Assembly: GCA_027493945.1 (NCBI GenBank)
Contig: JAOSJU010000001.1
Location: 2,356,001 to 2,420,000 of the forward strand
Source of the DNA: Burkholderiaceae bacterium
GTDB lineage: Bacteria; Pseudomonadota; Gammaproteobacteria; Burkholderiales; Burkholderiaceae_E
Reading direction: 5' to 3'
Length of the DNA: 64,000 nt
The stretch's first letter is position 1; every line of letters begins with the position of its first letter. Below are positions 1 to 64,000 of this stretch, one piece after another. A model generated the notes under the pieces. The model was not told the origin of the DNA and made no database searches. It worked only from the letters and a program-made list of their open reading frames with translations. The position numbers and the translations under genes are program-made.

Positions 1-89
1 TCTGCGCGGCGCGCGGCATCCGCGATCAGCAGCGCTGCGAGCAGGATCGCGAGCCAACCGACTGGGGCCGGCAGGCCCTCTACGGGCAT
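1..89 (-). CDS. Partial N-terminus of a possible membrane protein
   Basis: Reading leftwards from an ATG at 89, the frame is open to the window edge and gives about 29 residues: a short polar start (MPVEGLPAP) and then a hydrophobic stretch rich in Leu, Ala and Ile. It starts 16 bases after the stop of the PdxA-like gene, on the same strand, so it would be the next gene of that operon. PdxA2-type genes often lie beside TctB/TctA or TRAP transporter genes, and a small membrane subunit would fit, but the visible part is too short to assign a family. Confidence 0.3.
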   Translation of the reverse strand, partial: MPVEGLPAPVGWLAILLAALLIADAARRA

Positions 90-105
90 GTGGGTGCCTG
101 CTTCG

Positions 106-1140
106 TCAATCAGGGCGCGAGGCGGCCGCGCTGAGCGCGTCGGCCTGGCGAATGGCGGCCACGAGGCTGCGCGCGCTGGCCAGCCCGCGTCCGTCGGGTC
201 CGGGGCGGCCGGCGAGATCGAAGGCGGTACCGTGGTCGGGACTGGTGCGCACGAAGGGCAGGCCGAGCGTGACGTTGACGCCGTCGTCGATGCCCAGGTA
301 CTTCACCGGGATCAGCCCCTGGTCGTGGTACATCGCGACCACGACGTCGAAGTCGCGCAGGCCTCGGGCCCGCATGAACACGGTGTCCGGCGGGAAGGGG
401 CCGCTTGCTTCGATGCCCAGCTCGCGCGCCGCGGCGATCGCCGGTGCAATCGTCTCGATCTCTTCGCGCCCGAACATTCCGCCTTCGCCCGCGTGCGGAT
501 TGACCCCGGCCACCGCGATCCGCGGGCGTTCGATGCCGGCCCGCTGCAGAGCGGTGTGAGTGATGACTATCGTCCGAAGCACGTTGTCGCGCGTCACCCG
601 GTCGAGCGCCTCGCGTAGCGACAGATGGATCGAGACGAGCACGGTGCGCAGTTCGGGGTTCGCCAGCATCATCCGCACGTCGACGCCGCCGGCCAGTTCG
701 GCCAGTAGCTCGGTGTGACCCGGAAAGCGGTGCCCGGCCGCATGCATGGCCTCCTTCGCGATCGGCGCGGTGACGATCGCTCGCACGTCGCCGCGCAGGG
801 CCAGCCCTGCGGCGTGGACGATGAAGCGCCAGGCGGCATCGCCGGCGCGGGCGTCGATGCGCCCGACCGGGAGGTCGGCGGGCAGCTGGACGACTGAATC
901 GACCTGCGCCGGCATCGGGAGGCCCAGGCGCGCGGCTTCGCGCGCGAGCAGCGCAGCATCGCCGACCACGCGCAGCGGCATCGCGAGCGAGCGGTCGGCA
1001 CAGGCCGCGAGCACGATCTCGGGGCCGATGCCGCACGCGTCGCCGATGGTGATCGCGATCGGCCGCCGATCGCGGCGCGGGGCGTCGGCGGTGTTGCCAC
1101 GAGCGGTTCTGTCCTGCATCCGGACCTCGTCGTCAGGCAC
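106..1140 (-). CDS. pdxA2: 4-hydroxythreonine-4-phosphate dehydrogenase family protein (PdxA/PdxA2-like)
   Basis: Family members are cytoplasmic, metal- and NAD(P)-dependent dehydrogenases that oxidise and decarboxylate 4-hydroxy-threonine phosphate or related sugar-acid phosphates. The 344-residue length is normal for the family. Landmarks are the N-terminal GDACGIGPEI, the metal-ligand region GHTELLAELAG, a second His in VSIHLSLREAL and the third in MYHDQGLIPVKYLG, followed by the usual TSPDHGTAFDLAG end. The gene overlaps the end of the IclR gene by 8 bases, so the two are co-transcribed. True PdxA of vitamin B6 synthesis is usually beside ksgA or surA. Here the neighbours are an IclR regulator and catabolic dehydrogenases, so I infer the PdxA2 branch (four-carbon sugar-acid breakdown) rather than pyridoxine synthesis. 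Confidence 0.82.
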   Translation of the reverse strand: MPDDEVRMQDRTARGNTADAPRRDRRPIAITIGDACGIGPEIVLAACADRSLAMPLRVVGDAALLAREAARLGLPMPAQVDSVVQLPADLPVGRIDARAGDAAWRFIVHAAGLALRGDVRAIVTAPIAKEAMHAAGHRFPGHTELLAELAGGVDVRMMLANPELRTVLVSIHLSLREALDRVTRDNVLRTIVITHTALQRAGIERPRIAVAGVNPHAGEGGMFGREEIETIAPAIAAARELGIEASGPFPPDTVFMRARGLRDFDVVVAMYHDQGLIPVKYLGIDDGVNVTLGLPFVRTSPDHGTAFDLAGRPGPDGRGLASARSLVAAIRQADALSAAASRPD

Positions 1141-1933
1141 CGAGTCGCTGCGATACGCGGGCGGCCAGCTCGCGGATCGCGGCTACGACTTCGTCGCGGC
1201 GGCGCGCGCCGGTCGAGGCCTTGATCAGGCTGACCGCGACCGCGGCCACCGCCTCGCTGCGGCCGGCGGCGAAGACCGGCGCGCCGAAACAGTGCATGCC
1301 CTCGGCGGTTTCCTCGTCGTCGACCGCGTAGCCCTGCGCGCGGAACTCCGCGAGCTGGCGCAACAGCGCGGACACGCTGCCGACGCCGTGCCGCGTGAGC
1401 CGCGGCAGCGCAACGCCGCCGAACAACTCGCGGACGCGCTCGGCCGGCAGCGTCGCCAGCATCGCCTTGCCCGACGAAGTGCAACTGGCCGGAAAACGGC
1501 CGCCGACGCGAAAGTTCACCGCCAGCGCCCGGGTGCCCGGCCGGCACGAAAGATAGAGTACCTCGGCGCCGTCGAGCACCGCGAGCATGATCGCCTCCTC
1601 ACGCAGCGCGGGAAGCCCGGCGGCGGCAGCGTCGAAGGCCGCGACCACGCCCGATTGCTGGCCGAAGGCGCCGGCCCATTGCACCGGCTTCGGACCGAGC
1701 GCGTAGCGTATCCCGCGCTCGTTGCGCGTGGCCAGCCCGAGCGCGGCCAGCGTGTTCAGCAGTCCGTGCAGGCTGCTCTTGGGCAGGCCCAGCGCCTTCG
1801 ACAGTTCGGCCAGCGGCTGCGGCCTGCGCAACCCGGCGAGGTGGTCCACCAGGCGCACGGCGCGCTCGACCGCCGGTACCAGCGGGGGCGCCGGCGCGGA
1901 GCGTTCCGGTGCGCAGGGGGATCGGGTTGACAT
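1133..1933 (-). CDS. IclR family transcriptional regulator
   Basis: A 266-residue DNA-binding regulator. The N-terminal winged helix lies at about residues 20-85 (PLAELSKALGLPKSSLHGLL), followed by the IclR effector-binding domain, with the family signature around SCTSSGKAMLATLP and a C-terminal SEAVAAVAVS segment. I chose the ATG at 1933 because it gives the usual family length; an in-frame ATG at 2008 would run through the operator and add an unconserved tail. It diverges from the methylmalonate-semialdehyde dehydrogenase gene and is followed by the PdxA-like gene. A compound dyad in the 95-base divergent spacer (1958-1993) is its likely operator, so it probably controls both directions and itself. 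Confidence 0.88.
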   Translation of the reverse strand: MSTRSPCAPERSAPAPPLVPAVERAVRLVDHLAGLRRPQPLAELSKALGLPKSSLHGLLNTLAALGLATRNERGIRYALGPKPVQWAGAFGQQSGVVAAFDAAAAGLPALREEAIMLAVLDGAEVLYLSCRPGTRALAVNFRVGGRFPASCTSSGKAMLATLPAERVRELFGGVALPRLTRHGVGSVSALLRQLAEFRAQGYAVDDEETAEGMHCFGAPVFAAGRSEAVAAVAVSLIKASTGARRRDEVVAAIRELAARVSQRLGA

Positions 1934-1957
1934 CGCGGCGTCGTGGGCTACACTCGT

Positions 1958-1993
1958 GTTCCTGCTGATGAACAAGCGTTCAGCAGGTTGAAC
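1958..1993. promoter_or_regulatory. Compound dyad operator between iclR and mmsA
   Basis: Two 16-bp dyads, GTTCCTGCTGATGAAC (1958-1973) and GTTCAGCAGGTTGAAC (1978-1993), are each bounded by GTTC and GAAC, with centres exactly 20 bp apart, about two helical turns. The inner halves CCTGCTGA (1961-1968) and TCAGCAGG (1980-1987) are perfect inverted copies of each other, so the whole 36 bp is also an approximate dyad. It lies between the two divergent start codons. IclR proteins bind such paired palindromes as tetramers; the link to this IclR protein is an inference. Confidence 0.7.
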
Positions 1994-2028
1994 AGACTCA
2001 TTGTCCATCAGGAATGCAGGAGGCGCAA

Positions 2029-3585
<1,557 letters not shown>

Positions 3586-3590
3586 GCTCC

Positions 3591-4130
3591 GCGAAGGCAG
3601 GCATGGCGCGGCCGCCGAGGCGCCAGCGCAGCGCGCCCGGCGCGGGGCCGCAGTCGGGGCCATGCGGCCCGGGCGGGCGCAGCGCGTACGGCGGTTGCGT
3701 GCGCAGCGGGTCCGGCCGCGGCCGCGGCCGCGGCCCGGGCGCGCAGCGCGGTTGCGGCCCAGGCGGCGCCGGCCCGGCCCGCGGGGCGCGCGAAGGCGCT
3801 GTCCTACGGAAACGCTTGGTCGCGCGGACGCGAAGCCCGGACCGTCGGCCCCAACTCGGTCCCCCTTCGGGGGCCCTCAGACAGGGGCCGACTCGCGCTT
3901 CGCGCGTCCGGTCTTCGCTGCGCTCCCGCGCCAGCGCCTACGCGCGCCCCGCGGGCCGGGCCGGCGCCGCCTGGGCCGCAACCGCGCTGCGCGCCCGGGC
4001 CGCGGCCGGACCCGCTGCGCACGCCACCGCCGTACGCGCTGCGCCCGCCCGGGCCGCATGGCCCCGACTGCGGCCCTGCGCCGGGCGCGCCGCGCTGGCG
4101 CCTCGGCGGCCGCGCCATGCCTGCCTTCGC
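3591..4130. repeat. 540-bp nested inverted repeat (element 1)
   Basis: The 660-base gap between mmsA and the SMR gene is mostly one foldback. The left arm (3591-3801) matches the reverse complement of the right arm (3932-4130) with four mismatches over 199 bases by hand count. The only length change is 12 extra bases in the left arm, a duplication within a CCGCGG-rich run near 3715-3732. The 130-base spacer also folds: GTCGGCCCC (3844-3852) pairs with GGGGCCGAC near 3884-3892, and a CCCCC-TTC-GGGGG hairpin lies inside it. Long open frames cross both strands, but they are low-complexity Arg/Ala/Gly/Pro products of extreme GC and I do not call them genes. No transposase or target duplication was seen. 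The remaining bases, 4131-4245, show nothing beyond the leader of the next gene. Confidence 0.9.
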
Positions 4131-4245
4131 TCCGCTGGGATCAGGGAGTGCGAGCAGCATGCCGGTGTCGGCGCGAGAATCGGGCATGCGGACGATGGCT
4201 GGTGTGGCGCGCGCTGCGCGCAACCGGTCCATGGGGGAGCGGACG

Positions 4246-4587
4246 ATGAGCTTGTCGGTGGGTCAGGCCTGGGCGGTGCTGTTGGTGGCGGGGCTGTTCG
4301 AGATCGTCTGGGCGCTGGGGTTGAAGTACAGCGACGGGTTCTCGAAGCTGGGGCCGTCGGTGGTGGTGGTCGTGGCGGCGGCGGTGAGCTTCTGGCTGCT
4401 GGCGCTGGCGATGCGTTCGCTGCCGGTGGGCACCGCGTATGCGGTGTGGACCGGCATTGGCGCGGCGGGCACCGCGCTGCTGGGAATCGCGTTGCTCGGC
4501 GAATCGGCGAGCCTGGTGCGGCTGGGCTGCATCGCGCTGATCGTGCTGGGCGTGTTGGGGTTGAAGTTCGCCGGCGACGCATCGTGA
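4246..4587 (+). CDS. sugE: SugE/Gdx-type small multidrug resistance exporter
   Basis: A 113-residue inner-membrane protein with four predicted membrane helices, typical of small multidrug resistance (SMR) transporters that work as dual-topology dimers. The membrane Glu is visible in [17 protein letters not shown], and the [14 protein letters not shown] helix is characteristic. The [15 protein letters not shown] context matches the SugE/Gdx branch, known for guanidinium/proton exchange, rather than the broad EmrE branch. I chose the ATG at 4246 because GGGGGAG lies just upstream and it begins where homology begins; upstream in-frame starts fall inside the inverted repeat. No guanidine riboswitch was recognised upstream. 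It is followed 34 bases later by gabD, so the two may be co-transcribed. Confidence 0.86.
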
Positions 4588-4621
4588 TGCCGGCGTGTCG
4601 TATTCGAATCGGGAGAAGGTG

Positions 4622-6088
4622 ATGGCGCTGCAACTGAAGGACATGCGATTGCTGGCCCACAGGGGCCACATCGACGGCAAGTGGGTCGACGCCGATGGCG
4701 GCGGCCGCTTCGCGGTGACGAACCCGGCCAGCGGCGAGACGGTCGCCGAGGTGGCCGACATGGGCGCGGCCGAGACGCGTCGCGCGATCGAGGCGGCGCA
4801 GCGCGCGCTGCCGGGCTGGCGCGCGAAGCCGGCGAAGGACCGTGCCGCCGTGCTGCGCAAGTGGTACGAGCTGATCCTCGCGCACGCCGAAGATCTGGCG
4901 CTGCTGATGACCACCGAGCAGGGCAAGCCGCTGGCCGAGGCGCGCGGCGAGGTGGCCTATGGCGCGTCGTTCGTCGAGTGGTTCGCCGAGGAAGGGCGGC
5001 GCGCCTACGGCGACGTGATCCCGACGATCGCCGCCGATCGCCGGCTGCTCGCAATCAAGCAGGGCATCGGCGTGTGCGCGTCGATCACGCCGTGGAATTT
5101 CCCGATCGCGATGATCACGCGCAAGGTCGCGCCGGCATTCGCGGCCGGATGCACGGTGGTCGCCAAGCCTGCGGAGGCCACGCCGCTGTCGGCGCTGGCG
5201 CTGATGGTGCTCGCCGAGCAGGCGGGGTTCCCGCCGGGCGTGTTCAACCTCATCGTCGGCAATGGCGACAAGTCGCCGGAGATCGGGCTGGAGATGTGCA
5301 CGAACCCGGTGGTGCGCAAGGTGTCGTTCACCGGATCCACCGAGGTCGGACGCATCCTGCTGCGGCAGTGCGCGGACACGGTGAAGAAGCTGTCGCTCGA
5401 ACTGGGCGGCAACGCGCCGTTCATCGTGTTCGACGACGCCGACCTCGACGCGGCGGTCGAGGGCGCGCTCGCGTCGAAGTACCGCAATGCGGGCCAGACC
5501 TGCGTCTGCGCGAACCGTCTCTATGTGCAGGACGGCGTCTACGACGCATTCGCGAAGAAGCTTGCGGCGCGCGTCGGCCAATTCCGCGTGGGCGCGGGCA
5601 CCGAGGAGGGCGTGACGATCGGCCCGCTGATCGAGCCGGCGGCGATCGCCAAGGTGGAAGAGCACGTGGCCGACGCGCTGGCCAAGGGTGCGAAGCTGAT
5701 GCTCGGCGGCAAGCGGCACGCGCGAGGCGGCCTGTTCTTCGAGCCGACCATCCTCACCGACGTGACCTCGCAGATGCGCGTCGCGCGCGAAGAGACCTTC
5801 GGTCCGGTGGCGCCGCTGTTCCGCTTCCATACCGACGAGAAAGCGATCGCGATGGCCAACGACACCGAGTTCGGGCTCGCGGCGTACTTCTATTCGCGCG
5901 ACATCGGGCGCATCTTCCGCGCCGCCGAAGGCCTCGAATCGGGCATGATCGGGGTGAACACCGGGCTGATCTCCACGGCCGAGGCGCCGTTCGGCGGCGT
6001 CAAGCAGTCGGGCCTCGGTCGCGAGGGGTCGAAGTACGGGATCGACGAATACCTGGAAGTGAAGTACGTGTGCCTCGCGGGACTCTGA
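4622..6088 (+). CDS. gabD: NAD(P)-dependent succinate-semialdehyde dehydrogenase
   Basis: A 488-residue cytoplasmic aldehyde dehydrogenase expected to oxidise succinate semialdehyde or a related omega-aldehyde acid to the diacid. Family motifs in order are the ITPWNFPIAMITRK substrate/cofactor entry, GCTVVAKPAEATPLSA, SFTGSTEVGRILL, the general-base motif LELGGNAPFIVFDDAD, the nucleophile Cys region RNAGQTCVCANR and the C-terminal EAPFGGVKQSGLGREG. The full-length match to GabD is strong, although GabD-like enzymes also take glutarate semialdehyde and other aldehydes. The ATG at 4622 follows GGGAGAAGGTG. It lies in one direction with the alcohol dehydrogenase, GMC and LhgO genes, suggesting an alcohol-to-aldehyde-to-acid sequence. 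Confidence 0.88.
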   Translation: MALQLKDMRLLAHRGHIDGKWVDADGGGRFAVTNPASGETVAEVADMGAAETRRAIEAAQRALPGWRAKPAKDRAAVLRKWYELILAHAEDLALLMTTEQGKPLAEARGEVAYGASFVEWFAEEGRRAYGDVIPTIAADRRLLAIKQGIGVCASITPWNFPIAMITRKVAPAFAAGCTVVAKPAEATPLSALALMVLAEQAGFPPGVFNLIVGNGDKSPEIGLEMCTNPVVRKVSFTGSTEVGRILLRQCADTVKKLSLELGGNAPFIVFDDADLDAAVEGALASKYRNAGQTCVCANRLYVQDGVYDAFAKKLAARVGQFRVGAGTEEGVTIGPLIEPAAIAKVEEHVADALAKGAKLMLGGKRHARGGLFFEPTILTDVTSQMRVAREETFGPVAPLFRFHTDEKAIAMANDTEFGLAAYFYSRDIGRIFRAAEGLESGMIGVNTGLISTAEAPFGGVKQSGLGREGSKYGIDEYLEVKYVCLAGL

Positions 6089-6115
6089 CCCGCGCGGGCG
6101 CAGCGGAGGAGGGCG

Positions 6116-7276
6116 ATGACGAGAACGATGCGCGCCGCGGTGCTGCGCGAGATCGGCTTGCCGGCGCCGTATGCGCAGAGCCGGCCGCTGTCGATCGAGG
6201 AGGTCGCGCTCGAGTCGTCTGGGCGCGGCGAGATCATGGTGCGGATCCGCGCGGCGGGGCTGTGTCATTCCGATCTCTCGGCCATCAACGGCGATCGGCC
6301 GTGGCCGATGCCGATCGTCGTCGGCCATGAGGCGGCCGCCGAAGTGGTCGAGCTCGGCGAGGGGGTCGACGATCTCGCGATCGGCGATCACGTCGCGCTG
6401 ATCTTCCGCCCGAGCTGCGGCACCTGCCCGAGCTGCGCGACAGGGCGGCCTGCGTTGTGCGAACCGGGCGGCGCGTCGAACGCGAGCGGCTCGCTGCTCG
6501 GCGGCTACAAGCGGTTGCGTGCGGTGGCCGGATCCGGCATCGACGGCAAGGCGGGCTCGCCGCTGCATCACCACCTAGGCTGCGCCGCCTTCGCCGAGTA
6601 CGCGACGGTGTCGCGGCGCTCGGCGGTGAAGATCGATCCCGCGTTGCCGTGGGACGAAGCAGCCTTGTTCGGCTGCGCGGTGATCACGGGCGCGGGCGCG
6701 GTACTCAACACGGCCAAGGCCGAGGCGGGCTCGAAGGTGGCGGTGGTGGGCCCGGGCGGCGTCGGCTTCTCGTCGCTGCTGGCGGCACGCGCGATCGGCG
6801 CGCGCGAGATCGTCGCGATCGACATGCTCGAATCGAAGCTCGCGAAGGCGCGCGCGCTGGGCGCCACGCAATGCTTCGACGCGGCCGACCCGGAGGTGGT
6901 CGCGAAGGTGAAGGAGGCCACCGGCGGTGGCGTCGATTACGCGTTCGAGATGGCCGGCAGCGTCGGCGCACTCGAGCTCGCCTACCGCGTCACCGCTCGC
7001 GGCGGGACGACGGTCACTGCGGGGCTGCCGAATCCGCAGGCGGTGTGGCCGCTGCAGGCGGTGTCGCTGATCGCCGAGGAGCGCACGATCAAGGGCAGCT
7101 ACGTCGGCTCGTGCGTGCCTTCGCGCGACATTCCTCGCTTCATCGCGATGTATCGCCGTGGCTCGCTGCCGGTGAACGAACTGCTGTCCGAGCGCATCGG
7201 GCTCGACGAGATCAATCCGGCGCTCGACCGGCTCGCTCGCGGCGAGTCGATCCGGCAGGTCGTCATGATGGCTTGA
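6116..7276 (+). CDS. Zinc-dependent alcohol dehydrogenase (medium-chain family)
   Basis: A 386-residue zinc alcohol dehydrogenase. The catalytic zinc site is visible as the Cys in AAGLCHSDLS and GHEAAAEVVELGEGV; the structural zinc Cys4 lobe is CGTCPSCATGRPALC; the Rossmann glycines are VVGPGGVGFSSLLAARAIG. The NADPGGT-like end reads as a class-III-type or aryl-alcohol dehydrogenase, but the substrate cannot be assigned. AGCGGAGGAGGGCG just upstream of the ATG supports the start. It follows gabD by 27 bases and precedes the GMC gene, so it probably supplies aldehyde to the neighbouring dehydrogenase. Confidence 0.86.
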   Translation: MTRTMRAAVLREIGLPAPYAQSRPLSIEEVALESSGRGEIMVRIRAAGLCHSDLSAINGDRPWPMPIVVGHEAAAEVVELGEGVDDLAIGDHVALIFRPSCGTCPSCATGRPALCEPGGASNASGSLLGGYKRLRAVAGSGIDGKAGSPLHHHLGCAAFAEYATVSRRSAVKIDPALPWDEAALFGCAVITGAGAVLNTAKAEAGSKVAVVGPGGVGFSSLLAARAIGAREIVAIDMLESKLAKARALGATQCFDAADPEVVAKVKEATGGGVDYAFEMAGSVGALELAYRVTARGGTTVTAGLPNPQAVWPLQAVSLIAEERTIKGSYVGSCVPSRDIPRFIAMYRRGSLPVNELLSERIGLDEINPALDRLARGESIRQVVMMA

Positions 7277-7350
7277 GCGGGGGCTGCGCGGGGCTGCCTG
7301 CCGACGCGCCGGCCCCGCAATCGCGGCGGCGCATTCGCCACGGAGGATGG

Positions 7351-8994
7351 ATGAGCGAGGAACGCTTCGACTACATCGTCGTCGGCGCCGGCACCGCCGG
7401 CTGCCTGCTCGCCAACCGGCTGTCGGCCGACCCTTCGAACCGCGTGCTGTTGCTCGAGGCCGGCGGCGAGGATCGTTATCTGTGGATTCACATCCCGGTC
7501 GGCTACCTGTACTGCATCGGCAATCCGCGCACCGATTGGCTGTTCCGCACGGCCGAGGAGCCTGGCCTCGGAGGTCGGTCGATCGGCTATCCGCGCGGCA
7601 AGGTGCTCGGCGGTTCGTCGTCGATCAACGGGATGATCTACATGCGCGGCCAGCGCGGCGATTACGACGGGTGGGCAGCCGCCGGCAACCCCGGTTGGGG
7701 CTGGGACGAAGTGCTGCCGTACTTCCTGAAGCACGAAGACCATCACGCGCTGGACGCGGGCGGCGCCGACCCGCTGCACGGCCGCGGCGGCGAATGGCGC
7801 GTCGAGCGCGCGCGCGTCACCTGGGAGATCCTCGACGCGTTCCGCGACGCGGCGGCGCAGGTCGGCATTCCGCCGAGCGAGGACTTCAATCGCGGCGACA
7901 ACTTCGGCTGCGGCTATTTCGAGGTGAACCAGAAGCGCGGCGTGCGCTGGAACGCGTCGAAGGCCTTCCTGCGCCCGGTGCGGCATCGTTCGAATCTGAA
8001 GGTGGCGAGCGGCGCCCAAGTCGTCGGGCTGATCCGGCGCACCGACGGCTCGGGGCGGGTCGAGGGGGTAGAATATCGGCTGGGCGGCGCTCACGGCAAA
8101 AGCGAGCGCACACTATGTGATGGAGAAGTCATCCTCGCGGCCGGTGCGATCGGCACGCCGCAGATCCTTCAATGCGCCGGCATCGGCGCAGGCGCGCGGC
8201 TCCGTGAGGCCGGCGTCACCCCGGTGACGGAGTTGTCGGGCGTCGGCGCCAACCTGCAGGATCACCTGCAACTGCGGATGATCTACGAGGTCCGCAACGT
8301 CCGGACGCTGAACCAGCAGGCCAACAGCCTGTTCGGCAAGGCGGGCATCGGGCTGGAATACCTGTTGTTCCGCAGCGGACCGATGTCGATGTCGCCGAGC
8401 CAGCTCGGCGCGTTCGCGCGTTCGCGCGAGGACGAACCGAGCCCCGACCTCGAGTACCACGTTCAGCCGCTGTCGCTCGACCGCTTCGGCGAGCCGCTGC
8501 ACCGGTTCCCGGCCTTCACCGCTTCGGTCTGTCACCTCCGCCCCTCGTCTCGCGGCGAGGTGCACATCACGTCGCCCGATCCGCTCGTGCCGCCGCGCAT
8601 CGCGCCGAACTACCTGCCGACCGATCGCGACCGGAAGGTTGCGGCGCGCGCGCTCGCACTGACGCGCCGCATCGTGGGCGCGGAAGCGTTGCGCCGCTTC
8701 GAGCCGCGGGAAGTGAAGCCCGGCGATGCGTTTCGCACCGAGGAAGAGCTGGCACGCGCTGCCGGCGAGATCGGCACGACGATCTTCCATCCAGTCGGCA
8801 CCTGCAAGATGGGGCCGGCCAGCGATCCGATGGCCGTGGTCGATGCCCGGCTGCGTTGTCACCGGGTGCCGGGCCTGAGGATCGTCGATGCGTCGGTCAT
8901 GCCGACGATCACCTCGGGCAACACCAACTCGCCCACGCTGATGATCGCGGAGAAAGCCGCCGCGATGATCCTCGCCGATCGCCCCCAACGGTAG
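7351..8994 (+). CDS. GMC family FAD oxidoreductase (choline dehydrogenase-like)
   Basis: A 547-residue glucose-methanol-choline (GMC) flavoprotein that oxidises an alcohol. It has the N-terminal FAD dinucleotide fold (YIVVGAGTAGCLLANRLS), the first GMC signature GKVLGGSSSINGMIYMRG, the second signature around GAIGTPQILQCAGIG, the catalytic His region FHPVGTCKMGP and the closing SGNTNSPTLMIAEKAA. These give confident family membership; the natural alcohol is unknown. CGGAGGATGG (7341-7350) places the ribosome site directly before the ATG at 7351. It probably belongs to the gabD-adh operon: the gap from the alcohol dehydrogenase is 74 bases with no clear terminator. Confidence 0.88.
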   Translation: MSEERFDYIVVGAGTAGCLLANRLSADPSNRVLLLEAGGEDRYLWIHIPVGYLYCIGNPRTDWLFRTAEEPGLGGRSIGYPRGKVLGGSSSINGMIYMRGQRGDYDGWAAAGNPGWGWDEVLPYFLKHEDHHALDAGGADPLHGRGGEWRVERARVTWEILDAFRDAAAQVGIPPSEDFNRGDNFGCGYFEVNQKRGVRWNASKAFLRPVRHRSNLKVASGAQVVGLIRRTDGSGRVEGVEYRLGGAHGKSERTLCDGEVILAAGAIGTPQILQCAGIGAGARLREAGVTPVTELSGVGANLQDHLQLRMIYEVRNVRTLNQQANSLFGKAGIGLEYLLFRSGPMSMSPSQLGAFARSREDEPSPDLEYHVQPLSLDRFGEPLHRFPAFTASVCHLRPSSRGEVHITSPDPLVPPRIAPNYLPTDRDRKVAARALALTRRIVGAEALRRFEPREVKPGDAFRTEEELARAAGEIGTTIFHPVGTCKMGPASDPMAVVDARLRCHRVPGLRIVDASVMPTITSGNTNSPTLMIAEKAAAMILADRPQR

Positions 8995-9075
8995 GCGCGA
9001 TGGCCGCCCACGCCTTGCCGGACGCCCGTGGTGTCCGAGATTCACTTTGACGTTCCGACAGTCGGGATCCACGCA

Positions 9076-10188
9076 ATGGAAACGGTGCAGACAGTAGTGA
9101 TCGGGGCCGGCGTCGTCGGACTGGCGATCGCGCGGGAACTCGCGCTCGCGGGGCGCGAGGTCGTGATCCTGGAGCGCGAGAATGCGTTCGGCACCGTCAC
9201 CAGCGCCCGCAATAGCGAGGTGCTGCATGCAGGCATCTATTACGAACCGGGCTCGCTGAAAGCGCGGCTGTGTGTCGAGGGCCGGGGGCAGCTGGTCGAA
9301 TTCTGTCGCGACCATGGGGTTGCGCATCGCATCTGCGGGAAGCTGATCGTGGCCGCCGGCGAGGCCGAAACGGCCGGCCTCGAGCGAATCGAGCGGCGAG
9401 CGCGCGCCGCCGGGGTGGAGAGTCTGCGCTGGCTGGGCAGCGATGAAGCCCGCGCGCTGGAGCCGGCGCTGCGCTGCCACCGGGCCCTGCTCTCGCCCGA
9501 TACCGGCATCGTCGATAGCCACGGGCTGATGCTGGCGCTGCTCGGCGAGGCGGAAGACCACGGCGCCATGCTCGCGCTGCTGGGCGAAGCGGTCGCCGGC
9601 TCGGTGCGCGCGGACGGCTTCCAGCTGGAGGTGAGCGGCGCGGACGGATCGATGCGGCTGGCGTGCCGCGAGCTCGTCAACGCCGCCGGGCTGGGCGCGC
9701 AGCGGCTCGCGTCACGGATCGACGGGCTCGCGCCGGCGCAGGTGCCGCCGCTGTATCTGGCCAAGGGAAACTACTTCTCGCTCGCCGGGCGATCGCCATT
9801 TTCGCGGCTGATCTATCCGGTTCCGAACGAAGCCGGGCTCGGCGTGCACCTGACGCTGGATCTGGGCGGGCAGGCGCGCTTCGGGCCGGATGTCGAATGG
9901 ATCGGCGAAATCGGCTACCACGCCGACCCACACCGCGCGGACGGCTTCTATGCGGAGATCCGCAGTTATTGGTCGGAACTCCCCGACGGGGTGCTGCTGC
10001 CGAGCTATTCGGGAGTCCGCCCGAAGCTGGTCGGGCCCGGCGCGCCGGCAGCCGATTTCAGGATCGACGGCGCTTCGGTGCACCGCGCGCCCGGGCTGGT
10101 CAACCTGTTCGGGATCGAGTCGCCGGGGCTGACCGCCTGCCTGGCGATCGCCGCCCGGGTCCGGCGCGAGCTCGACGCGGTGCGCTGA
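9076..10188 (+). CDS. FAD-dependent oxidoreductase, LhgO/L-2-hydroxyglutarate oxidase-like
   Basis: A 370-residue DAO-fold flavoprotein. It begins with the FAD motif [21 protein letters not shown] and has the LhgO-type segments [19 protein letters not shown] and [13 protein letters not shown], then a C-terminal [10 protein letters not shown] and [15 protein letters not shown]. Family members oxidise L-2-hydroxyglutarate or similar 2-hydroxy acids and pass electrons to quinone. I chose the ATG at 9076, where homology begins; an in-frame upstream start at 9028 adds 16 unconserved residues. It lies 81 bases after the GMC gene on the same strand and fits a hydroxy-acid or dicarboxylate breakdown route ending in central metabolism. 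The exact substrate is inferred. Confidence 0.85.
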
Positions 10189-10236
10189 TCGCGGCGCGGT
10201 GCAGGCTGGCCGATACCGGTTCGGCGGGTTCGGGGA

Positions 10237-10252
10237 TGTTCCACGTGGAACA
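10237..10252. promoter_or_regulatory. parS: parS site (perfect 16-bp palindrome)
   Basis: TGTTCCACGTGGAACA is a perfect palindrome identical to the Pseudomonas-type ParB-binding parS. It lies in the 242-base gap between the LhgO-like gene and the DUF2892 gene, 5 kb before parAB. Such sites load ParB and mark the chromosome origin region. A GGCGCC hairpin follows at 10260-10281; otherwise I see nothing in this gap. Confidence 0.92.
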
Positions 10253-10430
10253 TGCCGATGGCGCCGCACCTTGCAGGCGCCAGCGCGGGAGTCCCCAGAA
10301 CGATCGGCAGCTGAGGCTGGCGTGGCCTTTCCTGCCGGAGAAGGCGTGAACGAATCGGTGTGACCGAATCCGCCATGCCCGTCGCGCGCGCCGGCCCCTA
10401 TGAGTGGGCAGTCGGCGCGCCGCGCGATCG

Positions 10431-10628
10431 TCAGGCGTTCTTCTTCATCGGGCAGGTGTTCATGCCCAGCAGCGTGTACGCCGGGCACGTCCGGAACAGC
10501 CCGGTCGCCAGCGGCAGCACGCCGAGCCAGCCCCAGACGCCGATCGTGCCGGTGAGGGTCAGTCCGATCAGTACCAGGCCGACGATGACGCGTATCGCGC
10601 GATCGAGTCCGCCAACGTTCACTTTCAT
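10431..10628 (-). CDS. DUF2892 (YgaP-like) two-helix inner-membrane protein
   Basis: A 65-residue membrane protein. It starts MKVNVGGLDRAIRVIVGL, has two hydrophobic helices joined by a short Gly/Trp turn (TIGVWGWLGV), and ends with FRTCPAYTLLGMNTCPMKK, the Cys-containing end characteristic of DUF2892 proteins. The family's role is not firmly known; the same module forms the membrane tail of YgaP sulfurtransferases. GGATCC lies just before the start codon. It sits 82 bases downstream of the Crp/Fnr gene on the same strand, a common pairing, and is probably controlled by it. Both genes lie between the two parS sites. Confidence 0.8.
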   Translation of the reverse strand: MKVNVGGLDRAIRVIVGLVLIGLTLTGTIGVWGWLGVLPLATGLFRTCPAYTLLGMNTCPMKKNA

Positions 10629-10710
10629 TGGGATCCTCCGTTCGAGAGTGGGCGATGCCGCCTCGACCGACATTGAACCCCCGCCGGCCGGCTGCCGTCT
10701 GTGACCTGGG

Positions 10711-11370
10711 TTACCGACTTTCCTCCAGTTGCCGCAACGCGGCCGGATCGAGGACGTCGATGCGCTCGCGCCCGAGGCGAACCGCTCCCTGGTCTTCGAA
10801 CCGGCCGAGCAGGCGTGACACAATTTCGCGGGAGGTGCCCAGTTCGTCGGCGAGCCGCTGATGGGTCGCGAGCACGGTTGGGCCCTGCGCCAGCAAGCTC
10901 CGCGCGAGCCGCTGATCCAGCTGCTGGAATGCGACCGCCTCGACCAGTGCAGCCAGTTCGGCCATCCGCTCGGCCATCAGGCCGAGCAGGAACCGTCGCC
11001 AGGGGCGCGCATCGGTCCATTCGAGCATCGTGTCCAGATCGACGAGGGCAAGTCGGGTTGGCACCATCGCGCTCCCATGGGCCGTCATCGGCAACCCCTC
11101 GAACAGGCATCCCGCGGACACCACGCAGACCTGCCCGGGACCGACCCGATAGAGTTCCAGCTCGCGGCCATCCGGAGAGCCGCGGGCCACCCGTACCTGT
11201 CCGGAGATCACGCAGGGAAATCCGTGGCAGCTCTCGCCCTCGGCGAACAGCGCGGTGCCGGCCTCGACGCTGATCAGCGGCAGTCGTGCGGCAGTCTCGG
11301 CGAAGCGCGGCGAAGGAACGCCGCTCAACGCGGGGTACGCGGCAAGCAACAGGCTGGCGGTGTCGGTCAT
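10711..11370 (-). CDS. Crp/Fnr family transcriptional regulator
   Basis: A 219-residue regulator with an N-terminal cyclic-nucleotide-binding-type beta roll (about residues 25-130; GTALFAEGESCHGFPCVISGQVRV) and a C-terminal winged helix (LATHQRLADELGTSREIVSRLLGRFEDQGAVRLGR split at about residues 165-205). The helix-turn-helix TSREIVSRLL is typical of the Fnr branch. The N-terminal Cys cluster of true Fnr iron-sulphur sensors is absent; two Cys (SCHGFPC) lie in the sensor domain and one in SAGCLF. The DUF2892 gene follows. The ATG at 11370 gives normal family length. Ligand and regulon cannot be read from the sequence. Confidence 0.85.
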   Translation of the reverse strand: MTDTASLLLAAYPALSGVPSPRFAETAARLPLISVEAGTALFAEGESCHGFPCVISGQVRVARGSPDGRELELYRVGPGQVCVVSAGCLFEGLPMTAHGSAMVPTRLALVDLDTMLEWTDARPWRRFLLGLMAERMAELAALVEAVAFQQLDQRLARSLLAQGPTVLATHQRLADELGTSREIVSRLLGRFEDQGAVRLGRERIDVLDPAALRQLEESR

Positions 11371-11420
11371 CGATCTGTCTTCGTTCAGGCCTACCCCGGA
11401 GGTCGGCCGGCGCTCGGGCT

Positions 11421-11446
11421 CGGGGATCATCGTAGCGTGAACAGGC
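11421..11446 (+). repeat. Solo copy of the 26-bp end sequence of element 2
   Basis: The 26 bases here match 30402-30427, part of the right terminal repeat of element 2, at 23 of 26 positions by hand. They share CGGGGA, then ATCGTAG, then GTGAACAGGC. Only one arm is clear; upstream 11390-11405 (GTTCAGGCC...CCCCGG) is at best a faint inverted partner. It lies between the Crp/Fnr gene and the second parS site. Confidence 0.6.
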
Positions 11447-11472
11447 GGAGGGCGAGCCCCAAGCGTTCGGAT

Positions 11473-11488
11473 TGTTCCACGTGGAACG
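11473..11488. promoter_or_regulatory. parS: Second parS-like site upstream of mnmG
   Basis: TGTTCCACGTGGAACG matches the perfect parS at 10237 in 15 of 16 positions; only the last base differs, so the 14-bp GTTCCACGTGGAAC core palindrome is intact. It lies 18 bases upstream of the proposed -35 of the mnmG promoter, so ParB loaded here could reach that promoter. Confidence 0.85.
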
Positions 11489-11505
11489 GTCTTGCCGAAG
11501 CGCCC

Positions 11506-11534
11506 TTCAGTTCCGCCTTTGTTGAGCCTATAAT
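11506..11534 (+). promoter_or_regulatory. Sigma-70 type promoter for mnmG
   Basis: A perfect -10 hexamer TATAAT (11529-11534) is preceded at 17 bp by TTCAGT (11506-11511), a weak but acceptable -35. Transcription would start near 11541, leaving a leader of about 110 bases before the mnmG ATG. In such GC-rich DNA a perfect TATAAT is unlikely by chance. Confidence 0.6.
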
Positions 11535-11653
11535 CCGCGCTCCCGCAGGGCGCCCTCACGCGCCTGACTTCGCGGTCTTCGCGGTGCGAACCGGATCCGG
11601 GCCGCACCCGCGTCGAGGCCGGCCCGGCGCATTCCGACGGAATCACGCATACC

Positions 11654-13585
11654 ATGGCAAGCATGGACTTTCCGCAGCAGTTCGACGTCATCGTCGTCGG
11701 CGGCGGCCATGCGGGCACCGAGGCGGCTCTGGCGGCCGCGCGCATGGGCTGCCGGACGCTGCTGTTGACCCACAGCATCGAGACCCTCGGCCAGATGTCC
11801 TGCAATCCGTCGATCGGCGGCATCGGCAAGGGACACCTCGTCAAGGAGATCGACGCGCTGGGCGGCGCGATGGCGGCGGCGACCGACGAGGCGGGCATCC
11901 AGTTCCGGATCCTCAACTCGAGCAAAGGGCCTGCGGTGCGCGCCACCCGCGCCCAGGCCGATCGCGTACTCTACCGCCAGGCGATCCGCACCCGGCTCGA
12001 GAACCAGCCGAACCTGTCGATCTTCCAGCAGGCGGTCGACGACCTGATTCTCGACGGCGATCGCATCGCAGGTGCGGTGACCCAGCTCGGGATCCGCTTT
12101 CACGGCCGCACGGTGGTGCTGACCGCCGGCACCTTCCTGAACGGACTGATCCACGTCGGGCTGTCGCATTACCCGGCGGGGCGCGCCGGCGACCCGCCGT
12201 CGCTGTCGCTTGCACAGCGCCTGCGCGAGATGAAGCTGCCGCAAGGACGACTGAAGACCGGCACGCCACCGCGCATCGACGGCCGCACGATCGACTTCTC
12301 GCGCTGCGAGGAGCAGCCGGGCGACCTCGACCCGGTGCCGGTGTTCTCGTTCCTCGGTCGCCCCGAACAGCATCCTCGCCAGCTGTCGTGCTGGATCACC
12401 CATACACAGGCTCGCACTCACGAGATCATCCTTGCCGGCCTCGACCGAAGCCCTCTATATTCGGGGATTATCGAAGGAGTGGGCCCTCGCTATTGCCCGT
12501 CGATCGAGGACAAGATCCACCGGTTCGCCCACAAGGCCTCGCACCAGATCTTCCTCGAACCCGAAGGTCTGGCAACCCACGAGTTCTATCCGAACGGCGT
12601 ATCCACCAGCCTGCCGTTCGACGTGCAACTCGACCTGGTCCATTCGATTCCGGGGCTGGAGCGGGCGCACATCCTGCGTCCGGGCTATGCGATCGAATAC
12701 GACTACTTCGACCCGCGCGCGCTGAAACGTTCGCTCGAGACACGGGCCGTTGCCGGGCTGTTCTTCGCGGGCCAGATCAACGGCACCACCGGCTACGAGG
12801 AGGCTGCCGCCCAGGGGCTGCTCGCCGGCATCAACGCGGCGCTGCAGGTCCTGGGGCGCGATCCCTGGACGCCGCGGCGCGACGAGGCCTATATCGGCGT
12901 GCTGGTCGACGACCTGATCACCCGCGGCGTCTCGGAGCCGTACCGGATGTTCACCAGCCGCTCAGAGTACCGGCTGAGTCTGCGCGAAGACAACGCCGAC
13001 CTGCGGCTGACGCCGATCGGCCGCCAGCTCGGCTGCGTCGACGATGCGCGATGGGATGCGTTCTGCCGCAAACGCGACGCGATCGAACACGAACTGCAGC
13101 GATTGCGCAGTCATTGGGTCAATCCGCGCAGCTTGCCGCCGGAGCGCGCCGAAGCGCTGATCGGGCAGGCGATCGACCGCGAGCATTCGCTGGCCGACCT
13201 GCTGCGGCGCCCCGATGTCGATTACCCCGCGATCGTCGAGATCGGCGGCCCGGCCCCGGAAGACCCGCAGGTGCGCGAACAGGTCGCGATCCAGCTCAAA
13301 TACGCTGGCTACATTGCGCGTCAGCAGGCCGAGATCGCGCGCCACGAACACAACGAGACGCTGCCGATACCGCCCGATTTCGACTACGCGCAGGTGCGCG
13401 GTTTGTCGATCGAGGTGCGTCAGCGGCTCTCCCAGTCGCGGCCCGAGACTGTGAGCCAAGGCCGCGCGGGTGTCCGGCGTCACGCCGGCGGCGATTTCGC
13501 TGCTGCTCGTCTACCTGAAGAAGAAGCGCGGCGCGGCCGCATCCGGCGGAGGCGATGGGCAGCGTGCCGCCTGAGCCGCCGATGA
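11654..13585 (+). CDS. mnmG: tRNA uridine-5-carboxymethylaminomethyl modification enzyme MnmG (frameshift near the 3' end)
   Basis: FAD-dependent enzyme that, with MnmE, modifies the wobble uridine (U34) of certain tRNAs. The N-terminus has FAD motif [15 protein letters not shown], then [17 protein letters not shown] and [19 protein letters not shown]; later come [13 protein letters not shown] and [16 protein letters not shown], all textbook MnmG. About 600 residues are normal. Near 13459 (AGCCAAGGCC) one extra base shifts the frame: after [14 protein letters not shown] the read frame gives an Arg-rich tail to 13585. The next frame instead gives the expected [19 protein letters not shown] and stops at 13572-13574. 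I believe the true gene ends at 13574 and the extra A is a sequencing error. First gene of the mnmG-rsmG-parAB cluster. Confidence 0.93.
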
Positions 13586-14406
13586 CCCGACGATCCGCTC
13601 GCGGCGCGGTCGCCGTCGACCGCTCGGGCCACTCGCCCGCGCCGCGGCCCGGCCGCGCTGCGCGTCCGCGCCGTGGCGCCAGCGGAGCCGGCCCCGGTGC
13701 AGCCCCGGCGACGGAATTCGACCGCGATGCGCTGCGCGCGCGCCTGCTCGCCGGCCTGGGCGAACTCGGCCTCGATGTCGCGCCGGCCGAGCGCCTGCTC
13801 GACTACCTCGCGCTGCTCGCGAAGTGGGGCCGCATCTACAACCTCACCGCCATCCGCGATCCGCTCGCGATGCTGCGCCAGCACCTGCTCGACAGCCTGT
13901 CGATCGTCGGCCCGCTGGCGGCCCGCCTGCACGCCGGGACCGGCGCGCGCTGGCGGGTGGTCGATGTCGGCAGCGGGGCCGGGCTGCCCGGCATCGTGCT
14001 GGCCCTGGCCCGGCCGCAGGCCGAGGTGCTGCTGGTCGAGCCGGTCGACAAGAAAGCCGCCTTCCTGCGCCAGTGCCAGGCGGAGTTGGCGCTTGCCAAT
14101 GTCAAGGTTTCGGCAGGCCGCGTCGAAGCGTTGGCCGCGGCCGATGCCGAGCCTCGCCCCGACCTGATCGTCTGCCGCGCGTTCGCGTCGCTCGCCGATT
14201 TCGCCGTCGCGGTCGAGCGGATCGCCGGCCCGGACACGCTGGTCGCGGCCATGAAGGGGACGCTTCCGACCGACGAGCTGGCGGCGCTGCCGCCTGGCTG
14301 GTCGGTGGCCGAGACGCTGCCGCTGCGGGTGCCGGAACTCGACGCGGCGCGCCATCTGGTCCTGATGCGCCGTCTCGCCGGCGCGCCCCGGAACGCTGCC
14401 GGCTAG
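13582..14406 (+). CDS. rsmG: 16S rRNA (guanine-527-N7)-methyltransferase RsmG (GidB)
   Basis: SAM-dependent methyltransferase for G527 of 16S rRNA, a housekeeping enzyme whose loss gives low-level streptomycin resistance. Recognisable parts are [29 protein letters not shown], the SAM-binding [20 protein letters not shown], the acidic [15 protein letters not shown] and [14 protein letters not shown]. At 274 residues it is about 60 longer than usual; the extra is an Arg/Ala/Pro-rich N-terminal tail (residues 1-45) without conserved motifs. If the tail is not translated, a GTG or CTG further in could be the start. The ATG at 13582 lies 8 bases after the corrected mnmG stop. parA follows by 47 bases. 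Confidence 0.92.
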
Positions 14407-14453
14407 AGCGAGCAATCACTGACTCATCCCGCACTGCACCCCACCCCATTCCC

Positions 14454-15278
14454 ATGGCCAGGATCTTCGTAGTCGCGAACCAGAAAGGCGGAGTCGGCAA
14501 GACCACCACCACGGTGAATCTGGCGGCCGCTCTCGCGCGCCTGGGCCAGCGCACGCTGCTGGTGGACCTCGATCCGCAAGGCAACGCCACGATGGGCAGC
14601 GGCATCGACAAGCGCAGGCTGCAGCGCTCGGTCTACCAGGTGCTGATCGGCCTGTCCGACGTGGTCGAGGCGACCCAGTGGTCCGAAGGCGGGCGCTACG
14701 CGGTACTGCCGGCCAACCGCGAGCTCGCCGGCGCCGAGGTCGAGCTGGTCGACTTCGAGGAGCGCGAGACCCGGCTGAAGGACGCGCTGAAGCTGGTCGA
14801 CGCGCAGTACGACTTCATCCTGATCGACTGTCCGCCCTCGCTGTCGCTGCTCACGCTGAACGGGTTTTGCGCCGCGCACGGCGTGATCATCCCGATGCAG
14901 TGCGAGTACTTCGCGCTCGAGGGCCTGTCCGACCTGGTCAACACGATCAAGAAAGTGCATGCCAACTTCAACACTCACCTGCAGATCATCGGCCTGCTGC
15001 GCGTGATGTTCGATCCGCGCGTCACGCTGGCCCAGCAGGTCTCGGCGCAACTCGAGCAGCACTTCGGCGACAAGGTGTTCCGTACCGTCATCCCGCGCAA
15101 CGTGCGCTTGGCCGAAGCGCCCAGTTACGGCCTGCCCGGCCTGGTCTTCGACCCCCAGGCCAAGGGCGCCCGCGCGTACCTGGACTTCGGCGCCGAGCTG
15201 ATCGAGCGCGTGCGCGCGATCGACGAGGCGCGCCGCGCCGCCCACCGACCGCATTCCGAGGACGATCGACCGCAATGA
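14454..15278 (+). CDS. parA: Chromosome-partitioning ATPase ParA (Soj)
   Basis: A 274-residue P-loop ATPase that forms a nucleoid-bound gradient and moves ParB-parS complexes at origin segregation. The deviant Walker A is NQKGGVGKTTTT (residues 9-20; signature Lys11 and Lys16), followed by VDLDPQGNATMGSG, the Walker B region YDFILIDCPPSLSLL and the C-terminal VFRTVIPRNVRLAEAPSYG. The N-terminus lacks a helix-turn-helix, so it is the chromosomal type Ib form. Its stop overlaps the parB start (ATGA at 15275-15278), so the two are translationally coupled. Two parS sites lie 3-4 kb upstream. Confidence 0.96.
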   Translation: MARIFVVANQKGGVGKTTTTVNLAAALARLGQRTLLVDLDPQGNATMGSGIDKRRLQRSVYQVLIGLSDVVEATQWSEGGRYAVLPANRELAGAEVELVDFEERETRLKDALKLVDAQYDFILIDCPPSLSLLTLNGFCAAHGVIIPMQCEYFALEGLSDLVNTIKKVHANFNTHLQIIGLLRVMFDPRVTLAQQVSAQLEQHFGDKVFRTVIPRNVRLAEAPSYGLPGLVFDPQAKGARAYLDFGAELIERVRAIDEARRAAHRPHSEDDRPQ

Positions 15279-16210
15279 TCAAGCCACGCCCCAAAGGACT
15301 CGGCCGCGGCTTGGACGTGCTGCTCGGCGGCAGCGACGAGCAGCGCGCCGCGCGCGAACGCGAGGCGCTCGCCGCGCTGCCGCTGTCCGACCTGCAACCT
15401 GGCCGCTACCAGCCGCGCACCCGGATGGACGAGTCGTCGCTGCGCGACCTCGCCGCGTCGATCCGCACCTGGGGCGTGATGCAGCCGCTGGTGGTGCGCC
15501 CGGTCGCTCCCGGTCGCTGGGAGATCATCGCCGGCGAGCGGCGCTATCGCGCGGCGCTGCTCGCCGGGCTCGCCGAGGTTCCGGTCGTGGTGCGCGAGGT
15601 GCCCGACGAGCAGGCGCTGGCGCTGGCGCTGATCGAGAACATCCAGCGCGAAGACCTCAACCCGCTCGAGCAGGCGCAGGCGATCCGGCGCCTGATCGAC
15701 GAATTCGGCTATTCGCACGAGCGCGCCGCCGAGGCGATCGGTCGCTCGCGCAGCGCCACGACCAACCTGTTGCGGTTGCTCAACCTGGCCGAGCCGGTGC
15801 AGACGATGCTGCTGGCTGGCGACCTCGACATGGGGCACGCGCGGGCGCTGCTGCCGCTGGACCGCGCCACGCAGATCATGCTGGCGCATCGCGTCGTCGA
15901 GAAGCGGCTGACGGTGCGCGACACCGAACGGCTGGTGCAACGCAGCGCCGCCGAGGCCACGACGCCGCCGGCGGAGCGTCGTGCGGCGCAGCAACGCGAC
16001 CTCGTCCGCCTGCAGGAGCGCATCGCCGATGCGCTGGCTACGCCGGTGGCGATTCGCGCCGACGCGAAGGGTCGCGGGAAGCTCACGATCTCGTTCTCCA
16101 GCCATGAGCAGTTCCAGGGCCTGCTCGAGCGTCTCGGCGTTCCCCCGAAGATTGAGCGCTGGCGGCCACGCGGCGCTGCCGTCGATGTTGCGCCGCAACG
16201 AACTGTTTGA
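15275..16210 (+). CDS. parB: Chromosome-partitioning protein ParB (Spo0J)
   Basis: A 311-residue parS-binding CTP-dependent clamp. The N-terminal KGLGRGLDVLLGG interacts with ParA. The CTPase/ParB-N domain contains the ASIRTWGVMQPLVVRP segment, the arginine-rich GERRYRAALLAG and ENIQREDLNPLEQA. The helix-turn-helix region YSHERAAEAIGRSRSATTNLLRLLNL binds parS, and the C-terminal dimer domain ends at residue 311. Length and order are standard. It overlaps parA by 4 bases. The atp promoter -35 overlaps its last codon. Confidence 0.96.
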   Translation: MIKPRPKGLGRGLDVLLGGSDEQRAAREREALAALPLSDLQPGRYQPRTRMDESSLRDLAASIRTWGVMQPLVVRPVAPGRWEIIAGERRYRAALLAGLAEVPVVVREVPDEQALALALIENIQREDLNPLEQAQAIRRLIDEFGYSHERAAEAIGRSRSATTNLLRLLNLAEPVQTMLLAGDLDMGHARALLPLDRATQIMLAHRVVEKRLTVRDTERLVQRSAAEATTPPAERRAAQQRDLVRLQERIADALATPVAIRADAKGRGKLTISFSSHEQFQGLLERLGVPPKIERWRPRGAAVDVAPQRTV

Positions 16211-16235
16211 CCCACCCTTGACCGGACGCTAGAAT
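16207..16235 (+). promoter_or_regulatory. Sigma-70 promoter of the atp operon
   Basis: TTGACC (16207-16212) and TAGAAT (16230-16235) are separated by exactly 17 bp, a near-consensus sigma-70 promoter. The -35 overlaps the parB stop codon. The start would be near 16242, about 45 bases before atpI. This allows the atp operon to be expressed strongly and independently of parAB. Confidence 0.75.
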
Positions 16236-16286
16236 CTCGCGTCTTTGCCCATTGCGGGCTGGCGGCACCGCCGATACGCTCGAAAC

Positions 16287-16670
16287 ATGTTGGCTGCCGT
16301 TGGACTGCAGATCGCCGCCGTCGCCGTCCCGGCACTCGTTGCCGGGTTGACGACAGGCTGGGAAAGCGCCCGGTTCCTGTTGCTGGGCGGCGCCGTGGCG
16401 ATCGTCCCGAACGCGTTGTTCGCGCTACGCCTGGCGGTGCACAGGAAGCGAACGCCGGAGTCCTATCCGGTGGTCTTCTTCCTGGGCGAGTTCGCCAAGA
16501 TCGGCCTTACGGTCGGGCTGCTGGCCCGGATCGTGAAGTCGGTGCCGGACATCCGGTGGCTACCGCTGCTGATCGGGCTGATCGTCGCGCTGAAGGCGCC
16601 GCTGTTTGCACTGGCGTTCGTGCGCTCCCTGCCGCCGGCGAAGGGGCAATCGCCTCTGAAGCAGCACTGA
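16287..16670 (+). CDS. atpI: ATP synthase protein I (AtpI)
   Basis: A 127-residue inner-membrane protein with four hydrophobic segments, first gene of the atp operon as in most proteobacteria. AtpI assists assembly of the c-ring, possibly with Mg2+ transport; it is not a subunit of the finished enzyme. Landmarks are GGAVAIVPNALFALRLAV and the FFLGEFAKIGLTVGLL segment common to the family. The ATG at 16287 fits the promoter and the start of homology; an in-frame upstream start at 16245 would add 14 unconserved residues. atpB follows 36 bases later. Confidence 0.86.
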   Translation: MLAAVGLQIAAVAVPALVAGLTTGWESARFLLLGGAVAIVPNALFALRLAVHRKRTPESYPVVFFLGEFAKIGLTVGLLARIVKSVPDIRWLPLLIGLIVALKAPLFALAFVRSLPPAKGQSPLKQH

Positions 16671-16706
16671 AACGAACACCGCAACCGCGACACGATCGGG
16701 ATACCC

Positions 16707-17528
16707 ATGGCAGCCGGCTCCAGCGCACCGACCGCTTCCGAGTACATCGTCCATCACCTGACCCACCTGAACTCTTCCGGGGCGGCCCAGAAGAACATCA
16801 TCGATTTCTCGATCGTCAACTGGGACACCGTTTTCTATTCGGTGATCACCGCGGCGCTCACCGCCTGGCTGATGCGCCGCGCGGCGCGGCTGGTCAGCGC
16901 CGGCGTGCCGAACCGCTTCGTCGGAGCGATCGAGTCGGTGGTCGAGTTCGTTCACGAGCAGGCGCGCTCGATCGTCAAGGGCGACGTCAGCTACGTCGCG
17001 CCGCTGGCGCTGGCTTCGTTCATCTGGATCTTCCTGATGAACGCGATCGACCTCATTCCGGTCGACCTGTTCCCGCGCATCGGCGAGCTGTTCGGCATCC
17101 ACTACATGCGCGCGGTGCCCACCGCCGACCTGAACGGCACGCTGTCGCTGTCGATGGTCGTGCTCGGCGCGTCGATCTACTACGGCATCAAGACCAAGGG
17201 CGGCGGCGGCTTCGCGCACGAGCTGTTCACCGCGCCGTTCGGCTCGCACTGGCTGCTGTGGCCGATCAACTTCCTGATGCAGGTCATCGAGTACCTGGCC
17301 AAGACCGTCTCGCTGGGCATGCGGTTGTTCGGCAACATGTACGCCGGCGAGCTCGTGTTCCTGCTGATCGCGCTGCTCGGCGCCACCGTCACCTGGTGGG
17401 GCAGCGGCCTGCACTTCCTCACCGGCCTGGCGTGGGCGATCTTCCACATCCTGATCATCACGCTGCAGGCCTTCATCTTCATGATGCTCGCGCTGGTCTA
17501 TGTCGGCCGGGCGTTCGAGCATCACTGA
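16707..17528 (+). CDS. atpB: F0F1 ATP synthase subunit a
   Basis: The 273-residue membrane stator subunit that carries protons to and from the c-ring. It has five to six membrane helices. The essential Arg is in the conserved LGMRLFGNMYAGELVF segment, and the final helix AFIFMMLALVYVGRAFEHH is typical. N-terminal YIVHHLTHL and NWDTVFYSVI agree with betaproteobacterial AtpB. It lies in the standard order between atpI and atpE, 72 bases before atpE. Confidence 0.96.
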   Translation: MAAGSSAPTASEYIVHHLTHLNSSGAAQKNIIDFSIVNWDTVFYSVITAALTAWLMRRAARLVSAGVPNRFVGAIESVVEFVHEQARSIVKGDVSYVAPLALASFIWIFLMNAIDLIPVDLFPRIGELFGIHYMRAVPTADLNGTLSLSMVVLGASIYYGIKTKGGGGFAHELFTAPFGSHWLLWPINFLMQVIEYLAKTVSLGMRLFGNMYAGELVFLLIALLGATVTWWGSGLHFLTGLAWAIFHILIITLQAFIFMMLALVYVGRAFEHH

Positions 17529-17843
<315 letters not shown>

Positions 17844-17928
17844 GCGAGGCCGATTCCGCGCGCGCGGCCGCGCTGCGGCCGGCAGGCATGCCCAGTTACG
17901 TGTTCACTCAGACAGAAGGGGGGACGTC

Positions 17929-18403
17929 GTGAATCTCAACGCGACGCTCATCGTCCAGATCATCGTGTTCCTGGCGCTGTGGTGGTTCACGGCCCGGTTC
18001 GTCTGGCCGCCGGTCACCGGGGCGCTCGACGATCGCTCGAAGCGGATCGCCGACGGGTTGGCCGCCGCCGACAAGGCCAAGGCCGACCTGGTTGCGGCCG
18101 AACGCCGCGTCGAGCAGGAACTGCAGCAGGCGCGCGCCGGTGCAGCCGAAGTGCGCTCGGGCGCCGAGAAGCAGGCCTCGGGCATCGTCGAGAAGGCTCG
18201 CGCCGAGGCCGCTGCGATCATCGCCGCGGCGCGCACGTCGGCCGAAGACGAGGCCGTTCTCGCCGCGCAGAAGGCGCGCGAGCAGCCGGGCGCCCCCCCC
18301 CCCCCCCCCCCGGGGCCGCCCCCCCGAGCGCATCCTGCGTCGGGAAGTCGATGCGGCGAAGCATGCCGACCTGCTGGCCAACCTGAAGAACGAGCTGAAG
18401 TGA
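17929..18403 (+). pseudogene. atpF: F0F1 ATP synthase subunit b, disrupted by a poly-C tract (probable sequence error)
   Basis: Subunit b is the peripheral stalk joining F0 to F1. A GTG start (17929) after AGAAGGGGGGA gives the usual [20 protein letters not shown] membrane anchor and a long Ala/Glu/Lys coiled coil to about residue 120 ([11 protein letters not shown]). Then a run of 19 Cs (18293-18311) and another of 7 Cs (18319-18325) replace coding sequence. The expected ending [20 protein letters not shown] is present, but in a different frame, up to the stop at 18401-18403. About ten residues that normally link the two parts are missing. An obligate aerobe could hardly lose this gene, so I read the tract as an assembly or base-calling artefact. 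atpH starts 5 bases after the stop. Confidence 0.85.
18293..18325 (+). repeat. Poly-C tract (19 C, then 7 C) inside atpF
   Basis: Nineteen consecutive Cs are followed by GGGGCCG and seven more Cs. Nothing else in the window has a homopolymer near this length. It sits where coding sequence of subunit b is expected, which favours a low-quality consensus over a phase-variation tract. Confidence 0.85.
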
Positions 18404-18407
18404 CGCC

Positions 18408-18941
18408 ATGGCCGAGTCGCTGACGATCGCCCGGCCATACGCCGAAGCCGCGCTCGAGATCGCGCTCGAGCAGAATGCGCTGGCGTCGTGGGCCGGCGCG
18501 CTGGCACGGCTGGCCGTCGTGGCCGGCACCGAGGTTGCGCGCGAGCTGATCGGCACTCCGCAGCTGTCGAACGCGCAGGTCGCCGCGGTCGTCGCCGACG
18601 CCGCCGGCCAGCTGGCGCCCGAGCAGAAGAACTTCGTGCAGGTGCTGGCCGACAACGAGCGGCTCGCGGTGCTGCCCGAGATCTCCACGCTGTTCGACGC
18701 GCTGCGCAACGCGCACGAAGGCGTGCTCGATGCGCAGATCGCCTCGGCCTATCCGCTCGACGAGCAGCAGGCCGCCGGCATCGTCGCGGCGCTGGAACAG
18801 AAGTACGGCAAGCAGATCAAGGCCACGGTCCACGTCGACGCCGAGCTCATCGGCGGCGTGTCGATCCGGATCGGCGACGAGGTGATTGACGCCTCGGTGC
18901 GCGGCAAGCTGGCCCAGATGGCCGGCGCGTTGAAGCTTTAA
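18408..18941 (+). CDS. atpH: F0F1 ATP synthase subunit delta
   Basis: A 177-residue stator protein linking subunit b to the top of the alpha3-beta3 head. It starts [19 protein letters not shown], the standard AtpH beginning, and the C-terminal domain reads [31 protein letters not shown] in two conserved pieces (residues 140-170). Length is normal. The gene is 17 bases ahead of atpA, which has AAGGAATACGGGG as ribosome site. Confidence 0.95.
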
Positions 18942-18958
18942 GGAATACGGGGAACCCC

Positions 18959-20500
<1,542 letters not shown>

Positions 20501-20550
20501 AAAGCATGAATGAATCTACTGCGCGACCCGATCTCGCACCTGCGATGCTC

Positions 20551-20568
20551 GCCGTACTCGCGTACGGC
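20551..20568. repeat. Hairpin in the atpA-atpG spacer
   Basis: GCCGTAC-TCGC-GTACGGC is a perfect 7-bp stem with a 4-base loop in the 162-base gap between atpA and atpG. A 41-codon frame across the gap has no ribosome site and resembles nothing known. The hairpin may be a small repetitive extragenic unit or an mRNA processing or stability element inside the polycistronic message. There is no T-run after it, so it is unlikely to be a strong terminator. Confidence 0.55.
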
Positions 20569-20662
20569 TGCGCTTCTCGGCGCGACCTCGGGCCGCTCGC
20601 TACGATTCCTTCACGCTTTCTCATCGTCTAAACGGTTGAATCAGGGCTAACCAGGAAGGTCC

Positions 20663-22993
<2,331 letters not shown>

Positions 22994-22994
<1 letters not shown>

Positions 22995-23027
22995 GGAAGG
23001 AAGGGGGAAGGGGGAAGGGAGAAGGGG
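22994..23027 (+). other. G-quadruplex-forming tract in the atpD-atpC spacer
   Basis: The coding strand carries GGG, GG, GGGGG, GGGGG, GGG and GGGG separated by only A and G bases (loops AA, AA, AGAA). Four runs of at least three Gs within 23003-23027 satisfy the usual quadruplex pattern. The tract is in the mRNA-like strand, between the atpD stop and a GGAAGA-type ribosome site for atpC at 23065-23070. It could tune atpC (epsilon) translation, but no data here show that. Confidence 0.55.
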
Positions 23028-23071
23028 AGAACCCCTTGGCTCGCGGTCCGGCGGATCCTTTCGGGGAAGAC

Positions 23072-23491
23072 ATGCATACGATTCACGTCGACGTGGTGAG
23101 CGCGGAGCGCTCGATCTTCGAGGGCAAGGCCGAGTTCGTCGCGCTGCCCGGCGAGGCGGGCGAGCTGGGCATCTACCCGCAGCACACGCCGCTGATCACC
23201 CGCATCAAGCCGGGCGCGGTGCGCATCAAGGTCGCCGGCCGGGCCGAGGAAGAGTTCGTGTTCGTGGCCGGCGGCATCCTCGAGGTGCAGCCGAACCGCG
23301 TGACGGTGCTGGCCGATACCGCCATCCGCGGGCGCGACCTCGACGAGGCGAAGGCCGAGGAGGCCAAGCGCGCCGCCGAAGAGGCGTTGACCAACCGCAC
23401 CGGCGCGATCGACTACGCGAAGGCGCAGGCCGAGCTGGCGGCGGCGATCGCGCAGATCGCGGCGTTGAGGAAGTTTCGGCAGCGGAAGTAG
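23072..23491 (+). CDS. atpC: F0F1 ATP synthase subunit epsilon
   Basis: A 139-residue rotor subunit and regulator that can inhibit ATP hydrolysis. The N-terminal beta-sandwich has [20 protein letters not shown] and [18 protein letters not shown]; the C-terminal helical hairpin (from about residue 88, [17 protein letters not shown]) is present and full length. The ATG at 23072 follows GGGGAAGAC. It ends the atp operon. Only 13 bases separate its stop from the stop of the convergent ABC substrate-binding gene, with no obvious terminator between them. Confidence 0.95.
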
Positions 23492-23504
23492 GGCGCCGGC
23501 GCGC

Positions 23505-25004
23505 TCACTTCCACCCCATCCCCGCCAGGTCGTTGGCCAGGATCGGCAGGTTCGCCCACAGCCCCGTGAATCCCTTCTTCGCCACCGCGACCTGAGCGGG
23601 GTTGAACAGGTAGACGTTCACGCAGTCGGTGGCCAGCATCCGCTGCAATTCGGCGAACAGCCGGCTGCGCTCCTTCGGGTTGGTCTCCGCGGCGTGCCTG
23701 GCCGCCAGATCCCGGAAGGCCTTGCTGTCGTAGCCCCAGTAGTACGAGGGGTTCGCGTACTGCATGTAGTCGAGCGGCTCGACGTGATTGATGATCGTCA
23801 GGTCGAAGTTGCCCTTGAACGCGCCGCTGAGCCACTGCGCCCACTCGACGTTCTCGATCCTCGCGATCACGCCGACCCCGGCCAGCATCGCCGCGATCAC
23901 CTCGCCGCCCTTGCGCGCGTATTGCGGCGGTGGCAGCGTCAGCGTCACGTTCAGCGGCGTGGCGACCCCGGCTTCCTTCAGCAGCGCGCGCGCCTTGTCC
24001 GGGTCGTACGGGTACATGCCGGTCAGGTCGATGTAGCCGGCATCGGTGGGCGCGAAGTGGCTGCCGATCGGGCGACCGTAGCCGTCGAGAACGCCGTCGA
24101 TGAACGCCTTGCGGTCGATCGCGTGCGTGAGCGCGCGCCGCACGCGTGCGTCGTCGAACGGCTTGCGGCGGTTGTTGATCGTCATGATCCCCTTGCCCGA
24201 GGTGGCGCCGGTCTCCACCACGAAGCGCCTGTCGGCCTGCAACTGCTTCACCGACTGCGGCGCGTCGAGCCGCGGCAGCGCGTCGACGTCGCCGGCGAGC
24301 AGCGCGGCCACGCGCGCGGCCGGGTCGCTGATGAAGCGGAACGTCACTCTCTTCAGCTTCGGCTGCACGCGCGCACCCGGCCACGCCGCCAGCGTGATCG
24401 ACGAACCCTTGCGCCAGTCCTGCAGCAGGTACGGGCCGGTGCCAACCGGCCGGGTGGCCGCCTGCGCTGCGGTCTTCGGGTGCAGGATGACCGCGGTGTT
24501 CTCGCCCATGCGGAACAGGAAGTTGCCGTCCGCGTGGTCGAGCGTGAGGATGACCGTGTGCGCGTCGGGCATGGCAATGCTGCTGATGTTGTCGAACACC
24601 GCCTTCTTCGCCTTGTTGGTGCTGCCCTCGGCCTTCGCGCGCTCGAAGCTGAACTTCACGGCCGCCGCGTCGAAGGCCTCGCCGTCGCTGAACGTCACGC
24701 CGCGGCGCAGCCGGAAGATGTAGCTCTTGCCGTCGGGGGCCACTGACCAGCTCTCGGCCAGCAGCGGCGTGACCGAGCCGTCGGAGTTGATCTTCGTCAG
24801 GCCTTCGAGGATGCTGTAGTGCACCACCTCGCCGATCGCGGCGGCCGCTGCGACGGTCGGGTCGAGGCTCGGCGGCTCGAGCACCTGCGCGAGCACGGCG
24901 TTGGACTTGCCGGCCTGCGCCTGCGCCAGCAGCGGTCCGGCGGCAAGCGTGGCGCCGAATGCGGCCGGCAGCAACAGGACGGAACGGCGATCGATCGTGG
25001 TCAT
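23505..25004 (-). CDS. ABC transporter substrate-binding protein (peptide/nickel family 5)
   Basis: A 499-residue periplasmic binding protein. The N-terminus DRRSVLLLPAAFGATLAAG looks like a twin-arginine or lipoprotein-free Sec signal, with likely cleavage after AQAQA. The family 5 signature is YSILEGLTKINSDGSVTP followed by LAESWSVAPDGKSYIFRLR and GVTFSDGEAFDAAAVKFSFE. It ends with DLAGMGWK. It is the last gene of the minus-strand dpp-type operon (B-C-D-F-binding protein) and overlaps the dppF stop by 4 bases. The substrate (peptides, opines, glutathione or nickel) cannot be told from the sequence. Confidence 0.9.
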   Translation of the reverse strand: MTTIDRRSVLLLPAAFGATLAAGPLLAQAQAGKSNAVLAQVLEPPSLDPTVAAAAAIGEVVHYSILEGLTKINSDGSVTPLLAESWSVAPDGKSYIFRLRRGVTFSDGEAFDAAAVKFSFERAKAEGSTNKAKKAVFDNISSIAMPDAHTVILTLDHADGNFLFRMGENTAVILHPKTAAQAATRPVGTGPYLLQDWRKGSSITLAAWPGARVQPKLKRVTFRFISDPAARVAALLAGDVDALPRLDAPQSVKQLQADRRFVVETGATSGKGIMTINNRRKPFDDARVRRALTHAIDRKAFIDGVLDGYGRPIGSHFAPTDAGYIDLTGMYPYDPDKARALLKEAGVATPLNVTLTLPPPQYARKGGEVIAAMLAGVGVIARIENVEWAQWLSGAFKGNFDLTIINHVEPLDYMQYANPSYYWGYDSKAFRDLAARHAAETNPKERSRLFAELQRMLATDCVNVYLFNPAQVAVAKKGFTGLWANLPILANDLAGMGWK

Positions 25005-25867
25005 GGTGGACTCTCCCGGGGCGAGGCGCTTCGATCGGTGGCGGCGGCGCGCGGCGCGTCGCCGCCGTCGTGAAACGGCGGTTCGGTGCCGGTGGCGGCG
25101 GCGAGCAGACGACGAGTGTATTCATGTTCGGGGCTGCGGAACAACCGCCCGGCCGGGCCGCTCTCCACCACGCACCCCTGGTGCAGCACGATGACCTCGT
25201 CGCAGACCAGATCCACCACCGCGAGGTCGTGGCTGATCAGCAGGTAGCTCAGGCCGAAGCGATCCTGCAGGTCCTGCATCAGGTTGAGCACCTGCGCCTG
25301 CACGCTGACGTCGAGCGCGCTCACCGGCTCGTCGGCGACGATCAGCTTCGGCCGGGTGACCAGCGCGCGCGCGATCGCGATGCGCTGGCGCTGGCCGCCG
25401 CTGAATTCGTGCGGGTACTTGTCGAGGTCGGCGCTTCGCAGGCCGACCGCCGCGAGCATCTCGCCGGCACGCTCGCGGCGCTCGGCGGTCGTGCCGAGGT
25501 GCTGCGCTTCGAGCGGCTCGGCGACGACGCGCGCGACCGGCTGCCGCGGGTCGAGCGAGCCGAACGGATCCTGGAACACCATCTGGAAGCCGGCGCGCGC
25601 GCGCCGCAACTCGCCGGCCGGCAGCGCGTGCAGGTCGCGGCCCTCGAACCGCACGGTGCCGGCGGTGGGCGCTTCCAGCGCCATCACCAGTCGCGCCAAT
25701 GTGCTCTTGCCCGAACCCGATTCGCCGACCACGCCGAGGCTGCGGCCGGCTTCGAGCGTGAAGCTCACGCCTTGCAGCGCCTGCACCCGCTGCGGCGGGC
25801 CGAACAGCCGCTGGCGCGGCAGTCGATACTGCCTGGCCAGCCCTTCGACCTGCAGCAGCGGCGTCAT
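25001..25867 (-). CDS. dppF: Peptide-type ABC transporter ATP-binding protein (DppF-like)
   Basis: A 288-residue cytoplasmic ATPase. Walker A is GVVGESGSGKSTLARLVMAL, the signature motif is FSGGQRQRIAIARAL, Walker B is PKLIVADEPVSALDVS, and the H-loop is YLLISHDLAVVD. The C-terminal oligopeptide/dipeptide extension (GPAGRLFRSPEHEYTRRLL) marks the DppF/OppF class. It pairs with the frameshifted DppD-like gene upstream, 28 bases away, and overlaps the binding-protein gene. Confidence 0.93.
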   Translation of the reverse strand: MTPLLQVEGLARQYRLPRQRLFGPPQRVQALQGVSFTLEAGRSLGVVGESGSGKSTLARLVMALEAPTAGTVRFEGRDLHALPAGELRRARAGFQMVFQDPFGSLDPRQPVARVVAEPLEAQHLGTTAERRERAGEMLAAVGLRSADLDKYPHEFSGGQRQRIAIARALVTRPKLIVADEPVSALDVSVQAQVLNLMQDLQDRFGLSYLLISHDLAVVDLVCDEVIVLHQGCVVESGPAGRLFRSPEHEYTRRLLAAATGTEPPFHDGGDAPRAAATDRSASPRESPP

Positions 25868-25895
25868 GCGGCAGCCTCGCAGGGGTGCAGCGGAG

Positions 25896-26881
25896 TCATG
25901 CGGCCGCCTCGAGGTGGATGCAGCGCGCGACGTGATCGTCGTCGCCCGCCACCGGCACCGGCGGGGGCGGCGCGGCGCGGCAGGCGTCGGTCACGCGGTC
26001 GCAGCGGTCGGCGAACGGACAGCCGGCGGGCAGGTCGACCAGTTCGGGCACCCGCCCCGGGATGGTCGGCAGCCGCGTGCCGCGCGGCAGCCCGATCCGG
26101 GGGCGCGCGGCGAACAGGCCGCGGGTATACGGGTGCGCAAGGCGGCGGAACACGCTCGCGGTCGGGCCGCTGTCCACGACGGTGCCGCCGTACATCACCA
26201 TCGTGCGTTGCACGTTCTCGCTCATCAGGCCGAGGTCGTGGCTCACCAGCAGCAGCGCCATGCCGTCTTCGCGCACCAGCGTCGCGATCAACTGCAGCAC
26301 CTCGCGCTGCAGCGTCGCGTCCAGCGCGGTGGTCGGCTCGTCGGCGATCAGCAGGTCGGGCTTGCAGGCGAGCGCGAGCGCGATCAGCACGCGCTGGCGC
26401 TGGCCGCCCGAGAGTTGATGCGGCCAGGCGTCGAGCCGGCCCGCCGCCTGCGGCATGCGCACCCGCTCGAGCAGCCGCAGCGCCTCGGCGCGTGCAGCGC
26501 GCGCGTCCAGCCCCGGTGCAGTCGCAACGACTCGCCGATCTGCCGGCCTACCCGGTGCAACGGGTTCAGCGCGGTCATCGGCTCCTGGAAGATCATCGCG
26601 ATCCGATCGCCGCGCAGCCGGCACCATTCGGGCTCGGCCAGCCCGACGAGTTCGCGGCCCTCGAACCGCATCGAACCCGCGGCCTGCGCGTCCTCGGGGA
26701 GCAGCCCGATCAGCGCAAGGCCGGTGATCGACTTGCCGGACCCCGATTCGCCGATCAGCCCGACGGTGTCGCCGCGGCGCATCGTGAAAGACACGCCGCG
26801 CAGCGCATCCGCCAGCCCGCGCGGCGTGCGCAGCGTAACGCGCAAGTCGCGAACACGAAGCAGCGGCACGTCGGCGTTCAT
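25896..26881 (-). pseudogene. dppD: Peptide-type ABC transporter ATP-binding protein (DppD-like), frameshifted
   Basis: Partner ATPase of DppF. The start at 26881 gives MNADVPLLRVRDLRVTLRTP, Walker A IGESGSGKSITGLALIGLL and the Q-loop AMIFQEPMTALNPLHRVG, then the frame fails near 26512 after GESLRLHRG. The neighbouring frame continues as LDARAARAEALRLLERVRMP, the signature LSGGQRQRVLIALALAC, Walker B DLLIADEPTTALDATLQ and a full C-terminal oligopeptide domain with Cys-rich CPFADRCDRVTDACR, to 25896. Nothing is missing apart from one base in the GGGGCT region, so either a sequencing error or a very recent mutation. If real, the transporter would be inactive. Confidence 0.88.
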
Positions 26882-26896
26882 CGGTGCCCTGCGCGT

Positions 26897-27742
26897 TCAG
26901 CGGCTGCGCGCGAGCTTCGGGTCGAGCAGGTCGCGCAGCCCGTCGCCCATCAGGTTCAGCCCCAGCACCGCCAGCACGATCGCCAGCCCCGGCCATACCG
27001 CCAGCAGTGGCGCCCGGAACATCTGCGCCTGCGCCTCGTTGAGCATGCGCCCCCAGCTGGGCAGCGGTGGCTGGGTGCCCAGTCCGAGGTACGACAGGGC
27101 CGCCTCCGCGAGAATCGCGGTGGCGAAGGCCACGGTGGCCTGCACGATCAGCACGTTGGCGATGTTGGGCAGCACGTGATCGATCGTGATGCGCCATGGG
27201 CCCTTGCCGGCGGCGCGCGCGGCGAGCACGTATTCGCGTCCCCACACCGCATTGGCCGCGCCGCGCGTCAGGCGCGCGAACACCGGAATGTTGAAGATGC
27301 CGATCGCCACGATGCCGGTGAGAAGGCCCGGGCCCACGATCGCCCCCAGCATGATCGCCGACAGTAGCGCGGGAAACGCGAACGCGAAGTCGGAGAAGCG
27401 CATCACCAGTTCCTCGACCCAGCCGCGGCGCGCCGAGGCCAGCGCGCCCAGCGCGACGCCGGCGACCAGGCCGATGGCCACCGCGAGCACGCCGACGACG
27501 ATGCTGCTCTGCGCGCCCACCAGCAATTGCGAGGCGATATCGCGGCCCGGGCTGTCGGTGCCGAGCCAGTGCGCGGCGCCCGGCGATTGCAGCCGGTTGG
27601 GAATGTCGATTTCGGCGGGAGGCCACGGCTGCCAGAACAGCGACACGAGAGCGGCCAGCCCGAGCAGGCCACTGAGCGTCGCTCCGACGACGAAGCCGGG
27701 ATGGCCGCGCGCGCGGCGCCGGAAGTCGCCGCTGCGACTCAT
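26897..27742 (-). CDS. dppC: Peptide-type ABC transporter permease (DppC-like)
   Basis: A 281-residue inner-membrane subunit with about six helices. It has the DppC-type N-terminal helix, the periplasmic HWLGTDSPGRDIASQLLVGA motif and the cytoplasmic EAA loop EYVLAARAAGKGPWRITIDH. The late SYLGLGTQPPLPSWGRML motif is diagnostic for this subunit. The start at 27742 overlaps the end of dppB by 4 bases. It follows the normal B-C-D-F order. Confidence 0.93.
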   Translation of the reverse strand: MSRSGDFRRRARGHPGFVVGATLSGLLGLAALVSLFWQPWPPAEIDIPNRLQSPGAAHWLGTDSPGRDIASQLLVGAQSSIVVGVLAVAIGLVAGVALGALASARRGWVEELVMRFSDFAFAFPALLSAIMLGAIVGPGLLTGIVAIGIFNIPVFARLTRGAANAVWGREYVLAARAAGKGPWRITIDHVLPNIANVLIVQATVAFATAILAEAALSYLGLGTQPPLPSWGRMLNEAQAQMFRAPLLAVWPGLAIVLAVLGLNLMGDGLRDLLDPKLARSR

Positions 27743-28701
27743 GCGTCGCTCGGCCGCAGGCGCGGATCGACCAGCGCGTAGAGCAGGTCGACCGCGAAAT
27801 TGATCGCCACCACCAGCGCCACCGAGAACATCACCACGTCGCGCACCACCACCAGGTCGCGGTTGGCGATCGCCCGGAACACCAACCGGCCGATACCCGG
27901 CAGCACGAACACGTTCTCGACCACGATGGTTCCGGCAACCAGGTTGGCCAGCTGCAACCCCATCACGGTGAGCACGGGAATCATCGCGTTGCGCAGCACG
28001 TGCCGGCGCAGCGTGGCGCCGCGAGTGAGGCCCTTGGCGCGCGCGGTGCGCACGAAATCCTCGCGCATTGCCTCGAGCACCGCCGAGCGCGTCATCCGCG
28101 CGAGGATCGCGGCCTGCACCGCGGCGAGCGATACCGCGGGCAGCAGCAGCGCGACGAGGCCGGCGACGAGTCCGCCGCCTTCGTCCTCGCGCCAGCCGGG
28201 AAAGCCTCCGGCGCTCACCCACTGCAGCTTCACCGCGAACAGCAGGATCAGCAGGATCGCCAGCCAGAAGTTCGGAATCGCGATGCCCACCTGGCTCGCC
28301 GCCATCACTCCGACGTCGCCCGCGCGCCCGTGATGCGCCGCGGCGTGGATGCCGAGCGCGAGCGCCAGCGCGACCGTCAGCGCCATCGCCATCGTCGCCA
28401 GCGGCAACGTGACTTGCAGGCGCTCGGCGATCAGCTCGGCGGTGGGGGTGTCGTAGGCCTGGCTGAGCGCGGTCTGGCCGCGCAGCAGCCCGCCGACCCA
28501 AGCGAGATAGCGTTCGGCCGCGGGGCGGTCGAGGCCCAGTTTCTGCTCGAGCGCGGCCAGCGACTCGGGCGTGGCGGTCTCGCCGAGGATCACCTGCGCC
28601 ACGTTGCCGGGCAGCAGCTCGAGCACCGCGAACACCAGCAGCGACGCGACCGCGAGCGTCGCCGCGAAGGTGGCGACGCGCTTGAGCAGGTAAGGAATCA
28701 T
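27739..28701 (-). CDS. dppB: Peptide-type ABC transporter permease (DppB-like)
   Basis: A 320-residue inner-membrane subunit and first gene of the operon. The start MIPYLLKRVATFAATLAVAS and the following LELLPGNVAQVILG match DppB; the EAA loop is EDFVRTARAKGLTRGATLRR, and the family end NVFVLPGIGRLVFRAIANRD is present. Six hydrophobic segments are visible. Transcription probably starts in the 282-base gap 28702-28983, which it shares divergently with the CHRD gene; I saw no clear operator there. Confidence 0.93.
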   Translation of the reverse strand: MIPYLLKRVATFAATLAVASLLVFAVLELLPGNVAQVILGETATPESLAALEQKLGLDRPAAERYLAWVGGLLRGQTALSQAYDTPTAELIAERLQVTLPLATMAMALTVALALALGIHAAAHHGRAGDVGVMAASQVGIAIPNFWLAILLILLFAVKLQWVSAGGFPGWREDEGGGLVAGLVALLLPAVSLAAVQAAILARMTRSAVLEAMREDFVRTARAKGLTRGATLRRHVLRNAMIPVLTVMGLQLANLVAGTIVVENVFVLPGIGRLVFRAIANRDLVVVRDVVMFSVALVVAINFAVDLLYALVDPRLRPSDA

Positions 28702-28983
28702 CGGGCGGGGCGCAGCGTGCGAAGGGCGCGAATGCGCATCGTGCCGGGTTCCGTGTCGAGTCGCGAGCGCCGCGTCGCGGCTGTCGCGGCGGTCGGTCGA
28801 AGGTCCGGGGAGGATAGCACCGGGTGCGGGGAGTCAGGATGCCCGCCAGCCGGGGTTCTCCGGCGATTCCGCCGCTGCCGACCCCATTGTGCGAAGGGGC
28901 ACACAATGTGGGACCGGCCGCCGACGCAGCCTCGTCCGCGCCGGCGGTCGTCCGATCAATCTCGATCAGATGAGGTGTCCGCC

Positions 28984-29418
28984 ATGATTGCGCATGCGAA
29001 ATCCCGCAGATCCGGATTGCCGACCGTTCTCGCTGTGACCGCAGCGCTGTCGCTTGCCACCGGCGCGCTCGCGCAGGAGGTGAACCTGAAGCTGGGCGGC
29101 GCCGCGGAAGTGCCGCCGGTGACGACTTCCGCAGCCGGCACCGGCAAGATCACCGTAGGCGCCGACCGATCGGTCACTGGCTCGGTGACCACGACCGGCA
29201 TGAAGGGCACGATGGCTCACATTCACGAAGGCGCGGCGGGCGTCAACGGACGCGTGGCGATTCCGCTCGTCTCGGACGGCGACGGCAAGTGGCTGGTGCC
29301 GGCCGGAACGAAATTCGACGAGGCGCAGTACGCCGCCTTCAAGGCCGGAAAGCTGTACGTGAACGTGCATAGCGCCCAGCACCCGGGCGGCGAAGTACGT
29401 GCGCAACTGACGCCGTGA
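28984..29418 (+). CDS. CHRD domain-containing exported protein
   Basis: A 144-residue protein with a Sec signal peptide (hydrophobic LPTVLAVTAALSLATGALAQ, cleavage after ALA) followed by one CHRD domain. The CHRD pattern is visible as LGGAAEVPPVTTSAAGTGKI, then MAHIHEGAAGVNGRVAIPL and the closing YVNVHSAQHPGGEVRAQL. The conserved His residues in AHIH and NVHS are typical. Function is unknown; bacterial CHRD proteins are periplasmic or surface beta-sandwiches, sometimes suggested to bind metals. GATGAGGTGTCCGCC precedes the ATG. It appears monocistronic. Confidence 0.85.
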   Translation: MIAHAKSRRSGLPTVLAVTAALSLATGALAQEVNLKLGGAAEVPPVTTSAAGTGKITVGADRSVTGSVTTTGMKGTMAHIHEGAAGVNGRVAIPLVSDGDGKWLVPAGTKFDEAQYAAFKAGKLYVNVHSAQHPGGEVRAQLTP

Positions 29419-29503
29419 TCCGCTTCGCGATGCGCACGGGCGCATCCGGCCGTGCAGCGCAGCGCCTTGGAATCGGCGCTGCGGATCACGAACGGAGATT
29501 CCG

Positions 29504-30162
29504 ATGCCCGACACCGTTGCCTTCATCGGCCTCGGCGCGATGGGCGCGCCGATGGCGGCGTGGTCGCAAGTGCCGCGCCCGCCACGATCGTCGTCGACTC
29601 GAGCACCAACACGCCCGCGATGGCGCGCGAAGTGGCGCAGGCCGCCGCCGCGCGCGGCCTCGCCTATCTCGACGCGCCGGTGTCGGGCAGCGTGCCGCAG
29701 TCGCGCAATCGCGAACTGGTCTTCATGGCCGGCGGCGACGCCGCGGCCTTCGAGGCGGCGCGTCCGCTGCTCGACGCGATGGGGCGCATGGCCCTGCACG
29801 TCGGCGCGAGCGGCGCCGGCGCGACGATCAAGCTGGTGAACAACATGCTTTCGGGCACGATGACCGCGGCGCTCGCCGAGGCCGTGTCGATCGCGCAGGC
29901 GGCGGGCGTCGACCCGCAGGCGGCGCAGGCGATTCTCTCCGAGGGGCCGGTCGCCTCGCGGCTGTTGCGCAGCAAGCTGCCGAAGATGCTGGGGCGCGAC
30001 TTCTCCGCGCAGTTCCAGCTCGCATTGATGGACAAGGACCTGCGCTACTTCCTCGCACTGGCGCAGCAGGTCGACCGCCCGGCGCCGATCGCATCGCTGG
30101 TGCGCGGCCAGTTCCAGGCCGCGTGCCGTGCAGGCTTCGGTGCGCTCGACACCAGCGCGCTA
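29504..30162 (+). pseudogene. 3-hydroxyisobutyrate dehydrogenase-like gene with internal deletion and interrupted 3' end
   Basis: The start MPDTVAFIGLGAMGAPMAA is the NAD-binding beginning of the beta-hydroxyacid dehydrogenase family, but at about 29557 the frame jumps. The next matching segment (VVASAAPATIVVDSSTNTP) belongs about 55 residues further on in relatives. Some 165 bases of the Rossmann domain are therefore missing, joined at a GGCG repeat. The rest is good: DAPVSGSVPQSRNREL, the catalytic-Lys helix GASGAGATIKLVNNML and the C-terminal helical domain. At 30163, right after DTSAL, element 2 begins. Removing element 2 would continue in frame for ten codons to a TGA at 30462-30464. As it stands the protein cannot bind NAD. 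Confidence 0.75.
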
Positions 30163-30431
30163 GAGGGCCTGTTCACACTACGATCGTCCCCGCGTGAGTC
30201 CGAAAAAAGCGCGCAATCAAGGCGCAAAGCGCAGCCGTGGCGGGGCCACGGCGAGCATTTGCAACGCGGAGTGCGCGCTTTTTTCGCACTCACCCTCCGG
30301 GCCGGGGCCTGCCGGGCCGCCACACTTCGTTGCCGGCTCCTTGCGTGGCACCGCCACGCGCGTCGCCGGCGCCTCGTTTGGCGGCCCGGCAGGCCCCGGC
30401 GCGGGGACGATCGTAGTGTGAACAGGCCCTC
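30163..30431. repeat. 269-bp element with perfect 32-bp inverted ends and two internal foldbacks (element 2)
   Basis: The ends 30163-30194 and 30400-30431 are perfect 32-bp inverted repeats. Inside, two stems stand side by side. Stem A is 30195-30215 with 30272-30292 (21 bp, one mismatch), around a GCCGTGG-CGGGG-CCACGGC hairpin at 30234-30252. Stem B is 30301-30322 with 30379-30400 (22 bp, perfect), around GCGTGGC-ACC-GCCACGC at 30343-30359. Nearly every base can pair, giving a three-way-junction shape. There is no coding capacity for a transposase and no clear target-site duplication. It seems inserted in the 3' end of the dehydrogenase-like gene. Part of its end recurs at 11421-11446. The remaining 30432-30525 holds only that gene's possible tail. 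Confidence 0.9.
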
Positions 30432-30525
30432 GCACACATCGGCGGTGAGGCCGCGGCGCACTGACGCGCCGCGGCCGGGCTCGGCGCGCGCCCGCGAACG
30501 CCCCGCGGCGATCCGCGCCGTGGCG

Positions 30526-31110
30526 TTACTGCTGCACGGCCTCGATCTGGATCAGCAGCCGCACGCGGTCGGGGACGCCCTTGTCGACGCCCCAGCTCAT
30601 TCCCCAGCGACTGCGCTCGATGACGGTGTCGAAGTCGCCGCCGCAGACGCGCGCCTTCAGGATCGGCGAGTCATAGCAGTTGAAGTTCGTCGCCTTCAGC
30701 GTGACCGGCAAGGTCTTGTCGAGCAGCGTCAGGTTGCCGGTGACCGCGGCCACCTTGTCGCCGTCGAAGTCGATATGCGTGCCGACGAACCGGGCCTTCG
30801 GCACGCGGGCGCTGTCGAAGAAGTCGGGGTTGCGCAGGTGCTTGTCGAAGTCCGCGATGCCGGAGCTGACCGACGCGGTGTCGATGGTGATGTCGACCTG
30901 TCCGGTGCGCGCGGCACGGTCGAGCACGACGTGGCCCTCGGTGCGATCGAATCGCGCCCGCACGGTGGACGTGTTGAAGTGCCTGACTTCGAAGGTCACG
31001 AAAGTGTGCTTCGGCTCGACGACGTAGCGCACCGGCTGCGCCTGGGCCGCGGCGACGATGCTCGCCAGCAGGATGGCGCCGACGATCGTCGGGACGGGAA
31101 ATGCAGGCAT
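30526..31110 (-). CDS. YceI family periplasmic protein
   Basis: A 194-residue secreted lipocalin-like protein. The signal peptide is VPTIVGAILLASIVAAAQAQ, cleaved near AQA. The YceI fold follows: YVVEPKHTFVTFEVRHFNTS, then FDRTEGHVVLDRAARTG, DKHLRNPDFFDSARVPKARF and SRWGMSWG near the end. YceI proteins carry polyisoprenoid or amphiphilic ligands and are often induced by base or osmotic stress. Two Cys (NCYDS, RVCGGD) could form a disulfide. It stands alone on the minus strand. I chose the ATG at 31110 as the best signal-peptide start. Confidence 0.9.
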   Translation of the reverse strand: MPAFPVPTIVGAILLASIVAAAQAQPVRYVVEPKHTFVTFEVRHFNTSTVRARFDRTEGHVVLDRAARTGQVDITIDTASVSSGIADFDKHLRNPDFFDSARVPKARFVGTHIDFDGDKVAAVTGNLTLLDKTLPVTLKATNFNCYDSPILKARVCGGDFDTVIERSRWGMSWGVDKGVPDRVRLLIQIEAVQQ

Positions 31111-31175
31111 GCGTACCCCTGATGCGTTTGTGGACAATCGGGGCATTGTAGGACCTGCGAGCCGCGGCGCTCGGC

Positions 31176-32171
31176 TCACCTCGGCTGCGGATGCCAGCCT
31201 GCTTCGGCGCGATCGCCCGGATCGAGCATCCGCGCCAGCAGCGCGACCACGGCGAGCGTGACGGCCACGCGACCGACCAGCACCACCCAGACGTCGGCAC
31301 CCAGCGCCACCAGCAGGAGCGTGTCCTCGATCAGCGCGTGCGACAGCGACAGCCACGCGAGCGCGAGAAAGCGCGTGCGCGCCGGGAAGCTCTGGCGCTC
31401 GGCTTCCTCGATGATCAGCGCGCCACCGTAGGTGAGCCCGAGCAACACGCCCACCGTGGTGACCGGCGCGGCGCTCGCGTCCAACCCCGAGACGCGCAGC
31501 AGCGGCGCCAGCGCCCCGGTGATCCGCCGCGTGAGCCCGGTGCGCTCCAGCAGGTCGAGCACGACCAGCAGCGCGGCGATGATCGCGAAGGTGAGCGCCA
31601 GCGAAAAGGCGGTGCCCTGTACCCAGCCGAGCAGTCCGGCACTGGAGGCGTCGCCGGGCAGCGCGGAGCCCTGCAGCCAGTCGAACGCGATCGGCCCGGC
31701 CAGCACGCCGGTGAGCCGGCTGCCCCGGGCAATCGCGGCGCCGTAGGCCAGCGCAACGCCGAGCCGCAGCGCGGCAGTCGCCCAGAAGCTGGCGCCGGCG
31801 CGACGCACGATCGCCTGCTCGACCGGCAGCGCGTGCGCGAAAAGGATCATCGAGCACAGCGCGCTGAACTGGCCCGCGGTCATCTCGAGTCCGTGCGCGA
31901 GGCCGATCAGCGCCGCGATCGCGCCGTAGACGCCGACGAACACGCCGGTGATCCAGATCATGCCCGCTTCGGCCGGCAGGCCGATCCAGGACATCGCCGG
32001 CGCGATCGTGCGGCCCAGTGCGTCGATCCAGCCGAACTCCTCGCCCACCCTGACCGCGATCATCACGGGCAGCATGACCTTGACCAGCGCGATGAACAGC
32101 CGGCGGCTGCGCGCAAACAGGTTCGCGAGGTAAGACACGGGAGGCTTGCGGAGGGGGCGGCGCCGCAGCAT
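31176..32171 (-). CDS. Nucleoside-recognition (Gate) domain membrane protein
   Basis: A 331-residue inner-membrane protein with about eight hydrophobic segments. N-terminal ALVKVMLPVMIAVRVGEEFG and GLPAEAGMIWITGVFVGVYG resemble one Gate/nucleoside-recognition repeat, and TVGVLLGLTYGGALIIEEAE the second, as in the YjiG/SpmA-B group. Substrate is unknown. The ATG at 32171 is the first; a GTG at 32138 (VSYLANLF) would trim 11 Arg/Pro-rich residues and is equally possible, since neither has a clear ribosome site. It diverges from the cardiolipin synthase gene over 66 bases. Confidence 0.75.
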   Translation of the reverse strand: MLRRRPLRKPPVSYLANLFARSRRLFIALVKVMLPVMIAVRVGEEFGWIDALGRTIAPAMSWIGLPAEAGMIWITGVFVGVYGAIAALIGLAHGLEMTAGQFSALCSMILFAHALPVEQAIVRRAGASFWATAALRLGVALAYGAAIARGSRLTGVLAGPIAFDWLQGSALPGDASSAGLLGWVQGTAFSLALTFAIIAALLVVLDLLERTGLTRRITGALAPLLRVSGLDASAAPVTTVGVLLGLTYGGALIIEEAERQSFPARTRFLALAWLSLSHALIEDTLLLVALGADVWVVLVGRVAVTLAVVALLARMLDPGDRAEAGWHPQPR

Positions 32172-32237
32172 ACCCGATCCGGGCCGGCGCGCCCTGGGCT
32201 ATCGTTCCGATCGACACCCGTTCTTGCGGCTGCTGCC

Positions 32238-33731
32238 ATGTCCCGCGTTCGCCCCGATCACCTGGCGCTGCGTACCGTTGCCGAGCAGGCGTTCTCCCGG
32301 ACCGCCGGCGCGCCCCTGGTGGGCGGCAATGCGATCCGCCTCCTCAGGGATGCCGGCGAGAACTATCCCGCCTGGCTCGATGCGATCGAATCGGCGCGAC
32401 ATTCCGTGCTGTTCGAGAACTACATCGTGCACGACGACGCCGTGGGTCGTCGCTTCGCCGACGCGCTGGCGGCGAGGGCGCGCGAGGGCGTGCGCGTGCG
32501 GGTGATCTACGACTGGTTCGGCTGCCTGGGCACGGCCTCGCGCGCATTCTGGAACCGGCTGCGTGACGCCGGCGCGGAGGTGCGCGCGTTCAATCCGCCG
32601 CGCTTCGACAGTCCGCTCGGTTGGGTGAGTCGCAATCATCGCAAGTCGCTGTGCGTCGACGATCGCGTCGCGTTCGTCAGCGGCCTGTGCGTCGGTCAGC
32701 GCTGGGTGGGCGACCCGCAGCGCGGCATCGCGCCGTGGCGCGACACCGGCGTCGAGGTGCGCGGCCCCGCGGTCGCCGACGTCGCGCAGGCGTTCGCGCG
32801 CGCGTGGGCCGAAACGGGCGGGTCGATTCCCGTCGACGAACTGCCCGTCGCGGCGGCGATCGCGGCCGCGGGCGACGTGGAACTCCGGGTGCTCGCGACG
32901 ATACCGGCGGTCGCGGGCCTGTACCGGCTGGACCAGCTGATCGCTGCGCTCGCGCGCGAGCGCCTGTGGCTGACCGACGCCTATTTCGTCGGCACGGCGA
33001 GCTACGTGCAGGCGCTGCGCGAGGCCGCGATGGACGGCGTGGACGTTCGCCTGCTCGTTCCGGGCGCGAGCGACGTGCCGATCATCTCGCCGATCACGCG
33101 CAGCGGCTACCGCCCGCTGCTCGAGGCCGGCGTGCGGGTGTTCGAGTGGAACGAGCCCATGCTGCACGCGAAGACGGCGGTAGCCGACGACCGCTGGGCG
33201 CGGGTTGGGTCGAGCAACCTGAATGTAGCGAGCTTGCTCGGCAACTGGGAACTGGACATCGCCACCGAGGACGCGAGGTTCGCCGCGTGCATGCAGGACG
33301 CCTATCTCGCCGACCTCGAACGGTCCACCGAGATCCTGCTCGTCGAGCACAACCGCGTGCGCTGCGCAGGACTCGACGGCGAGCCTGTGCGCCGACGGCG
33401 CGGTGGGTCCGGCGGCGCCTCGGGCGTGCGAGGCTCGCGCGGCAGCGCCGGGCAGCTGGCGACGGGAGCGATGCGCGTCGGCAACACGTTCGGGGCGGCG
33501 ATCGCCAACCGGCGCGTGCTCGGCGCCGCGGAAGCGAAGACGATGGTGTCCGCCGGCATCGGGTTGGCCGTCGTCGCGGTGCTTGCCGTGCTCTGGCCGA
33601 GGGTTCTGGCCTGGCCGCTCGCGGCGCTCGCGGGCTGGAGCGCTGCAGCGCTGCTGTGGCGAGTGCGGCGCCTGCACCGGGAAGCGGCCCCGCCGTCGCG
33701 CGGGGACGACCCGGCCGGCGGGCCGCGATGA
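32238..33731 (+). CDS. Phospholipase D family protein, cardiolipin synthase-like (ClsB type)
   Basis: A 497-residue protein with two HKD catalytic motifs: NHRKSLCVDDRVAFVSG (around residue 135) and LHAKTAVADDRWARVGSSNL (around residue 310). Family members join phosphatidylglycerol or other phosphatidyl groups to make cardiolipin at the inner membrane. The region between the motifs is standard (AYFVGTASYVQALREAAMDG). Unlike ClsA there is no N-terminal membrane pair; instead residues 425-475 carry two hydrophobic helices (GIGLAVVAVLAVLWPRVL, WPLAALAGWSAAALLWRV). The Arg/Gly-rich linker at 380-400 is odd. The ATG at 32238 begins where homology begins. Confidence 0.87.
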   Translation: MSRVRPDHLALRTVAEQAFSRTAGAPLVGGNAIRLLRDAGENYPAWLDAIESARHSVLFENYIVHDDAVGRRFADALAARAREGVRVRVIYDWFGCLGTASRAFWNRLRDAGAEVRAFNPPRFDSPLGWVSRNHRKSLCVDDRVAFVSGLCVGQRWVGDPQRGIAPWRDTGVEVRGPAVADVAQAFARAWAETGGSIPVDELPVAAAIAAAGDVELRVLATIPAVAGLYRLDQLIAALARERLWLTDAYFVGTASYVQALREAAMDGVDVRLLVPGASDVPIISPITRSGYRPLLEAGVRVFEWNEPMLHAKTAVADDRWARVGSSNLNVASLLGNWELDIATEDARFAACMQDAYLADLERSTEILLVEHNRVRCAGLDGEPVRRRRGGSGGASGVRGSRGSAGQLATGAMRVGNTFGAAIANRRVLGAAEAKTMVSAGIGLAVVAVLAVLWPRVLAWPLAALAGWSAAALLWRVRRLHREAAPPSRGDDPAGGPR

Positions 33732-33785
33732 ACGGACCGCACTGAACGGACCGCACTGAGCGGGCCGCAACGAGCGGGCGCGGCC
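33730..33785 (+). repeat. Four degenerate 14-bp tandem units with terminal hairpin
   Basis: Units are GAACGGACCGCACT (33730-33743), an identical copy (33744-33757), GAGCGGGCCGCAAC and GAGCGGGCGCGGCC. The array starts on the last two bases of the cardiolipin synthase stop codon. GAGCGGGC-GCG-GCCCGCGCTC from 33772 folds into a GC hairpin that may terminate both convergent genes. It lies between convergent stops (33731 and 33791). Confidence 0.65.
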
Positions 33786-33790
33786 CGCGC

Positions 33791-34249
33791 TCAGTCGCGG
33801 TGCTTGCCGCGCCCGTTGCCCCGGCCGCGGCCTTGGTCGTCGCCGCGGCGGCCGCGGTCGTCGTCCCAGTCGCCGCGCCGTGCGTCTTCGCGATAGACGA
33901 CCCGTGCGCCCGACTGGCGTGGCACATAGACGTCGTTGTACCAGCGTTCCTGGACGAAGTAGACCGGTCGCGCGCAGGCACCGTACTCGTGGCAGTGCTT
34001 GCCCCAGTGCTTCGCGTGTCCCGGCGGCACCCGCAGGTAAAGGGGCTGGCGCACGACGCCGACCGGCACCGACTGGATCACCATCGGCTCGGCGTAGACC
34101 ACCTGCGGGCGAGGATAGTTGCCGATGTCGATCTGTCCGTAGAAGCCCGGCTGGCCGATGCTTACCGAGACACCGACATCGGCGGCGAGCGCCGGAGCGG
34201 CCAGTGCGGCCAGTGCGGCCAGGGCCGAGGCGACGAGCAGGCGTTTCAT
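33791..34249 (-). CDS. Hypothetical exported basic/acidic-tailed protein
   Basis: A 152-residue protein with a clear signal peptide (MKRLLVASALAALAALAAPA, cleavage after ALA). The mature part has GVSVSIGQPGFYGQIDIGNY, PLYLRVPPGHAKHWGKHCHE and CARPVYFVQERWYNDVY, a pattern seen in short unnamed periplasmic proteins of betaproteobacteria. The last 35 residues are a low-complexity Arg/Gly/Asp tail (DDDRGRRGDDQGRGRGNGRG). One Cys pair (HCHEYGAC) could bind metal or form a disulfide. Function is unknown. It is divergent from the MarR-emrAB operon. Confidence 0.8.
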   Translation of the reverse strand: MKRLLVASALAALAALAAPALAADVGVSVSIGQPGFYGQIDIGNYPRPQVVYAEPMVIQSVPVGVVRQPLYLRVPPGHAKHWGKHCHEYGACARPVYFVQERWYNDVYVPRQSGARVVYREDARRGDWDDDRGRRGDDQGRGRGNGRGKHRD

Positions 34250-34358
34250 GAAACTGGCTCCACAGGGAAGATGCGTCCATTGTCGAATGCGCTGCGGGGC
34301 GCGCGGAGGACCGGATCGCGCCGGACATGCCGAACGGCGGTCGGCTGCCGCCCGGCGG

Positions 34359-34378
34359 TATGATAAGCAATGCTTATC
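34359..34378. promoter_or_regulatory. Perfect 17-bp MarR-type operator overlapping a -10 box
   Basis: GATAAGCA-A-TGCTTATC (34362-34378) is a perfect palindrome. It overlaps a -10-like TATGAT (34359-34364) and ends 20 bases before the MarR start. An AT-rich perfect palindrome in this GC-rich genome, placed on the promoter of a MarR-efflux operon, is most simply the autorepression site. Confidence 0.78.
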
Positions 34379-34398
34379 GATTTCCGTAGCGGGCTGCG

Positions 34399-34863
34399 TT
34401 GACCCCGGGCAGCGACGGACTCGGCTTCCTGCTCGCCGACGTCTCGCGGCTGATTCGGCACGAGTTCGCCCGGCGCATGGACGCGGGCGCCTCGTCGCTC
34501 ACCTTCGCCCAGGCGCGGGCACTGGTCTACCTGGCGCGTAGCGAGGGCCTGCGCCAGGTCGAGCTGGCGAGCCTGCTCGAAGTGCAGCCGATCACGCTGG
34601 GGCGGTTGGTCGACCAGCTCGACGCGCGCGGACTGGTCGAGCGGCGCGTCGATCCGGACGATCGCCGCGCGTACCGGCTGTTCCTGCGCCCGGCGGCCAG
34701 ACCGCACCTGCAGACGATCCGTGCCGTGGGCGCCGCGGTGCGCGCCGACGCGCTGCGCGAGATCGACCCCGCGCAGGCGGCGGCCTTGTCGGCCACGCTC
34801 GCGCGCATGCGCGACAACCTCGCGACCAACGCAGGCGACGCGACGCGCGCCGCAGCGCCATGA
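34399..34863 (+). CDS. MarR family transcriptional regulator of the emrAB operon
   Basis: A 154-residue winged-helix repressor. It starts with SDGLGFLLADVSRLIRHEFA. The DNA-recognition region is RQVELASLLEVQPITLGRLV (about residues 55-75), and the wing is ERRVDPDDRRAYRLFLRP. The TTG at 34399 is the likely start; no ATG or strong ribosome site is nearby and homology starts there. It overlaps emrA by 4 bases (34860-34863), so it is co-translated with the efflux genes it probably represses. A perfect palindrome at 34362-34378 is the likely binding site. Confidence 0.87.
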   Translation: MTPGSDGLGFLLADVSRLIRHEFARRMDAGASSLTFAQARALVYLARSEGLRQVELASLLEVQPITLGRLVDQLDARGLVERRVDPDDRRAYRLFLRPAARPHLQTIRAVGAAVRADALREIDPAQAAALSATLARMRDNLATNAGDATRAAAP

Positions 34864-35963
34864 GCGACGTCCCCGATCGCGTGCCCGAGGCGCCGCCGGC
34901 GCCGGCGTCGACGCCCGGTCCGCGCGATGCGAACCGCCGGCGCCGCACCTTGCGGATCCTGCTGCTCGTCGTCGTCCCGTCGATCGCCGCGCTCGTGGTC
35001 GCGGTCGTCTGGCTCACCGGCGGACGCTTCGTCGAAACCGACAACGCCTACGTGAAGGCGGACAAGGTGCCGGTCAGCGCCGAAGTCTCCGGCGCGGTGG
35101 CCGGGGTGATGGTCCAGGAGAACCAGTCGGTGGCGGCCGGACAGCCGCTGTTCCGGCTCGATCCGGCGCCGTTTCGCGTGGCCGTCGCGAAGGCGCAGGC
35201 GAAGCTCGCGCAGGCGCGCACCGACCTTGCCGCGATGAAGGCGAGCTACCGGGAGCAGCAGGCGCAGATCGCGCTCGCACGAACGAAGCTGGTCTTCGCC
35301 GAGAAGGAACAGCAGCGCCAGGCGGACCTGGCTTCGCGCAACTTCATCTCGGCCTCGAAGCTCGACGACGCGCGCCAGAGCCGGCAGCTCGCGGCCGACC
35401 AGGTGGTCGCCGACGAGCAGGATCTCGCGCGGATCGCGACCGCGCTGGGCGGCGGCCCCGGTGTGCCGGTCGAGCGCCACCCGGCGTATCTCGGCGCGCT
35501 GGCCGAGTTGCGCCAGGCCGAGCTCGACCTGTCCCGAGTCGAGGTTCGCGCATCGCTGTCCGGCACCGTGAGCCGGCTGCCCAAGCCGGGCCAGTACGTG
35601 GCGGCCGGGGCCACGGCCGCCGCGCTGGTGGCCGACGAGGCGCCGTGGATCGAAGCCAACTTCCCCGAGACCGACCTCACCTGGGTGCATCCGGGCCAGC
35701 GCGCCGAGGTGCGCATCGACACCTACCCGGGCCGCGTCTGGCGCGGCGAGGTCGAGAGCCTGAGCCCGGCCACCGGCGCGGAGTTCTCGCTGATCCCTGC
35801 GCAGAACGCCACCGGCAACTGGGTGAAGATCGCGCAGCGCGTGCCGCTGCGGGTCCGGCTCGATCCGCAGCCCGACGTGCCGCGGCTGCGCGCCGGGCTG
35901 AGCGCGGTCGTGCGCGTCGACACCGGCCACCGCCGGAGCCTGTTCGGCCTGTCGCTGAACTGA
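34860..35963 (+). CDS. emrA: EmrA/HlyD family membrane-fusion protein
   Basis: A 367-residue periplasmic adaptor anchored by one helix at about residues 25-47 (TLRILLLVVVPSIAALVVAV). The lipoyl-like half is ETDNAYVKADKVPVSAEVSG, followed by a helical hairpin of about 90 residues, short for EmrA, and DLSRVEVRASLSGTVSRLP. The beta-barrel part has DLTWVHPGQRAEVRIDTYPG. Together with EmrB and an outer-membrane channel it should pump hydrophobic toxins out of the cell. An outer-membrane TolC-like gene is not in the operon. Confidence 0.92.
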   Translation: MSDVPDRVPEAPPAPASTPGPRDANRRRRTLRILLLVVVPSIAALVVAVVWLTGGRFVETDNAYVKADKVPVSAEVSGAVAGVMVQENQSVAAGQPLFRLDPAPFRVAVAKAQAKLAQARTDLAAMKASYREQQAQIALARTKLVFAEKEQQRQADLASRNFISASKLDDARQSRQLAADQVVADEQDLARIATALGGGPGVPVERHPAYLGALAELRQAELDLSRVEVRASLSGTVSRLPKPGQYVAAGATAAALVADEAPWIEANFPETDLTWVHPGQRAEVRIDTYPGRVWRGEVESLSPATGAEFSLIPAQNATGNWVKIAQRVPLRVRLDPQPDVPRLRAGLSAVVRVDTGHRRSLFGLSLN

Positions 35964-35973
35964 GAACTCCCGC

Positions 35974-37506
35974 ATGAGCGCCGTCGCATCGTCCGGCGCC
36001 GCCGCGCACGCGCCGGTTCATCGCGGGCCGATCACCGTCTCGGTGATGCTGGCCACGATCATGCAGGCGCTCGACACGACGATCGCCAACGTCGCGCTGC
36101 CCCACATGCAGGGCTCGCTCGGCGCCACCTACGACCAGATCTCGTGGGTGCTGACCTCGTACATCGTCGCGGCCGCGATCGCGATGCCGCTCACCGGATT
36201 CCTGTCGGCGCGCTTCGGGCGCAAGCGCATCTTCATGGCGTCGATCGTCGGGTTCACGATCACCTCGATGCTCTGCGGCGCGGCGATGAACCTCACCCAG
36301 ATCGTGCTGTTCCGCCTGATGCAGGGCGTGTTCGGCGCGAGCCTCGTGCCGCTGTCGCAGGCGGTGCTGCTCGACACCTATCCGCGCGAGCGCCACGGCC
36401 CGGCGATGGCGCTGTGGGGGCTCGGCGTGATGGTCGGCCCGATCCTCGGCCCGACGCTGGGCGGCTGGCTCACCGAGTACTACAACTGGCGCTGGGTGTT
36501 CTACATCAACCTGCCGTTCGGGCTGCTCGCGTGGTTCGGGCTGGGGCTGTACGTGCGCGAGACCGATCTCGACCCACGACGGCGCTTCGACCTGACGGGC
36601 TTCGCGATGCTGAGCCTGGGCGTGGGCGCGCTGCAGATGATGCTCGATCGCGGCGGCACGCTCGACTGGTTCGCGAGCGCCGAGATCGTCGTCGAGGCGA
36701 TGCTCGCGGGGCTGGGCTTGTACCTGTTCGTCGTGCACATCTTCACGCACGAACACCCGTTCATCGAGCCGGCGCTGTTTCGCGACCGCAACTTCAGCGT
36801 GGGGCTGCTGTTCATCTTCGTGGTCGGGATGATCCTGCTCACCACGATGACGCTGCTGCCGCCGTTCCTGCAGAACCTGATGGGTTACCCGGTGGTCGAC
36901 GTGGGCCTGCTGCTCGCGCCGCGCGGCGTCGGCACGATGTTCTCGATGTTCGTGGTCGGGCGCCTTTCCGGGCGCGTCGACGCGCGGCTGATGCTGCTGG
37001 TCGGGCTGCTGCTCGCGGCGTTCTCGCAATGGGAGATGACGCAGTTCGATCTCGACATCAGCGGCTGGGACGTGGTGCGCACCGGCATCGTGCAGGGACT
37101 GGGGCTCGGCTTCCTGTTCGTGCCGCTGTCGACGGTCGCGTTCTCGACGCTGGCGCCGCGGCTGCGCACCGAGGGAACGGCGCTGTTCAGCCCGGTGCGC
37201 AACATCGGCATGAGCATCGGCGTCTCGGTGGTGATCACGATGCTGTCGAGCAACACGCAGGCCAATCATGCGGGGCTCGCGCAATTCATCGAGCCGTTCA
37301 GCTTCGCGCTGCGCGCCGCCGCCGCGAGCGGCGTGATCGACCCCGCCACGCCGCTCGGCCTGTCGCTGCTCGACGCGGAAGTCACGCGGCAGGCGGCGAC
37401 GCTCGCCTACCTGCAGGATTTCCGGATGATGACCCGGGTCACGCTCGCGGCGCTGCCGCTGATACTGCTGCTGCGCGGCCGGCCGGCCGCGAACGCCGCG
37501 AGCTGA
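35974..37506 (+). CDS. emrB: EmrB/QacA family drug:H+ antiporter (DHA2, 14 helices)
   Basis: A 510-residue major facilitator with about 14 membrane helices. Typical DHA2 motifs are LDTTIANVALPHMQGSLG in helix 1, WVLTSYIVAAAIAMPLTGFL, SARFGRKRIFMASIVGF (motif A) and the motif C-like LGVMVGPILGPTLGGWLTEY. It ends after LLRGRPAANAAS. It forms a tripartite pump with EmrA, 10 bases upstream. The 19-base gap to the convergent amidohydrolase stop contains no clear terminator. Confidence 0.93.
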   Translation: MSAVASSGAAAHAPVHRGPITVSVMLATIMQALDTTIANVALPHMQGSLGATYDQISWVLTSYIVAAAIAMPLTGFLSARFGRKRIFMASIVGFTITSMLCGAAMNLTQIVLFRLMQGVFGASLVPLSQAVLLDTYPRERHGPAMALWGLGVMVGPILGPTLGGWLTEYYNWRWVFYINLPFGLLAWFGLGLYVRETDLDPRRRFDLTGFAMLSLGVGALQMMLDRGGTLDWFASAEIVVEAMLAGLGLYLFVVHIFTHEHPFIEPALFRDRNFSVGLLFIFVVGMILLTTMTLLPPFLQNLMGYPVVDVGLLLAPRGVGTMFSMFVVGRLSGRVDARLMLLVGLLLAAFSQWEMTQFDLDISGWDVVRTGIVQGLGLGFLFVPLSTVAFSTLAPRLRTEGTALFSPVRNIGMSIGVSVVITMLSSNTQANHAGLAQFIEPFSFALRAAAASGVIDPATPLGLSLLDAEVTRQAATLAYLQDFRMMTRVTLAALPLILLLRGRPAANAAS

Positions 37507-37525
37507 GGCTGCCCGTCGCGGCGAC

Positions 37526-38389
37526 TCAGGAGAGCCCCAGCAGGCGCATCGCGTTGCGCTTGAGGATCAGCGGCTTTACTTCGTCGCGAAACCCCGCCTC
37601 GTCGAAGTCCTTCATCCAGCGCTCGGGCGTGATCAGCGGGAAGTCGGAGCCGAACAGCATCCGGTCCTTCAGAAGCGTGTTCGCGTACTGCACGAGTTGC
37701 GGCGGGAAGTACTTCGGGCTCCAGCCGGACAGGTCGATCCAGACGTTCGGCTTGTGCATCGCCACCGACAGCGCTTCGTCCTGCCACGGCCACGACGGGT
37801 GCGCGATCACGATCTGCATGTCGGGAAACGCGATCGCCACGTCGTCCAGGTGCATCGGGTTGGAGTACTCCAGCCGCAGCCCGCCGCCGCAGCGCATGCC
37901 CGAGCCGATGCCCGAATGCCCGCTGTGGAAGATCGCCGGCAGGCGGTGCTCGGCGACGACCTCGTAGATCGGCCAGGCCATCCGGTCGTTCGGGTGAAAG
38001 CCCTGCACGGTCGGGTGGAACTTGAAGCCGCGCACGCCGTGCTCGGCCACCAGGCGCCGCGCCTCGCGCGCGCCCATCTTTCCCTTGTGCGGATCGACGC
38101 TGGCGAACGCGATCATCATGTCGGCGTTGCGCCTGGCCGCCTCGGCGATCTCCTCGTTCGGGATCCGGCGGCGCCCCAGGTGCGACTCGGCATCGACGGT
38201 GAACATCACCAGCCCGACCTTGCGCTCCCGGTACCAGGCGATCGTCTCTTCGATGGTCGGGCGGCGGTTCGAGCGGAAGTACTTGTCGGCCGCGCGGTCG
38301 TACTCCTCGCCATAGGCATCGAACGGGTTCCAGCACGAGACTTCGGCATGCGTATGAATGTCGATCGCGACCAGGTCGGCGGTGTTCAC
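37526..38389 (-). CDS. Amidohydrolase 2 family protein (metal-dependent TIM barrel)
   Basis: A 287-residue enzyme of the ACMSD/gamma-resorcylate decarboxylase/OMA hydratase superfamily. The N-terminal metal site is IDIHTHAE, later conserved parts are VRGFKFHPTVQGFHPNDRMA, AIFHSGHSG, IVIAHPSWPWQDE and the Asp region MLFGSDFPLITPERWM. These enzymes decarboxylate, hydrate or hydrolyse aromatic-derived acids. Beside a crotonase and a feruloyl-CoA synthase, a role in phenolic-acid breakdown is likely, but the reaction is unassigned. It diverges from the crotonase across a 245-base AT-richer spacer. Confidence 0.87.
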   Translation of the reverse strand: MNTADLVAIDIHTHAEVSCWNPFDAYGEEYDRAADKYFRSNRRPTIEETIAWYRERKVGLVMFTVDAESHLGRRRIPNEEIAEAARRNADMMIAFASVDPHKGKMGAREARRLVAEHGVRGFKFHPTVQGFHPNDRMAWPIYEVVAEHRLPAIFHSGHSGIGSGMRCGGGLRLEYSNPMHLDDVAIAFPDMQIVIAHPSWPWQDEALSVAMHKPNVWIDLSGWSPKYFPPQLVQYANTLLKDRMLFGSDFPLITPERWMKDFDEAGFRDEVKPLILKRNAMRLLGLS

Positions 38390-38550
38390 GGCAGGCTCCA
38401 GGCCGCCGGGAGCGCGGCGGCAAATGATTACGAAGAATAACTATCTGGCGGGCATGCGGCCGGCTCGCGCCGGAATGCCCCGATGATGCACCGCAACCAG
38501 CGCTGGTGTGCCCGCCAGCCGTACGGGGCTCGGGAAAACCCCAGTTCTGG

Positions 38551-38583
38551 TTCCGAAAAATTAGTTAATACTCATAAGTGAAT
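38551..38583. promoter_or_regulatory. AT-rich regulatory island upstream of the crotonase-fcs operon
   Basis: GAAAAATTAGTTAATACTCA and the following ATAAGTGAATTT stand out as AT-rich in the 245-base divergent gap. ATTAGTTAAT is a short ATTA-GT-TAAT dyad of the size bound by MarR repressors of hydroxycinnamate genes, and a MarR gene closes the operon. A second AT-rich patch (ATTACGAAGAATAACTATCT, around 38426-38445) probably holds the amidohydrolase promoter. Confidence 0.4.
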
Positions 38584-38634
38584 TTCGCCGATACTCGGCC
38601 AACCTTTCCGGCCGCGCCCTTGCGCGCCCCGTCC

Positions 38635-39444
38635 ATGCGTGCAGCGAAACCCGATCACTTCGAACCCTCGCAGCGCCTCGACCTGCTGAAGATCGAGATC
38701 GACGGCGCGATCGCGTCGGTGCGGCTGAACCGGCCCGCCAAGCGCAACGCGCTCAGCGACCCGCTGATCGCGCAGCTGCAGAGCTGTTTCCTGAACCTGC
38801 CCGACAGCGTGCGCGCGATCGTGCTCAGCGGCGAAGGCGAGCATTTCTGCGCCGGGCTCGACCTTTCCGAGCTGTCCGGCCACAGCGTGGCCGGCGGCAT
38901 CGCGCATTCGCGCTTCTGGCACGCCGCGTTCGACCAGATCCAGTTCGGCCGCGCGCCGGTCGTGGCGGCGCTGCGCGGCGCCGTCGTGGGCGGCGGGCTC
39001 GAGCTCGCCAGCGCGGCGCACGTTCGCGTGGCCGAAGACAGCACGATCTACGCGCTTCCCGAGGGCCAGCGCGGCCTGTTCGTCGGCGGCGGCGGATCGG
39101 CGCGGCTGCCGCGGCTGGTCGGCTTCTCGCGCATGGCCGACATGATGCTCACCGGCCGGGTGCTCGACGCCAACGAGGGCCAGCTGGCGGGGCTGTCGCA
39201 GTACCGGGTCGCCGAAGGGCAGGGCATGGCGAAAGCGATGGAGCTGGCGCGGCGCATCGCCGAGAACGCGCCGATGTCCAATTTCGCGGTGATGCACGCG
39301 CTGCCGCGCATCGCCGACATGAGCCAGTCCGACGGCCTGTTCGTCGAGTCGCTGATGGCTGCGATCGCGCAGGCCGAGCCCGCGGCCAAGGACCGCATGC
39401 GCGCGTTCCTCGAAGGCAGGGCGCGAAAGGTGGGCAAGGCGTGA
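38635..39444 (+). CDS. Crotonase/enoyl-CoA hydratase family protein
   Basis: A 269-residue crotonase-fold enzyme. Oxyanion-hole segments are GEGEHFCAGLDLSEL and LRGAVVGGGLELASAAHVRV; the PEGQRGLFVGGGGSARLPRL segment follows. The usual catalytic Glu region differs: ALPEGQRGLFVGGGG. It is the first gene of an operon with feruloyl-CoA synthase (4-base overlap) and MarR, so it probably acts on hydroxycinnamoyl-CoA or on a product of its chain cleavage. It is not a close match to Ech/VanA-type feruloyl hydratase that I can confirm. I chose the ATG at 38635; a GTG at 38578 is in frame but precedes the homology. Confidence 0.85.
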   Translation: MRAAKPDHFEPSQRLDLLKIEIDGAIASVRLNRPAKRNALSDPLIAQLQSCFLNLPDSVRAIVLSGEGEHFCAGLDLSELSGHSVAGGIAHSRFWHAAFDQIQFGRAPVVAALRGAVVGGGLELASAAHVRVAEDSTIYALPEGQRGLFVGGGGSARLPRLVGFSRMADMMLTGRVLDANEGQLAGLSQYRVAEGQGMAKAMELARRIAENAPMSNFAVMHALPRIADMSQSDGLFVESLMAAIAQAEPAAKDRMRAFLEGRARKVGKA

Positions 39445-41291
39445 CGCGCTATCGGGGCGCCCGCGTCGGCGCCTGCCTGAGCGCCGTGTATCGGCGCGAT
39501 GCCGACGGCGTCGAGCGGCTGCGCTCGACCGAGGCGCTGCTGCCTTACCCGGAGCGGCTCACCGACCGGCTCGAGCAATGGGCGCGCGAGGCGCCCGCGC
39601 GCACGCTCGCGGCGCGGCGCGATCGCGGCGGCGATTGGCGGCGCATCGGCTACGCGGAAATGCTCGAGCGCGCCCGCGCGGTCGGCCAGGCATTGGTCGA
39701 TCGCGGGCTGTCGGCCGAGCGCCCGGTCGCGATCCTGTCGTGCAACGACCTCGAGCACCTGACGCTCGCGCTCGGCGCGATGTGGGCCGGCATCCCCTAT
39801 GCACCGATCTCGCCGGCCTACTCGCTGATCTCGCAGGATTTCGGCAAGCTGCGCCACATTCTCGGCTCGGTGACGCCGGGGCTGGTGTTCGCCTCGGGCC
39901 CGCAATATGCGAAGGCGATCCACGCGGCGGTCGACCCCGACATCGAACTGGTGCTGGCCGAGGGTCGCATCCAGGGCCGCAAACTCACGCCTTTCGATGC
40001 CCTGCTCGCCACCGCGCCGGGCACGGGCGTCGGCGCCGCGCACGCCCATGTCGGGCCAAACACGATCGCCAAGTTCCTGTTCACCTCGGGCTCGACCCGG
40101 GTGCCCAAGGGTGTCGTCAACACGCACCGGATGCTGTGCGCGAACCAGCAGATGCTGTGCCAGGCGATGGCCTTCCTCGCCGACGAACCGCCGGTGCTGG
40201 TCGACTGGTTGCCGTGGAACCACACGTTCGGCGGCAATCACAATACCGGCATCGCGATCTACAACGGCGGCACGCTGTACATCGACGACGGCAAGCCGAC
40301 CGCGCAGGGCATCGGCGAGACGCTGCGCAACCTGCGCGAGATCTCGCCGACGGTCTACTTCAACGTGCCCAAGGGCTTCGAGGAGATCGCGGCGGCGATG
40401 CGCGCCGACGAGGTGCTGCGCCGGTCGCTGTTCGCGCGCGTGCAGGCGCTCATGTTCGCCGGCGCCGGCCTTTCGCAGCCGGTCTGGGACGAGCTCGACC
40501 GGCTCGCCGAGGAGACGGTGGGCGAGCGCATCCCGATGATCACCGGGCTGGGGATGACCGAGACCGCGCCGTCGTGCACCTTCGCATTGCGCGCCGGCGA
40601 CGTGCGCTCGGGCCACATCGGCCTGCCCTGCCCGGACGTCGAAGTGAAGCTGGTGCCGATCGACGGCAAGACCGAGATCCGCTTCCGCGGCCCGAACGTG
40701 ATGCCCGGCTACTGGCGGCTGCCGGAGGCCAGCGCGCACGCGTTCGACGAGGAGGGCTTCTACCGGACCGGCGATGCGGCGAAGTGGATCGACCCGCAGG
40801 ATCCGCAGAAGGGACTGATGTTCGACGGGCGCATCGCCGAGGACTTCAAGCTCTCGACCGGCACCTTCGTCAGCGTCGGGCCGCTGCGCGCGCGCATCAT
40901 CGCGGCCGGCGCGCCGTGCGTGCAGGACGCGGTGATCACCGGCATCGATCGGGACGACCTCGGGATGCTGGTGTTTCCGAGACTGGACGAGTGCCGCAGG
41001 CTCGCCGGGCTCGGCGAGGAGGTCGGGGCGGCAGGCGTGCTGCGGCACCCGACAGTGCGCGTGCTCTTCCAGGCACTGGTCGACCGGATGTGGCGCGACG
41101 GCACCGGCAGCGCGAGCCGCATCGCGCGCGCGCACGTGATGGCCGAGCCGCCATCGATCGACCGCGACGAACTGACCGACAAGGGCTCGATCAACCAGGC
41201 GGCCGTGCTGCGCAACCGCACTGCGCTGGTCGAGAAGCTGTACCGCGGCTCGCCGGCGGACGACGAGGTTCTGCTGCCGCGGGTCGAATGA
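39441..41291 (+). CDS. fcs: Feruloyl-CoA synthase
   Basis: A 616-residue AMP-forming acyl-CoA ligase that activates ferulate and related hydroxycinnamates for chain shortening. The AMP-binding P-loop is FLFTSGSTRVPKGVVNTHRM; the family-specific LPWNHTFGGNHNTGI, IPMITGLGMTETAPS and FYRTGDAAKW follow. The branch-specific DGRIAEDFKLSTGTFVSVGP distinguishes it from general ligases. The C-terminal domain has the Lys in DKGSINQAAVLRNR. It overlaps the crotonase by 4 bases. The following 110 bases to the MarR gene contain a signal-peptide remnant. Confidence 0.92.
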   Translation: MTRYRGARVGACLSAVYRRDADGVERLRSTEALLPYPERLTDRLEQWAREAPARTLAARRDRGGDWRRIGYAEMLERARAVGQALVDRGLSAERPVAILSCNDLEHLTLALGAMWAGIPYAPISPAYSLISQDFGKLRHILGSVTPGLVFASGPQYAKAIHAAVDPDIELVLAEGRIQGRKLTPFDALLATAPGTGVGAAHAHVGPNTIAKFLFTSGSTRVPKGVVNTHRMLCANQQMLCQAMAFLADEPPVLVDWLPWNHTFGGNHNTGIAIYNGGTLYIDDGKPTAQGIGETLRNLREISPTVYFNVPKGFEEIAAAMRADEVLRRSLFARVQALMFAGAGLSQPVWDELDRLAEETVGERIPMITGLGMTETAPSCTFALRAGDVRSGHIGLPCPDVEVKLVPIDGKTEIRFRGPNVMPGYWRLPEASAHAFDEEGFYRTGDAAKWIDPQDPQKGLMFDGRIAEDFKLSTGTFVSVGPLRARIIAAGAPCVQDAVITGIDRDDLGMLVFPRLDECRRLAGLGEEVGAAGVLRHPTVRVLFQALVDRMWRDGTGSASRIARAHVMAEPPSIDRDELTDKGSINQAAVLRNRTALVEKLYRGSPADDEVLLPRVE

Positions 41292-41335
41292 ACCACGAAG
41301 GGCCCGAAGGCCCGCAACATGGAGGTAGACGAGGC

Positions 41336-41404
41336 ATGAAAACCGCGCTGCTCGCCGCCGGCCTGCTCGCCGGCGCCGGGCAACTGCGCCGGGGGCACGC
41401 GTGA
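41336..41404 (+). pseudogene. Remnant of an exported protein gene (signal peptide only)
   Basis: GGAGGTAGACGAGGC is followed by an ATG at 41336 and MKTALLAAGLLAGAGQLRRG, then a stop at 41402-41404. A good ribosome site plus a convincing signal-peptide start with no mature protein suggests the first codons of a binding-protein gene whose remainder was deleted. Branched-chain or TctC-type binding proteins are often found here in ferulate operons. It may also be chance. Confidence 0.4.
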
Positions 41405-41886
41405 GCCACGCGCATCCCGCGCTCGCCGACGCGTCCGACGCGAAGCAGGGGCTCGACCAGTCGTGCCTGCAGCACCTGCTCGGCTACCAGCTGGCGCAGG
41501 CGAACATCCCGATCCGCAAGTCGTTCCTGAAGAACATCGGCGAGCCGCTGCAACTGGGCACGGTCGAGTTCACCGTGCTGTCGCTCGTGGCGCACAACCG
41601 CGGCGTCACGCAGAAGCAGCTGTCTCAGGCGCTGGCGGTGTCGGCGCCGAACATCACCACGCTGCTCGACCGGCTCGAGCAGCGCGACCTGCTCACGCGG
41701 GTGCGCAGCCAGACCGACCGGCGCTCGCAGGTGATCCACCTCACGCGCAAGGGCGCTGCGCTGGCGCGCAAGGCGATCGAAGTGTCGCGGACGATGGAGC
41801 ACGACGTGCTGCGCCACCTGAGCGAGGCCGAGCGCGGCATCCTGATCGAGTTGCTGCAGAAGGTCGCGCGCCACCGCCGGGCCTGA
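41401..41886 (+). CDS. MarR family transcriptional regulator
   Basis: A 161-residue winged-helix regulator. The DNA-binding region is VTQKQLSQALAVSAPNITTL (about residues 75-95) with the wing TRVRSQTDRRSQVIHLTRKG. It starts with GTG at 41401. As last gene of the crotonase-fcs operon it is probably the hydroxycinnamoyl-CoA-responsive repressor, by analogy with FerR/CouR-type proteins. Its last 260 bases overlap, on the opposite strand, the extended 3' end of the histidine kinase gene. Confidence 0.87.
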   Translation: MSHAHPALADASDAKQGLDQSCLQHLLGYQLAQANIPIRKSFLKNIGEPLQLGTVEFTVLSLVAHNRGVTQKQLSQALAVSAPNITTLLDRLEQRDLLTRVRSQTDRRSQVIHLTRKGAALARKAIEVSRTMEHDVLRHLSEAERGILIELLQKVARHRRA

Positions 41887-43241
41887 TCGCCGCGCGGCGC
41901 GACCGCGTCATCCGGGGGGCGATCGTGTGAGTGCTCGCCGAGCGGAACGCGCACGCACGCCATCGTGCCGCCGCCATCGCGCGCCGCGAGGTCGACGCTC
42001 CACCCGTTGGCACCGGCGAGCTGGCGGACGATGGCCAGGCCCAGGCCGCTGCCGCCGGTGGCGCTGCTGCGCGAGGGCTCGAGCCGGTGGAACGGCCGGA
42101 ACACCGACTCGCGCTCCGATTCGGGAATGCCCGGCCCGCGGTCGAGCACGCAGATGTCGACGCGGCCGTCGACGAGACGATATTCGATGTCGATCGGCTG
42201 CCCGCCGCTGTAGCGCAGCGCGTTGTCGACCAGGTTCGCCATGATGCGCTTGAGCGCCAGCGGCTTGGCGCGTACCCGGCAGTCGGGCCCCTTGCGCCCG
42301 CGTATCTCGGTGCCCTGGTGCGCGCGCTCGCCGGCGACTTCGGCGAGCAGGTCGCACAGGTCGAACTCGGTCGACTCCTGCTCGGCGAAATCGCGGCTCA
42401 CTTCCGGGCAGCGCGCGATCAGCTCGTTCATGCCGTCGACGTCGCGCATCACGCGATCGAGCAGGTCGCGATCGGGCTTCTCCGACATCATGCCCAGCGC
42501 GAGCGAGATGCGCGCGAGCGGCGTGCGCAGGTCGTGCGAGATGCCGGCCAGCAGGGTGGTCCGGTTGGCGAGCAGCTCCTGCACCTGTTCTCCCATCCGG
42601 TTGAACTCGCGCGCCAGCGCGGCCAGTTCGGCCGGCCCGGACTCCGGCAGGGGATCGGGGCGCCGGCCCTGGCCCACGCGCTGCGCGGCCAGCGCCAGCT
42701 GCGACAGCGGCGCGATCAGCCATTGCGCCAGCCATCCCGAAGTGATCAGCGCAACCACCGTGCCGACCGTCAGGATCAGCATCATCGCCAGCCAGGGCTG
42801 CACGTCGACCCGGCTGGCCGGAAAGCCGACGCGCACGATGTCGCCGTCGATCGGCAGGTCGGCCCAGTACCACTGCTCGCCGTCGCTGGCGCGGCTGGCG
42901 AGCAACTCGATGCGCTGGCCGAGCCGGGCACCGAGCGCGGTTTCGAGCAACCGGAAGTAGGGAAGCTGCCGCGGGAAGGCGCCTGCCGGGCCGCGCGGGT
43001 CCTGCACCTGAAGACGGTGCACGCGGAAGATCCGCTCCTGCAGCCAGACGCGCTCGTCGGCGGGCTCCGACACCCATGAGCCGCCGGTGTCGATCATCAG
43101 CGCCGCGAGGTCGCTGGTCGCGTGGCGGCCCAGCGGCATCAGCGCGAACCAGGTGATCACCGCGATGGTGAACACCTGGAACGCGAACGACACCAGCGCG
43201 ATCACCAGCGTGGCGCGACCGAACAGGGTGAGCGGGCGCAT
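41625..43241 (-). CDS. Sensor histidine kinase (EnvZ-like), with suspect C-terminal extension
   Basis: An inner-membrane kinase. Two helices (about residues 8-35 and 150-175) flank a periplasmic domain; the HAMP segment contains LAQWLIAPLSQLALAAQRVG. The phosphoacceptor is in LLAGISHDLRTPLARISLAL, the N box is MANLVDNALRYSGGQP, and the G boxes are VLDRGPGIPESE and GGSGLGLAIVRQLAGA. Family homology ends at ACVRVPLGEH (around 41930). The frame then runs about 100 low-complexity residues antisense through the MarR gene. A six-C run at 41914-41919 (minus-strand sense) could hide an indel; the alternative frame stops at 41908. Overlaps the response regulator start by one base. Confidence 0.85.
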   Translation of the reverse strand: MRPLTLFGRATLVIALVSFAFQVFTIAVITWFALMPLGRHATSDLAALMIDTGGSWVSEPADERVWLQERIFRVHRLQVQDPRGPAGAFPRQLPYFRLLETALGARLGQRIELLASRASDGEQWYWADLPIDGDIVRVGFPASRVDVQPWLAMMLILTVGTVVALITSGWLAQWLIAPLSQLALAAQRVGQGRRPDPLPESGPAELAALAREFNRMGEQVQELLANRTTLLAGISHDLRTPLARISLALGMMSEKPDRDLLDRVMRDVDGMNELIARCPEVSRDFAEQESTEFDLCDLLAEVAGERAHQGTEIRGRKGPDCRVRAKPLALKRIMANLVDNALRYSGGQPIDIEYRLVDGRVDICVLDRGPGIPESERESVFRPFHRLEPSRSSATGGSGLGLAIVRQLAGANGWSVDLAARDGGGTMACVRVPLGEHSHDRPPDDAVAPRGDQARRWRATFCSNSIRMPRSASLRWRSTSCSIVRDTSIALRASAAPLRVRWITCERRSVWLRTRVSRSRCSSRSSSVVMFGADTASA

Positions 43242-43942
43242 CAGGGCCTGGCGCCCGGCGAGAACAGGTAGCCCTCGCCCCAGACGGTGCGCAAGTAGAT
43301 GGGGCGCGCGGGATCGGGCTCGATCCTGCGGCGCAGCCGGGTGACGCGCACGTCGACCATGCGGTCGAACGGCGTTCGCTCGTAGCCCTTGAGCAACTCG
43401 ACCAGCGCGTCGCGGCTGAGCACGCGATCGGGATGCTCGAGCAGCACTTCGAGCAGTTTGAATTCCGCGCCCGAGATCTCGACCTCCTGGCCGTTGCGGG
43501 TGAGCCGGCGGGCTTCCAGGTCGACCTCGAAGGGGCCGAAGCGGCGCAGCCGGCCCGCGGGCGCCGGCACGGCCCGGCGCCGCAGCACCGCCGCGATGCG
43601 CGCCAGCAACTCGCGGTGGCTGAACGGCTTCGGCAGGTAGTCGTCGGCGCCGATCTCGAGTCCGACGACCCGGTCGATCTCCTCGCCGCGCGCCGACAGC
43701 ATGATGATCGGCGGCGAGCCCTCGGCGCCCAGTGCGCGCGCCAGCGACAGGCCGTTCTCGCCGGGCAGCATCACGTCGAGCAGGATCAGGTCGACCGGGT
43801 GGGTCGCGAGATGGCGCTTCATCGCCACGCCTTCGGCTACGCCGGCGACGTCGTAGCCGTTGTCGGCGAGGTAGCGCATGAGCAATTCGCGCAAACCCTC
43901 GTCGTCGTCCACCACCAGTATGCGGCCGCGGGTGCGGGCCAT
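43241..43942 (-). CDS. OmpR family response regulator
   Basis: A 233-residue regulator. The receiver domain has the acidic pocket VVDDDE (residues 10-15), phosphorylation site Asp56 in LILLDVMLP and the Lys in DDYLPKPFSHRELL. The C-terminal winged helix includes EFKLLEVLLEHPDRVLSRDA and RMVDVRVTRLRRRIEPDP, then TVWGEGYLFSPGARP. Its stop overlaps the kinase start. It diverges from the cytochrome-porin-sox operon, and phased AACAA repeats lie in the shared gap (43958-44001), so sox control by this pair is a reasonable inference. Confidence 0.93.
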   Translation of the reverse strand: MARTRGRILVVDDDEGLRELLMRYLADNGYDVAGVAEGVAMKRHLATHPVDLILLDVMLPGENGLSLARALGAEGSPPIIMLSARGEEIDRVVGLEIGADDYLPKPFSHRELLARIAAVLRRRAVPAPAGRLRRFGPFEVDLEARRLTRNGQEVEISGAEFKLLEVLLEHPDRVLSRDALVELLKGYERTPFDRMVDVRVTRLRRRIEPDPARPIYLRTVWGEGYLFSPGARP

Positions 43943-43957
43943 GGCGCTGCCCCCTGA

Positions 43958-44002
43958 AACAACTCGTAACAAACGCGGGCCGTCGGCAACACGCCGGAAA
44001 CC
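43958..44002. promoter_or_regulatory. Phased AAC repeats, candidate response-regulator site
   Basis: AACAA at 43958 and 43968 are spaced exactly 10 bp; AACAC at 43988 and AAACC at 43998 continue the same 10-bp phase with one gap. OmpR-type regulators bind tandem half-sites 10-11 bp apart. The array sits in the 108-base divergent spacer between the regulator and the cytochrome operon. Confidence 0.4.
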
Positions 44003-44050
44003 GGTCGCACCTAGTCTGTGCCAGGACCACTCGAAAAACCGGAGGGACCA

Positions 44051-44299
44051 ATGAGCGCACGCGCGATTCTCCTGATTTCGATCATCTTTGCGGCAGGCTC
44101 GGCGGCGGCCGATCCGATCGGCATGCGCGCGAAGGGCGGCCACCCGGAGTACCTGTTCCTCGAGAGTCTGATGGAGCCGTGCCTGCCCTGCCACGGCAAG
44201 CCCAAGGGCGAACCCGACATGCTCGGCTACGCGAAAGACGGACTCGAGGCGGGCGATCTCATCGGCCTGATGAGCGTCACCGTCGCGGTCGACGACTGA
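44051..44299 (+). CDS. Small exported c-type heme protein (partial DUF3365-like)
   Basis: An 82-residue protein with a signal peptide (RAILLISIIFAAGSAAA) and one CXXCH heme-c motif in MEPCLPCHGKPKGEPDM. The end, YAKDGLEAGDLIGLMSVTVA, resembles the closing strand of DUF3365 (Tll0287-like) heme domains, whose N-terminal half would be missing. It could therefore be a minimal heme lobe acting as sensor or electron carrier. GGAGGGACCA gives a strong ribosome site. It is the first gene of the sox-like operon, 26 bases before a second cytochrome. Confidence 0.75.
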   Translation: MSARAILLISIIFAAGSAAADPIGMRAKGGHPEYLFLESLMEPCLPCHGKPKGEPDMLGYAKDGLEAGDLIGLMSVTVAVDD

Positions 44300-44325
44300 T
44301 TCCACTCCTGCGAGGAGGCACGACG

Positions 44326-44958
44326 ATGAAGATGCGTTTCCTGATCCCGCGCAAGGCCGCCCTGTGCGCTGCCGTTGCGCTCGCCGGCCTGGCGCCGGGG
44401 GCCCTGTCGCAGGCGCGCGCGCAGGCGCCGGCGCCGACCCCGGAGATGGCCGAAATGCGGCGCGGCATGGAGCTGATGCAGAAGCAGATGGCGGTCATGA
44501 CGCCCGAGTTGGTGGAGAAGGCCAACGCGTTGTCGCCGCAGATCAAGCAGTTCCTGATGAAGGTGGCGCTGAAGCATCCGCGCCAGAGCGACCGCCTGAC
44601 GCTGCGGCAGGTCATGCAGGAGATCCTCGCCGACTACCGGGCGGTGGCCGGGGCGCTCGCGGTGGACAACGGCGAGCTGGCGGCGGATGCCGCGCGGCGC
44701 ATCGCCAACCACCGCCTGCCGCGCGGCGGCATGTTGCCGTACCTGTCGCTGGACAAGGTGACGAACCAGGCGCTGTCGGTGCTGCCGGCGATGGAGGAAG
44801 CGGTCGAGGGCGGGGCGCGACAGCTCGCCGACGCCGCCGAGAAAGGCGACATGGTCGCGGCGGCGCAGCACTTCGGGACGGTGACCTCGGGTTGCGTGGC
44901 CTGCCACGCGCATTTCAGGGGACAGCCGGGCACGTCGCCGCGAGTGCGCGCGCCTTGA
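44326..44958 (+). CDS. Periplasmic c-type cytochrome, four-helix (cytochrome c'-like)
   Basis: A 210-residue exported protein. The signal peptide is AALCAAVALAGLAPGALSQA. The mature part is mainly helical and ends with the heme site VTSGCVACHAHFRG, the C-terminal CXXCH placement of cytochrome c' and c556. A Met-rich amphipathic helix (MRRGMELMQKQMAVMTPELV) could supply an axial ligand, but this is uncertain. GAGGAGGCACGACG precedes the ATG. It lies between the small heme protein and the porin, 49 bases before the latter, and is probably an electron acceptor or sensor for the sox-type system. Confidence 0.82.
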   Translation: MKMRFLIPRKAALCAAVALAGLAPGALSQARAQAPAPTPEMAEMRRGMELMQKQMAVMTPELVEKANALSPQIKQFLMKVALKHPRQSDRLTLRQVMQEILADYRAVAGALAVDNGELAADAARRIANHRLPRGGMLPYLSLDKVTNQALSVLPAMEEAVEGGARQLADAAEKGDMVAAAQHFGTVTSGCVACHAHFRGQPGTSPRVRAP

Positions 44959-45007
44959 TGAACGCTCGATTCAGCGCGACGACGATCGCGCAAAGGGGGA
45001 GACACGA

Positions 45008-46468
45008 ATGAACATCGATCTGAAGAAGGCAGCCTGTCGCACCGCCGCAGCCGTGGCGCTGTCGTCGGGCTCCGCAGCGGCGCTTGCGGCCGATTGGGTG
45101 ATGCTGCAGGCGATGGAGCCGCCGACGACCACGCACCGGGTGTTCGGCGTGGTGCAGGCCTCGTACACGAACTTCTTCGGCTGCGACAAGCTCGAGGGCC
45201 TGCGAGACGTCGGGCCCAACGCGTTCTCGCTGCTCAACGGCAGCTACAACGGCAACTGCCGGGTCGGCCCGGAATTGCGCGACAAGCAGTCGGACTTCAA
45301 CCTCGACAACCTCGCCATCGGCCTGCGCGGCAACCTGATCCCGGGCCGCATCAACTACTTCACGATGGTCAACGCCGGCATGAACGGCTCGACCTACGAT
45401 CCGCTGGACACCGACCGGGCGCGGCTGCTCAGCGTGACCGACGCCACGATGACCTTCAGCTACGTCCCCGGCGTGCGCGTGCGGGTCGGCCTGATGAAGA
45501 AGCCCGGCCCCGAGGAGCTCTATCAGGGGCTGGACGCGGTCAACTACATCTGGCCCACCGACTTCATCGCGCGCGTGCAGGTCGAGCGCTTCGTGCGTAC
45601 CAACACGAAGGGGACCCGCCCGATTCCGGGCCAGAGCGACGGCACCGCTTCGTTCGGCGGCTACGACAGCGACATCGGTCGCGACTGGGGCATCCAGTTC
45701 TTCGACGCGTTCAAGCGGGACAAGTGGACCCACACCTACGCCGCGATGATCGGGCAGGGCAGCGGCGTGCACGACCTGAGCGACTACAACAGCTCGAAGG
45801 ACCTGAACCTGTACTTCTCGTCCGAGTACGACCTGCCCGGCGGCATGGGGCCGAACAAGCACGGGGTGAAGGTCTACGGCTACCACCAGCGCGGCACGCG
45901 CAACTTCGAGATCACGCCGGACGGCAAGCTCAGCGACGACTTCGACTTCACCCGCCATGGCTTCGGCGTCAAGGCGCTCGGCGAGATCTTCGGCGCCGGC
46001 CGCGGCAAGCACCGGCTCGGCGCCGAACTGATGTATGCCAACGGCATGGTCTTCTACACGCCGACCGGCAACGTGATCGACGAGGCCTTCGGCGGGCAGC
46101 TCCAGGTCGCCGCCGAGAAGGGCAACAAGGCGCGCGGCCTCACGCTCGACTACGGCTACTACCTGAATCAGACCTGGGACTTCTCCGTGCGCTACTCGCT
46201 GAACGACGAGCTGTACCGCACGCTGGGCACGCCCACCTGGAACCGCGCCGACTACCGCAAGATCAAGGGCCTGACCTTCGGCGCGAACTACCGGCTCAAT
46301 CCGAAGACGCGGCTGACGGTGAACCTGGAGCTTCGCGACGTCAAGGCGCCCAACGATGTCTACCTCGGCGGCACGCCCGCGCTGCGCGCGATCCAGACCA
46401 GCAACGCGCGCATCGTCTCCGATGCGGTGGGTGCGCGCCTCGGCGTGCAGCTGACCTACACCTTCTGA
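45008..46468 (+). CDS. Outer-membrane porin-like beta-barrel protein
   Basis: A 486-residue exported protein with signal peptide TAAAVALSSGSAAALAAD. The body is rich in alternating aromatic and polar residues typical of beta strands, such as RINYFTMVNAGMNGSTYDP, KVYGYHQRGTRNFEITPD and LTLDYGYYLNQTWDFSVRYS. It ends with QLTYTF, the C-terminal Phe outer-membrane signal recognised by BamA. Residues FFGCDKLEG and YNGNCRVGP add a Cys pair. It resembles OprO/OprP-type porins. Placement 13 bases before soxX suggests it lets sulfur substrate into the periplasm. Precise family uncertain. Confidence 0.75.
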   Translation: MNIDLKKAACRTAAAVALSSGSAAALAADWVMLQAMEPPTTTHRVFGVVQASYTNFFGCDKLEGLRDVGPNAFSLLNGSYNGNCRVGPELRDKQSDFNLDNLAIGLRGNLIPGRINYFTMVNAGMNGSTYDPLDTDRARLLSVTDATMTFSYVPGVRVRVGLMKKPGPEELYQGLDAVNYIWPTDFIARVQVERFVRTNTKGTRPIPGQSDGTASFGGYDSDIGRDWGIQFFDAFKRDKWTHTYAAMIGQGSGVHDLSDYNSSKDLNLYFSSEYDLPGGMGPNKHGVKVYGYHQRGTRNFEITPDGKLSDDFDFTRHGFGVKALGEIFGAGRGKHRLGAELMYANGMVFYTPTGNVIDEAFGGQLQVAAEKGNKARGLTLDYGYYLNQTWDFSVRYSLNDELYRTLGTPTWNRADYRKIKGLTFGANYRLNPKTRLTVNLELRDVKAPNDVYLGGTPALRAIQTSNARIVSDAVGARLGVQLTYTF

Positions 46469-46481
46469 CGGAGGAGTTGCG

Positions 46482-47039
46482 ATGAAGCGCCTCGCCGCGG
46501 CGTGCGTCGCCACGCTCGCACTCGCTGCGCTGGCCGGATGCGCGCAGGCGCCAACTACGGCGGCGCCAGCGACCACCGCGGCACCTCCTGCCGCGATGGC
46601 GCCGGCCGCGACGGCGCCAATCGGCGCACCGCCTCCGGCCGCCCGGCCCGGGGCGTCGCCCGGCGCCAAATTCGCCGCGTTTCCCTGCCTGAGCTATACG
46701 CTGCCGTGCGGCAAGGCGGCCACGCGCAAGCCGGTGGCGAAGTCGCTGGAGGGCCCGCTCGCGGGGGACGCCGCGCGCGGCATGCGGATCGCGCACGCGC
46801 GCGACAAGGGCAACTGCCTCGCCTGCCACGTGATGAAGGGCGGCACGCAGCCGGGTAGCCGCGGGCCGGACCTCTCGCACTACGGCAGCACGGGGCGCAG
46901 CGACGCCGACACCTTCGCGGCGGTCTACGACATGCGCGCGCGCACCCCGGAAACGCTGATGCCGCCGTTCGGCACCAACGGCGTTCTCGACGACCAGGAG
47001 ATCCGCGACGTGGTTGCTTACCTGCAGGCTTCGCGATGA
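46482..47039 (+). CDS. soxX: Sulfur-oxidation c-type cytochrome SoxX
   Basis: A 185-residue mono-heme cytochrome, the small subunit of SoxXA, which couples thiosulfate to SoxY. The N-terminus has a lipobox (LALAALAGCAQAP), so it is probably a lipoprotein, followed by a 40-residue Ala/Pro-rich tether. The heme site is KGNCLACHVMKGGTQPGSRG, with PDLSHYG and the axial Met region PETLMPPFGTNGVLDDQEI. Both extra Cys (FPCLSY, LPCGKA) precede the heme domain. GACGGAGGAGTTGCG gives the ribosome site. It overlaps soxA by 4 bases. Confidence 0.9.
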   Translation: MKRLAAACVATLALAALAGCAQAPTTAAPATTAAPPAAMAPAATAPIGAPPPAARPGASPGAKFAAFPCLSYTLPCGKAATRKPVAKSLEGPLAGDAARGMRIAHARDKGNCLACHVMKGGTQPGSRGPDLSHYGSTGRSDADTFAAVYDMRARTPETLMPPFGTNGVLDDQEIRDVVAYLQASR

Positions 47040-47953
47040 ATCGAACCCGCCTTGTTCGCGTCGCGGGCTGTGTCGCGCTGGCCGCCGGCGTCGCGGCCGG
47101 CACTGCCTCGGCGGCCGGCGAGCCGTACCGCGAAACGTATCCGCGCGCGCCGATCGACCCGGCGCGCGGCTTCGAGGGCGACGTCGGCTTCACCGACACG
47201 ATCCAGTACTGGAGAACCGAACAGGCGCTGCAGCGCCACGCCGGCTGGGTGGGCGACCCGCAGCAGCAGTGGAAGCTCAACTGGAAGTTCATGGACCTCG
47301 ATCGCATCGACCTGCATCCGGGGCACTTCGCGGTCGAGACCGGCGAGGCGCGCGCCGCCGCGCTGGCGAAGCGCGACCGGCGTTTTCTGGCGTGCCTCGG
47401 CGAGGGCAGCGAGAAGCTCGCCGGTCTTGCGGCCGGCTATCCGAAATACGACGCAGCGCTGGGCCGCGTGGTGACGGTCGAGGACCGCATCGAGAGTTGC
47501 GCCGCCGCCGCGCCGGGTGAGAAAGTGCCGCAGGGCTCGGTGGCCAACAACGAGATCTCGGTCTGGTTCAAATCGCTGTCGGCGGGCACGCCGATCCGGG
47601 TGGACATCGGCGACGCGCGCCTGATGGCCGCGTACCGGCGCGGCGAGGATCTGTTCTACGCGAAGACCGGGCAGCTCAACTTCGCCTGCGCCTCGTGCCA
47701 CGTGCCCGGCAGCATCCTGGGCCACAAGCTGCGCGGCGAGACGCCGACCACGCCCTTCGCGGATGCGGCGCATTACCCGACCTATCGCACGCCGGTGAGC
47801 ATGCTCGAATCGCTCCAGCAGCGCTTCGCGCGCTGTCACGGGCAGATGCGCACCCAAGCGCTCCCCCCGGGCGATCCGGCCTACGTCGACCTCGAAGTGT
47901 TCATGACCGTGCTTTCCAACGGGTATCCGGTATCGGTGCCCTCGGCCCGTTGA
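47036..47953 (+). CDS. soxA: Sulfur-oxidation c-type cytochrome SoxA
   Basis: A 305-residue periplasmic subunit of SoxXA that forms the thiosulfate-SoxY bond. The signal peptide is VRVAGCVALAAGVAAGTASA. One canonical heme motif is present, FACASCHVPGSI, and the active-site Cys persulfide ligand is in RFARCHGQMRTQALPPGD. The first half keeps Cys residues (RFLACLGEG, ESCAAAAPG) but no CXXCH, so this is the one-heme form. It is co-translated with soxX and followed 32 bases later by soxY. Confidence 0.91.
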   Translation: MNRTRLVRVAGCVALAAGVAAGTASAAGEPYRETYPRAPIDPARGFEGDVGFTDTIQYWRTEQALQRHAGWVGDPQQQWKLNWKFMDLDRIDLHPGHFAVETGEARAAALAKRDRRFLACLGEGSEKLAGLAAGYPKYDAALGRVVTVEDRIESCAAAAPGEKVPQGSVANNEISVWFKSLSAGTPIRVDIGDARLMAAYRRGEDLFYAKTGQLNFACASCHVPGSILGHKLRGETPTTPFADAAHYPTYRTPVSMLESLQQRFARCHGQMRTQALPPGDPAYVDLEVFMTVLSNGYPVSVPSAR

Positions 47954-47985
47954 CGCGGGCCGTTTCGCAGAAGGAGTCGAATCGA

Positions 47986-48456
47986 GTGGACCAGTTTCGC
48001 AGAACGTTACTGAAGGAATGCGGGGCCGGCAGCGCGCTGGCGCTCGCCGCGGCGTCCGGCCTGATGCACTGGCAGGACGCATCGGCGGCCCCGCGCCATG
48101 CGGAAGGCTTTGCCGCGAAGTCGCCCGGCGCCGCGCTCGCCGGCATCGGCGCGGCCGATGCGGTCCAGAGCGCGGACATCGTGATCACCACGCCCGAGAT
48201 TGCCGAGAACGGCGTGCTGATCCCGATCGAGGTGAGCACCACGATCCCCGGGGCCCAGTCGATCTCCCTGCTGGTCGAGAAGAACCCGTTCCCGCTGCTT
48301 GCGCACTTCGACCTCTCCAACGGCGCGGAGCCCTACATCAACACCCGTTTCAAGGCGGGCCAGACCTCGACGGTGAAGGCCGTGGTCAGGGCCGGCGGCA
48401 AGACCTGGTTCGCGAGCCGCGAGGTGAAGGTCACGATCGGCGGCTGCGGCGGCTGA
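47986..48456 (+). CDS. soxY: Thiosulfate-oxidation carrier protein SoxY
   Basis: A 156-residue carrier that holds sulfur intermediates on a C-terminal Cys. The chain ends in VTIGGCGG, the invariant SoxY swinging-arm motif. The N-terminus has a twin-arginine signal (FRRTLLKECGAGSALALAAA), expected since SoxYZ is exported folded. I chose the GTG at 47986 because AAGGAG lies 9 bases before it and it opens the twin-arginine signal. SoxZ follows 27 bases later. Confidence 0.95.
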   Translation: MDQFRRTLLKECGAGSALALAAASGLMHWQDASAAPRHAEGFAAKSPGAALAGIGAADAVQSADIVITTPEIAENGVLIPIEVSTTIPGAQSISLLVEKNPFPLLAHFDLSNGAEPYINTRFKAGQTSTVKAVVRAGGKTWFASREVKVTIGGCGG

Positions 48457-48483
48457 TCGATTCATGGCAGCAAGGAGCAGCAA

Positions 48484-48798
48484 ATGGCATCGAGCATGAA
48501 GATCCGTGCGCGGATCGTCGACGGATCGGCACACGTCGCTGTGCTGATCATGCACCCGATGGAAACGGGGCAGCGCAAGGATCCGGCCACCGGCAAGACC
48601 TTCCCGGCGCATTTCATCCAGACCGTCACCGCAACGATCAACGGCCGGCCGGTCGTGGACGCGCAGTGGGGACCGGCCATCTCGCGGAACCCGTTGCTCG
48701 GGTTCCGGGTGCGCGGCGCGAAGGCGGGCGACCGCCCGGTCGTCGAGTGGGAGGACAACCGGGGCGAGCGCGATCGCGCCGAAGCAACCATCGGATGA
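48484..48798 (+). CDS. soxZ: Thiosulfate-oxidation carrier complex protein SoxZ
   Basis: A 104-residue immunoglobulin-like partner of SoxY. Recognisable parts are MKIRARIVDGSAHVAVLIMH, PMETGQRKDPATGKTFPAHF and the end VEWEDNRGERDRAEATIG. It has no signal peptide, as expected, because it is carried through the Tat pathway with SoxY. GCAAGGAGCAGCAA precedes the ATG. Its stop overlaps the next cytochrome start (ATGA at 48795-48798). Confidence 0.95.
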   Translation: MASSMKIRARIVDGSAHVAVLIMHPMETGQRKDPATGKTFPAHFIQTVTATINGRPVVDAQWGPAISRNPLLGFRVRGAKAGDRPVVEWEDNRGERDRAEATIG

Positions 48799-49301
48799 GC
48801 AAGGGAAGCAGCCTCGTGAGACATTTGATCCGATCCCTCGCGCTGATCGCCTTCGGCGCACTGCTCGCCGTGCTGCTCGCGCCGGTTGCCGGGCCGGCGC
48901 AGTCGTCATCGCCGCAGGCGGGGGTCGACGCCCGCGCGGCGCTGGTGCTCAGCGATGCCGAGCGACACCTGGTCCTGGAGGAAATGCGCAACTTCCTCGC
49001 AGTGCTGCAGACGATCAGCGAAGCGCTGCCCGACGAGGACATGAAGTCGGTGGCCGCCGCGGCACGGAAGATGGGCAGCGGTGCCGCCAACGAGATTCCG
49101 CCCGAGACGGTGGCGAAGTTGCCCGACACATTCAAGCAACTGGCGGGCGCGGTGCACACCAGCTTCGACACCATTGCGCTCGACGCCGAGTCGCTGGGCG
49201 ATCCGAAGCACACGATGGGCCAGGTCGGCGAGATGCTCGGCAAGTGCAACGCCTGCCACGGCATCTACCAGATCGCGGTGCCGGGCCCGGCCGCGAAGTA
49301 G
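48795..49301 (+). CDS. Exported c-type cytochrome closing the sox operon
   Basis: A 168-residue exported protein with signal peptide HLIRSLALIAFGALLAVLLA. The mature part is helical (LSDAERHLVLEEMRNFLAVL) and ends with the heme motif GKCNACHGIYQIAVPG. Late CXXCH placement again suggests a cytochrome c'/c556-type bundle, similar in plan to the 44326-44958 product, though not obviously a duplicate. It is translationally coupled to soxZ. It may receive electrons from SoxXA, but this is inferred from position only. Confidence 0.8.
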   Translation: MSKGSSLVRHLIRSLALIAFGALLAVLLAPVAGPAQSSSPQAGVDARAALVLSDAERHLVLEEMRNFLAVLQTISEALPDEDMKSVAAAARKMGSGAANEIPPETVAKLPDTFKQLAGAVHTSFDTIALDAESLGDPKHTMGQVGEMLGKCNACHGIYQIAVPGPAAK

Positions 49302-49320
49302 GTCCGATCGGAGCGCTCGC

Positions 49321-50678
49321 TCAGGGCTGCGCCGTCGCAGTACGCCGCTTCGTTGCCGCATCGCGGCGCGCGAGGCACCACCTCGCGAAGTCGTCGGGCG
49401 CCAGCGCGGCCGAGACGTGCCAGCCCTGCGCGAGATCGCAGCCCAGCGCGCGTAGCGCGCCGAGCGACTCCTTGTCTTCGACGCCTTCGGCGACTGCGTG
49501 CATGCCGAACGCATGCGCGAGTTCGACCAGCGAGCGCACGATGCGCCGGTCGCCGTCGTCGGAGTGGATGCGCCGAACGAACGAGCGGTCGATCTTCAGC
49601 TCGTGGAACGAGAACTGGCGCAGGTAGGTGTACGGCGAATATCCGGTCCCGAAATCGTCGATCGACAACCGGCAACCGAGGCCGTGAATCTGCTTCATCG
49701 CCTCGGCTGCGGTCCGCTGGTTCCGGATCAGCGCACTTTCGGTCAGTTCGAGCGTGAGCCGGGTTGCCGGCACGCCCCGGTGTCGAGCGCCTGGGACACC
49801 ATCAACGGCAGCGTCGGATCCGACAGCGTTGCGGCCGACAGGTTGACCGCGACCGTCATGTCCAGGCCGAGGGCGGACCACTCGGTCATGCGGCGCAGGG
49901 CGGTGTTCAGCGTGAACCGGGTCAGCTGCACGATCAGCTCGCGGCGCTCGCAGATCGCCACGATCGCCTCCGGATTCGCGGCGCTGCCGTCGGCGCGGCG
50001 CCAGCGAATCAGGGCTTCGGCCGAGCTGCAGCGGCTGCTGCGCAGGTCGAGTTGCGGCTGGAAGTGGAGCTCCAGCTCGTTGCCGTCGAGCGCCTCGAGC
50101 AGCTCCTGCTCGAGTTGCGCCTGGTTCGGCGCATGGTCGCGCGCGCCGCGCAGCCGGCGCAGCCGGATTCCCTGGCCCGAAGCCGCGGCCCCGGTCACGG
50201 CCGCAAGCATCGACGCCGCGTCGAGACCTGCGGTCCCCGACGTCCACGCGACGCCGATCGACGGCTGCAGATGGATCGGTTCGGCGCCGGCGGATCCGGT
50301 CGGCACGGCGATCGGCCGACGGAGTCGATCGAGCAGGGTTCGGGCGGCGAGTTCGGCCAGCGGTTCGCTGGGCAGGTCGGCGAGCAGCACCCAGAGCTCC
50401 TCGCGCGATGCGAACGCGTACCGATCGTCGCTTCGCAGCAGGGTTTCGACCCGGCGCGCGACTTCGCCGAGCACCGTTCGCACGGCGGCACCGCGGCCGA
50501 TCGCCAGCCGCCGGTCCGACGGGCTCAGTGCGACGGCGAGCAGCGCGGTCCGCGCGCCGCTGCCGCGCGCCAGTCGTTGTTCGAGCAGTCGCAGCAGGTC
50601 GGCGGGCGCCAGGCGCCCCGGCGCGCGTTCATGCCGCTGCAAGGACGTGTCCGTCGGGCGGCGCGCTCGCGTCGGCAT
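49321..50678 (-). pseudogene. EAL-domain cyclic-di-GMP phosphodiesterase with degenerate GGDEF, frameshifted
   Basis: The start at 50678 gives a degenerate GGDEF-like half (residues 15-165; no GG[DE]EF motif visible), then an EAL domain with SSAEALIRWRRADG and AVNLSAATLSD. Near 49780 the frame is lost after QALDTG. The next frame continues with TRLTLELTESAL, LSIDDFGTGYSPYTYL, ELKIDRSFVRRIH and AVAEGVEDKESL to 49321. All catalytic EAL motifs are present across both frames. The start overlaps the end of the HD-GYP gene by 50 bases, so the two c-di-GMP proteins are coupled. Confidence 0.85.
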
Positions 50679-52035
50679 AGTAGTCGTGCGGCTGCAGTCC
50701 GTAGGCTCCGGCCGGAAGTCCGCGGGCAATGCGAATCGGCTTTCCGTCGCCATCGACGGGCCCCCTGATCAGGTCGCGCTCGAACGGCGCCGCCAGCGGC
50801 ACGTGGTCGGCGCCCGCCAACACGAGCACGCGCGGCTCCAGGCGGCGCACCCGGTTGTGGGCGATCACGATTGCCGCCTCGTCGTTCGACAGTTCGACCA
50901 GGCTGCCTACCGGGAAGACGCCGATGGCCTGAACGAACTGCTCGACAAGCGGCTCGTGAAACGAAGTGCCGCACCAGCCGTACATCTGCATCAGCGCATC
51001 CTGCGGCGCGGCGGCCTTCGCATACGGCCGGTCGGAGATCAGCGCGGCGAAACAATCCGCGATTCCGGCCATGCGCCCGAAGATGCCGATGTCCATGCCG
51101 CGCAGCCCCATCGGATAACCGGAGCCGTCGAGTCGCTCGTGGTGCTGCAGGATGCCCTGTTCGATCATCGGGTCGAGCTTCATGCTCTCGCGCAGGGCCT
51201 CGATGCCGAAGCGGACGTGGCGCCTGACCACAGCCTGCTCGGCCGGCGTCAGCAATCCGGGCTTTTCGAGCAGCGCCCGCGGCAGCCGGATCTTGCCGAC
51301 GTCGGCGAGCATGCCGATCTGGCTGAGCCGCGCCAAGTCTTCGCGCGGAAAGCCGATGTGGCGGCCGAGCGCAATCAGGTGGATCGCGACCTTCAGCGAA
51401 TGCTGGTAGGCGTCCTTGTCCTGGTCGCGAAGCCTCGCCACCCACATGACCGCGTCGGGCGTCTCGATCATGCTCTCGACGAGGTCGTTCGCGGCCTTCT
51501 CGACGACGCGCAGGTCGCTTCGGGCGCCATTGCGCAAATCTTCGAGCAGTGTTTGCAGCGTTTCGGCCCCGCGCTCCCAGGATTCGCGCGCGCGCGGAAG
51601 TTCCGCCTCGAGCGGCGCGGGCTCGCGATAGGGGCGAAGCGTCGTCCCCTGCGGCAGGCACAGGGCGTCGGCGGAGCCTTGCGGGCGGCTGGCGTCGTCG
51701 GCCGCGCGAGTTCGTCGTTTGCCACGGCCGAGCAGGGCCTCGAACAGCCGCCCCACCAAGGCGCGTCCGCCGCGTCGACCCGCTGCGCGCCGCGCGAGCT
51801 CGTCGCGCAGCCGGCTGGCCACCGCCGTGGTGGAGCGCCCGACATCGACGACGACGTATCGGCACGAGTTGCGCAGCGTCTGCAGCTCGGCGTTGGTGCG
51901 CACGAGCAGGGCTTCGAGCAGGAACGACGTGTCGAGCCAGGGCCGATCAAGCTCGGCGACGAACATCCCGAGCTCGAGTTGCTCGACAGGCAAGCGAATG
52001 CGGGAAGGCAGGCGCGACGAAGCCGGAGTTCGCAT
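50629..52035 (-). CDS. DUF3391 and HD-GYP domain protein (HD pair altered)
   Basis: A 468-residue protein with an N-terminal DUF3391 (RIRLPVEQLELGMFVAELDR, residues 12-60) and a central HD-GYP domain. The GYP part is good: ILQHHERLDGSGYPMGLRG. The HD pair of the first metal site is replaced: where relatives have HDIGK, this reads GMLADVGKIRLP, losing the His; the preceding DAYQHSLKVAIH keeps its His. Phosphodiesterase activity against c-di-GMP is therefore doubtful, and it may act as a binding or regulatory protein. Start at ATG 52035 places DUF3391 at the N-terminus; no good ribosome site is seen. The EAL gene follows with overlap. Confidence 0.86.
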   Translation of the reverse strand: MRTPASSRLPSRIRLPVEQLELGMFVAELDRPWLDTSFLLEALLVRTNAELQTLRNSCRYVVVDVGRSTTAVASRLRDELARRAAGRRGGRALVGRLFEALLGRGKRRTRAADDASRPQGSADALCLPQGTTLRPYREPAPLEAELPRARESWERGAETLQTLLEDLRNGARSDLRVVEKAANDLVESMIETPDAVMWVARLRDQDKDAYQHSLKVAIHLIALGRHIGFPREDLARLSQIGMLADVGKIRLPRALLEKPGLLTPAEQAVVRRHVRFGIEALRESMKLDPMIEQGILQHHERLDGSGYPMGLRGMDIGIFGRMAGIADCFAALISDRPYAKAAAPQDALMQMYGWCGTSFHEPLVEQFVQAIGVFPVGSLVELSNDEAAIVIAHNRVRRLEPRVLVLAGADHVPLAAPFERDLIRGPVDGDGKPIRIARGLPAGAYGLQPHDYYADASAPPDGHVLAAA

Positions 52036-52216
52036 AGGTTCGGGTGGATCGCTTTTCCAGATGGTATGCAGGCGGCGCGTGGGCGCCAACGGTGCGCACG
52101 GGTTTTCGACGGGTGCCAGCAACGGGTGCCGACGAGCGGCGCCAGCGGCACCGTCGGCGGCTTGCGAAGTGCGCCGCGCGGGCCCTTGCCGAAGTCCGAC
52201 GGGCTGCCGCGGCCAC

Positions 52217-52519
52217 CTAACGCAGGCTGCGCCTGAGGAACGGCGCGAGCAACAGCGGCGCGAAGTACATCGGGATCTGCGCGATGCCCACGTACAGCGA
52301 GAACGCCTCGCCCGCGGTGCCGGCGGTGACGACCAGCACCAGGCCCATGTTGCGATTGCCGCGCATCAGCGCGGCGCTGTAGGCGCTGGTGACGCCGGCA
52401 CGACGGAACACCGCATGGCCGGCCGGGCGCGCGGGCGACGCGATGCCGGCGAAGACGCCGGCCGGCAGCGCCCGGCGCGCCTGGCGGCCGAGCAGGCGAA
52501 GGGCGCGCAGGGGGCTCAC
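52217..52519 (-). pseudogene. C-terminal fragment of a bile-acid:sodium symporter (BASS)-like transporter
   Basis: About 65 residues match the end of BASS/arsenite-type permeases: SAALMRGNRNMGLVLVVTAG and LYVGIAQIPMYFAPLLLAPF. Full proteins have 300 residues and 8-10 helices; here only the last two remain. Upstream in the same frame, to a GTG at 52519, is an Arg/Ala-rich sequence without membrane helices. I read it as a decayed remnant. The 180-base stretch to its right of the HD-GYP start (52036-52216) holds nothing I can name. Confidence 0.55.
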
Positions 52520-52727
52520 TCGCCGCCCGCCGCCCCGGATGTTTCGTCTGTGTCGCTGCGCATCGCAGCGAACGATAGCGGATGAATCCGCGACGCCGAA
52601 GAGGTCAAGCTTTGCGAGCGGCCGTTGCTGCGGCGTAACCTGCCGAGGAGAGCCGCACCCCGGAGGCCGCACCCCGGAGATCCGGAGCGGCGGCCCAGGT
52701 TTTGTTCGACGATACGAGGAGCGCATC

Positions 52728-53149
52728 ATGGCAGTGATCCAGCGCACGGCATCGGCAACCTGGCGAGGCGACCTGAAGGCCGGCGCCGGCCGGATCGACA
52801 GCACCAGCGGCGTCCTGGCGGGCACCCCGTACACCTTCATGACCCGCTTCGAGAGCGCCCTAACCCGGAGGAGCTGATCGCGGCGGCCAACGCCGCCTGC
52901 TACAGCATGGCCTTCGCGCATCACCTGAGCCAGCAGGGCCACGTGCCCGAGTCGATCGTCACCGAGGCCACGCTGTCGCTCGACAACGGCGTGATCGCCC
53001 GCATGCACCTGCGAACCCGTGCCCGGGTGCCCGGGCTCGGCGACGCCGACTTCCGGCGCATGGCCGAGGAAGCCGAGAAACAGTGCAAGGTCTCGAACGC
53101 GCTGCGCGGCAGCGTCGCGATCACGCTGGACGCCGAGCTGGCGACCTGA
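52728..53149 (+). pseudogene. OsmC/OhrA-type peroxiredoxin-like protein, frameshifted
   Basis: OsmC proteins reduce organic or fatty-acid hydroperoxides with two Cys. The start gives IQRTASATWRGDLKAGAGRI and PYTFMTRFESAL, then the frame breaks at about 52862. The next frame has EELIAAANAACYSMAFAHHL with the first catalytic Cys, and KQCKVSNALRGSVAITLDAE with the second, ending at 53149. Relatives read RFESGPGTNPEELIAAAHAAC, so about five bases are missing between GCGCCC and TAACCCGGAGGAG. A deletion error or a true lesion; the active-site residues are intact. Confidence 0.85.
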
Positions 53150-53248
53150 GAAACCACGCCGCGATCCGAAACCACTCTCGCGGATGCGTGTTATCGGGCG
53201 CGCGCATTCGCGGCACCTTAGACTCGCCGCTGGCAACCGGGAGACGAC

Positions 53249-53479
53249 ATGTCGGACAAGTGGCTGACCAGCCTGATCACCAGCGGCCCCCAGGAGGGTT
53301 TCGAACTCGCCATCAAGCTTTCGCGGATGGGCGTGAAGTACACGCAACCCTCGGGCGAGGTGCGCGACAAGCTGCGCCCCGAGTACGCCGAGAACGCCGA
53401 CAGCCTCACCGCGGCATCGCAGGTGATCGCGGTCAACTTCCAGACTGTCGCGGCAGCGAACAACTACTGGCGTAGCTGA
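53249..53479 (+). CDS. Small conserved-looking hypothetical protein
   Basis: A 76-residue, soluble, probably cytoplasmic protein: MSDKWLTSLITSGPQEGFEL at the start, AIKLSRMGVKYTQPSGEVRD in the middle and AVNFQTVAAANNYWRS at the end. There is no signal peptide, membrane helix or Cys. It lies between OsmC and the sodium symporter, all rightward. CAACCGGGAGACGAC is a usable ribosome site. I do not recognise the family; composition looks like a genuine protein rather than a GC-driven frame. Confidence 0.6.
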   Translation: MSDKWLTSLITSGPQEGFELAIKLSRMGVKYTQPSGEVRDKLRPEYAENADSLTAASQVIAVNFQTVAAANNYWRS

Positions 53480-53530
53480 TCGCCGGACTCCTGGGGTAGA
53501 GTCCCGGTCTGCATTGCGGACTGGGACGGC

Positions 53531-54901
53531 ATGACTGCGCAACCCGAGAAGTGGTCCGGGCGGATCGGTTTCATCCTCGCCACGATCGGGTCGGCCGTCG
53601 GCATCGGCAGCATCTGGAAGTTTCCGTACGAGGTCGGCGCCAACGGCGGCAGCACGTTCGTGCTGCTCTACGTGATCGGTCTGGTGCTGGTCGTCGTGCC
53701 GCTGATGCTGGCCGAGTTCGCGATCGGGCGGCGCGGACGCGCCGACCCGTCGGGCAGTATCGCCGCGGTGGCGCGGGCGGCCGGCTCGAGCCGGCGATGG
53801 GCCGCCGCCGGTGTCCTCGGCGTGCTCACCGGTTACCTGATCCTGAGCTTCTACTCGGTGATCGGCGGCTGGACGCTCGGCTACGCAGTCGAAACCGCGC
53901 TATACGGCTTGCCCGGTGCCGACCCGCAGGCGGTCGCCGCGCGCTTCGATGCGTTCCTCGCTTCGCCGTGGCAGATGCTCGGCTGGCATGCGCTGTTCAT
54001 GGCCGCCGCCGCGGTGGTGGTCGCGCGCGGCGTCGAGAAGGGCATCGAGACGGCCGCGAAGGTGCTGATGCCGCTGCTGGTGGCGCTGATGCTGCTGCTG
54101 GCGGCCTACTCGATCGTCGAGGGCGATCTCGCCGCGACGCTGCGCTTCCTGCTCGAGCCCGATCTGCGGCACCTGAGCGCTCGCACCGCGCTCGAGGCGC
54201 TCGGCCTGGGCTTCTTCTCGATCGGCGTCGGCCTCGGGATGATGATCACCTACGCGGCCTACAGCGGCGCCGAGATCAGCCTGAAGCAGGTGGCGGTGGC
54301 GTCGGTGGTGGCCGATACCGTGATCTCGCTGCTCGCGGGGCTCGCGGTGTTCCCGATCGTCTTCGCGCACGGGCTGGATCCGGCGAGCGGACCGGGGCTG
54401 GTGTTCGTGACGCTGCCGCTGGCGTTCGCGGGCATGCCCTTGGGCACGACGGCGGCGATCGCGTTCTTCCTGCTGCTGTGCGTGGCTGCGCTCGCCTCGG
54501 CGATCTCGCTGCTCGAACTGGTCGTCTCGCTGCTGATGCGGCGGATGAAGTGGCACCGCAAGGCGGCTGTCGCGATCGCCGCTTCGACCTGCTTCGTGGC
54601 CGGCATCGCCACCGTGCTGTCGTTCGACGCCTGGGCCGATTGGCGTCCGCTGACGAGCCCGGGCATCGCATCGACCGCCACCTTCTTCGACCTGCTCGAC
54701 CAGTTGACCTCGAACCTGATGCTGCCGCTCGGCGGGCTGGCGATCGCGCTGTTCGCGGGCTGGGCGGCGCCGCAACGGATGCTCGCCGACGAACTCCGGC
54801 TCGGCCCGCTCGGCGCGCGCGCGATGCGCTTCTCGCTGCGCTATGTCGCGCCCCTCGGGATCGTCGCGGCGACCGTCTCGACGATCCTGCTGGGCGGTTG
54901 A
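53531..54901 (+). CDS. Sodium-dependent transporter of the NSS (SNF) family
   Basis: A 456-residue membrane protein with about 11-12 helices. The N-terminal signature WSGRIGFILATIGSAVGIGS followed by IWKFPYEVGANGGSTFVLLY is diagnostic; unwound helix 1 (ATIGSAVGIGSIWKFP) carries the Na+ and substrate site. MITYAAYSGAEISLKQVAVA is the conserved helix 6-7 region. Bacterial relatives carry amino acids such as Leu, Trp or Tyr. The ATG at 53531 begins homology. The malic enzyme gene follows 54 bases later. Confidence 0.92.
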   Translation: MTAQPEKWSGRIGFILATIGSAVGIGSIWKFPYEVGANGGSTFVLLYVIGLVLVVVPLMLAEFAIGRRGRADPSGSIAAVARAAGSSRRWAAAGVLGVLTGYLILSFYSVIGGWTLGYAVETALYGLPGADPQAVAARFDAFLASPWQMLGWHALFMAAAAVVVARGVEKGIETAAKVLMPLLVALMLLLAAYSIVEGDLAATLRFLLEPDLRHLSARTALEALGLGFFSIGVGLGMMITYAAYSGAEISLKQVAVASVVADTVISLLAGLAVFPIVFAHGLDPASGPGLVFVTLPLAFAGMPLGTTAAIAFFLLLCVAALASAISLLELVVSLLMRRMKWHRKAAVAIAASTCFVAGIATVLSFDAWADWRPLTSPGIASTATFFDLLDQLTSNLMLPLGGLAIALFAGWAAPQRMLADELRLGPLGARAMRFSLRYVAPLGIVAATVSTILLGG

Positions 54902-54955
54902 AGCGCCGCCCTTCGTCCAGTTGCCTGGCGGCGGCCATCGGGTTAAAACTGCACG

Positions 54956-56301
54956 GTGAGCGACGAGGACCAGAAACTCGCGAAGGCGAGCCAGCCGGCC
55001 GCAGAGGCAATGCGGCTGCACCCGTTCTATCGCGGCAAGATGCAGACGCTGCCCAAGTGCGCGATCCGCTCGTTCGCCGACTTCGCGGTCTGGTACACGC
55101 CCGGTGTTGCGGCGCCGTGCAGGGCGATCGAGCGCGACCCGGAGCTGTCGTTCGAGCACACCAATCGTGCCAACTCTGGTCGCGGTGGTTTCGGACGGCA
55201 GCCGCGTGCTGGGGCTCGGCGACATCGGCCCCGAGGCCGGGTTGCCGGTCATGGAGGGCAAGGCGCTGCTGTTCAAGTACCGGGCGGCGTCGACGCGGTG
55301 GCCCTGTGCCTGCGCAGCGGCAGCGAAGACGAGTTCGTCCGCGCGGTCGAGATGCTCGAACCTTCGTTCGGGGCGATCAACCTCGAGGACATCGCGCAGC
55401 CGAAATGCTTTCGCATTCTCGATGCGCTTCGCGCGCGGATGAAGATCCCGGTCTGGCACGACGACCAGCAGGGCACCGCGGTGGTCGCGCTCGCCGGGCT
55501 GGTCAATGCGCTCGAGGTCGTCGGCAAGCGGCTCGATCGGGTGCGCATCGCGATGGTCGGCATCGGCGCGGCCAACAGCGCCACCTACCGGCTGCTGAAG
55601 GCGGCCGGCGTCGCGCCCGGCCAGGTCGTCGCCTGCGATTCGCGCGGCACGCTGCACCGCGGACGCGCCGACATCGAGGCGCAACAAGGCGAGTTCGCGC
55701 AGAAGTGGGCAATCTGCACCGAGTCGAACGCCGACGCGATCGCCGGCGGCGTCGCCGATGCGCTGCGCGGCGCCGACGTCTGCCTCGCGTTTTCGGCGCC
55801 CGGGCCGGGCACGATCGAGCCTGCGTGGGTCGCGACGATGGCGCGCGACGCGATCGTGTTCGTCTGCGCCAACCCGACCCCCGAGATCTGGCCGTGGGCG
55901 GCCCGCGAGGCGGGCGCGCGCATCGTCGCCACCGGACGCAGCGACTTCCCGAACCAGGTCAACAACTCGCTGTGCTTTCCCGCGATCTTTCGCGGCGTGC
56001 TCGACGTGCGCGCGCGCACGATCACCGATGCAATGGCGATCGCCGCCGCGCGCGAGCTGGCCGCGGTCGCCCGCGATGCAGGCCTGTCCGACGAACGCAT
56101 CGTGCCGCGGATGGACGAGCCCGATCTCTATCCGAGGGTCGCGGCGGCCACGGCGCTGGCGGCGCAGTCGGAGGGGTGGCGCGGCTGTGCAAGTCGCGCG
56201 AGCAGTTGCTCGACGGCGCCGCTGCGACGATCGCCGCGGCGCGCGGCGCCACCGAAGCGCTGATGCGCGAGGGCTTCATCGCCGCGCCTGCGGCTGGCTG
56301 A
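54956..56301 (+). pseudogene. NAD(P)-dependent malic enzyme with three frameshifts (probable sequence errors)
   Basis: Malic enzyme decarboxylates malate to pyruvate. From the GTG at 54956 it reads [11 protein letters not shown]-like start, [20 protein letters not shown] and [11 protein letters not shown]. An extra base near 55167 throws 115 bases into the next frame (there [20 protein letters not shown] and [14 protein letters not shown]). A lost base near 55282 restores it at [38 protein letters not shown] and the NAD-binding VGIGAANSATYRLLKAAG are fine. A lost G near 56175 truncates the read frame at 56263, while the continuing frame gives VARLCKSREQLLDGAAATIA to 56301. Compensating +1/-1 shifts inside a conserved core point to sequencing error. 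Two-domain short form without phosphotransacetylase. Confidence 0.88.
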
Positions 56302-56302
56302 A

Positions 56303-57178
56303 TCAGCCGATGGCCGCGCCGGCGTGCCCGGCGCGGCACTCGGCCTCGCGGCCGCGCACCACGCGATGTCCGGCCAGCGCGCCGCGCGTTTCCGTGACGA
56401 CCGTTCGCTGCAGTTCGGGTTCCGCGTCGCGGTGAAAGTAGATCACGACCCAGTCGAACACGCGGTCGAGCTCGTGCGCGCGCGCGGTGTTCGAATACAG
56501 CGCGGTGACGTGCCAGTCGTCCACGGTCGCGTGCAGCACCGGCAGCCAGGCCTTGCCGTCGGGGTTGAAGCGCTTCGGCGCGATCGTCGGCAGCCTTCCG
56601 GCCGCGGCGTCGGCACGATAGCGGCGATCGACGTCGAGCAGCAGGCTCACCGGCGGCTCGACGCCGGACGGTGGCGCCGGTCCGCGGCGCCGGCGGCGTG
56701 ATCGGTCGAGCATCGCGGTAAGCGAATCGCGAATCGCGGCGGCGCGCCGCGGGCCGACGCCGGGAACCGCCGCGAGCCTGCCTTCGTGGCCGGCGACCTC
56801 CAGTGCCTCGAGCGTGTCGACGCCGAGGTGCTCGTGCAGCCGCTCGGCGAGCTGCGCGCCCACGCCCGGAATCGTCCGGAACAGCCGCACCGCGTCGATC
56901 GTGCCGCGCAAGCGGTCGAGCTGGCTCCAGGTTCCGCTCGTGAGCATCTCGGCGATCGCACCGGCGATGCCGGGGCCGACGTTCGGGATCGCGTCGAGCC
57001 CCGACAGGCCGCGCGCCTCGAAGACCGCGCGCAGGTCTTCCGGCAGCGCGGCGATGGTGTCGGCGGCCTTTCGGTAGGCGCCGACGCGAAACGGGTTCGC
57101 GCCCTGAGCCTCGAGCAGGTCGGCGCCTTCGCGAAGGCGCTGCGCGATGTCCTGGTTCTCGGCGTGCGGGGCGCTCAT
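56303..57178 (-). CDS. Helix-hairpin-helix protein related to the N-terminal half of PolX-type polymerases
   Basis: A 291-residue protein. The first 70 residues match the polymerase-beta/PolX 8-kDa-like domain (EGADLLEAQGANPFRVGAYR, KAADTIAALPEDLRAVF). Tandem helix-hairpin-helix motifs follow at about 60-80 (LDAIPNVGPGIAGAIAEML), 100-115 (RTIPGVGAQLAERLHEHL) and 135-150 (AAVPGVGPRRAAAIRDSL). The polymerase palm and PHP nuclease domains are absent. The C-terminal half (VTALYSNTARAHELDRVFDW) is a conserved domain of unknown role. DNA binding or repair is a likely function. It lies downstream of folE. Confidence 0.8.
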   Translation of the reverse strand: MSAPHAENQDIAQRLREGADLLEAQGANPFRVGAYRKAADTIAALPEDLRAVFEARGLSGLDAIPNVGPGIAGAIAEMLTSGTWSQLDRLRGTIDAVRLFRTIPGVGAQLAERLHEHLGVDTLEALEVAGHEGRLAAVPGVGPRRAAAIRDSLTAMLDRSRRRRRGPAPPSGVEPPVSLLLDVDRRYRADAAAGRLPTIAPKRFNPDGKAWLPVLHATVDDWHVTALYSNTARAHELDRVFDWVVIYFHRDAEPELQRTVVTETRGALAGHRVVRGREAECRAGHAGAAIG

Positions 57179-57188
57179 CGCGGGATCG

Positions 57189-57236
57189 GTCGCCGCGCCG
57201 GTCGCTGCCTCAGTTGCCGCCTCGGTTGCCGCTTCA
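57189..57236. repeat. Four 12-bp tandem units between the HhH gene and folE
   Basis: Units are GTCGCCGCGCCG, GTCGCTGCCTCA, GTTGCCGCCTCG and GTTGCCGCTTCA, beginning at 57189, 57201, 57213 and 57225. They share a GTYGCYGC core. The last unit contains the folE stop codon (57234-57236), so the array fills the whole spacer to the HhH start at 57178. It may have expanded by slippage. Confidence 0.6.
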
Positions 57237-57812
57237 GCGGCCGCGCTCCAGCGACAGCAGCTCGGTGCGCATCCCGAGGTTGGTGAGCAGTTCGCCGAGC
57301 ATCGCCGAGGTGACCGTCTCTTCGCCGATCGCGCGGATGCCGCGGCTCTCCATGCACATGTGCCGGCAGCGCACCACCACGCCCACCGCGGCGGGATCGA
57401 GGTGCGTCATCAGCGCGTCGGCGATCTGGCGCGTCATGCGCTCCTGCACCTGCAGCCGCTTGGCGAAGCAGTCGACAAGGCGCGTGAGCTTGGACAGCCC
57501 GACGATCGCGCCCTTGGGCACGTAGCCGACGGTGGCCGTGCCGAAGAACGGGGCGAGGTGGTGCTCGCAATGACTGTAGACGGGGATGTTGCGCACCACG
57601 ATCAGCTCGTTGTACTTCTCGGCGCCGTCCTCGAACACCTTGAGGATCTCGGCCGGGTCCTGTCCGTAGCCGGACGTCCAGTGCGCCCAGGCGCGTTCGA
57701 CCCGCGCGGGCGTTTCGCGCAGGCCCGGGCGGTCGGGGTCTTCGTGCAGGCTGCGCAGCAGTCGACGCCAGTCGGAGCGACTGAAGGGTCGATCGTCGGA
57801 GTCGTCGTCCAT
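57234..57812 (-). CDS. folE: GTP cyclohydrolase I
   Basis: A 192-residue enzyme that converts GTP to dihydroneopterin triphosphate, first step of tetrahydrofolate synthesis. Zinc ligands are visible in YSHCEHHLAPFFGTATVGY and the Cys in VVRCRHMCMESRGI; the substrate region is IVGLSKLTRLVDCFAKRLQV, and QERMTRQIADALM follows. Length is normal for the bacterial enzyme. It diverges from the TetR gene over 72 bases. The HhH gene follows on the same strand. Confidence 0.95.
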   Translation of the reverse strand: MDDDSDDRPFSRSDWRRLLRSLHEDPDRPGLRETPARVERAWAHWTSGYGQDPAEILKVFEDGAEKYNELIVVRNIPVYSHCEHHLAPFFGTATVGYVPKGAIVGLSKLTRLVDCFAKRLQVQERMTRQIADALMTHLDPAAVGVVVRCRHMCMESRGIRAIGEETVTSAMLGELLTNLGMRTELLSLERGR

Positions 57813-57884
57813 GTCGCGTGCCTCGCCAGTGATGAATTCCGCAGTCTACTGGACGGGCCGGAGGGATCGGGTACGATCGGGCAC

Positions 57885-58534
57885 ATGGTCAAGCCCGCCC
57901 CTGCGAGGGAACGTACGGTCAGCCGCGATCCCGAGGCCACCCGCGAGGCCATTCTTTCCGCAGCCACCGACGAGTTCGCCCAGCACGGGCTCGCCGGCGC
58001 GCGCGTCGACCGCATCGCCGAGCGCGCCGGTGTCAACAAGCGGATGCTGTACTACTACTTCGGCCAGAAGGAAGGCTTGTTCCTGGCGGTGCTCGAGGGC
58101 GCGTATCAACGCATCCGCGAGGAAGAGCACAAGCTGAACCTCACGCAGGTCGAACCCACCGAGGCGATCCGCCGGCTGGTGGCGTTCACCTGGGACTACT
58201 ACATCGCGCATCCGGAGTTCATCACGCTGCTGAACACCGAGAACCTGTATTGCGCCGGGCACCTGAAGAAGTCGTCGAGAGTGCGCACTGGCACTCTCCG
58301 TTCGTCGCGATGATCGCCGAGGTGCTCGAGCGCGGCCGCAAGGCGGGAGTGTTCCGCGCCGGCGTCGACCCGGTGCAGCTGTACATCTCGATCGCCGGGC
58401 TGGCGTACTTCTACCTGAGCAACCGCTACACGCTGTCGACCATCTTCGACCGCGACCTGATGACGCCGAAGTCGCGGGTGGAGCGGCTGTCGCACATGAC
58501 CGACCCGGTGCTCGGCTACCTGGTGCGCGACTGA
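57885..58534 (+). pseudogene. TetR family transcriptional regulator, frameshifted in the ligand domain
   Basis: The N-terminal helix-turn-helix is intact: REAILSAATDEFAQHGLAGA and RVDRIAERAGVNKRMLYYYF (residues 20-65), then QKEGLFLAVLEGAYQRIREE. The C-terminal domain begins normally (YYIAHPEFITLLNTENLYCA), and the frame is lost near 58285 after KKSSRVRT. The next frame continues HSPFVAMIAEVLERGRKAGV and FDRDLMTPKSRVERLSHMTD to 58534. A single-base indel in GCACTGGCACTCTCC accounts for it. The MLYYYFGQKEGLF context resembles RutR/TetR_C_6-type regulators. It may control the neighbouring ABC transporter, which ends 17 bases away convergently. Confidence 0.85.
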
Positions 58535-58551
58535 ACCGCCGTGGGGCCGCC

Positions 58552-59319
58552 TCAGTCCATGCCGAGCAGCTTGTAGATGCGCCGCGTGTAGGCGCCGAAT
58601 TTCTCGCCGGTCTTCATGTCGAGCGTGCGCGGATGCGGCAGGTCGATCTCGAAGTTGTCGGCCATGCGCGCCGGACCGGCGGTGAAGACGACCACGCGGG
58701 TGCCGAGGAACACCGCCTCGGAGATGCCGTGCGTGACGAAGATGATCGTCTTGCCCGATTCCTTCCAGATGCGCAGCAGCTCGAGGTTCATCTTCTCGCG
58801 CGTGAGCGCGTCGAGCGCCCCGAACGGCTCGTCCATCAGCACCAGCTTCGGGTCGTGCACCAGCGCGCGCGCGATCGCCGCGCGCTGCTGCATGCCGCCC
58901 GACAGTTCGTACGGGTACTTGCCTTCGTAGCCCGCGAGGCCGACCAGCGCGAGCAGCTCGCGGCCGCGCTCGCGCGCCGCGGCCATCGGCAGTCCGAGAA
59001 GCTCGGCCGGCAGCAGCACGTTGTCGAGGATGCGCCGCCACTTCAGCAGCAGCGGCGCCCGGAACACCATGCCGATGTCGCGCGCCGGGTCGAACGGGTG
59101 CGTGGACGACCCGATGCGCACCTCGCCGCCGTCGTGCGGGTGCAGTCCGGCGAGGATCTTCAGCAGCGTGGACTTGCCGCAGCCCGACGGGCCCACCAGC
59201 GAGACCAGCTCGCCGGGCATCACGTCGAAGCTGGCGTCGGAGATCGCCAGGTGCTCCTTGCGCCCGGTGCGGTAGACCTTGGTGACGCCCGAGAGATGAA
59301 TGAAGGGTTCGACGCTCAT
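58552..59319 (-). CDS. NitT/TauT-type ABC transporter ATP-binding protein
   Basis: A 255-residue ATPase. Walker A is LVGPSGCGKSTLLKILAGL, the Q-loop is IGMVFRAPLLLKWRRILDNV (Arg instead of the usual Gln), the signature is ELSGGMQQRAAIARALVHDP and Walker B LVLMDEPFGALDALTREKMN, then FVTHGISEAVFLGTRV. The GALDALTR form is typical of the SsuB/TauB/ThiZ group. It overlaps the permease by 4 bases. With the permease and the divergent binding protein it completes an importer for a small organic molecule, possibly a pyrimidine precursor, sulfonate or aromatic acid. Confidence 0.92.
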   Translation of the reverse strand: MSVEPFIHLSGVTKVYRTGRKEHLAISDASFDVMPGELVSLVGPSGCGKSTLLKILAGLHPHDGGEVRIGSSTHPFDPARDIGMVFRAPLLLKWRRILDNVLLPAELLGLPMAAARERGRELLALVGLAGYEGKYPYELSGGMQQRAAIARALVHDPKLVLMDEPFGALDALTREKMNLELLRIWKESGKTIIFVTHGISEAVFLGTRVVVFTAGPARMADNFEIDLPHPRTLDMKTGEKFGAYTRRIYKLLGMD

Positions 59320-60083
59320 CCGACGCGCGCGTCCTTCGGCACCAGCAGGCGCTCCATGCCGAGCACCACCCCGTAGAGAATCATGCCGAGCAGCGTGATC
59401 AGCATCACCGCCATGAACATCGCCGGCGTGTCGAGCGTGACCTGCACCTGCAGCATCAGGTAGCCCAACCCCTTGTCCGAGCCGAGGAACTCGCCGACGA
59501 TCGCGCCCGCGACCGCGAGGATCGCGGCGACTTTCATGCCGGCGAAAATATAGGGCAGCGACCCGGGCAGCTGGATCTTGACGAACAGCTGCCAGCGCGA
59601 GCCGCGCAGCGAGCGCACCAGGTCGAGCAGGTCGGGCTCGATCTCGCGCAGGCCGCGTGCGGTGGTGAGCAGGATCGGAAACACCGCGATCGAGAACGCC
59701 ATGATCGTGTTCGGGAAGACGCCGTACTTGAACCAGACGATGATCAGCGGCCCGAGCGCGACCTTCGGGATCATGTTCAGCGTGACGAGAAGCGGCATGA
59801 ACAGCGATTCGAGCGTCTTCGACCAGGTGAAGACGAGCGCGAGCAGCACACCGATCACCAGCGCCAGGAAGTATCCGCCGAAGATCTCGGTGGCGGTGAC
59901 GGCCACGTTGGCCCACCAGTCGTAGTTCGGCGACAGCAGCGCCTCGAAGGTGGCGCCCGGCGACGGCATCACGAACTTCGGCACGTCGCCCGGGCGCACG
60001 AACAGGTACCAGATGACGAGCAGCCCGAGGTGGGCCAGCACCGCGAGCGCATAGCGGCCGAGCGAGGGTTTGAGCCGATCCAT
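59316..60083 (-). CDS. NitT/TauT-type ABC transporter permease
   Basis: A 255-residue inner-membrane protein with six hydrophobic segments. After a first helix (VLAHLGLLVIWYLFV) come TEIFGGYFLALVIGVLLALV, NMIPKVALGPLIIVWFKYGV and the EAA loop DLVRSLRGSRWQLFVKIQLP, then SLPYIFAGMKVAAILAVAGA. These are standard for SsuC/TauC-type permeases. It overlaps the ATPase gene by 4 bases and lies 14 bases after the DapA-like gene, so the three form one minus-strand operon. Confidence 0.92.
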   Translation of the reverse strand: MDRLKPSLGRYALAVLAHLGLLVIWYLFVRPGDVPKFVMPSPGATFEALLSPNYDWWANVAVTATEIFGGYFLALVIGVLLALVFTWSKTLESLFMPLLVTLNMIPKVALGPLIIVWFKYGVFPNTIMAFSIAVFPILLTTARGLREIEPDLLDLVRSLRGSRWQLFVKIQLPGSLPYIFAGMKVAAILAVAGAIVGEFLGSDKGLGYLMLQVQVTLDTPAMFMAVMLITLLGMILYGVVLGMERLLVPKDARVG

Positions 60084-60097
60084 CGTGCGGGACTCCG

Positions 60098-61159
60098 TCA
60101 GGCGAGCCACTTCGACAGGTTGGCGGCGACGAACGCGTCGTCCGACAGGTCGGCATGCTCGCGGCAGACGCGGTCGATCTCCTCGGCCTGGCCGGGCGAC
60201 AGCACTTCGGCCGGGTCGAGGCACCAGGTGCCGGCCATCAGGCCCTGGCGGCGCAGCACCTCGTGGCAGCCGGGGATGCAGCCGGCGAAGTCGTGCGCGA
60301 CGTCGAAGAACGCGCTGTTGCAGTCGGTGACGCGCGAGTCGAGCGCGAGCAGTTCCGCGTCGATGCGCCCGGCGTCGATCGCCCCGTGGATGCGATCGAG
60401 CAGCGCCACCGCGCTCTTCGTCCACACGCTCCAGTGCCCGAGCAGGCCGCCGCGGATGCGCACCGTGACCTGCTCGTCGCCGCGGCGCACCGCGAACGGC
60501 GCCAGCAGGTCGAGGACGATGTGGTCGTCGTTGCCGGTGTAGAGCGTCACCCGGTCTTCCGCGCCCGCCGCGACCACGCCGCGCACCACGTCGAGCGTGC
60601 GATAGCGGTCGAAGGGCGCCATCTTGATCGCGACGACGTTGTCGATCGACGCGAAGCGGCGCCAGAACTCGGCCGGCAGCGCGATGCCGCCCACCGCGGT
60701 CTGCAGGTAGAAGCCCGTCAGCGGGATGACGCGGGCCACCGCCTCGCAATGCGCGATCAGCTCGTCGAGCGACGCGCCTTTCATGGCCGCAAGCGACAAC
60801 AGGCCGGCGTGGTAGCCGTGGCCGAGCGCCACCTGCGCCTCGGCGCAGGCCTGCGCGGTGCGACCGGCGAGCCCGGCGATCATCACCAGCGGCCGGTCGG
60901 TGGCTTCGCGGGCGGTGCGCGCGGCGAGTGCGAGCACCGGTTCGTACAGCCCGACCTCGCGGATCGCGAACTGGGTGGAATGCACGCCCACCGCCAGCCC
61001 GCCGGAGCCGGCGTCGACGTAATAGCGGGTGAGCGCGCGCTGGCGCACCGGGTCGAGCCTGCGCGAGGCGTCGAGAGCGAGCGGATGCGCGGGAATGACG
61101 GTGCCGCGCCGAAGCAGCGCCAGCACCTCGGCGGGCAGGTCCGACCGGTGAAGGGACAT
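60098..61159 (-). CDS. Dihydrodipicolinate synthase (DapA) family aldolase/lyase
   Basis: A 353-residue Schiff-base TIM-barrel enzyme, longer than DapA (about 290). The Schiff-base Lys is in NVVAIKMAPFDRYRTLDVV and the Tyr in PLTGFYLQTAVGGIALPAEF. The N-terminal VIPAHPLALDASRRLDPVRQ and GSGGLAVGVHSTQFAIREVG are conserved in the group of catabolic DapA-like proteins linked to ABC importers. It is not expected to make lysine. Instead it probably cleaves or dehydrates the substrate imported by the adjacent transporter. It is the first gene of the minus-strand operon, divergent from the binding protein. Confidence 0.87.
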   Translation of the reverse strand: MSLHRSDLPAEVLALLRRGTVIPAHPLALDASRRLDPVRQRALTRYYVDAGSGGLAVGVHSTQFAIREVGLYEPVLALAARTAREATDRPLVMIAGLAGRTAQACAEAQVALGHGYHAGLLSLAAMKGASLDELIAHCEAVARVIPLTGFYLQTAVGGIALPAEFWRRFASIDNVVAIKMAPFDRYRTLDVVRGVVAAGAEDRVTLYTGNDDHIVLDLLAPFAVRRGDEQVTVRIRGGLLGHWSVWTKSAVALLDRIHGAIDAGRIDAELLALDSRVTDCNSAFFDVAHDFAGCIPGCHEVLRRQGLMAGTWCLDPAEVLSPGQAEEIDRVCREHADLSDDAFVAANLSKWLA

Positions 61160-61208
61160 GACGCTAATTCATTTCGAGCCGTCGGCTCGGCTATACTTGG
61201 CGGCGATG

Positions 61209-61234
61209 TAACCAGACAGTTAATTTACTCTAAC
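61209..61234. promoter_or_regulatory. Overlapping TAAC/GTTA dyads between divergent transporter genes
   Basis: TAAC-N6-GTTA (61209-61222) and GTTA-N8-TAAC (61219-61234) share the central GTTA in the 177-base gap between the DapA-like gene and the binding protein. The AT-rich GTTAATTTACTCTAAC stands out from its surroundings. Candidate operator for a local regulator such as the nearby TetR protein; unproven. Confidence 0.4.
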
Positions 61235-61336
61235 GCAGCGGCCCTTTATCGTCAACGATTGCGGCGCCTTGACGATGTTTCGAGCACGTCGATGACATCG
61301 ATCACCCTGCCGCGACCGAAACACCGAGGAGACACC

Positions 61337-62329
61337 ATGTTCGCGCGAACGATCCTCGGAGCCGCTGCCGCGGCCATCGCCTTTGCCTCGGCACCCGCGC
61401 TGGCCCAGCAGAAGCTCGACTTCATCCTCAACTGGGTGCCGGGCGGCGACCACGCGCCGTACTACTACGCGAAGAAGCTCGGCTGGTATGCCAAGGAGGG
61501 CATCGACCTGAACATCGAGCCCGGCAAGGGCTCGGCACTGGCCACGCAGAAGGTCGGCGCGGGCGCGAATCCGATCGGCCTGGCCGACATGGCCGGCGTG
61601 CTGGTCGCGAAAGGCAAGGGCGCCGACACGGTCGCGGTCTTCAACGTCTATGCCAACTCACCGCAAGGGATGTACTGGCTGAAGAGCTCGGGCATCAAGG
61701 GCGTGAAAGACTTCGTCGGCAAGAAGATCGGCAACCCGGCGGCCGACGGCGCGCGCGTGATGTGGCCGGCGCTCGCCAAGGCCAACGGCATCGACCCGAA
61801 GTCGGTCACCTGGGTGAACATCGACGCCAACGCGAAACTGGCGGCGCTGAAGGCGAAGTCGATCGACGTGACGACCTCGTTCTACAACATCCACCACGTC
61901 TTCCAGCGCGAACTCGGCGACGACATGGGCTTCCTCGCCTGGCGCGACGCGGGCCTGAACCCGTACGGCAACTCGATCATCGTCAACGCGAAGTTCCTCG
62001 AAGGCAACCGCGCGACGATCGACAAGTTCGTCAAGGTCACGCAGCGCGCCTTCGCCGCCTGCGTGAAGGAACCCGAACCCTGCGTGCAGGCGCTGGTCGA
62101 CGCCAACGGGGCGCTGAAGTTCGACAACGAGTTCACCAACTGGAAGCTGGTCGAAGTGCTGATGAGCGACAAGTTCTCCCGCGAGATGGCGCTGGGCATC
62201 CACGAAGACGGGCGGATGAAGGCGGACTACGAGCTGGTGAAGGAGTACATCGGGCTGGACAAGCCGTTCGATGTGAAGGCGGTGTACACGAACGAGTTCC
62301 TCGATCGCTCGATCAAGATGCCAAAGTGA
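61337..62329 (+). CDS. NMT1/ThiY-type ABC transporter substrate-binding protein
   Basis: A 330-residue periplasmic protein. The signal peptide ILGAAAAAIAFASAPALAQQ is cleaved after ALA. The family pattern follows: LDFILNWVPGGDHAPYYYAK, KLGWYAKEGIDLNIEPGKGS, ALATQKVGAGANPIGLADMA and KGVKDFVGKKIGNPAADGAR. These resemble ThiY/NMT1 proteins that bind pyrimidine or aromatic compounds. Its partner genes (permease and ATPase) are on the opposite strand across the divergent gap, a less common layout. ACCGAGGAGACACC gives the ribosome site. Element 3 begins 15 bases after its stop. Confidence 0.92.
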   Translation: MFARTILGAAAAAIAFASAPALAQQKLDFILNWVPGGDHAPYYYAKKLGWYAKEGIDLNIEPGKGSALATQKVGAGANPIGLADMAGVLVAKGKGADTVAVFNVYANSPQGMYWLKSSGIKGVKDFVGKKIGNPAADGARVMWPALAKANGIDPKSVTWVNIDANAKLAALKAKSIDVTTSFYNIHHVFQRELGDDMGFLAWRDAGLNPYGNSIIVNAKFLEGNRATIDKFVKVTQRAFAACVKEPEPCVQALVDANGALKFDNEFTNWKLVEVLMSDKFSREMALGIHEDGRMKADYELVKEYIGLDKPFDVKAVYTNEFLDRSIKMPK

Positions 62330-62344
62330 TCTCCGCTGCGGCGG

Positions 62345-62764
62345 CGGCGTTTGCGTCCCGACGGGCCGTGCGCGGGCGCCGCTTCGGGAACGGCTTCGGG
62401 TCTCGGCGCTGCGAGGGGGCGCTGCCCGGCGGCGGAGCGTAGCGCTCGGGTGCGCCCCGGGGCGCTGTGCGGCTCGGCATGCGCCGGGCCGGTGCTGCGG
62501 CCCCGCTTCGCGGGGCTTCCCTCGCCTCCCTCGGAATTCCGCACCCGCGGCCGACACGCGCTGCGCGCGTGACGGCGACGGGTCCCGCGGAATTCCTTTC
62601 GGAAGCGCTCGGCTTGCACAGGCCCGGCGCATGCCGAGCCGCACAGCGCCCCGGGGCGCACCCGAGCGCTACGCCCCGCCGCCGGGCAGCGCCCCCTCGC
62701 AGCGCCGAGACCCGAAGCCGTCCCCGAGGCTGCCCGCGCACGGCCCGTCGGGACGCAAACGCCG
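62345..62764. repeat. 420-bp nested inverted repeat (element 3)
   Basis: The left arm (62345-62490, 146 bases) and right arm (62621-62764, 144 bases) are inverted copies. They are identical over the outer 33 bases and, with one mismatch, over the inner 100. Only a short patch near 62378-62390 differs by a few bases and a 2-base gap. The spacer (62491-62620) is 130 bases, the same as element 1, and also folds: CCCCGCTTCGCGGGG, and GGAATTCCGC pairing with GCGGAATTCC. Open frames crossing it on both strands are GC artefacts. The rest of the 485-base gap (62330-62344 and 62765-62814) shows nothing. Confidence 0.9.
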
Positions 62765-62814
62765 AACGAGGCTCCGATCCGCTGAAGGGGGGCGTCAGCC
62801 GGCGGTTGCCCGGG

Positions 62815-63705
62815 TCAGCCCAGTTCGGGGCCGGCGACGAGGACGATGGGGGCGGGGTCGCCGGGGACTTTGCGCAGGCCGCGGATCATTCGGGTGAAGG
62901 GGCGCTGGAAGGCGAAGCCGCGGGATTGGAGCCAGGGGAGCAGGTCGGCGTGGCGGTCGGTGAGGTCGAGGTAGACCGGGCCGTCGATGCTGGAGAGGGC
63001 GGCTTCGAGGAGCGCGCGGGCGGTCGCGGTGTCGGGGGCGAGCAGGGGACCGAGTTGGGTCGCCTCGCGGCCGTCGCGGCCGAAGACGAAGCCGGTGATG
63101 CGGCCGTCGCGTTCGGCTACGCGGGCGGCGTTCGGCAGGCGCGCGGCGAGCGAGCGCAGCAGCGCTTCGCGGTCGGCGCCGAAGGCCGGGCGATCGATGC
63201 GCAGGATTGCGGGCCAGTCGGCGTCGCGTGGTGGGCGCACGGCGATGGCTTCGGAGACCTCGGCGGTGCCGGGGCTGCGCGACCCGGATGCGGCGGCCGG
63301 CGCCTCGCGCCGATAGCGGCTGAATCGCCAGCAGTCGACGAACCCCAGCGGCAGGTAGATCGGGCGGCCGGCGGGCGTGGCGTCGAGGATCGCCGCGATG
63401 CCGCGCCACGCCAGTTCGTCGAGCGCGTGGGCGAGCAGCCGCGTCGCATAGCCGCGCCCGCGGAACTCGGGCAGCACCAGCACCATGCTCACCCACGCGA
63501 ACTCGCTGCCGTAGGGCAGCGCGGCCGCCGACGCGGCGAGTCGTTCGGTGCCCGAGGCATCGGCGGCGCGAATGCCCCGGGCGCGCCCCAGCGTGAGCAT
63601 CAGGCGCCAGTCGGCTTCGTTCTGGTTCCACGATGCCGAGGCCGACAGCGCGACCGCGTCGACGAGGTCGGCCACAGCCAGCCGCGCGACCTCAGTACTT
63701 GCCAT
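62815..63705 (-). CDS. GNAT family N-acetyltransferase with C-terminal second domain
   Basis: A 296-residue protein. The first GNAT domain (residues 1-140) has the acetyl-CoA motif VLPEFRGRGYATRLLAHALD and the typical IYLPLGFVDCWRFSRYRRE. A second GNAT-like part with a YitH/HolE-type C-terminal extension follows from residue 155 (IAVRPPRDADWPAILRIDRP, FVFGRDGREATQLGPLLAPD, WLQSRGFAFQRPFTRMIRGL). Substrate is unknown. The start at 63705 overlaps the end of the epimerase gene by 14 bases, so it is co-transcribed from the right. Element 3 lies 50 bases downstream of its stop. Confidence 0.87.
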   Translation of the reverse strand: MASTEVARLAVADLVDAVALSASASWNQNEADWRLMLTLGRARGIRAADASGTERLAASAAALPYGSEFAWVSMVLVLPEFRGRGYATRLLAHALDELAWRGIAAILDATPAGRPIYLPLGFVDCWRFSRYRREAPAAASGSRSPGTAEVSEAIAVRPPRDADWPAILRIDRPAFGADREALLRSLAARLPNAARVAERDGRITGFVFGRDGREATQLGPLLAPDTATARALLEAALSSIDGPVYLDLTDRHADLLPWLQSRGFAFQRPFTRMIRGLRKVPGDPAPIVLVAGPELG

Positions 63706-64000
63706 CTCGGGTCGAGAAGTGCGTTGGCTTTCCCAGGCTCGGCTGGCCGCGCTCGATCCAGTCGGCGATCCAGTCGATCATCGCGTCGATCGGCACGCGC
63801 GGCTTGCCGAACAGGCACTGCGATTCGGTGGTGTCTTCCAGCCACGCGGTGGGCGCTTCCTCGCCCACCAGCACCGGCTTGCGCCCGAAGCGCCTGCCGA
63901 ACTCGCCGGCGAGCCAGCGGATGCGGGTGTGCCGGGGCCCGGTGATGTTGATCGGCGACGTGGGCGTCGTGCAGTGCGCGAGCAGTCGCAGCGACTGTTC
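63692..64000 (-). CDS. NAD-dependent epimerase/dehydratase family protein, C-terminal part (cut by window edge)
   Basis: The last 102 residues are visible, reading in from the right edge: TTPTSPINITGPRHTRIRWL, AGEFGRRFGRKPVLVGEEAP, WLEDTTESQCLFGKPRVPID and DWIADWIERGQPSLGKPTHF. The pattern matches C-terminal domains of atypical short-chain epimerases/reductases acting on a sugar or other small metabolite. The NAD-binding half lies outside the window. The stop overlaps the start of the GNAT gene, so both belong to one minus-strand operon. Confidence 0.75.
   Translation of the reverse strand, partial: EQSLRLLAHCTTPTSPINITGPRHTRIRWLAGEFGRRFGRKPVLVGEEAPTAWLEDTTESQCLFGKPRVPIDAMIDWIADWIERGQPSLGKPTHFSTRDGKY

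What the first reader, a model, noticed from the sequence alone, without database searches (positions are those of the whole stretch)
30163..30431. Compact three-way-junction element with perfect 32-bp inverted ends, seemingly inserted in a gene
Perfect 32-bp ends enclose two adjacent stems (21 and 22 bp), each with its own inner hairpin. The left end follows codon DTSAL of a dehydrogenase-like gene. Precise removal of the 269 bases joins the frame to ten further codons and a TGA at 30462-30464. This looks like a non-autonomous mobile element (MITE-like) or a structured regulatory unit, and I know of no named family with this layout.
Basis: partly seen in the sequence, partly recalled or inferred. 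Interest (0 to 1): 0.82.

Follow-up and report, generated by a model that had tools for sequence, protein, structure and literature searches.

The report
Y-shaped hitchhiking DNA element
A short, gene-free piece of mobile DNA that folds into a Y has inserted into a broken enzyme gene; its arms belong to a widespread structured unit found between the ends of several kinds of transposon, so the arms rather than the ends look like the lasting part.

Summary
The element has 18 full-length copies in its own genome, 30-32 bp inverted ends, and empty orthologous sites in relatives for the window copy and four others. The insertion point is a TA, often in CTAG.

The arms are the unusual part. Each carries a ~65-nt hairpin module with nearly invariant loops (AAGGCGC.../...GCAACG). 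A covariance model finds 53 strong copies in this genome, in four end families, and matches 60 of 274 genomes drawn from the class, own included (53 of 222 genera). In 41 of 41 close module pairs the modules are inverted, 38-44 nt apart. Pairs covary strongly, and wobble pairs are favoured on one strand of each module.

The module sits between different transposon ends: family A's resemble an IS5 IS (NF033580); family B's an IS1182 IS of this genome with the same TCA/TGA duplication; others an IS5 (NF033581) and an IS630 IS. I read it as a structured parasite that changes transposase partners; what the arms do is inferred. Ten searches of an open-access library listed no description; most subscription papers were not searchable.

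The parts
30165..30429 (.). Y-shaped non-autonomous element (family A), 265 bp; 30163-30431 with the two matching outer bases on each side
30163..30194 (+). left terminal inverted repeat (perfect 32 nt; GGGCCTGTTCACACTACGATCG core)
   Evidence: outer 20 nt resemble both ends of IS5-family IS L420
30400..30431 (-). right terminal inverted repeat
30195..30292 (+). arm 1: outer stem 30195-30218/30269-30292 enclosing a module
30211..30275 (+). hairpin module 1 (forward strand +), 80.7 bits with model R1
30293..30301 (.). hinge CCCTCCGGG between the arms
   Evidence: a hinge of this type in 51 of 57 two-arm elements
30302..30399 (-). arm 2: outer stem 30302-30321/30380-30399 enclosing a module
30319..30383 (-). 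hairpin module 2 (forward strand -), 78.5 bits with model R1
29504..30162 (+). interrupted dehydrogenase-like gene (3-hydroxyisobutyrate-dehydrogenase type; name from recall of the sequence, no family search was run); also missing 187 bp at about 29554
30432..30464 (+). cut-off last codons and TGA of that gene
20499..20621 (-). probable second, degenerate one-arm relative of the element in the same window
   Evidence: module 20534-20586, 25.1 bits, E 4.8e-5; short inverted ends

Best explanation
It is a non-autonomous transposable element (a MITE) that inserted at a TA target in a dehydrogenase gene. Shown: multicopy, too short for a transposase gene, empty sites. Inferred from its ends and target: an IS5-family transposase (NF033580 group), now or once in the cell, moves it in trans by cutting at the inverted ends. 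The interior does not look like an IS remnant. It is a pair of inverted copies of a conserved hairpin module that also occurs, as one or two arms, between ends like those of other IS families (IS1182, another IS5 subgroup, IS630). The lineage therefore appears to persist by acquiring ends that fit whatever transposase is around. Most likely mode of the arms (inferred, not shown): each module folds as a single strand, probably in extruded or single-stranded DNA because the two modules prefer opposite strands, and its conserved loops are bound by a host or transposition factor, giving the element an advantage that survives changes of transposase.
For: 18 full-length copies in the genome, 16 of them 96-100% identical to the window copy. 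Empty sites crossing the junction: window copy in 4 genomes, site L003 in 5, L018 in 3, L009 in 3, L013 in 1. Both ends of an 809-bp IS5-family IS resemble family A ends. Family B1 ends share the outer 12 nt with one end of an IS1182 IS of the same genome, and both have 3-bp duplications of TCA or TGA: 12 of 13 family B copies (B1 and B2), 6 of 6 IS copies. A third end type matches ends of IS5 (NF033581) ISs, a fourth those of an IS630 IS. Module: 53 strong copies here, 60 of 274 genomes drawn from the class, own included; covariation 0.634 against a shuffled mean of 0.172; 41 of 41 close pairs inverted with gaps of 38-44 nt; G-T 173 against A-C 11, 78 against 22 in the arms of whole elements, with the inverted ends as internal control 17 against 22.
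Against: No IS with family A ends was found in this genome; its IS5 (NF033580) IS L139 and the two with the same ends (L142, L135) have other ends. Of 5 plasmid records matching family A's end I opened 3, and only 1 was an IS. The single-end matches to ISs have weak E-values (0.1-9); the weight lies on both ends of an IS matching. The L420 transposase frame has stops. Only 5 of the 17 family A copies scored have TA on both sides, and at site L009 the relatives have CTCAG, not TA. A fifth end type matched no IS. Wobble tolerance cannot separate RNA from single-stranded DNA. No protein that binds the arms is known, and no transposition was observed.
Confidence: 0.75

Rival explanations
1. Ordinary MITE: the arms are inherited ballast of one old lineage whose ends drifted; similarity of the ends to different ISs is chance or descent, with no partner change and no arm function.
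For: Several end types share a loose pattern (TAG, then a CTGTT-like stretch). Solo and minimal end-only forms exist, as expected if arms are dispensable. Single-end matches to ISs are weak by E-value.
Against: Target duplications differ in kind (TA type against TCA/TGA), and for family B they match those of the IS with the same end. The ends of families A, B1/B2 and C agree at 4-11 of 22 positions (B1 with B2 at 16), while their modules are 58-85% identical (shuffled mean 57, maximum 67, so the lowest values overlap chance). The loops are nearly invariant in 124 modules.
Confidence: 0.2
2. RNA unit: the modules act as transcribed structured RNA (regulator, stability element or small RNA) and transposition is incidental.
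For: G-U type pairs are strongly favoured over A-C in the forward orientation. Stable fold.
Against: The two modules of one element prefer opposite strands, so one transcript holds only one of them in the favoured sense. No Rfam family at gathering score in the window; in 20 element loci only weak matches to the arms. Orientation to flanking genes was uninformative.
Confidence: 0.25
3. REPIN-like element moved by a REP-associated tyrosine (Y1) transposase that reads the folded single strand.
For: Inverted pair of strand-specific hairpins, as in REPINs (REPIN design recalled). 12 of the 15 genomes searched have a Y1_Tnp match.
Against: No Y1_Tnp (PF01797) match in G000, G008 or G002, which carry many copies. 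None of the 30 Y1 loci fetched carries a module. TA and TCA/TGA duplications fit DDE transposases.
Confidence: 0.05

Closest known systems
IS5-family MITEs
   Same: Short, no transposase gene, long inverted ends, TA-type target, ends like those of an IS5 (NF033580) IS
   Different: Interior is a conserved folded module pair found also with other IS ends; the ISs with matching ends that were tested (L148, L416, L419, L420, L423, L446, L448, L449) carry no module inside their ends
P. fluorescens R0/R2 repeats (PMC2718517, passages read)
   Same: Intergenic repeats whose inverted ends equal those of resident ISs, proposed to be moved in trans
   Different: Each tied to one IS; no shared interior module in the passages read
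REP / REPIN elements (PMC2817692, PMC3116915: search listings only)
   Same: Inverted hairpins in many copies
   Different: No Y1 transposase in the own genome, DDE-type target duplications, long perfect terminal repeats
QMITE2 of Coxiella as target of IS1111 (PMC10969869, passage read)
   Same: A MITE used as a target by an IS1111-type element
   Different: Different element; here 5 of 18 copies are flanked by the same IS110-type end (named from recall) at the same base

Membership tests
MITE (non-autonomous DNA transposon) | Short, multicopy, no transposase gene | tested here: met
   265 bp; 18 full-length copies; the only ORFs of 60 aa or more lying almost wholly inside it are mechanical ones of 75 and 72 aa
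MITE (non-autonomous DNA transposon) | Terminal inverted repeats | tested here: met
MITE (non-autonomous DNA transposon) | Empty sites in relatives | tested here: met
   five sites
MITE (non-autonomous DNA transposon) | Target site duplication | tested here: inconclusive
   Family A: TA/TA in 5 of 17 copies scored, empty sites with CTAG, CTAA or CTAT at three of five sites, not at the window copy itself (GA/TC). Clear for family B: 12 of 13
MITE mobilised by an IS5-family transposase | Ends shared with an autonomous IS | tested here: inconclusive
   Both ends of L420 resemble family A ends; no such IS found in the own genome
MITE mobilised by an IS5-family transposase | Transposition in trans observed | not testable with these tools
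   needs an assay
MITE mobilised by IS1182 (family B relatives, not the window copy) | Same ends and same target duplication as a resident IS1182 | tested here: met
   Duplication TCA/TGA in both; outer 12 nt of B1 shared with one IS end only, the other IS end differs
REP/REPIN | Resident Y1 (RAYT) transposase | tested here: not met
   0 matches in G000, G008, G002
Known RNA family (Rfam 15) | Match at gathering score | tested here: not met
   0 in the window; in 20 element loci the only matches above gathering score were two tRNAs
Integron attC site | R/L boxes and integrase | not tested
   considered from recall only

The most novel reading that the evidence does not exclude
The heritable unit is the folded module itself: a transposase-independent structural parasite of Gammaproteobacteria (in the GTDB sense, so including Burkholderiales) that captures the ends of unrelated DDE transposons (IS5 subgroups, IS1182, IS630) and is kept by strand-specific recognition of its folded single strand by a still unknown conserved host factor.
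Probability: 0.4. Interest if true: 0.9.

Novelty: new variant of a known kind. Interest (0 to 1): 0.74.

Why it matters
MITEs are normally defined by their ends, which tie them to one transposase, while the interior is treated as ballast (general knowledge, recalled). Here the interior is conserved across a bacterial class and the ends change. That suggests a function for a folded DNA or RNA unit in transposon success and gives a defined motif (AAGGCGC.../...GCAACG, inverted pair, 38-44 nt apart) with which to look for its binding partner. It also offers natural targets for IS110-type elements and a marker for tracing transposase exchange.

Tried and rejected
Promoter or terminator unit: not pursued, because empty sites and copy number already show mobility. 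RAYT/REP: rejected. Phage origin: no match to the L111 element in phages, 0 matches of the AATGG-type module pattern in viral contigs. E. coli genomes: no match to L111. Plasmids: family A element no match; L111 one short match; L355 four records. Rfam: M23 and several mir families match arms weakly, below gathering scores; one paper search did not show what M23 is. Autonomous IS with family A ends in the own genome: pattern searches and 14 regions around solo ends gave no partner end. ISs directly beside copies, L145 (PF01609 match, beside L006) and L184 in G022 (IS1182, NF033551), have other ends and merely sit at the border. IS ends of the CTAGTACTC type: 11 records, none opened, none convincing. 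Gene orientation around one-arm copies: uninformative, 9 of 16 undecided on both sides (one of 17 copies was not matched by the script). The outer-stem wobble count was empty of information (median stem length 0). R1 gave a few weak matches in IS loci that I count as chance: L123, 22.1 bits, a plain subterminal hairpin inside an IS with other ends; L135, 12.7 and 12.6 bits; L416, 15.6 bits, outside the IS. Searches (time limit; script errors after part of the output) were followed; the right flank of the 18th family A copy was not scored by the script.

Full report
What is there. The window holds a perfect 32-nt inverted repeat enclosing two arms that fold as a three-way junction far more stably than shuffled sequence. 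The own genome has 18 full-length copies, 90-100% identical; their alignment places the ends at GGGC(C/G)TGTTCACAC... with TA-like flanks. At about 265 bp they are too short for a transposase gene; the mechanical ORFs inside the window copy have 75 and 72 aa.

It is an insertion. I joined the flanks of nine own-genome copies (9 of 18) and searched 25 genomes, own included. The window site is continuous across the junction in G008, G005, G014 and G012; other hits of that flank stop short of the junction. The G008 gene reads ...DTSALVAHIGGEVPPR and stops. Sites L003, L018, L009 and L013 also have empty alleles, in 5, 3, 3 and 1 genomes. At L018 the empty site is CTAG in all three, at L003 CTAG in one and CTAA in three of five genomes, at L013 CTAT; at L009 it is CTCAG. 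TA is therefore the likely duplicated target, though only 5 of 17 copies scored keep TA on both sides. G004 has a shortened remnant at the L018 site. The window gene also lacks 187 bp relative to G008, so the insertion is not its only damage.

The module. Both arms contain the same ~65-nt unit, also found in elements with other ends. A covariance model, R1, from 22 examples finds 53 strong matches in the genome (64.6 bits or more) plus one at 26 bits: 36 in the 18 family A copies and 17 in one-arm elements with three other ends, B1 (8), B2 (5) and C (4). In a draw of 274 genomes of the class, own included, 60 match at E up to 1e-4, in 53 of 222 genera. Hosts among those 76 include Thiodiazotropha, Sedimenticola, Thiohalobacter, Competibacteraceae, Giesbergeria, Rhodocyclales, Colwellia, Pseudomonas and Parahaliea. 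The module was not sought outside the class, except that the same pattern found nothing in viral contigs.

Architecture is conserved. Among neighbouring modules in the 77 loci aligned, 41 pairs lie less than 120 nt apart; in 41 of 41 the gap is 38-44 nt (start to start 102-109) and the order is forward then reverse; six further neighbour pairs are 171 nt to 5 kb apart. A CCCTNCGG/CCCGNAGG-type hinge was recognised in 51 of 57 two-arm elements. On 124 modules (119 distinct; 77 sources chosen from those held) 92.9% of cells pair, 16 of 17 pairs show changes on both sides, and none of 500 shuffles reaches the score. The alignment was fitted to the model, which leans towards the structure. The loops AAGGCG and CAACG are nearly invariant.

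Strand preference. In the forward orientation of the module G-T pairs number 173 and A-C pairs 11, besides 1715 Watson-Crick and 131 other cells. A second count, on 51 oriented two-arm elements folded without G-U pairs, gives arm 1 34 against 10, arm 2 12 against 44 on the same strand (44 against 12 on its own forward strand), and the inverted ends 17 against 22 (arms together 78 against 22, p = 1.6e-8; arms against ends p = 2e-4). Three positions contribute 120 of the 173, and related sequences are not independent. The preference says single-stranded folding; that the arms prefer opposite strands favours DNA over one transcript. This last step is inference.

Transposase partners. Family B: 12 of 13 copies have a perfect TCA or TGA duplication. 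The own genome has an IS1182-family IS (six copies examined, 1645-1647 bp) one end of which shares B1's outer 12 nt, the other end reading GAGTTCGTGAAC, with TCA/TGA duplication in 6 of 6 (protein of L183: NF033551, 357 bits over a cut-off of 270). Family A: of 5 plasmid records matching its end I opened 3; one is an IS5-family IS with both ends alike (TAGGGCCTGTTAACACTA..., 809 bp; its annotated frame has stops; first protein piece NF033580, 112.5 bits over 110), two showed no partner end. For the Azotobacter-type end (22 records) I opened 6: four are ISs with both ends (L416, L417, L419, L423; the first two share the same neighbours and may be one insertion), one showed one end only (L418), one no partner end (L424). 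The proteins of L416 and L423 are NF033580. For GGGAACCTCTGCACGAATC (19 records) I opened 4: two IS5 ISs of group NF033581 (L446, L448; their own ends agree at 16 of 20) and two one-arm module elements (L445 Cupriavidus, L447 Diaphorobacter). For CTAGTGTAGTGTTTCA, an end close to family C's (22 records, most of them chance matches), I opened 1: an IS630 IS with both ends (L449; NF033545, 259.5 bits over 100). A fifth end type gave nothing. The ISs with matching ends that were tested with R1 carry no module inside their ends; the weak matches are listed under Tried and rejected.

Targets of other elements. Five of 18 family A copies abut the same IS110-type element at the same base (named from recall of its sequence), and L011 ends in that element's other end. 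IS110 elements using REP palindromes as targets are known (PMC11208160, passages read). Other ISs lie directly beside copies: L145 beside L006, an IS1182 in G022, and an annotated IS630 beside the Azotobacter copy L414, whose end sequence also follows the copy in L413. That IS630 prefers TA in CTAG is recalled.

Literature. Ten searches of the open library listed no paper on such a unit; I read passages only of PMC2718517, PMC10969869, PMC2267715 and PMC11208160. Subscription papers were not searchable, so this is weak evidence of novelty.

Verdict. A MITE, safely. New, as far as searched, is the folded interior, spread across the class, that is found with ends like those of four IS groups. 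Its function is open; I commit to single-strand folding recognised by a factor, at even odds at best.

Noticed in passing
window 20499-20621: Probable degenerate one-arm relative with short inverted ends and a weak module (25.1 bits).
   Followed up: partly
window 11427-11445 and L031-L034, L219, L220, L223-L225, L228, L233, L234, L278-L282: Solitary copies of only the outer 16-23 nt (in some up to about 32 nt) of the family A end, often after CTAG or a TAG stop and followed by unique sequence. Pattern hits, paired copies included, exceed the reversed control in all five genomes, in G003 and G005 only about twofold. Remnants or something else; unexplained.
   Followed up: partly
L004, L005, L014, L016, L017, L011 (G000): An IS110-type element at the same base of the family A end in five copies, with a remnant at L011; in L005 it is itself interrupted by an IS66-like element (both named from recall).
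   Followed up: partly
L183, L212-L216 (G000): IS1182-family IS with TCA/TGA duplication; several copies lie in short palindromes, as if inserted in hairpin loops.
   Followed up: no
L099 1432-1479, L110 1589-1636: Arms of two elements from different genomes match Rfam M23 (RF03006) over its whole length at about 28 bits, below gathering; M23 may derive from such an arm.
   Followed up: partly
G329, G218, G206: Dozens of ends but no DDE_Tnp_1 (PF01609) match in these genomes; the partner transposase may have been lost.
   Followed up: no
L222, L226, L227 (G002): Minimal end-only palindromes of about 38-60 bp without arms.
   Followed up: no
L267 (G004): A shortened remnant of the element at the site orthologous to L018.
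   Followed up: no
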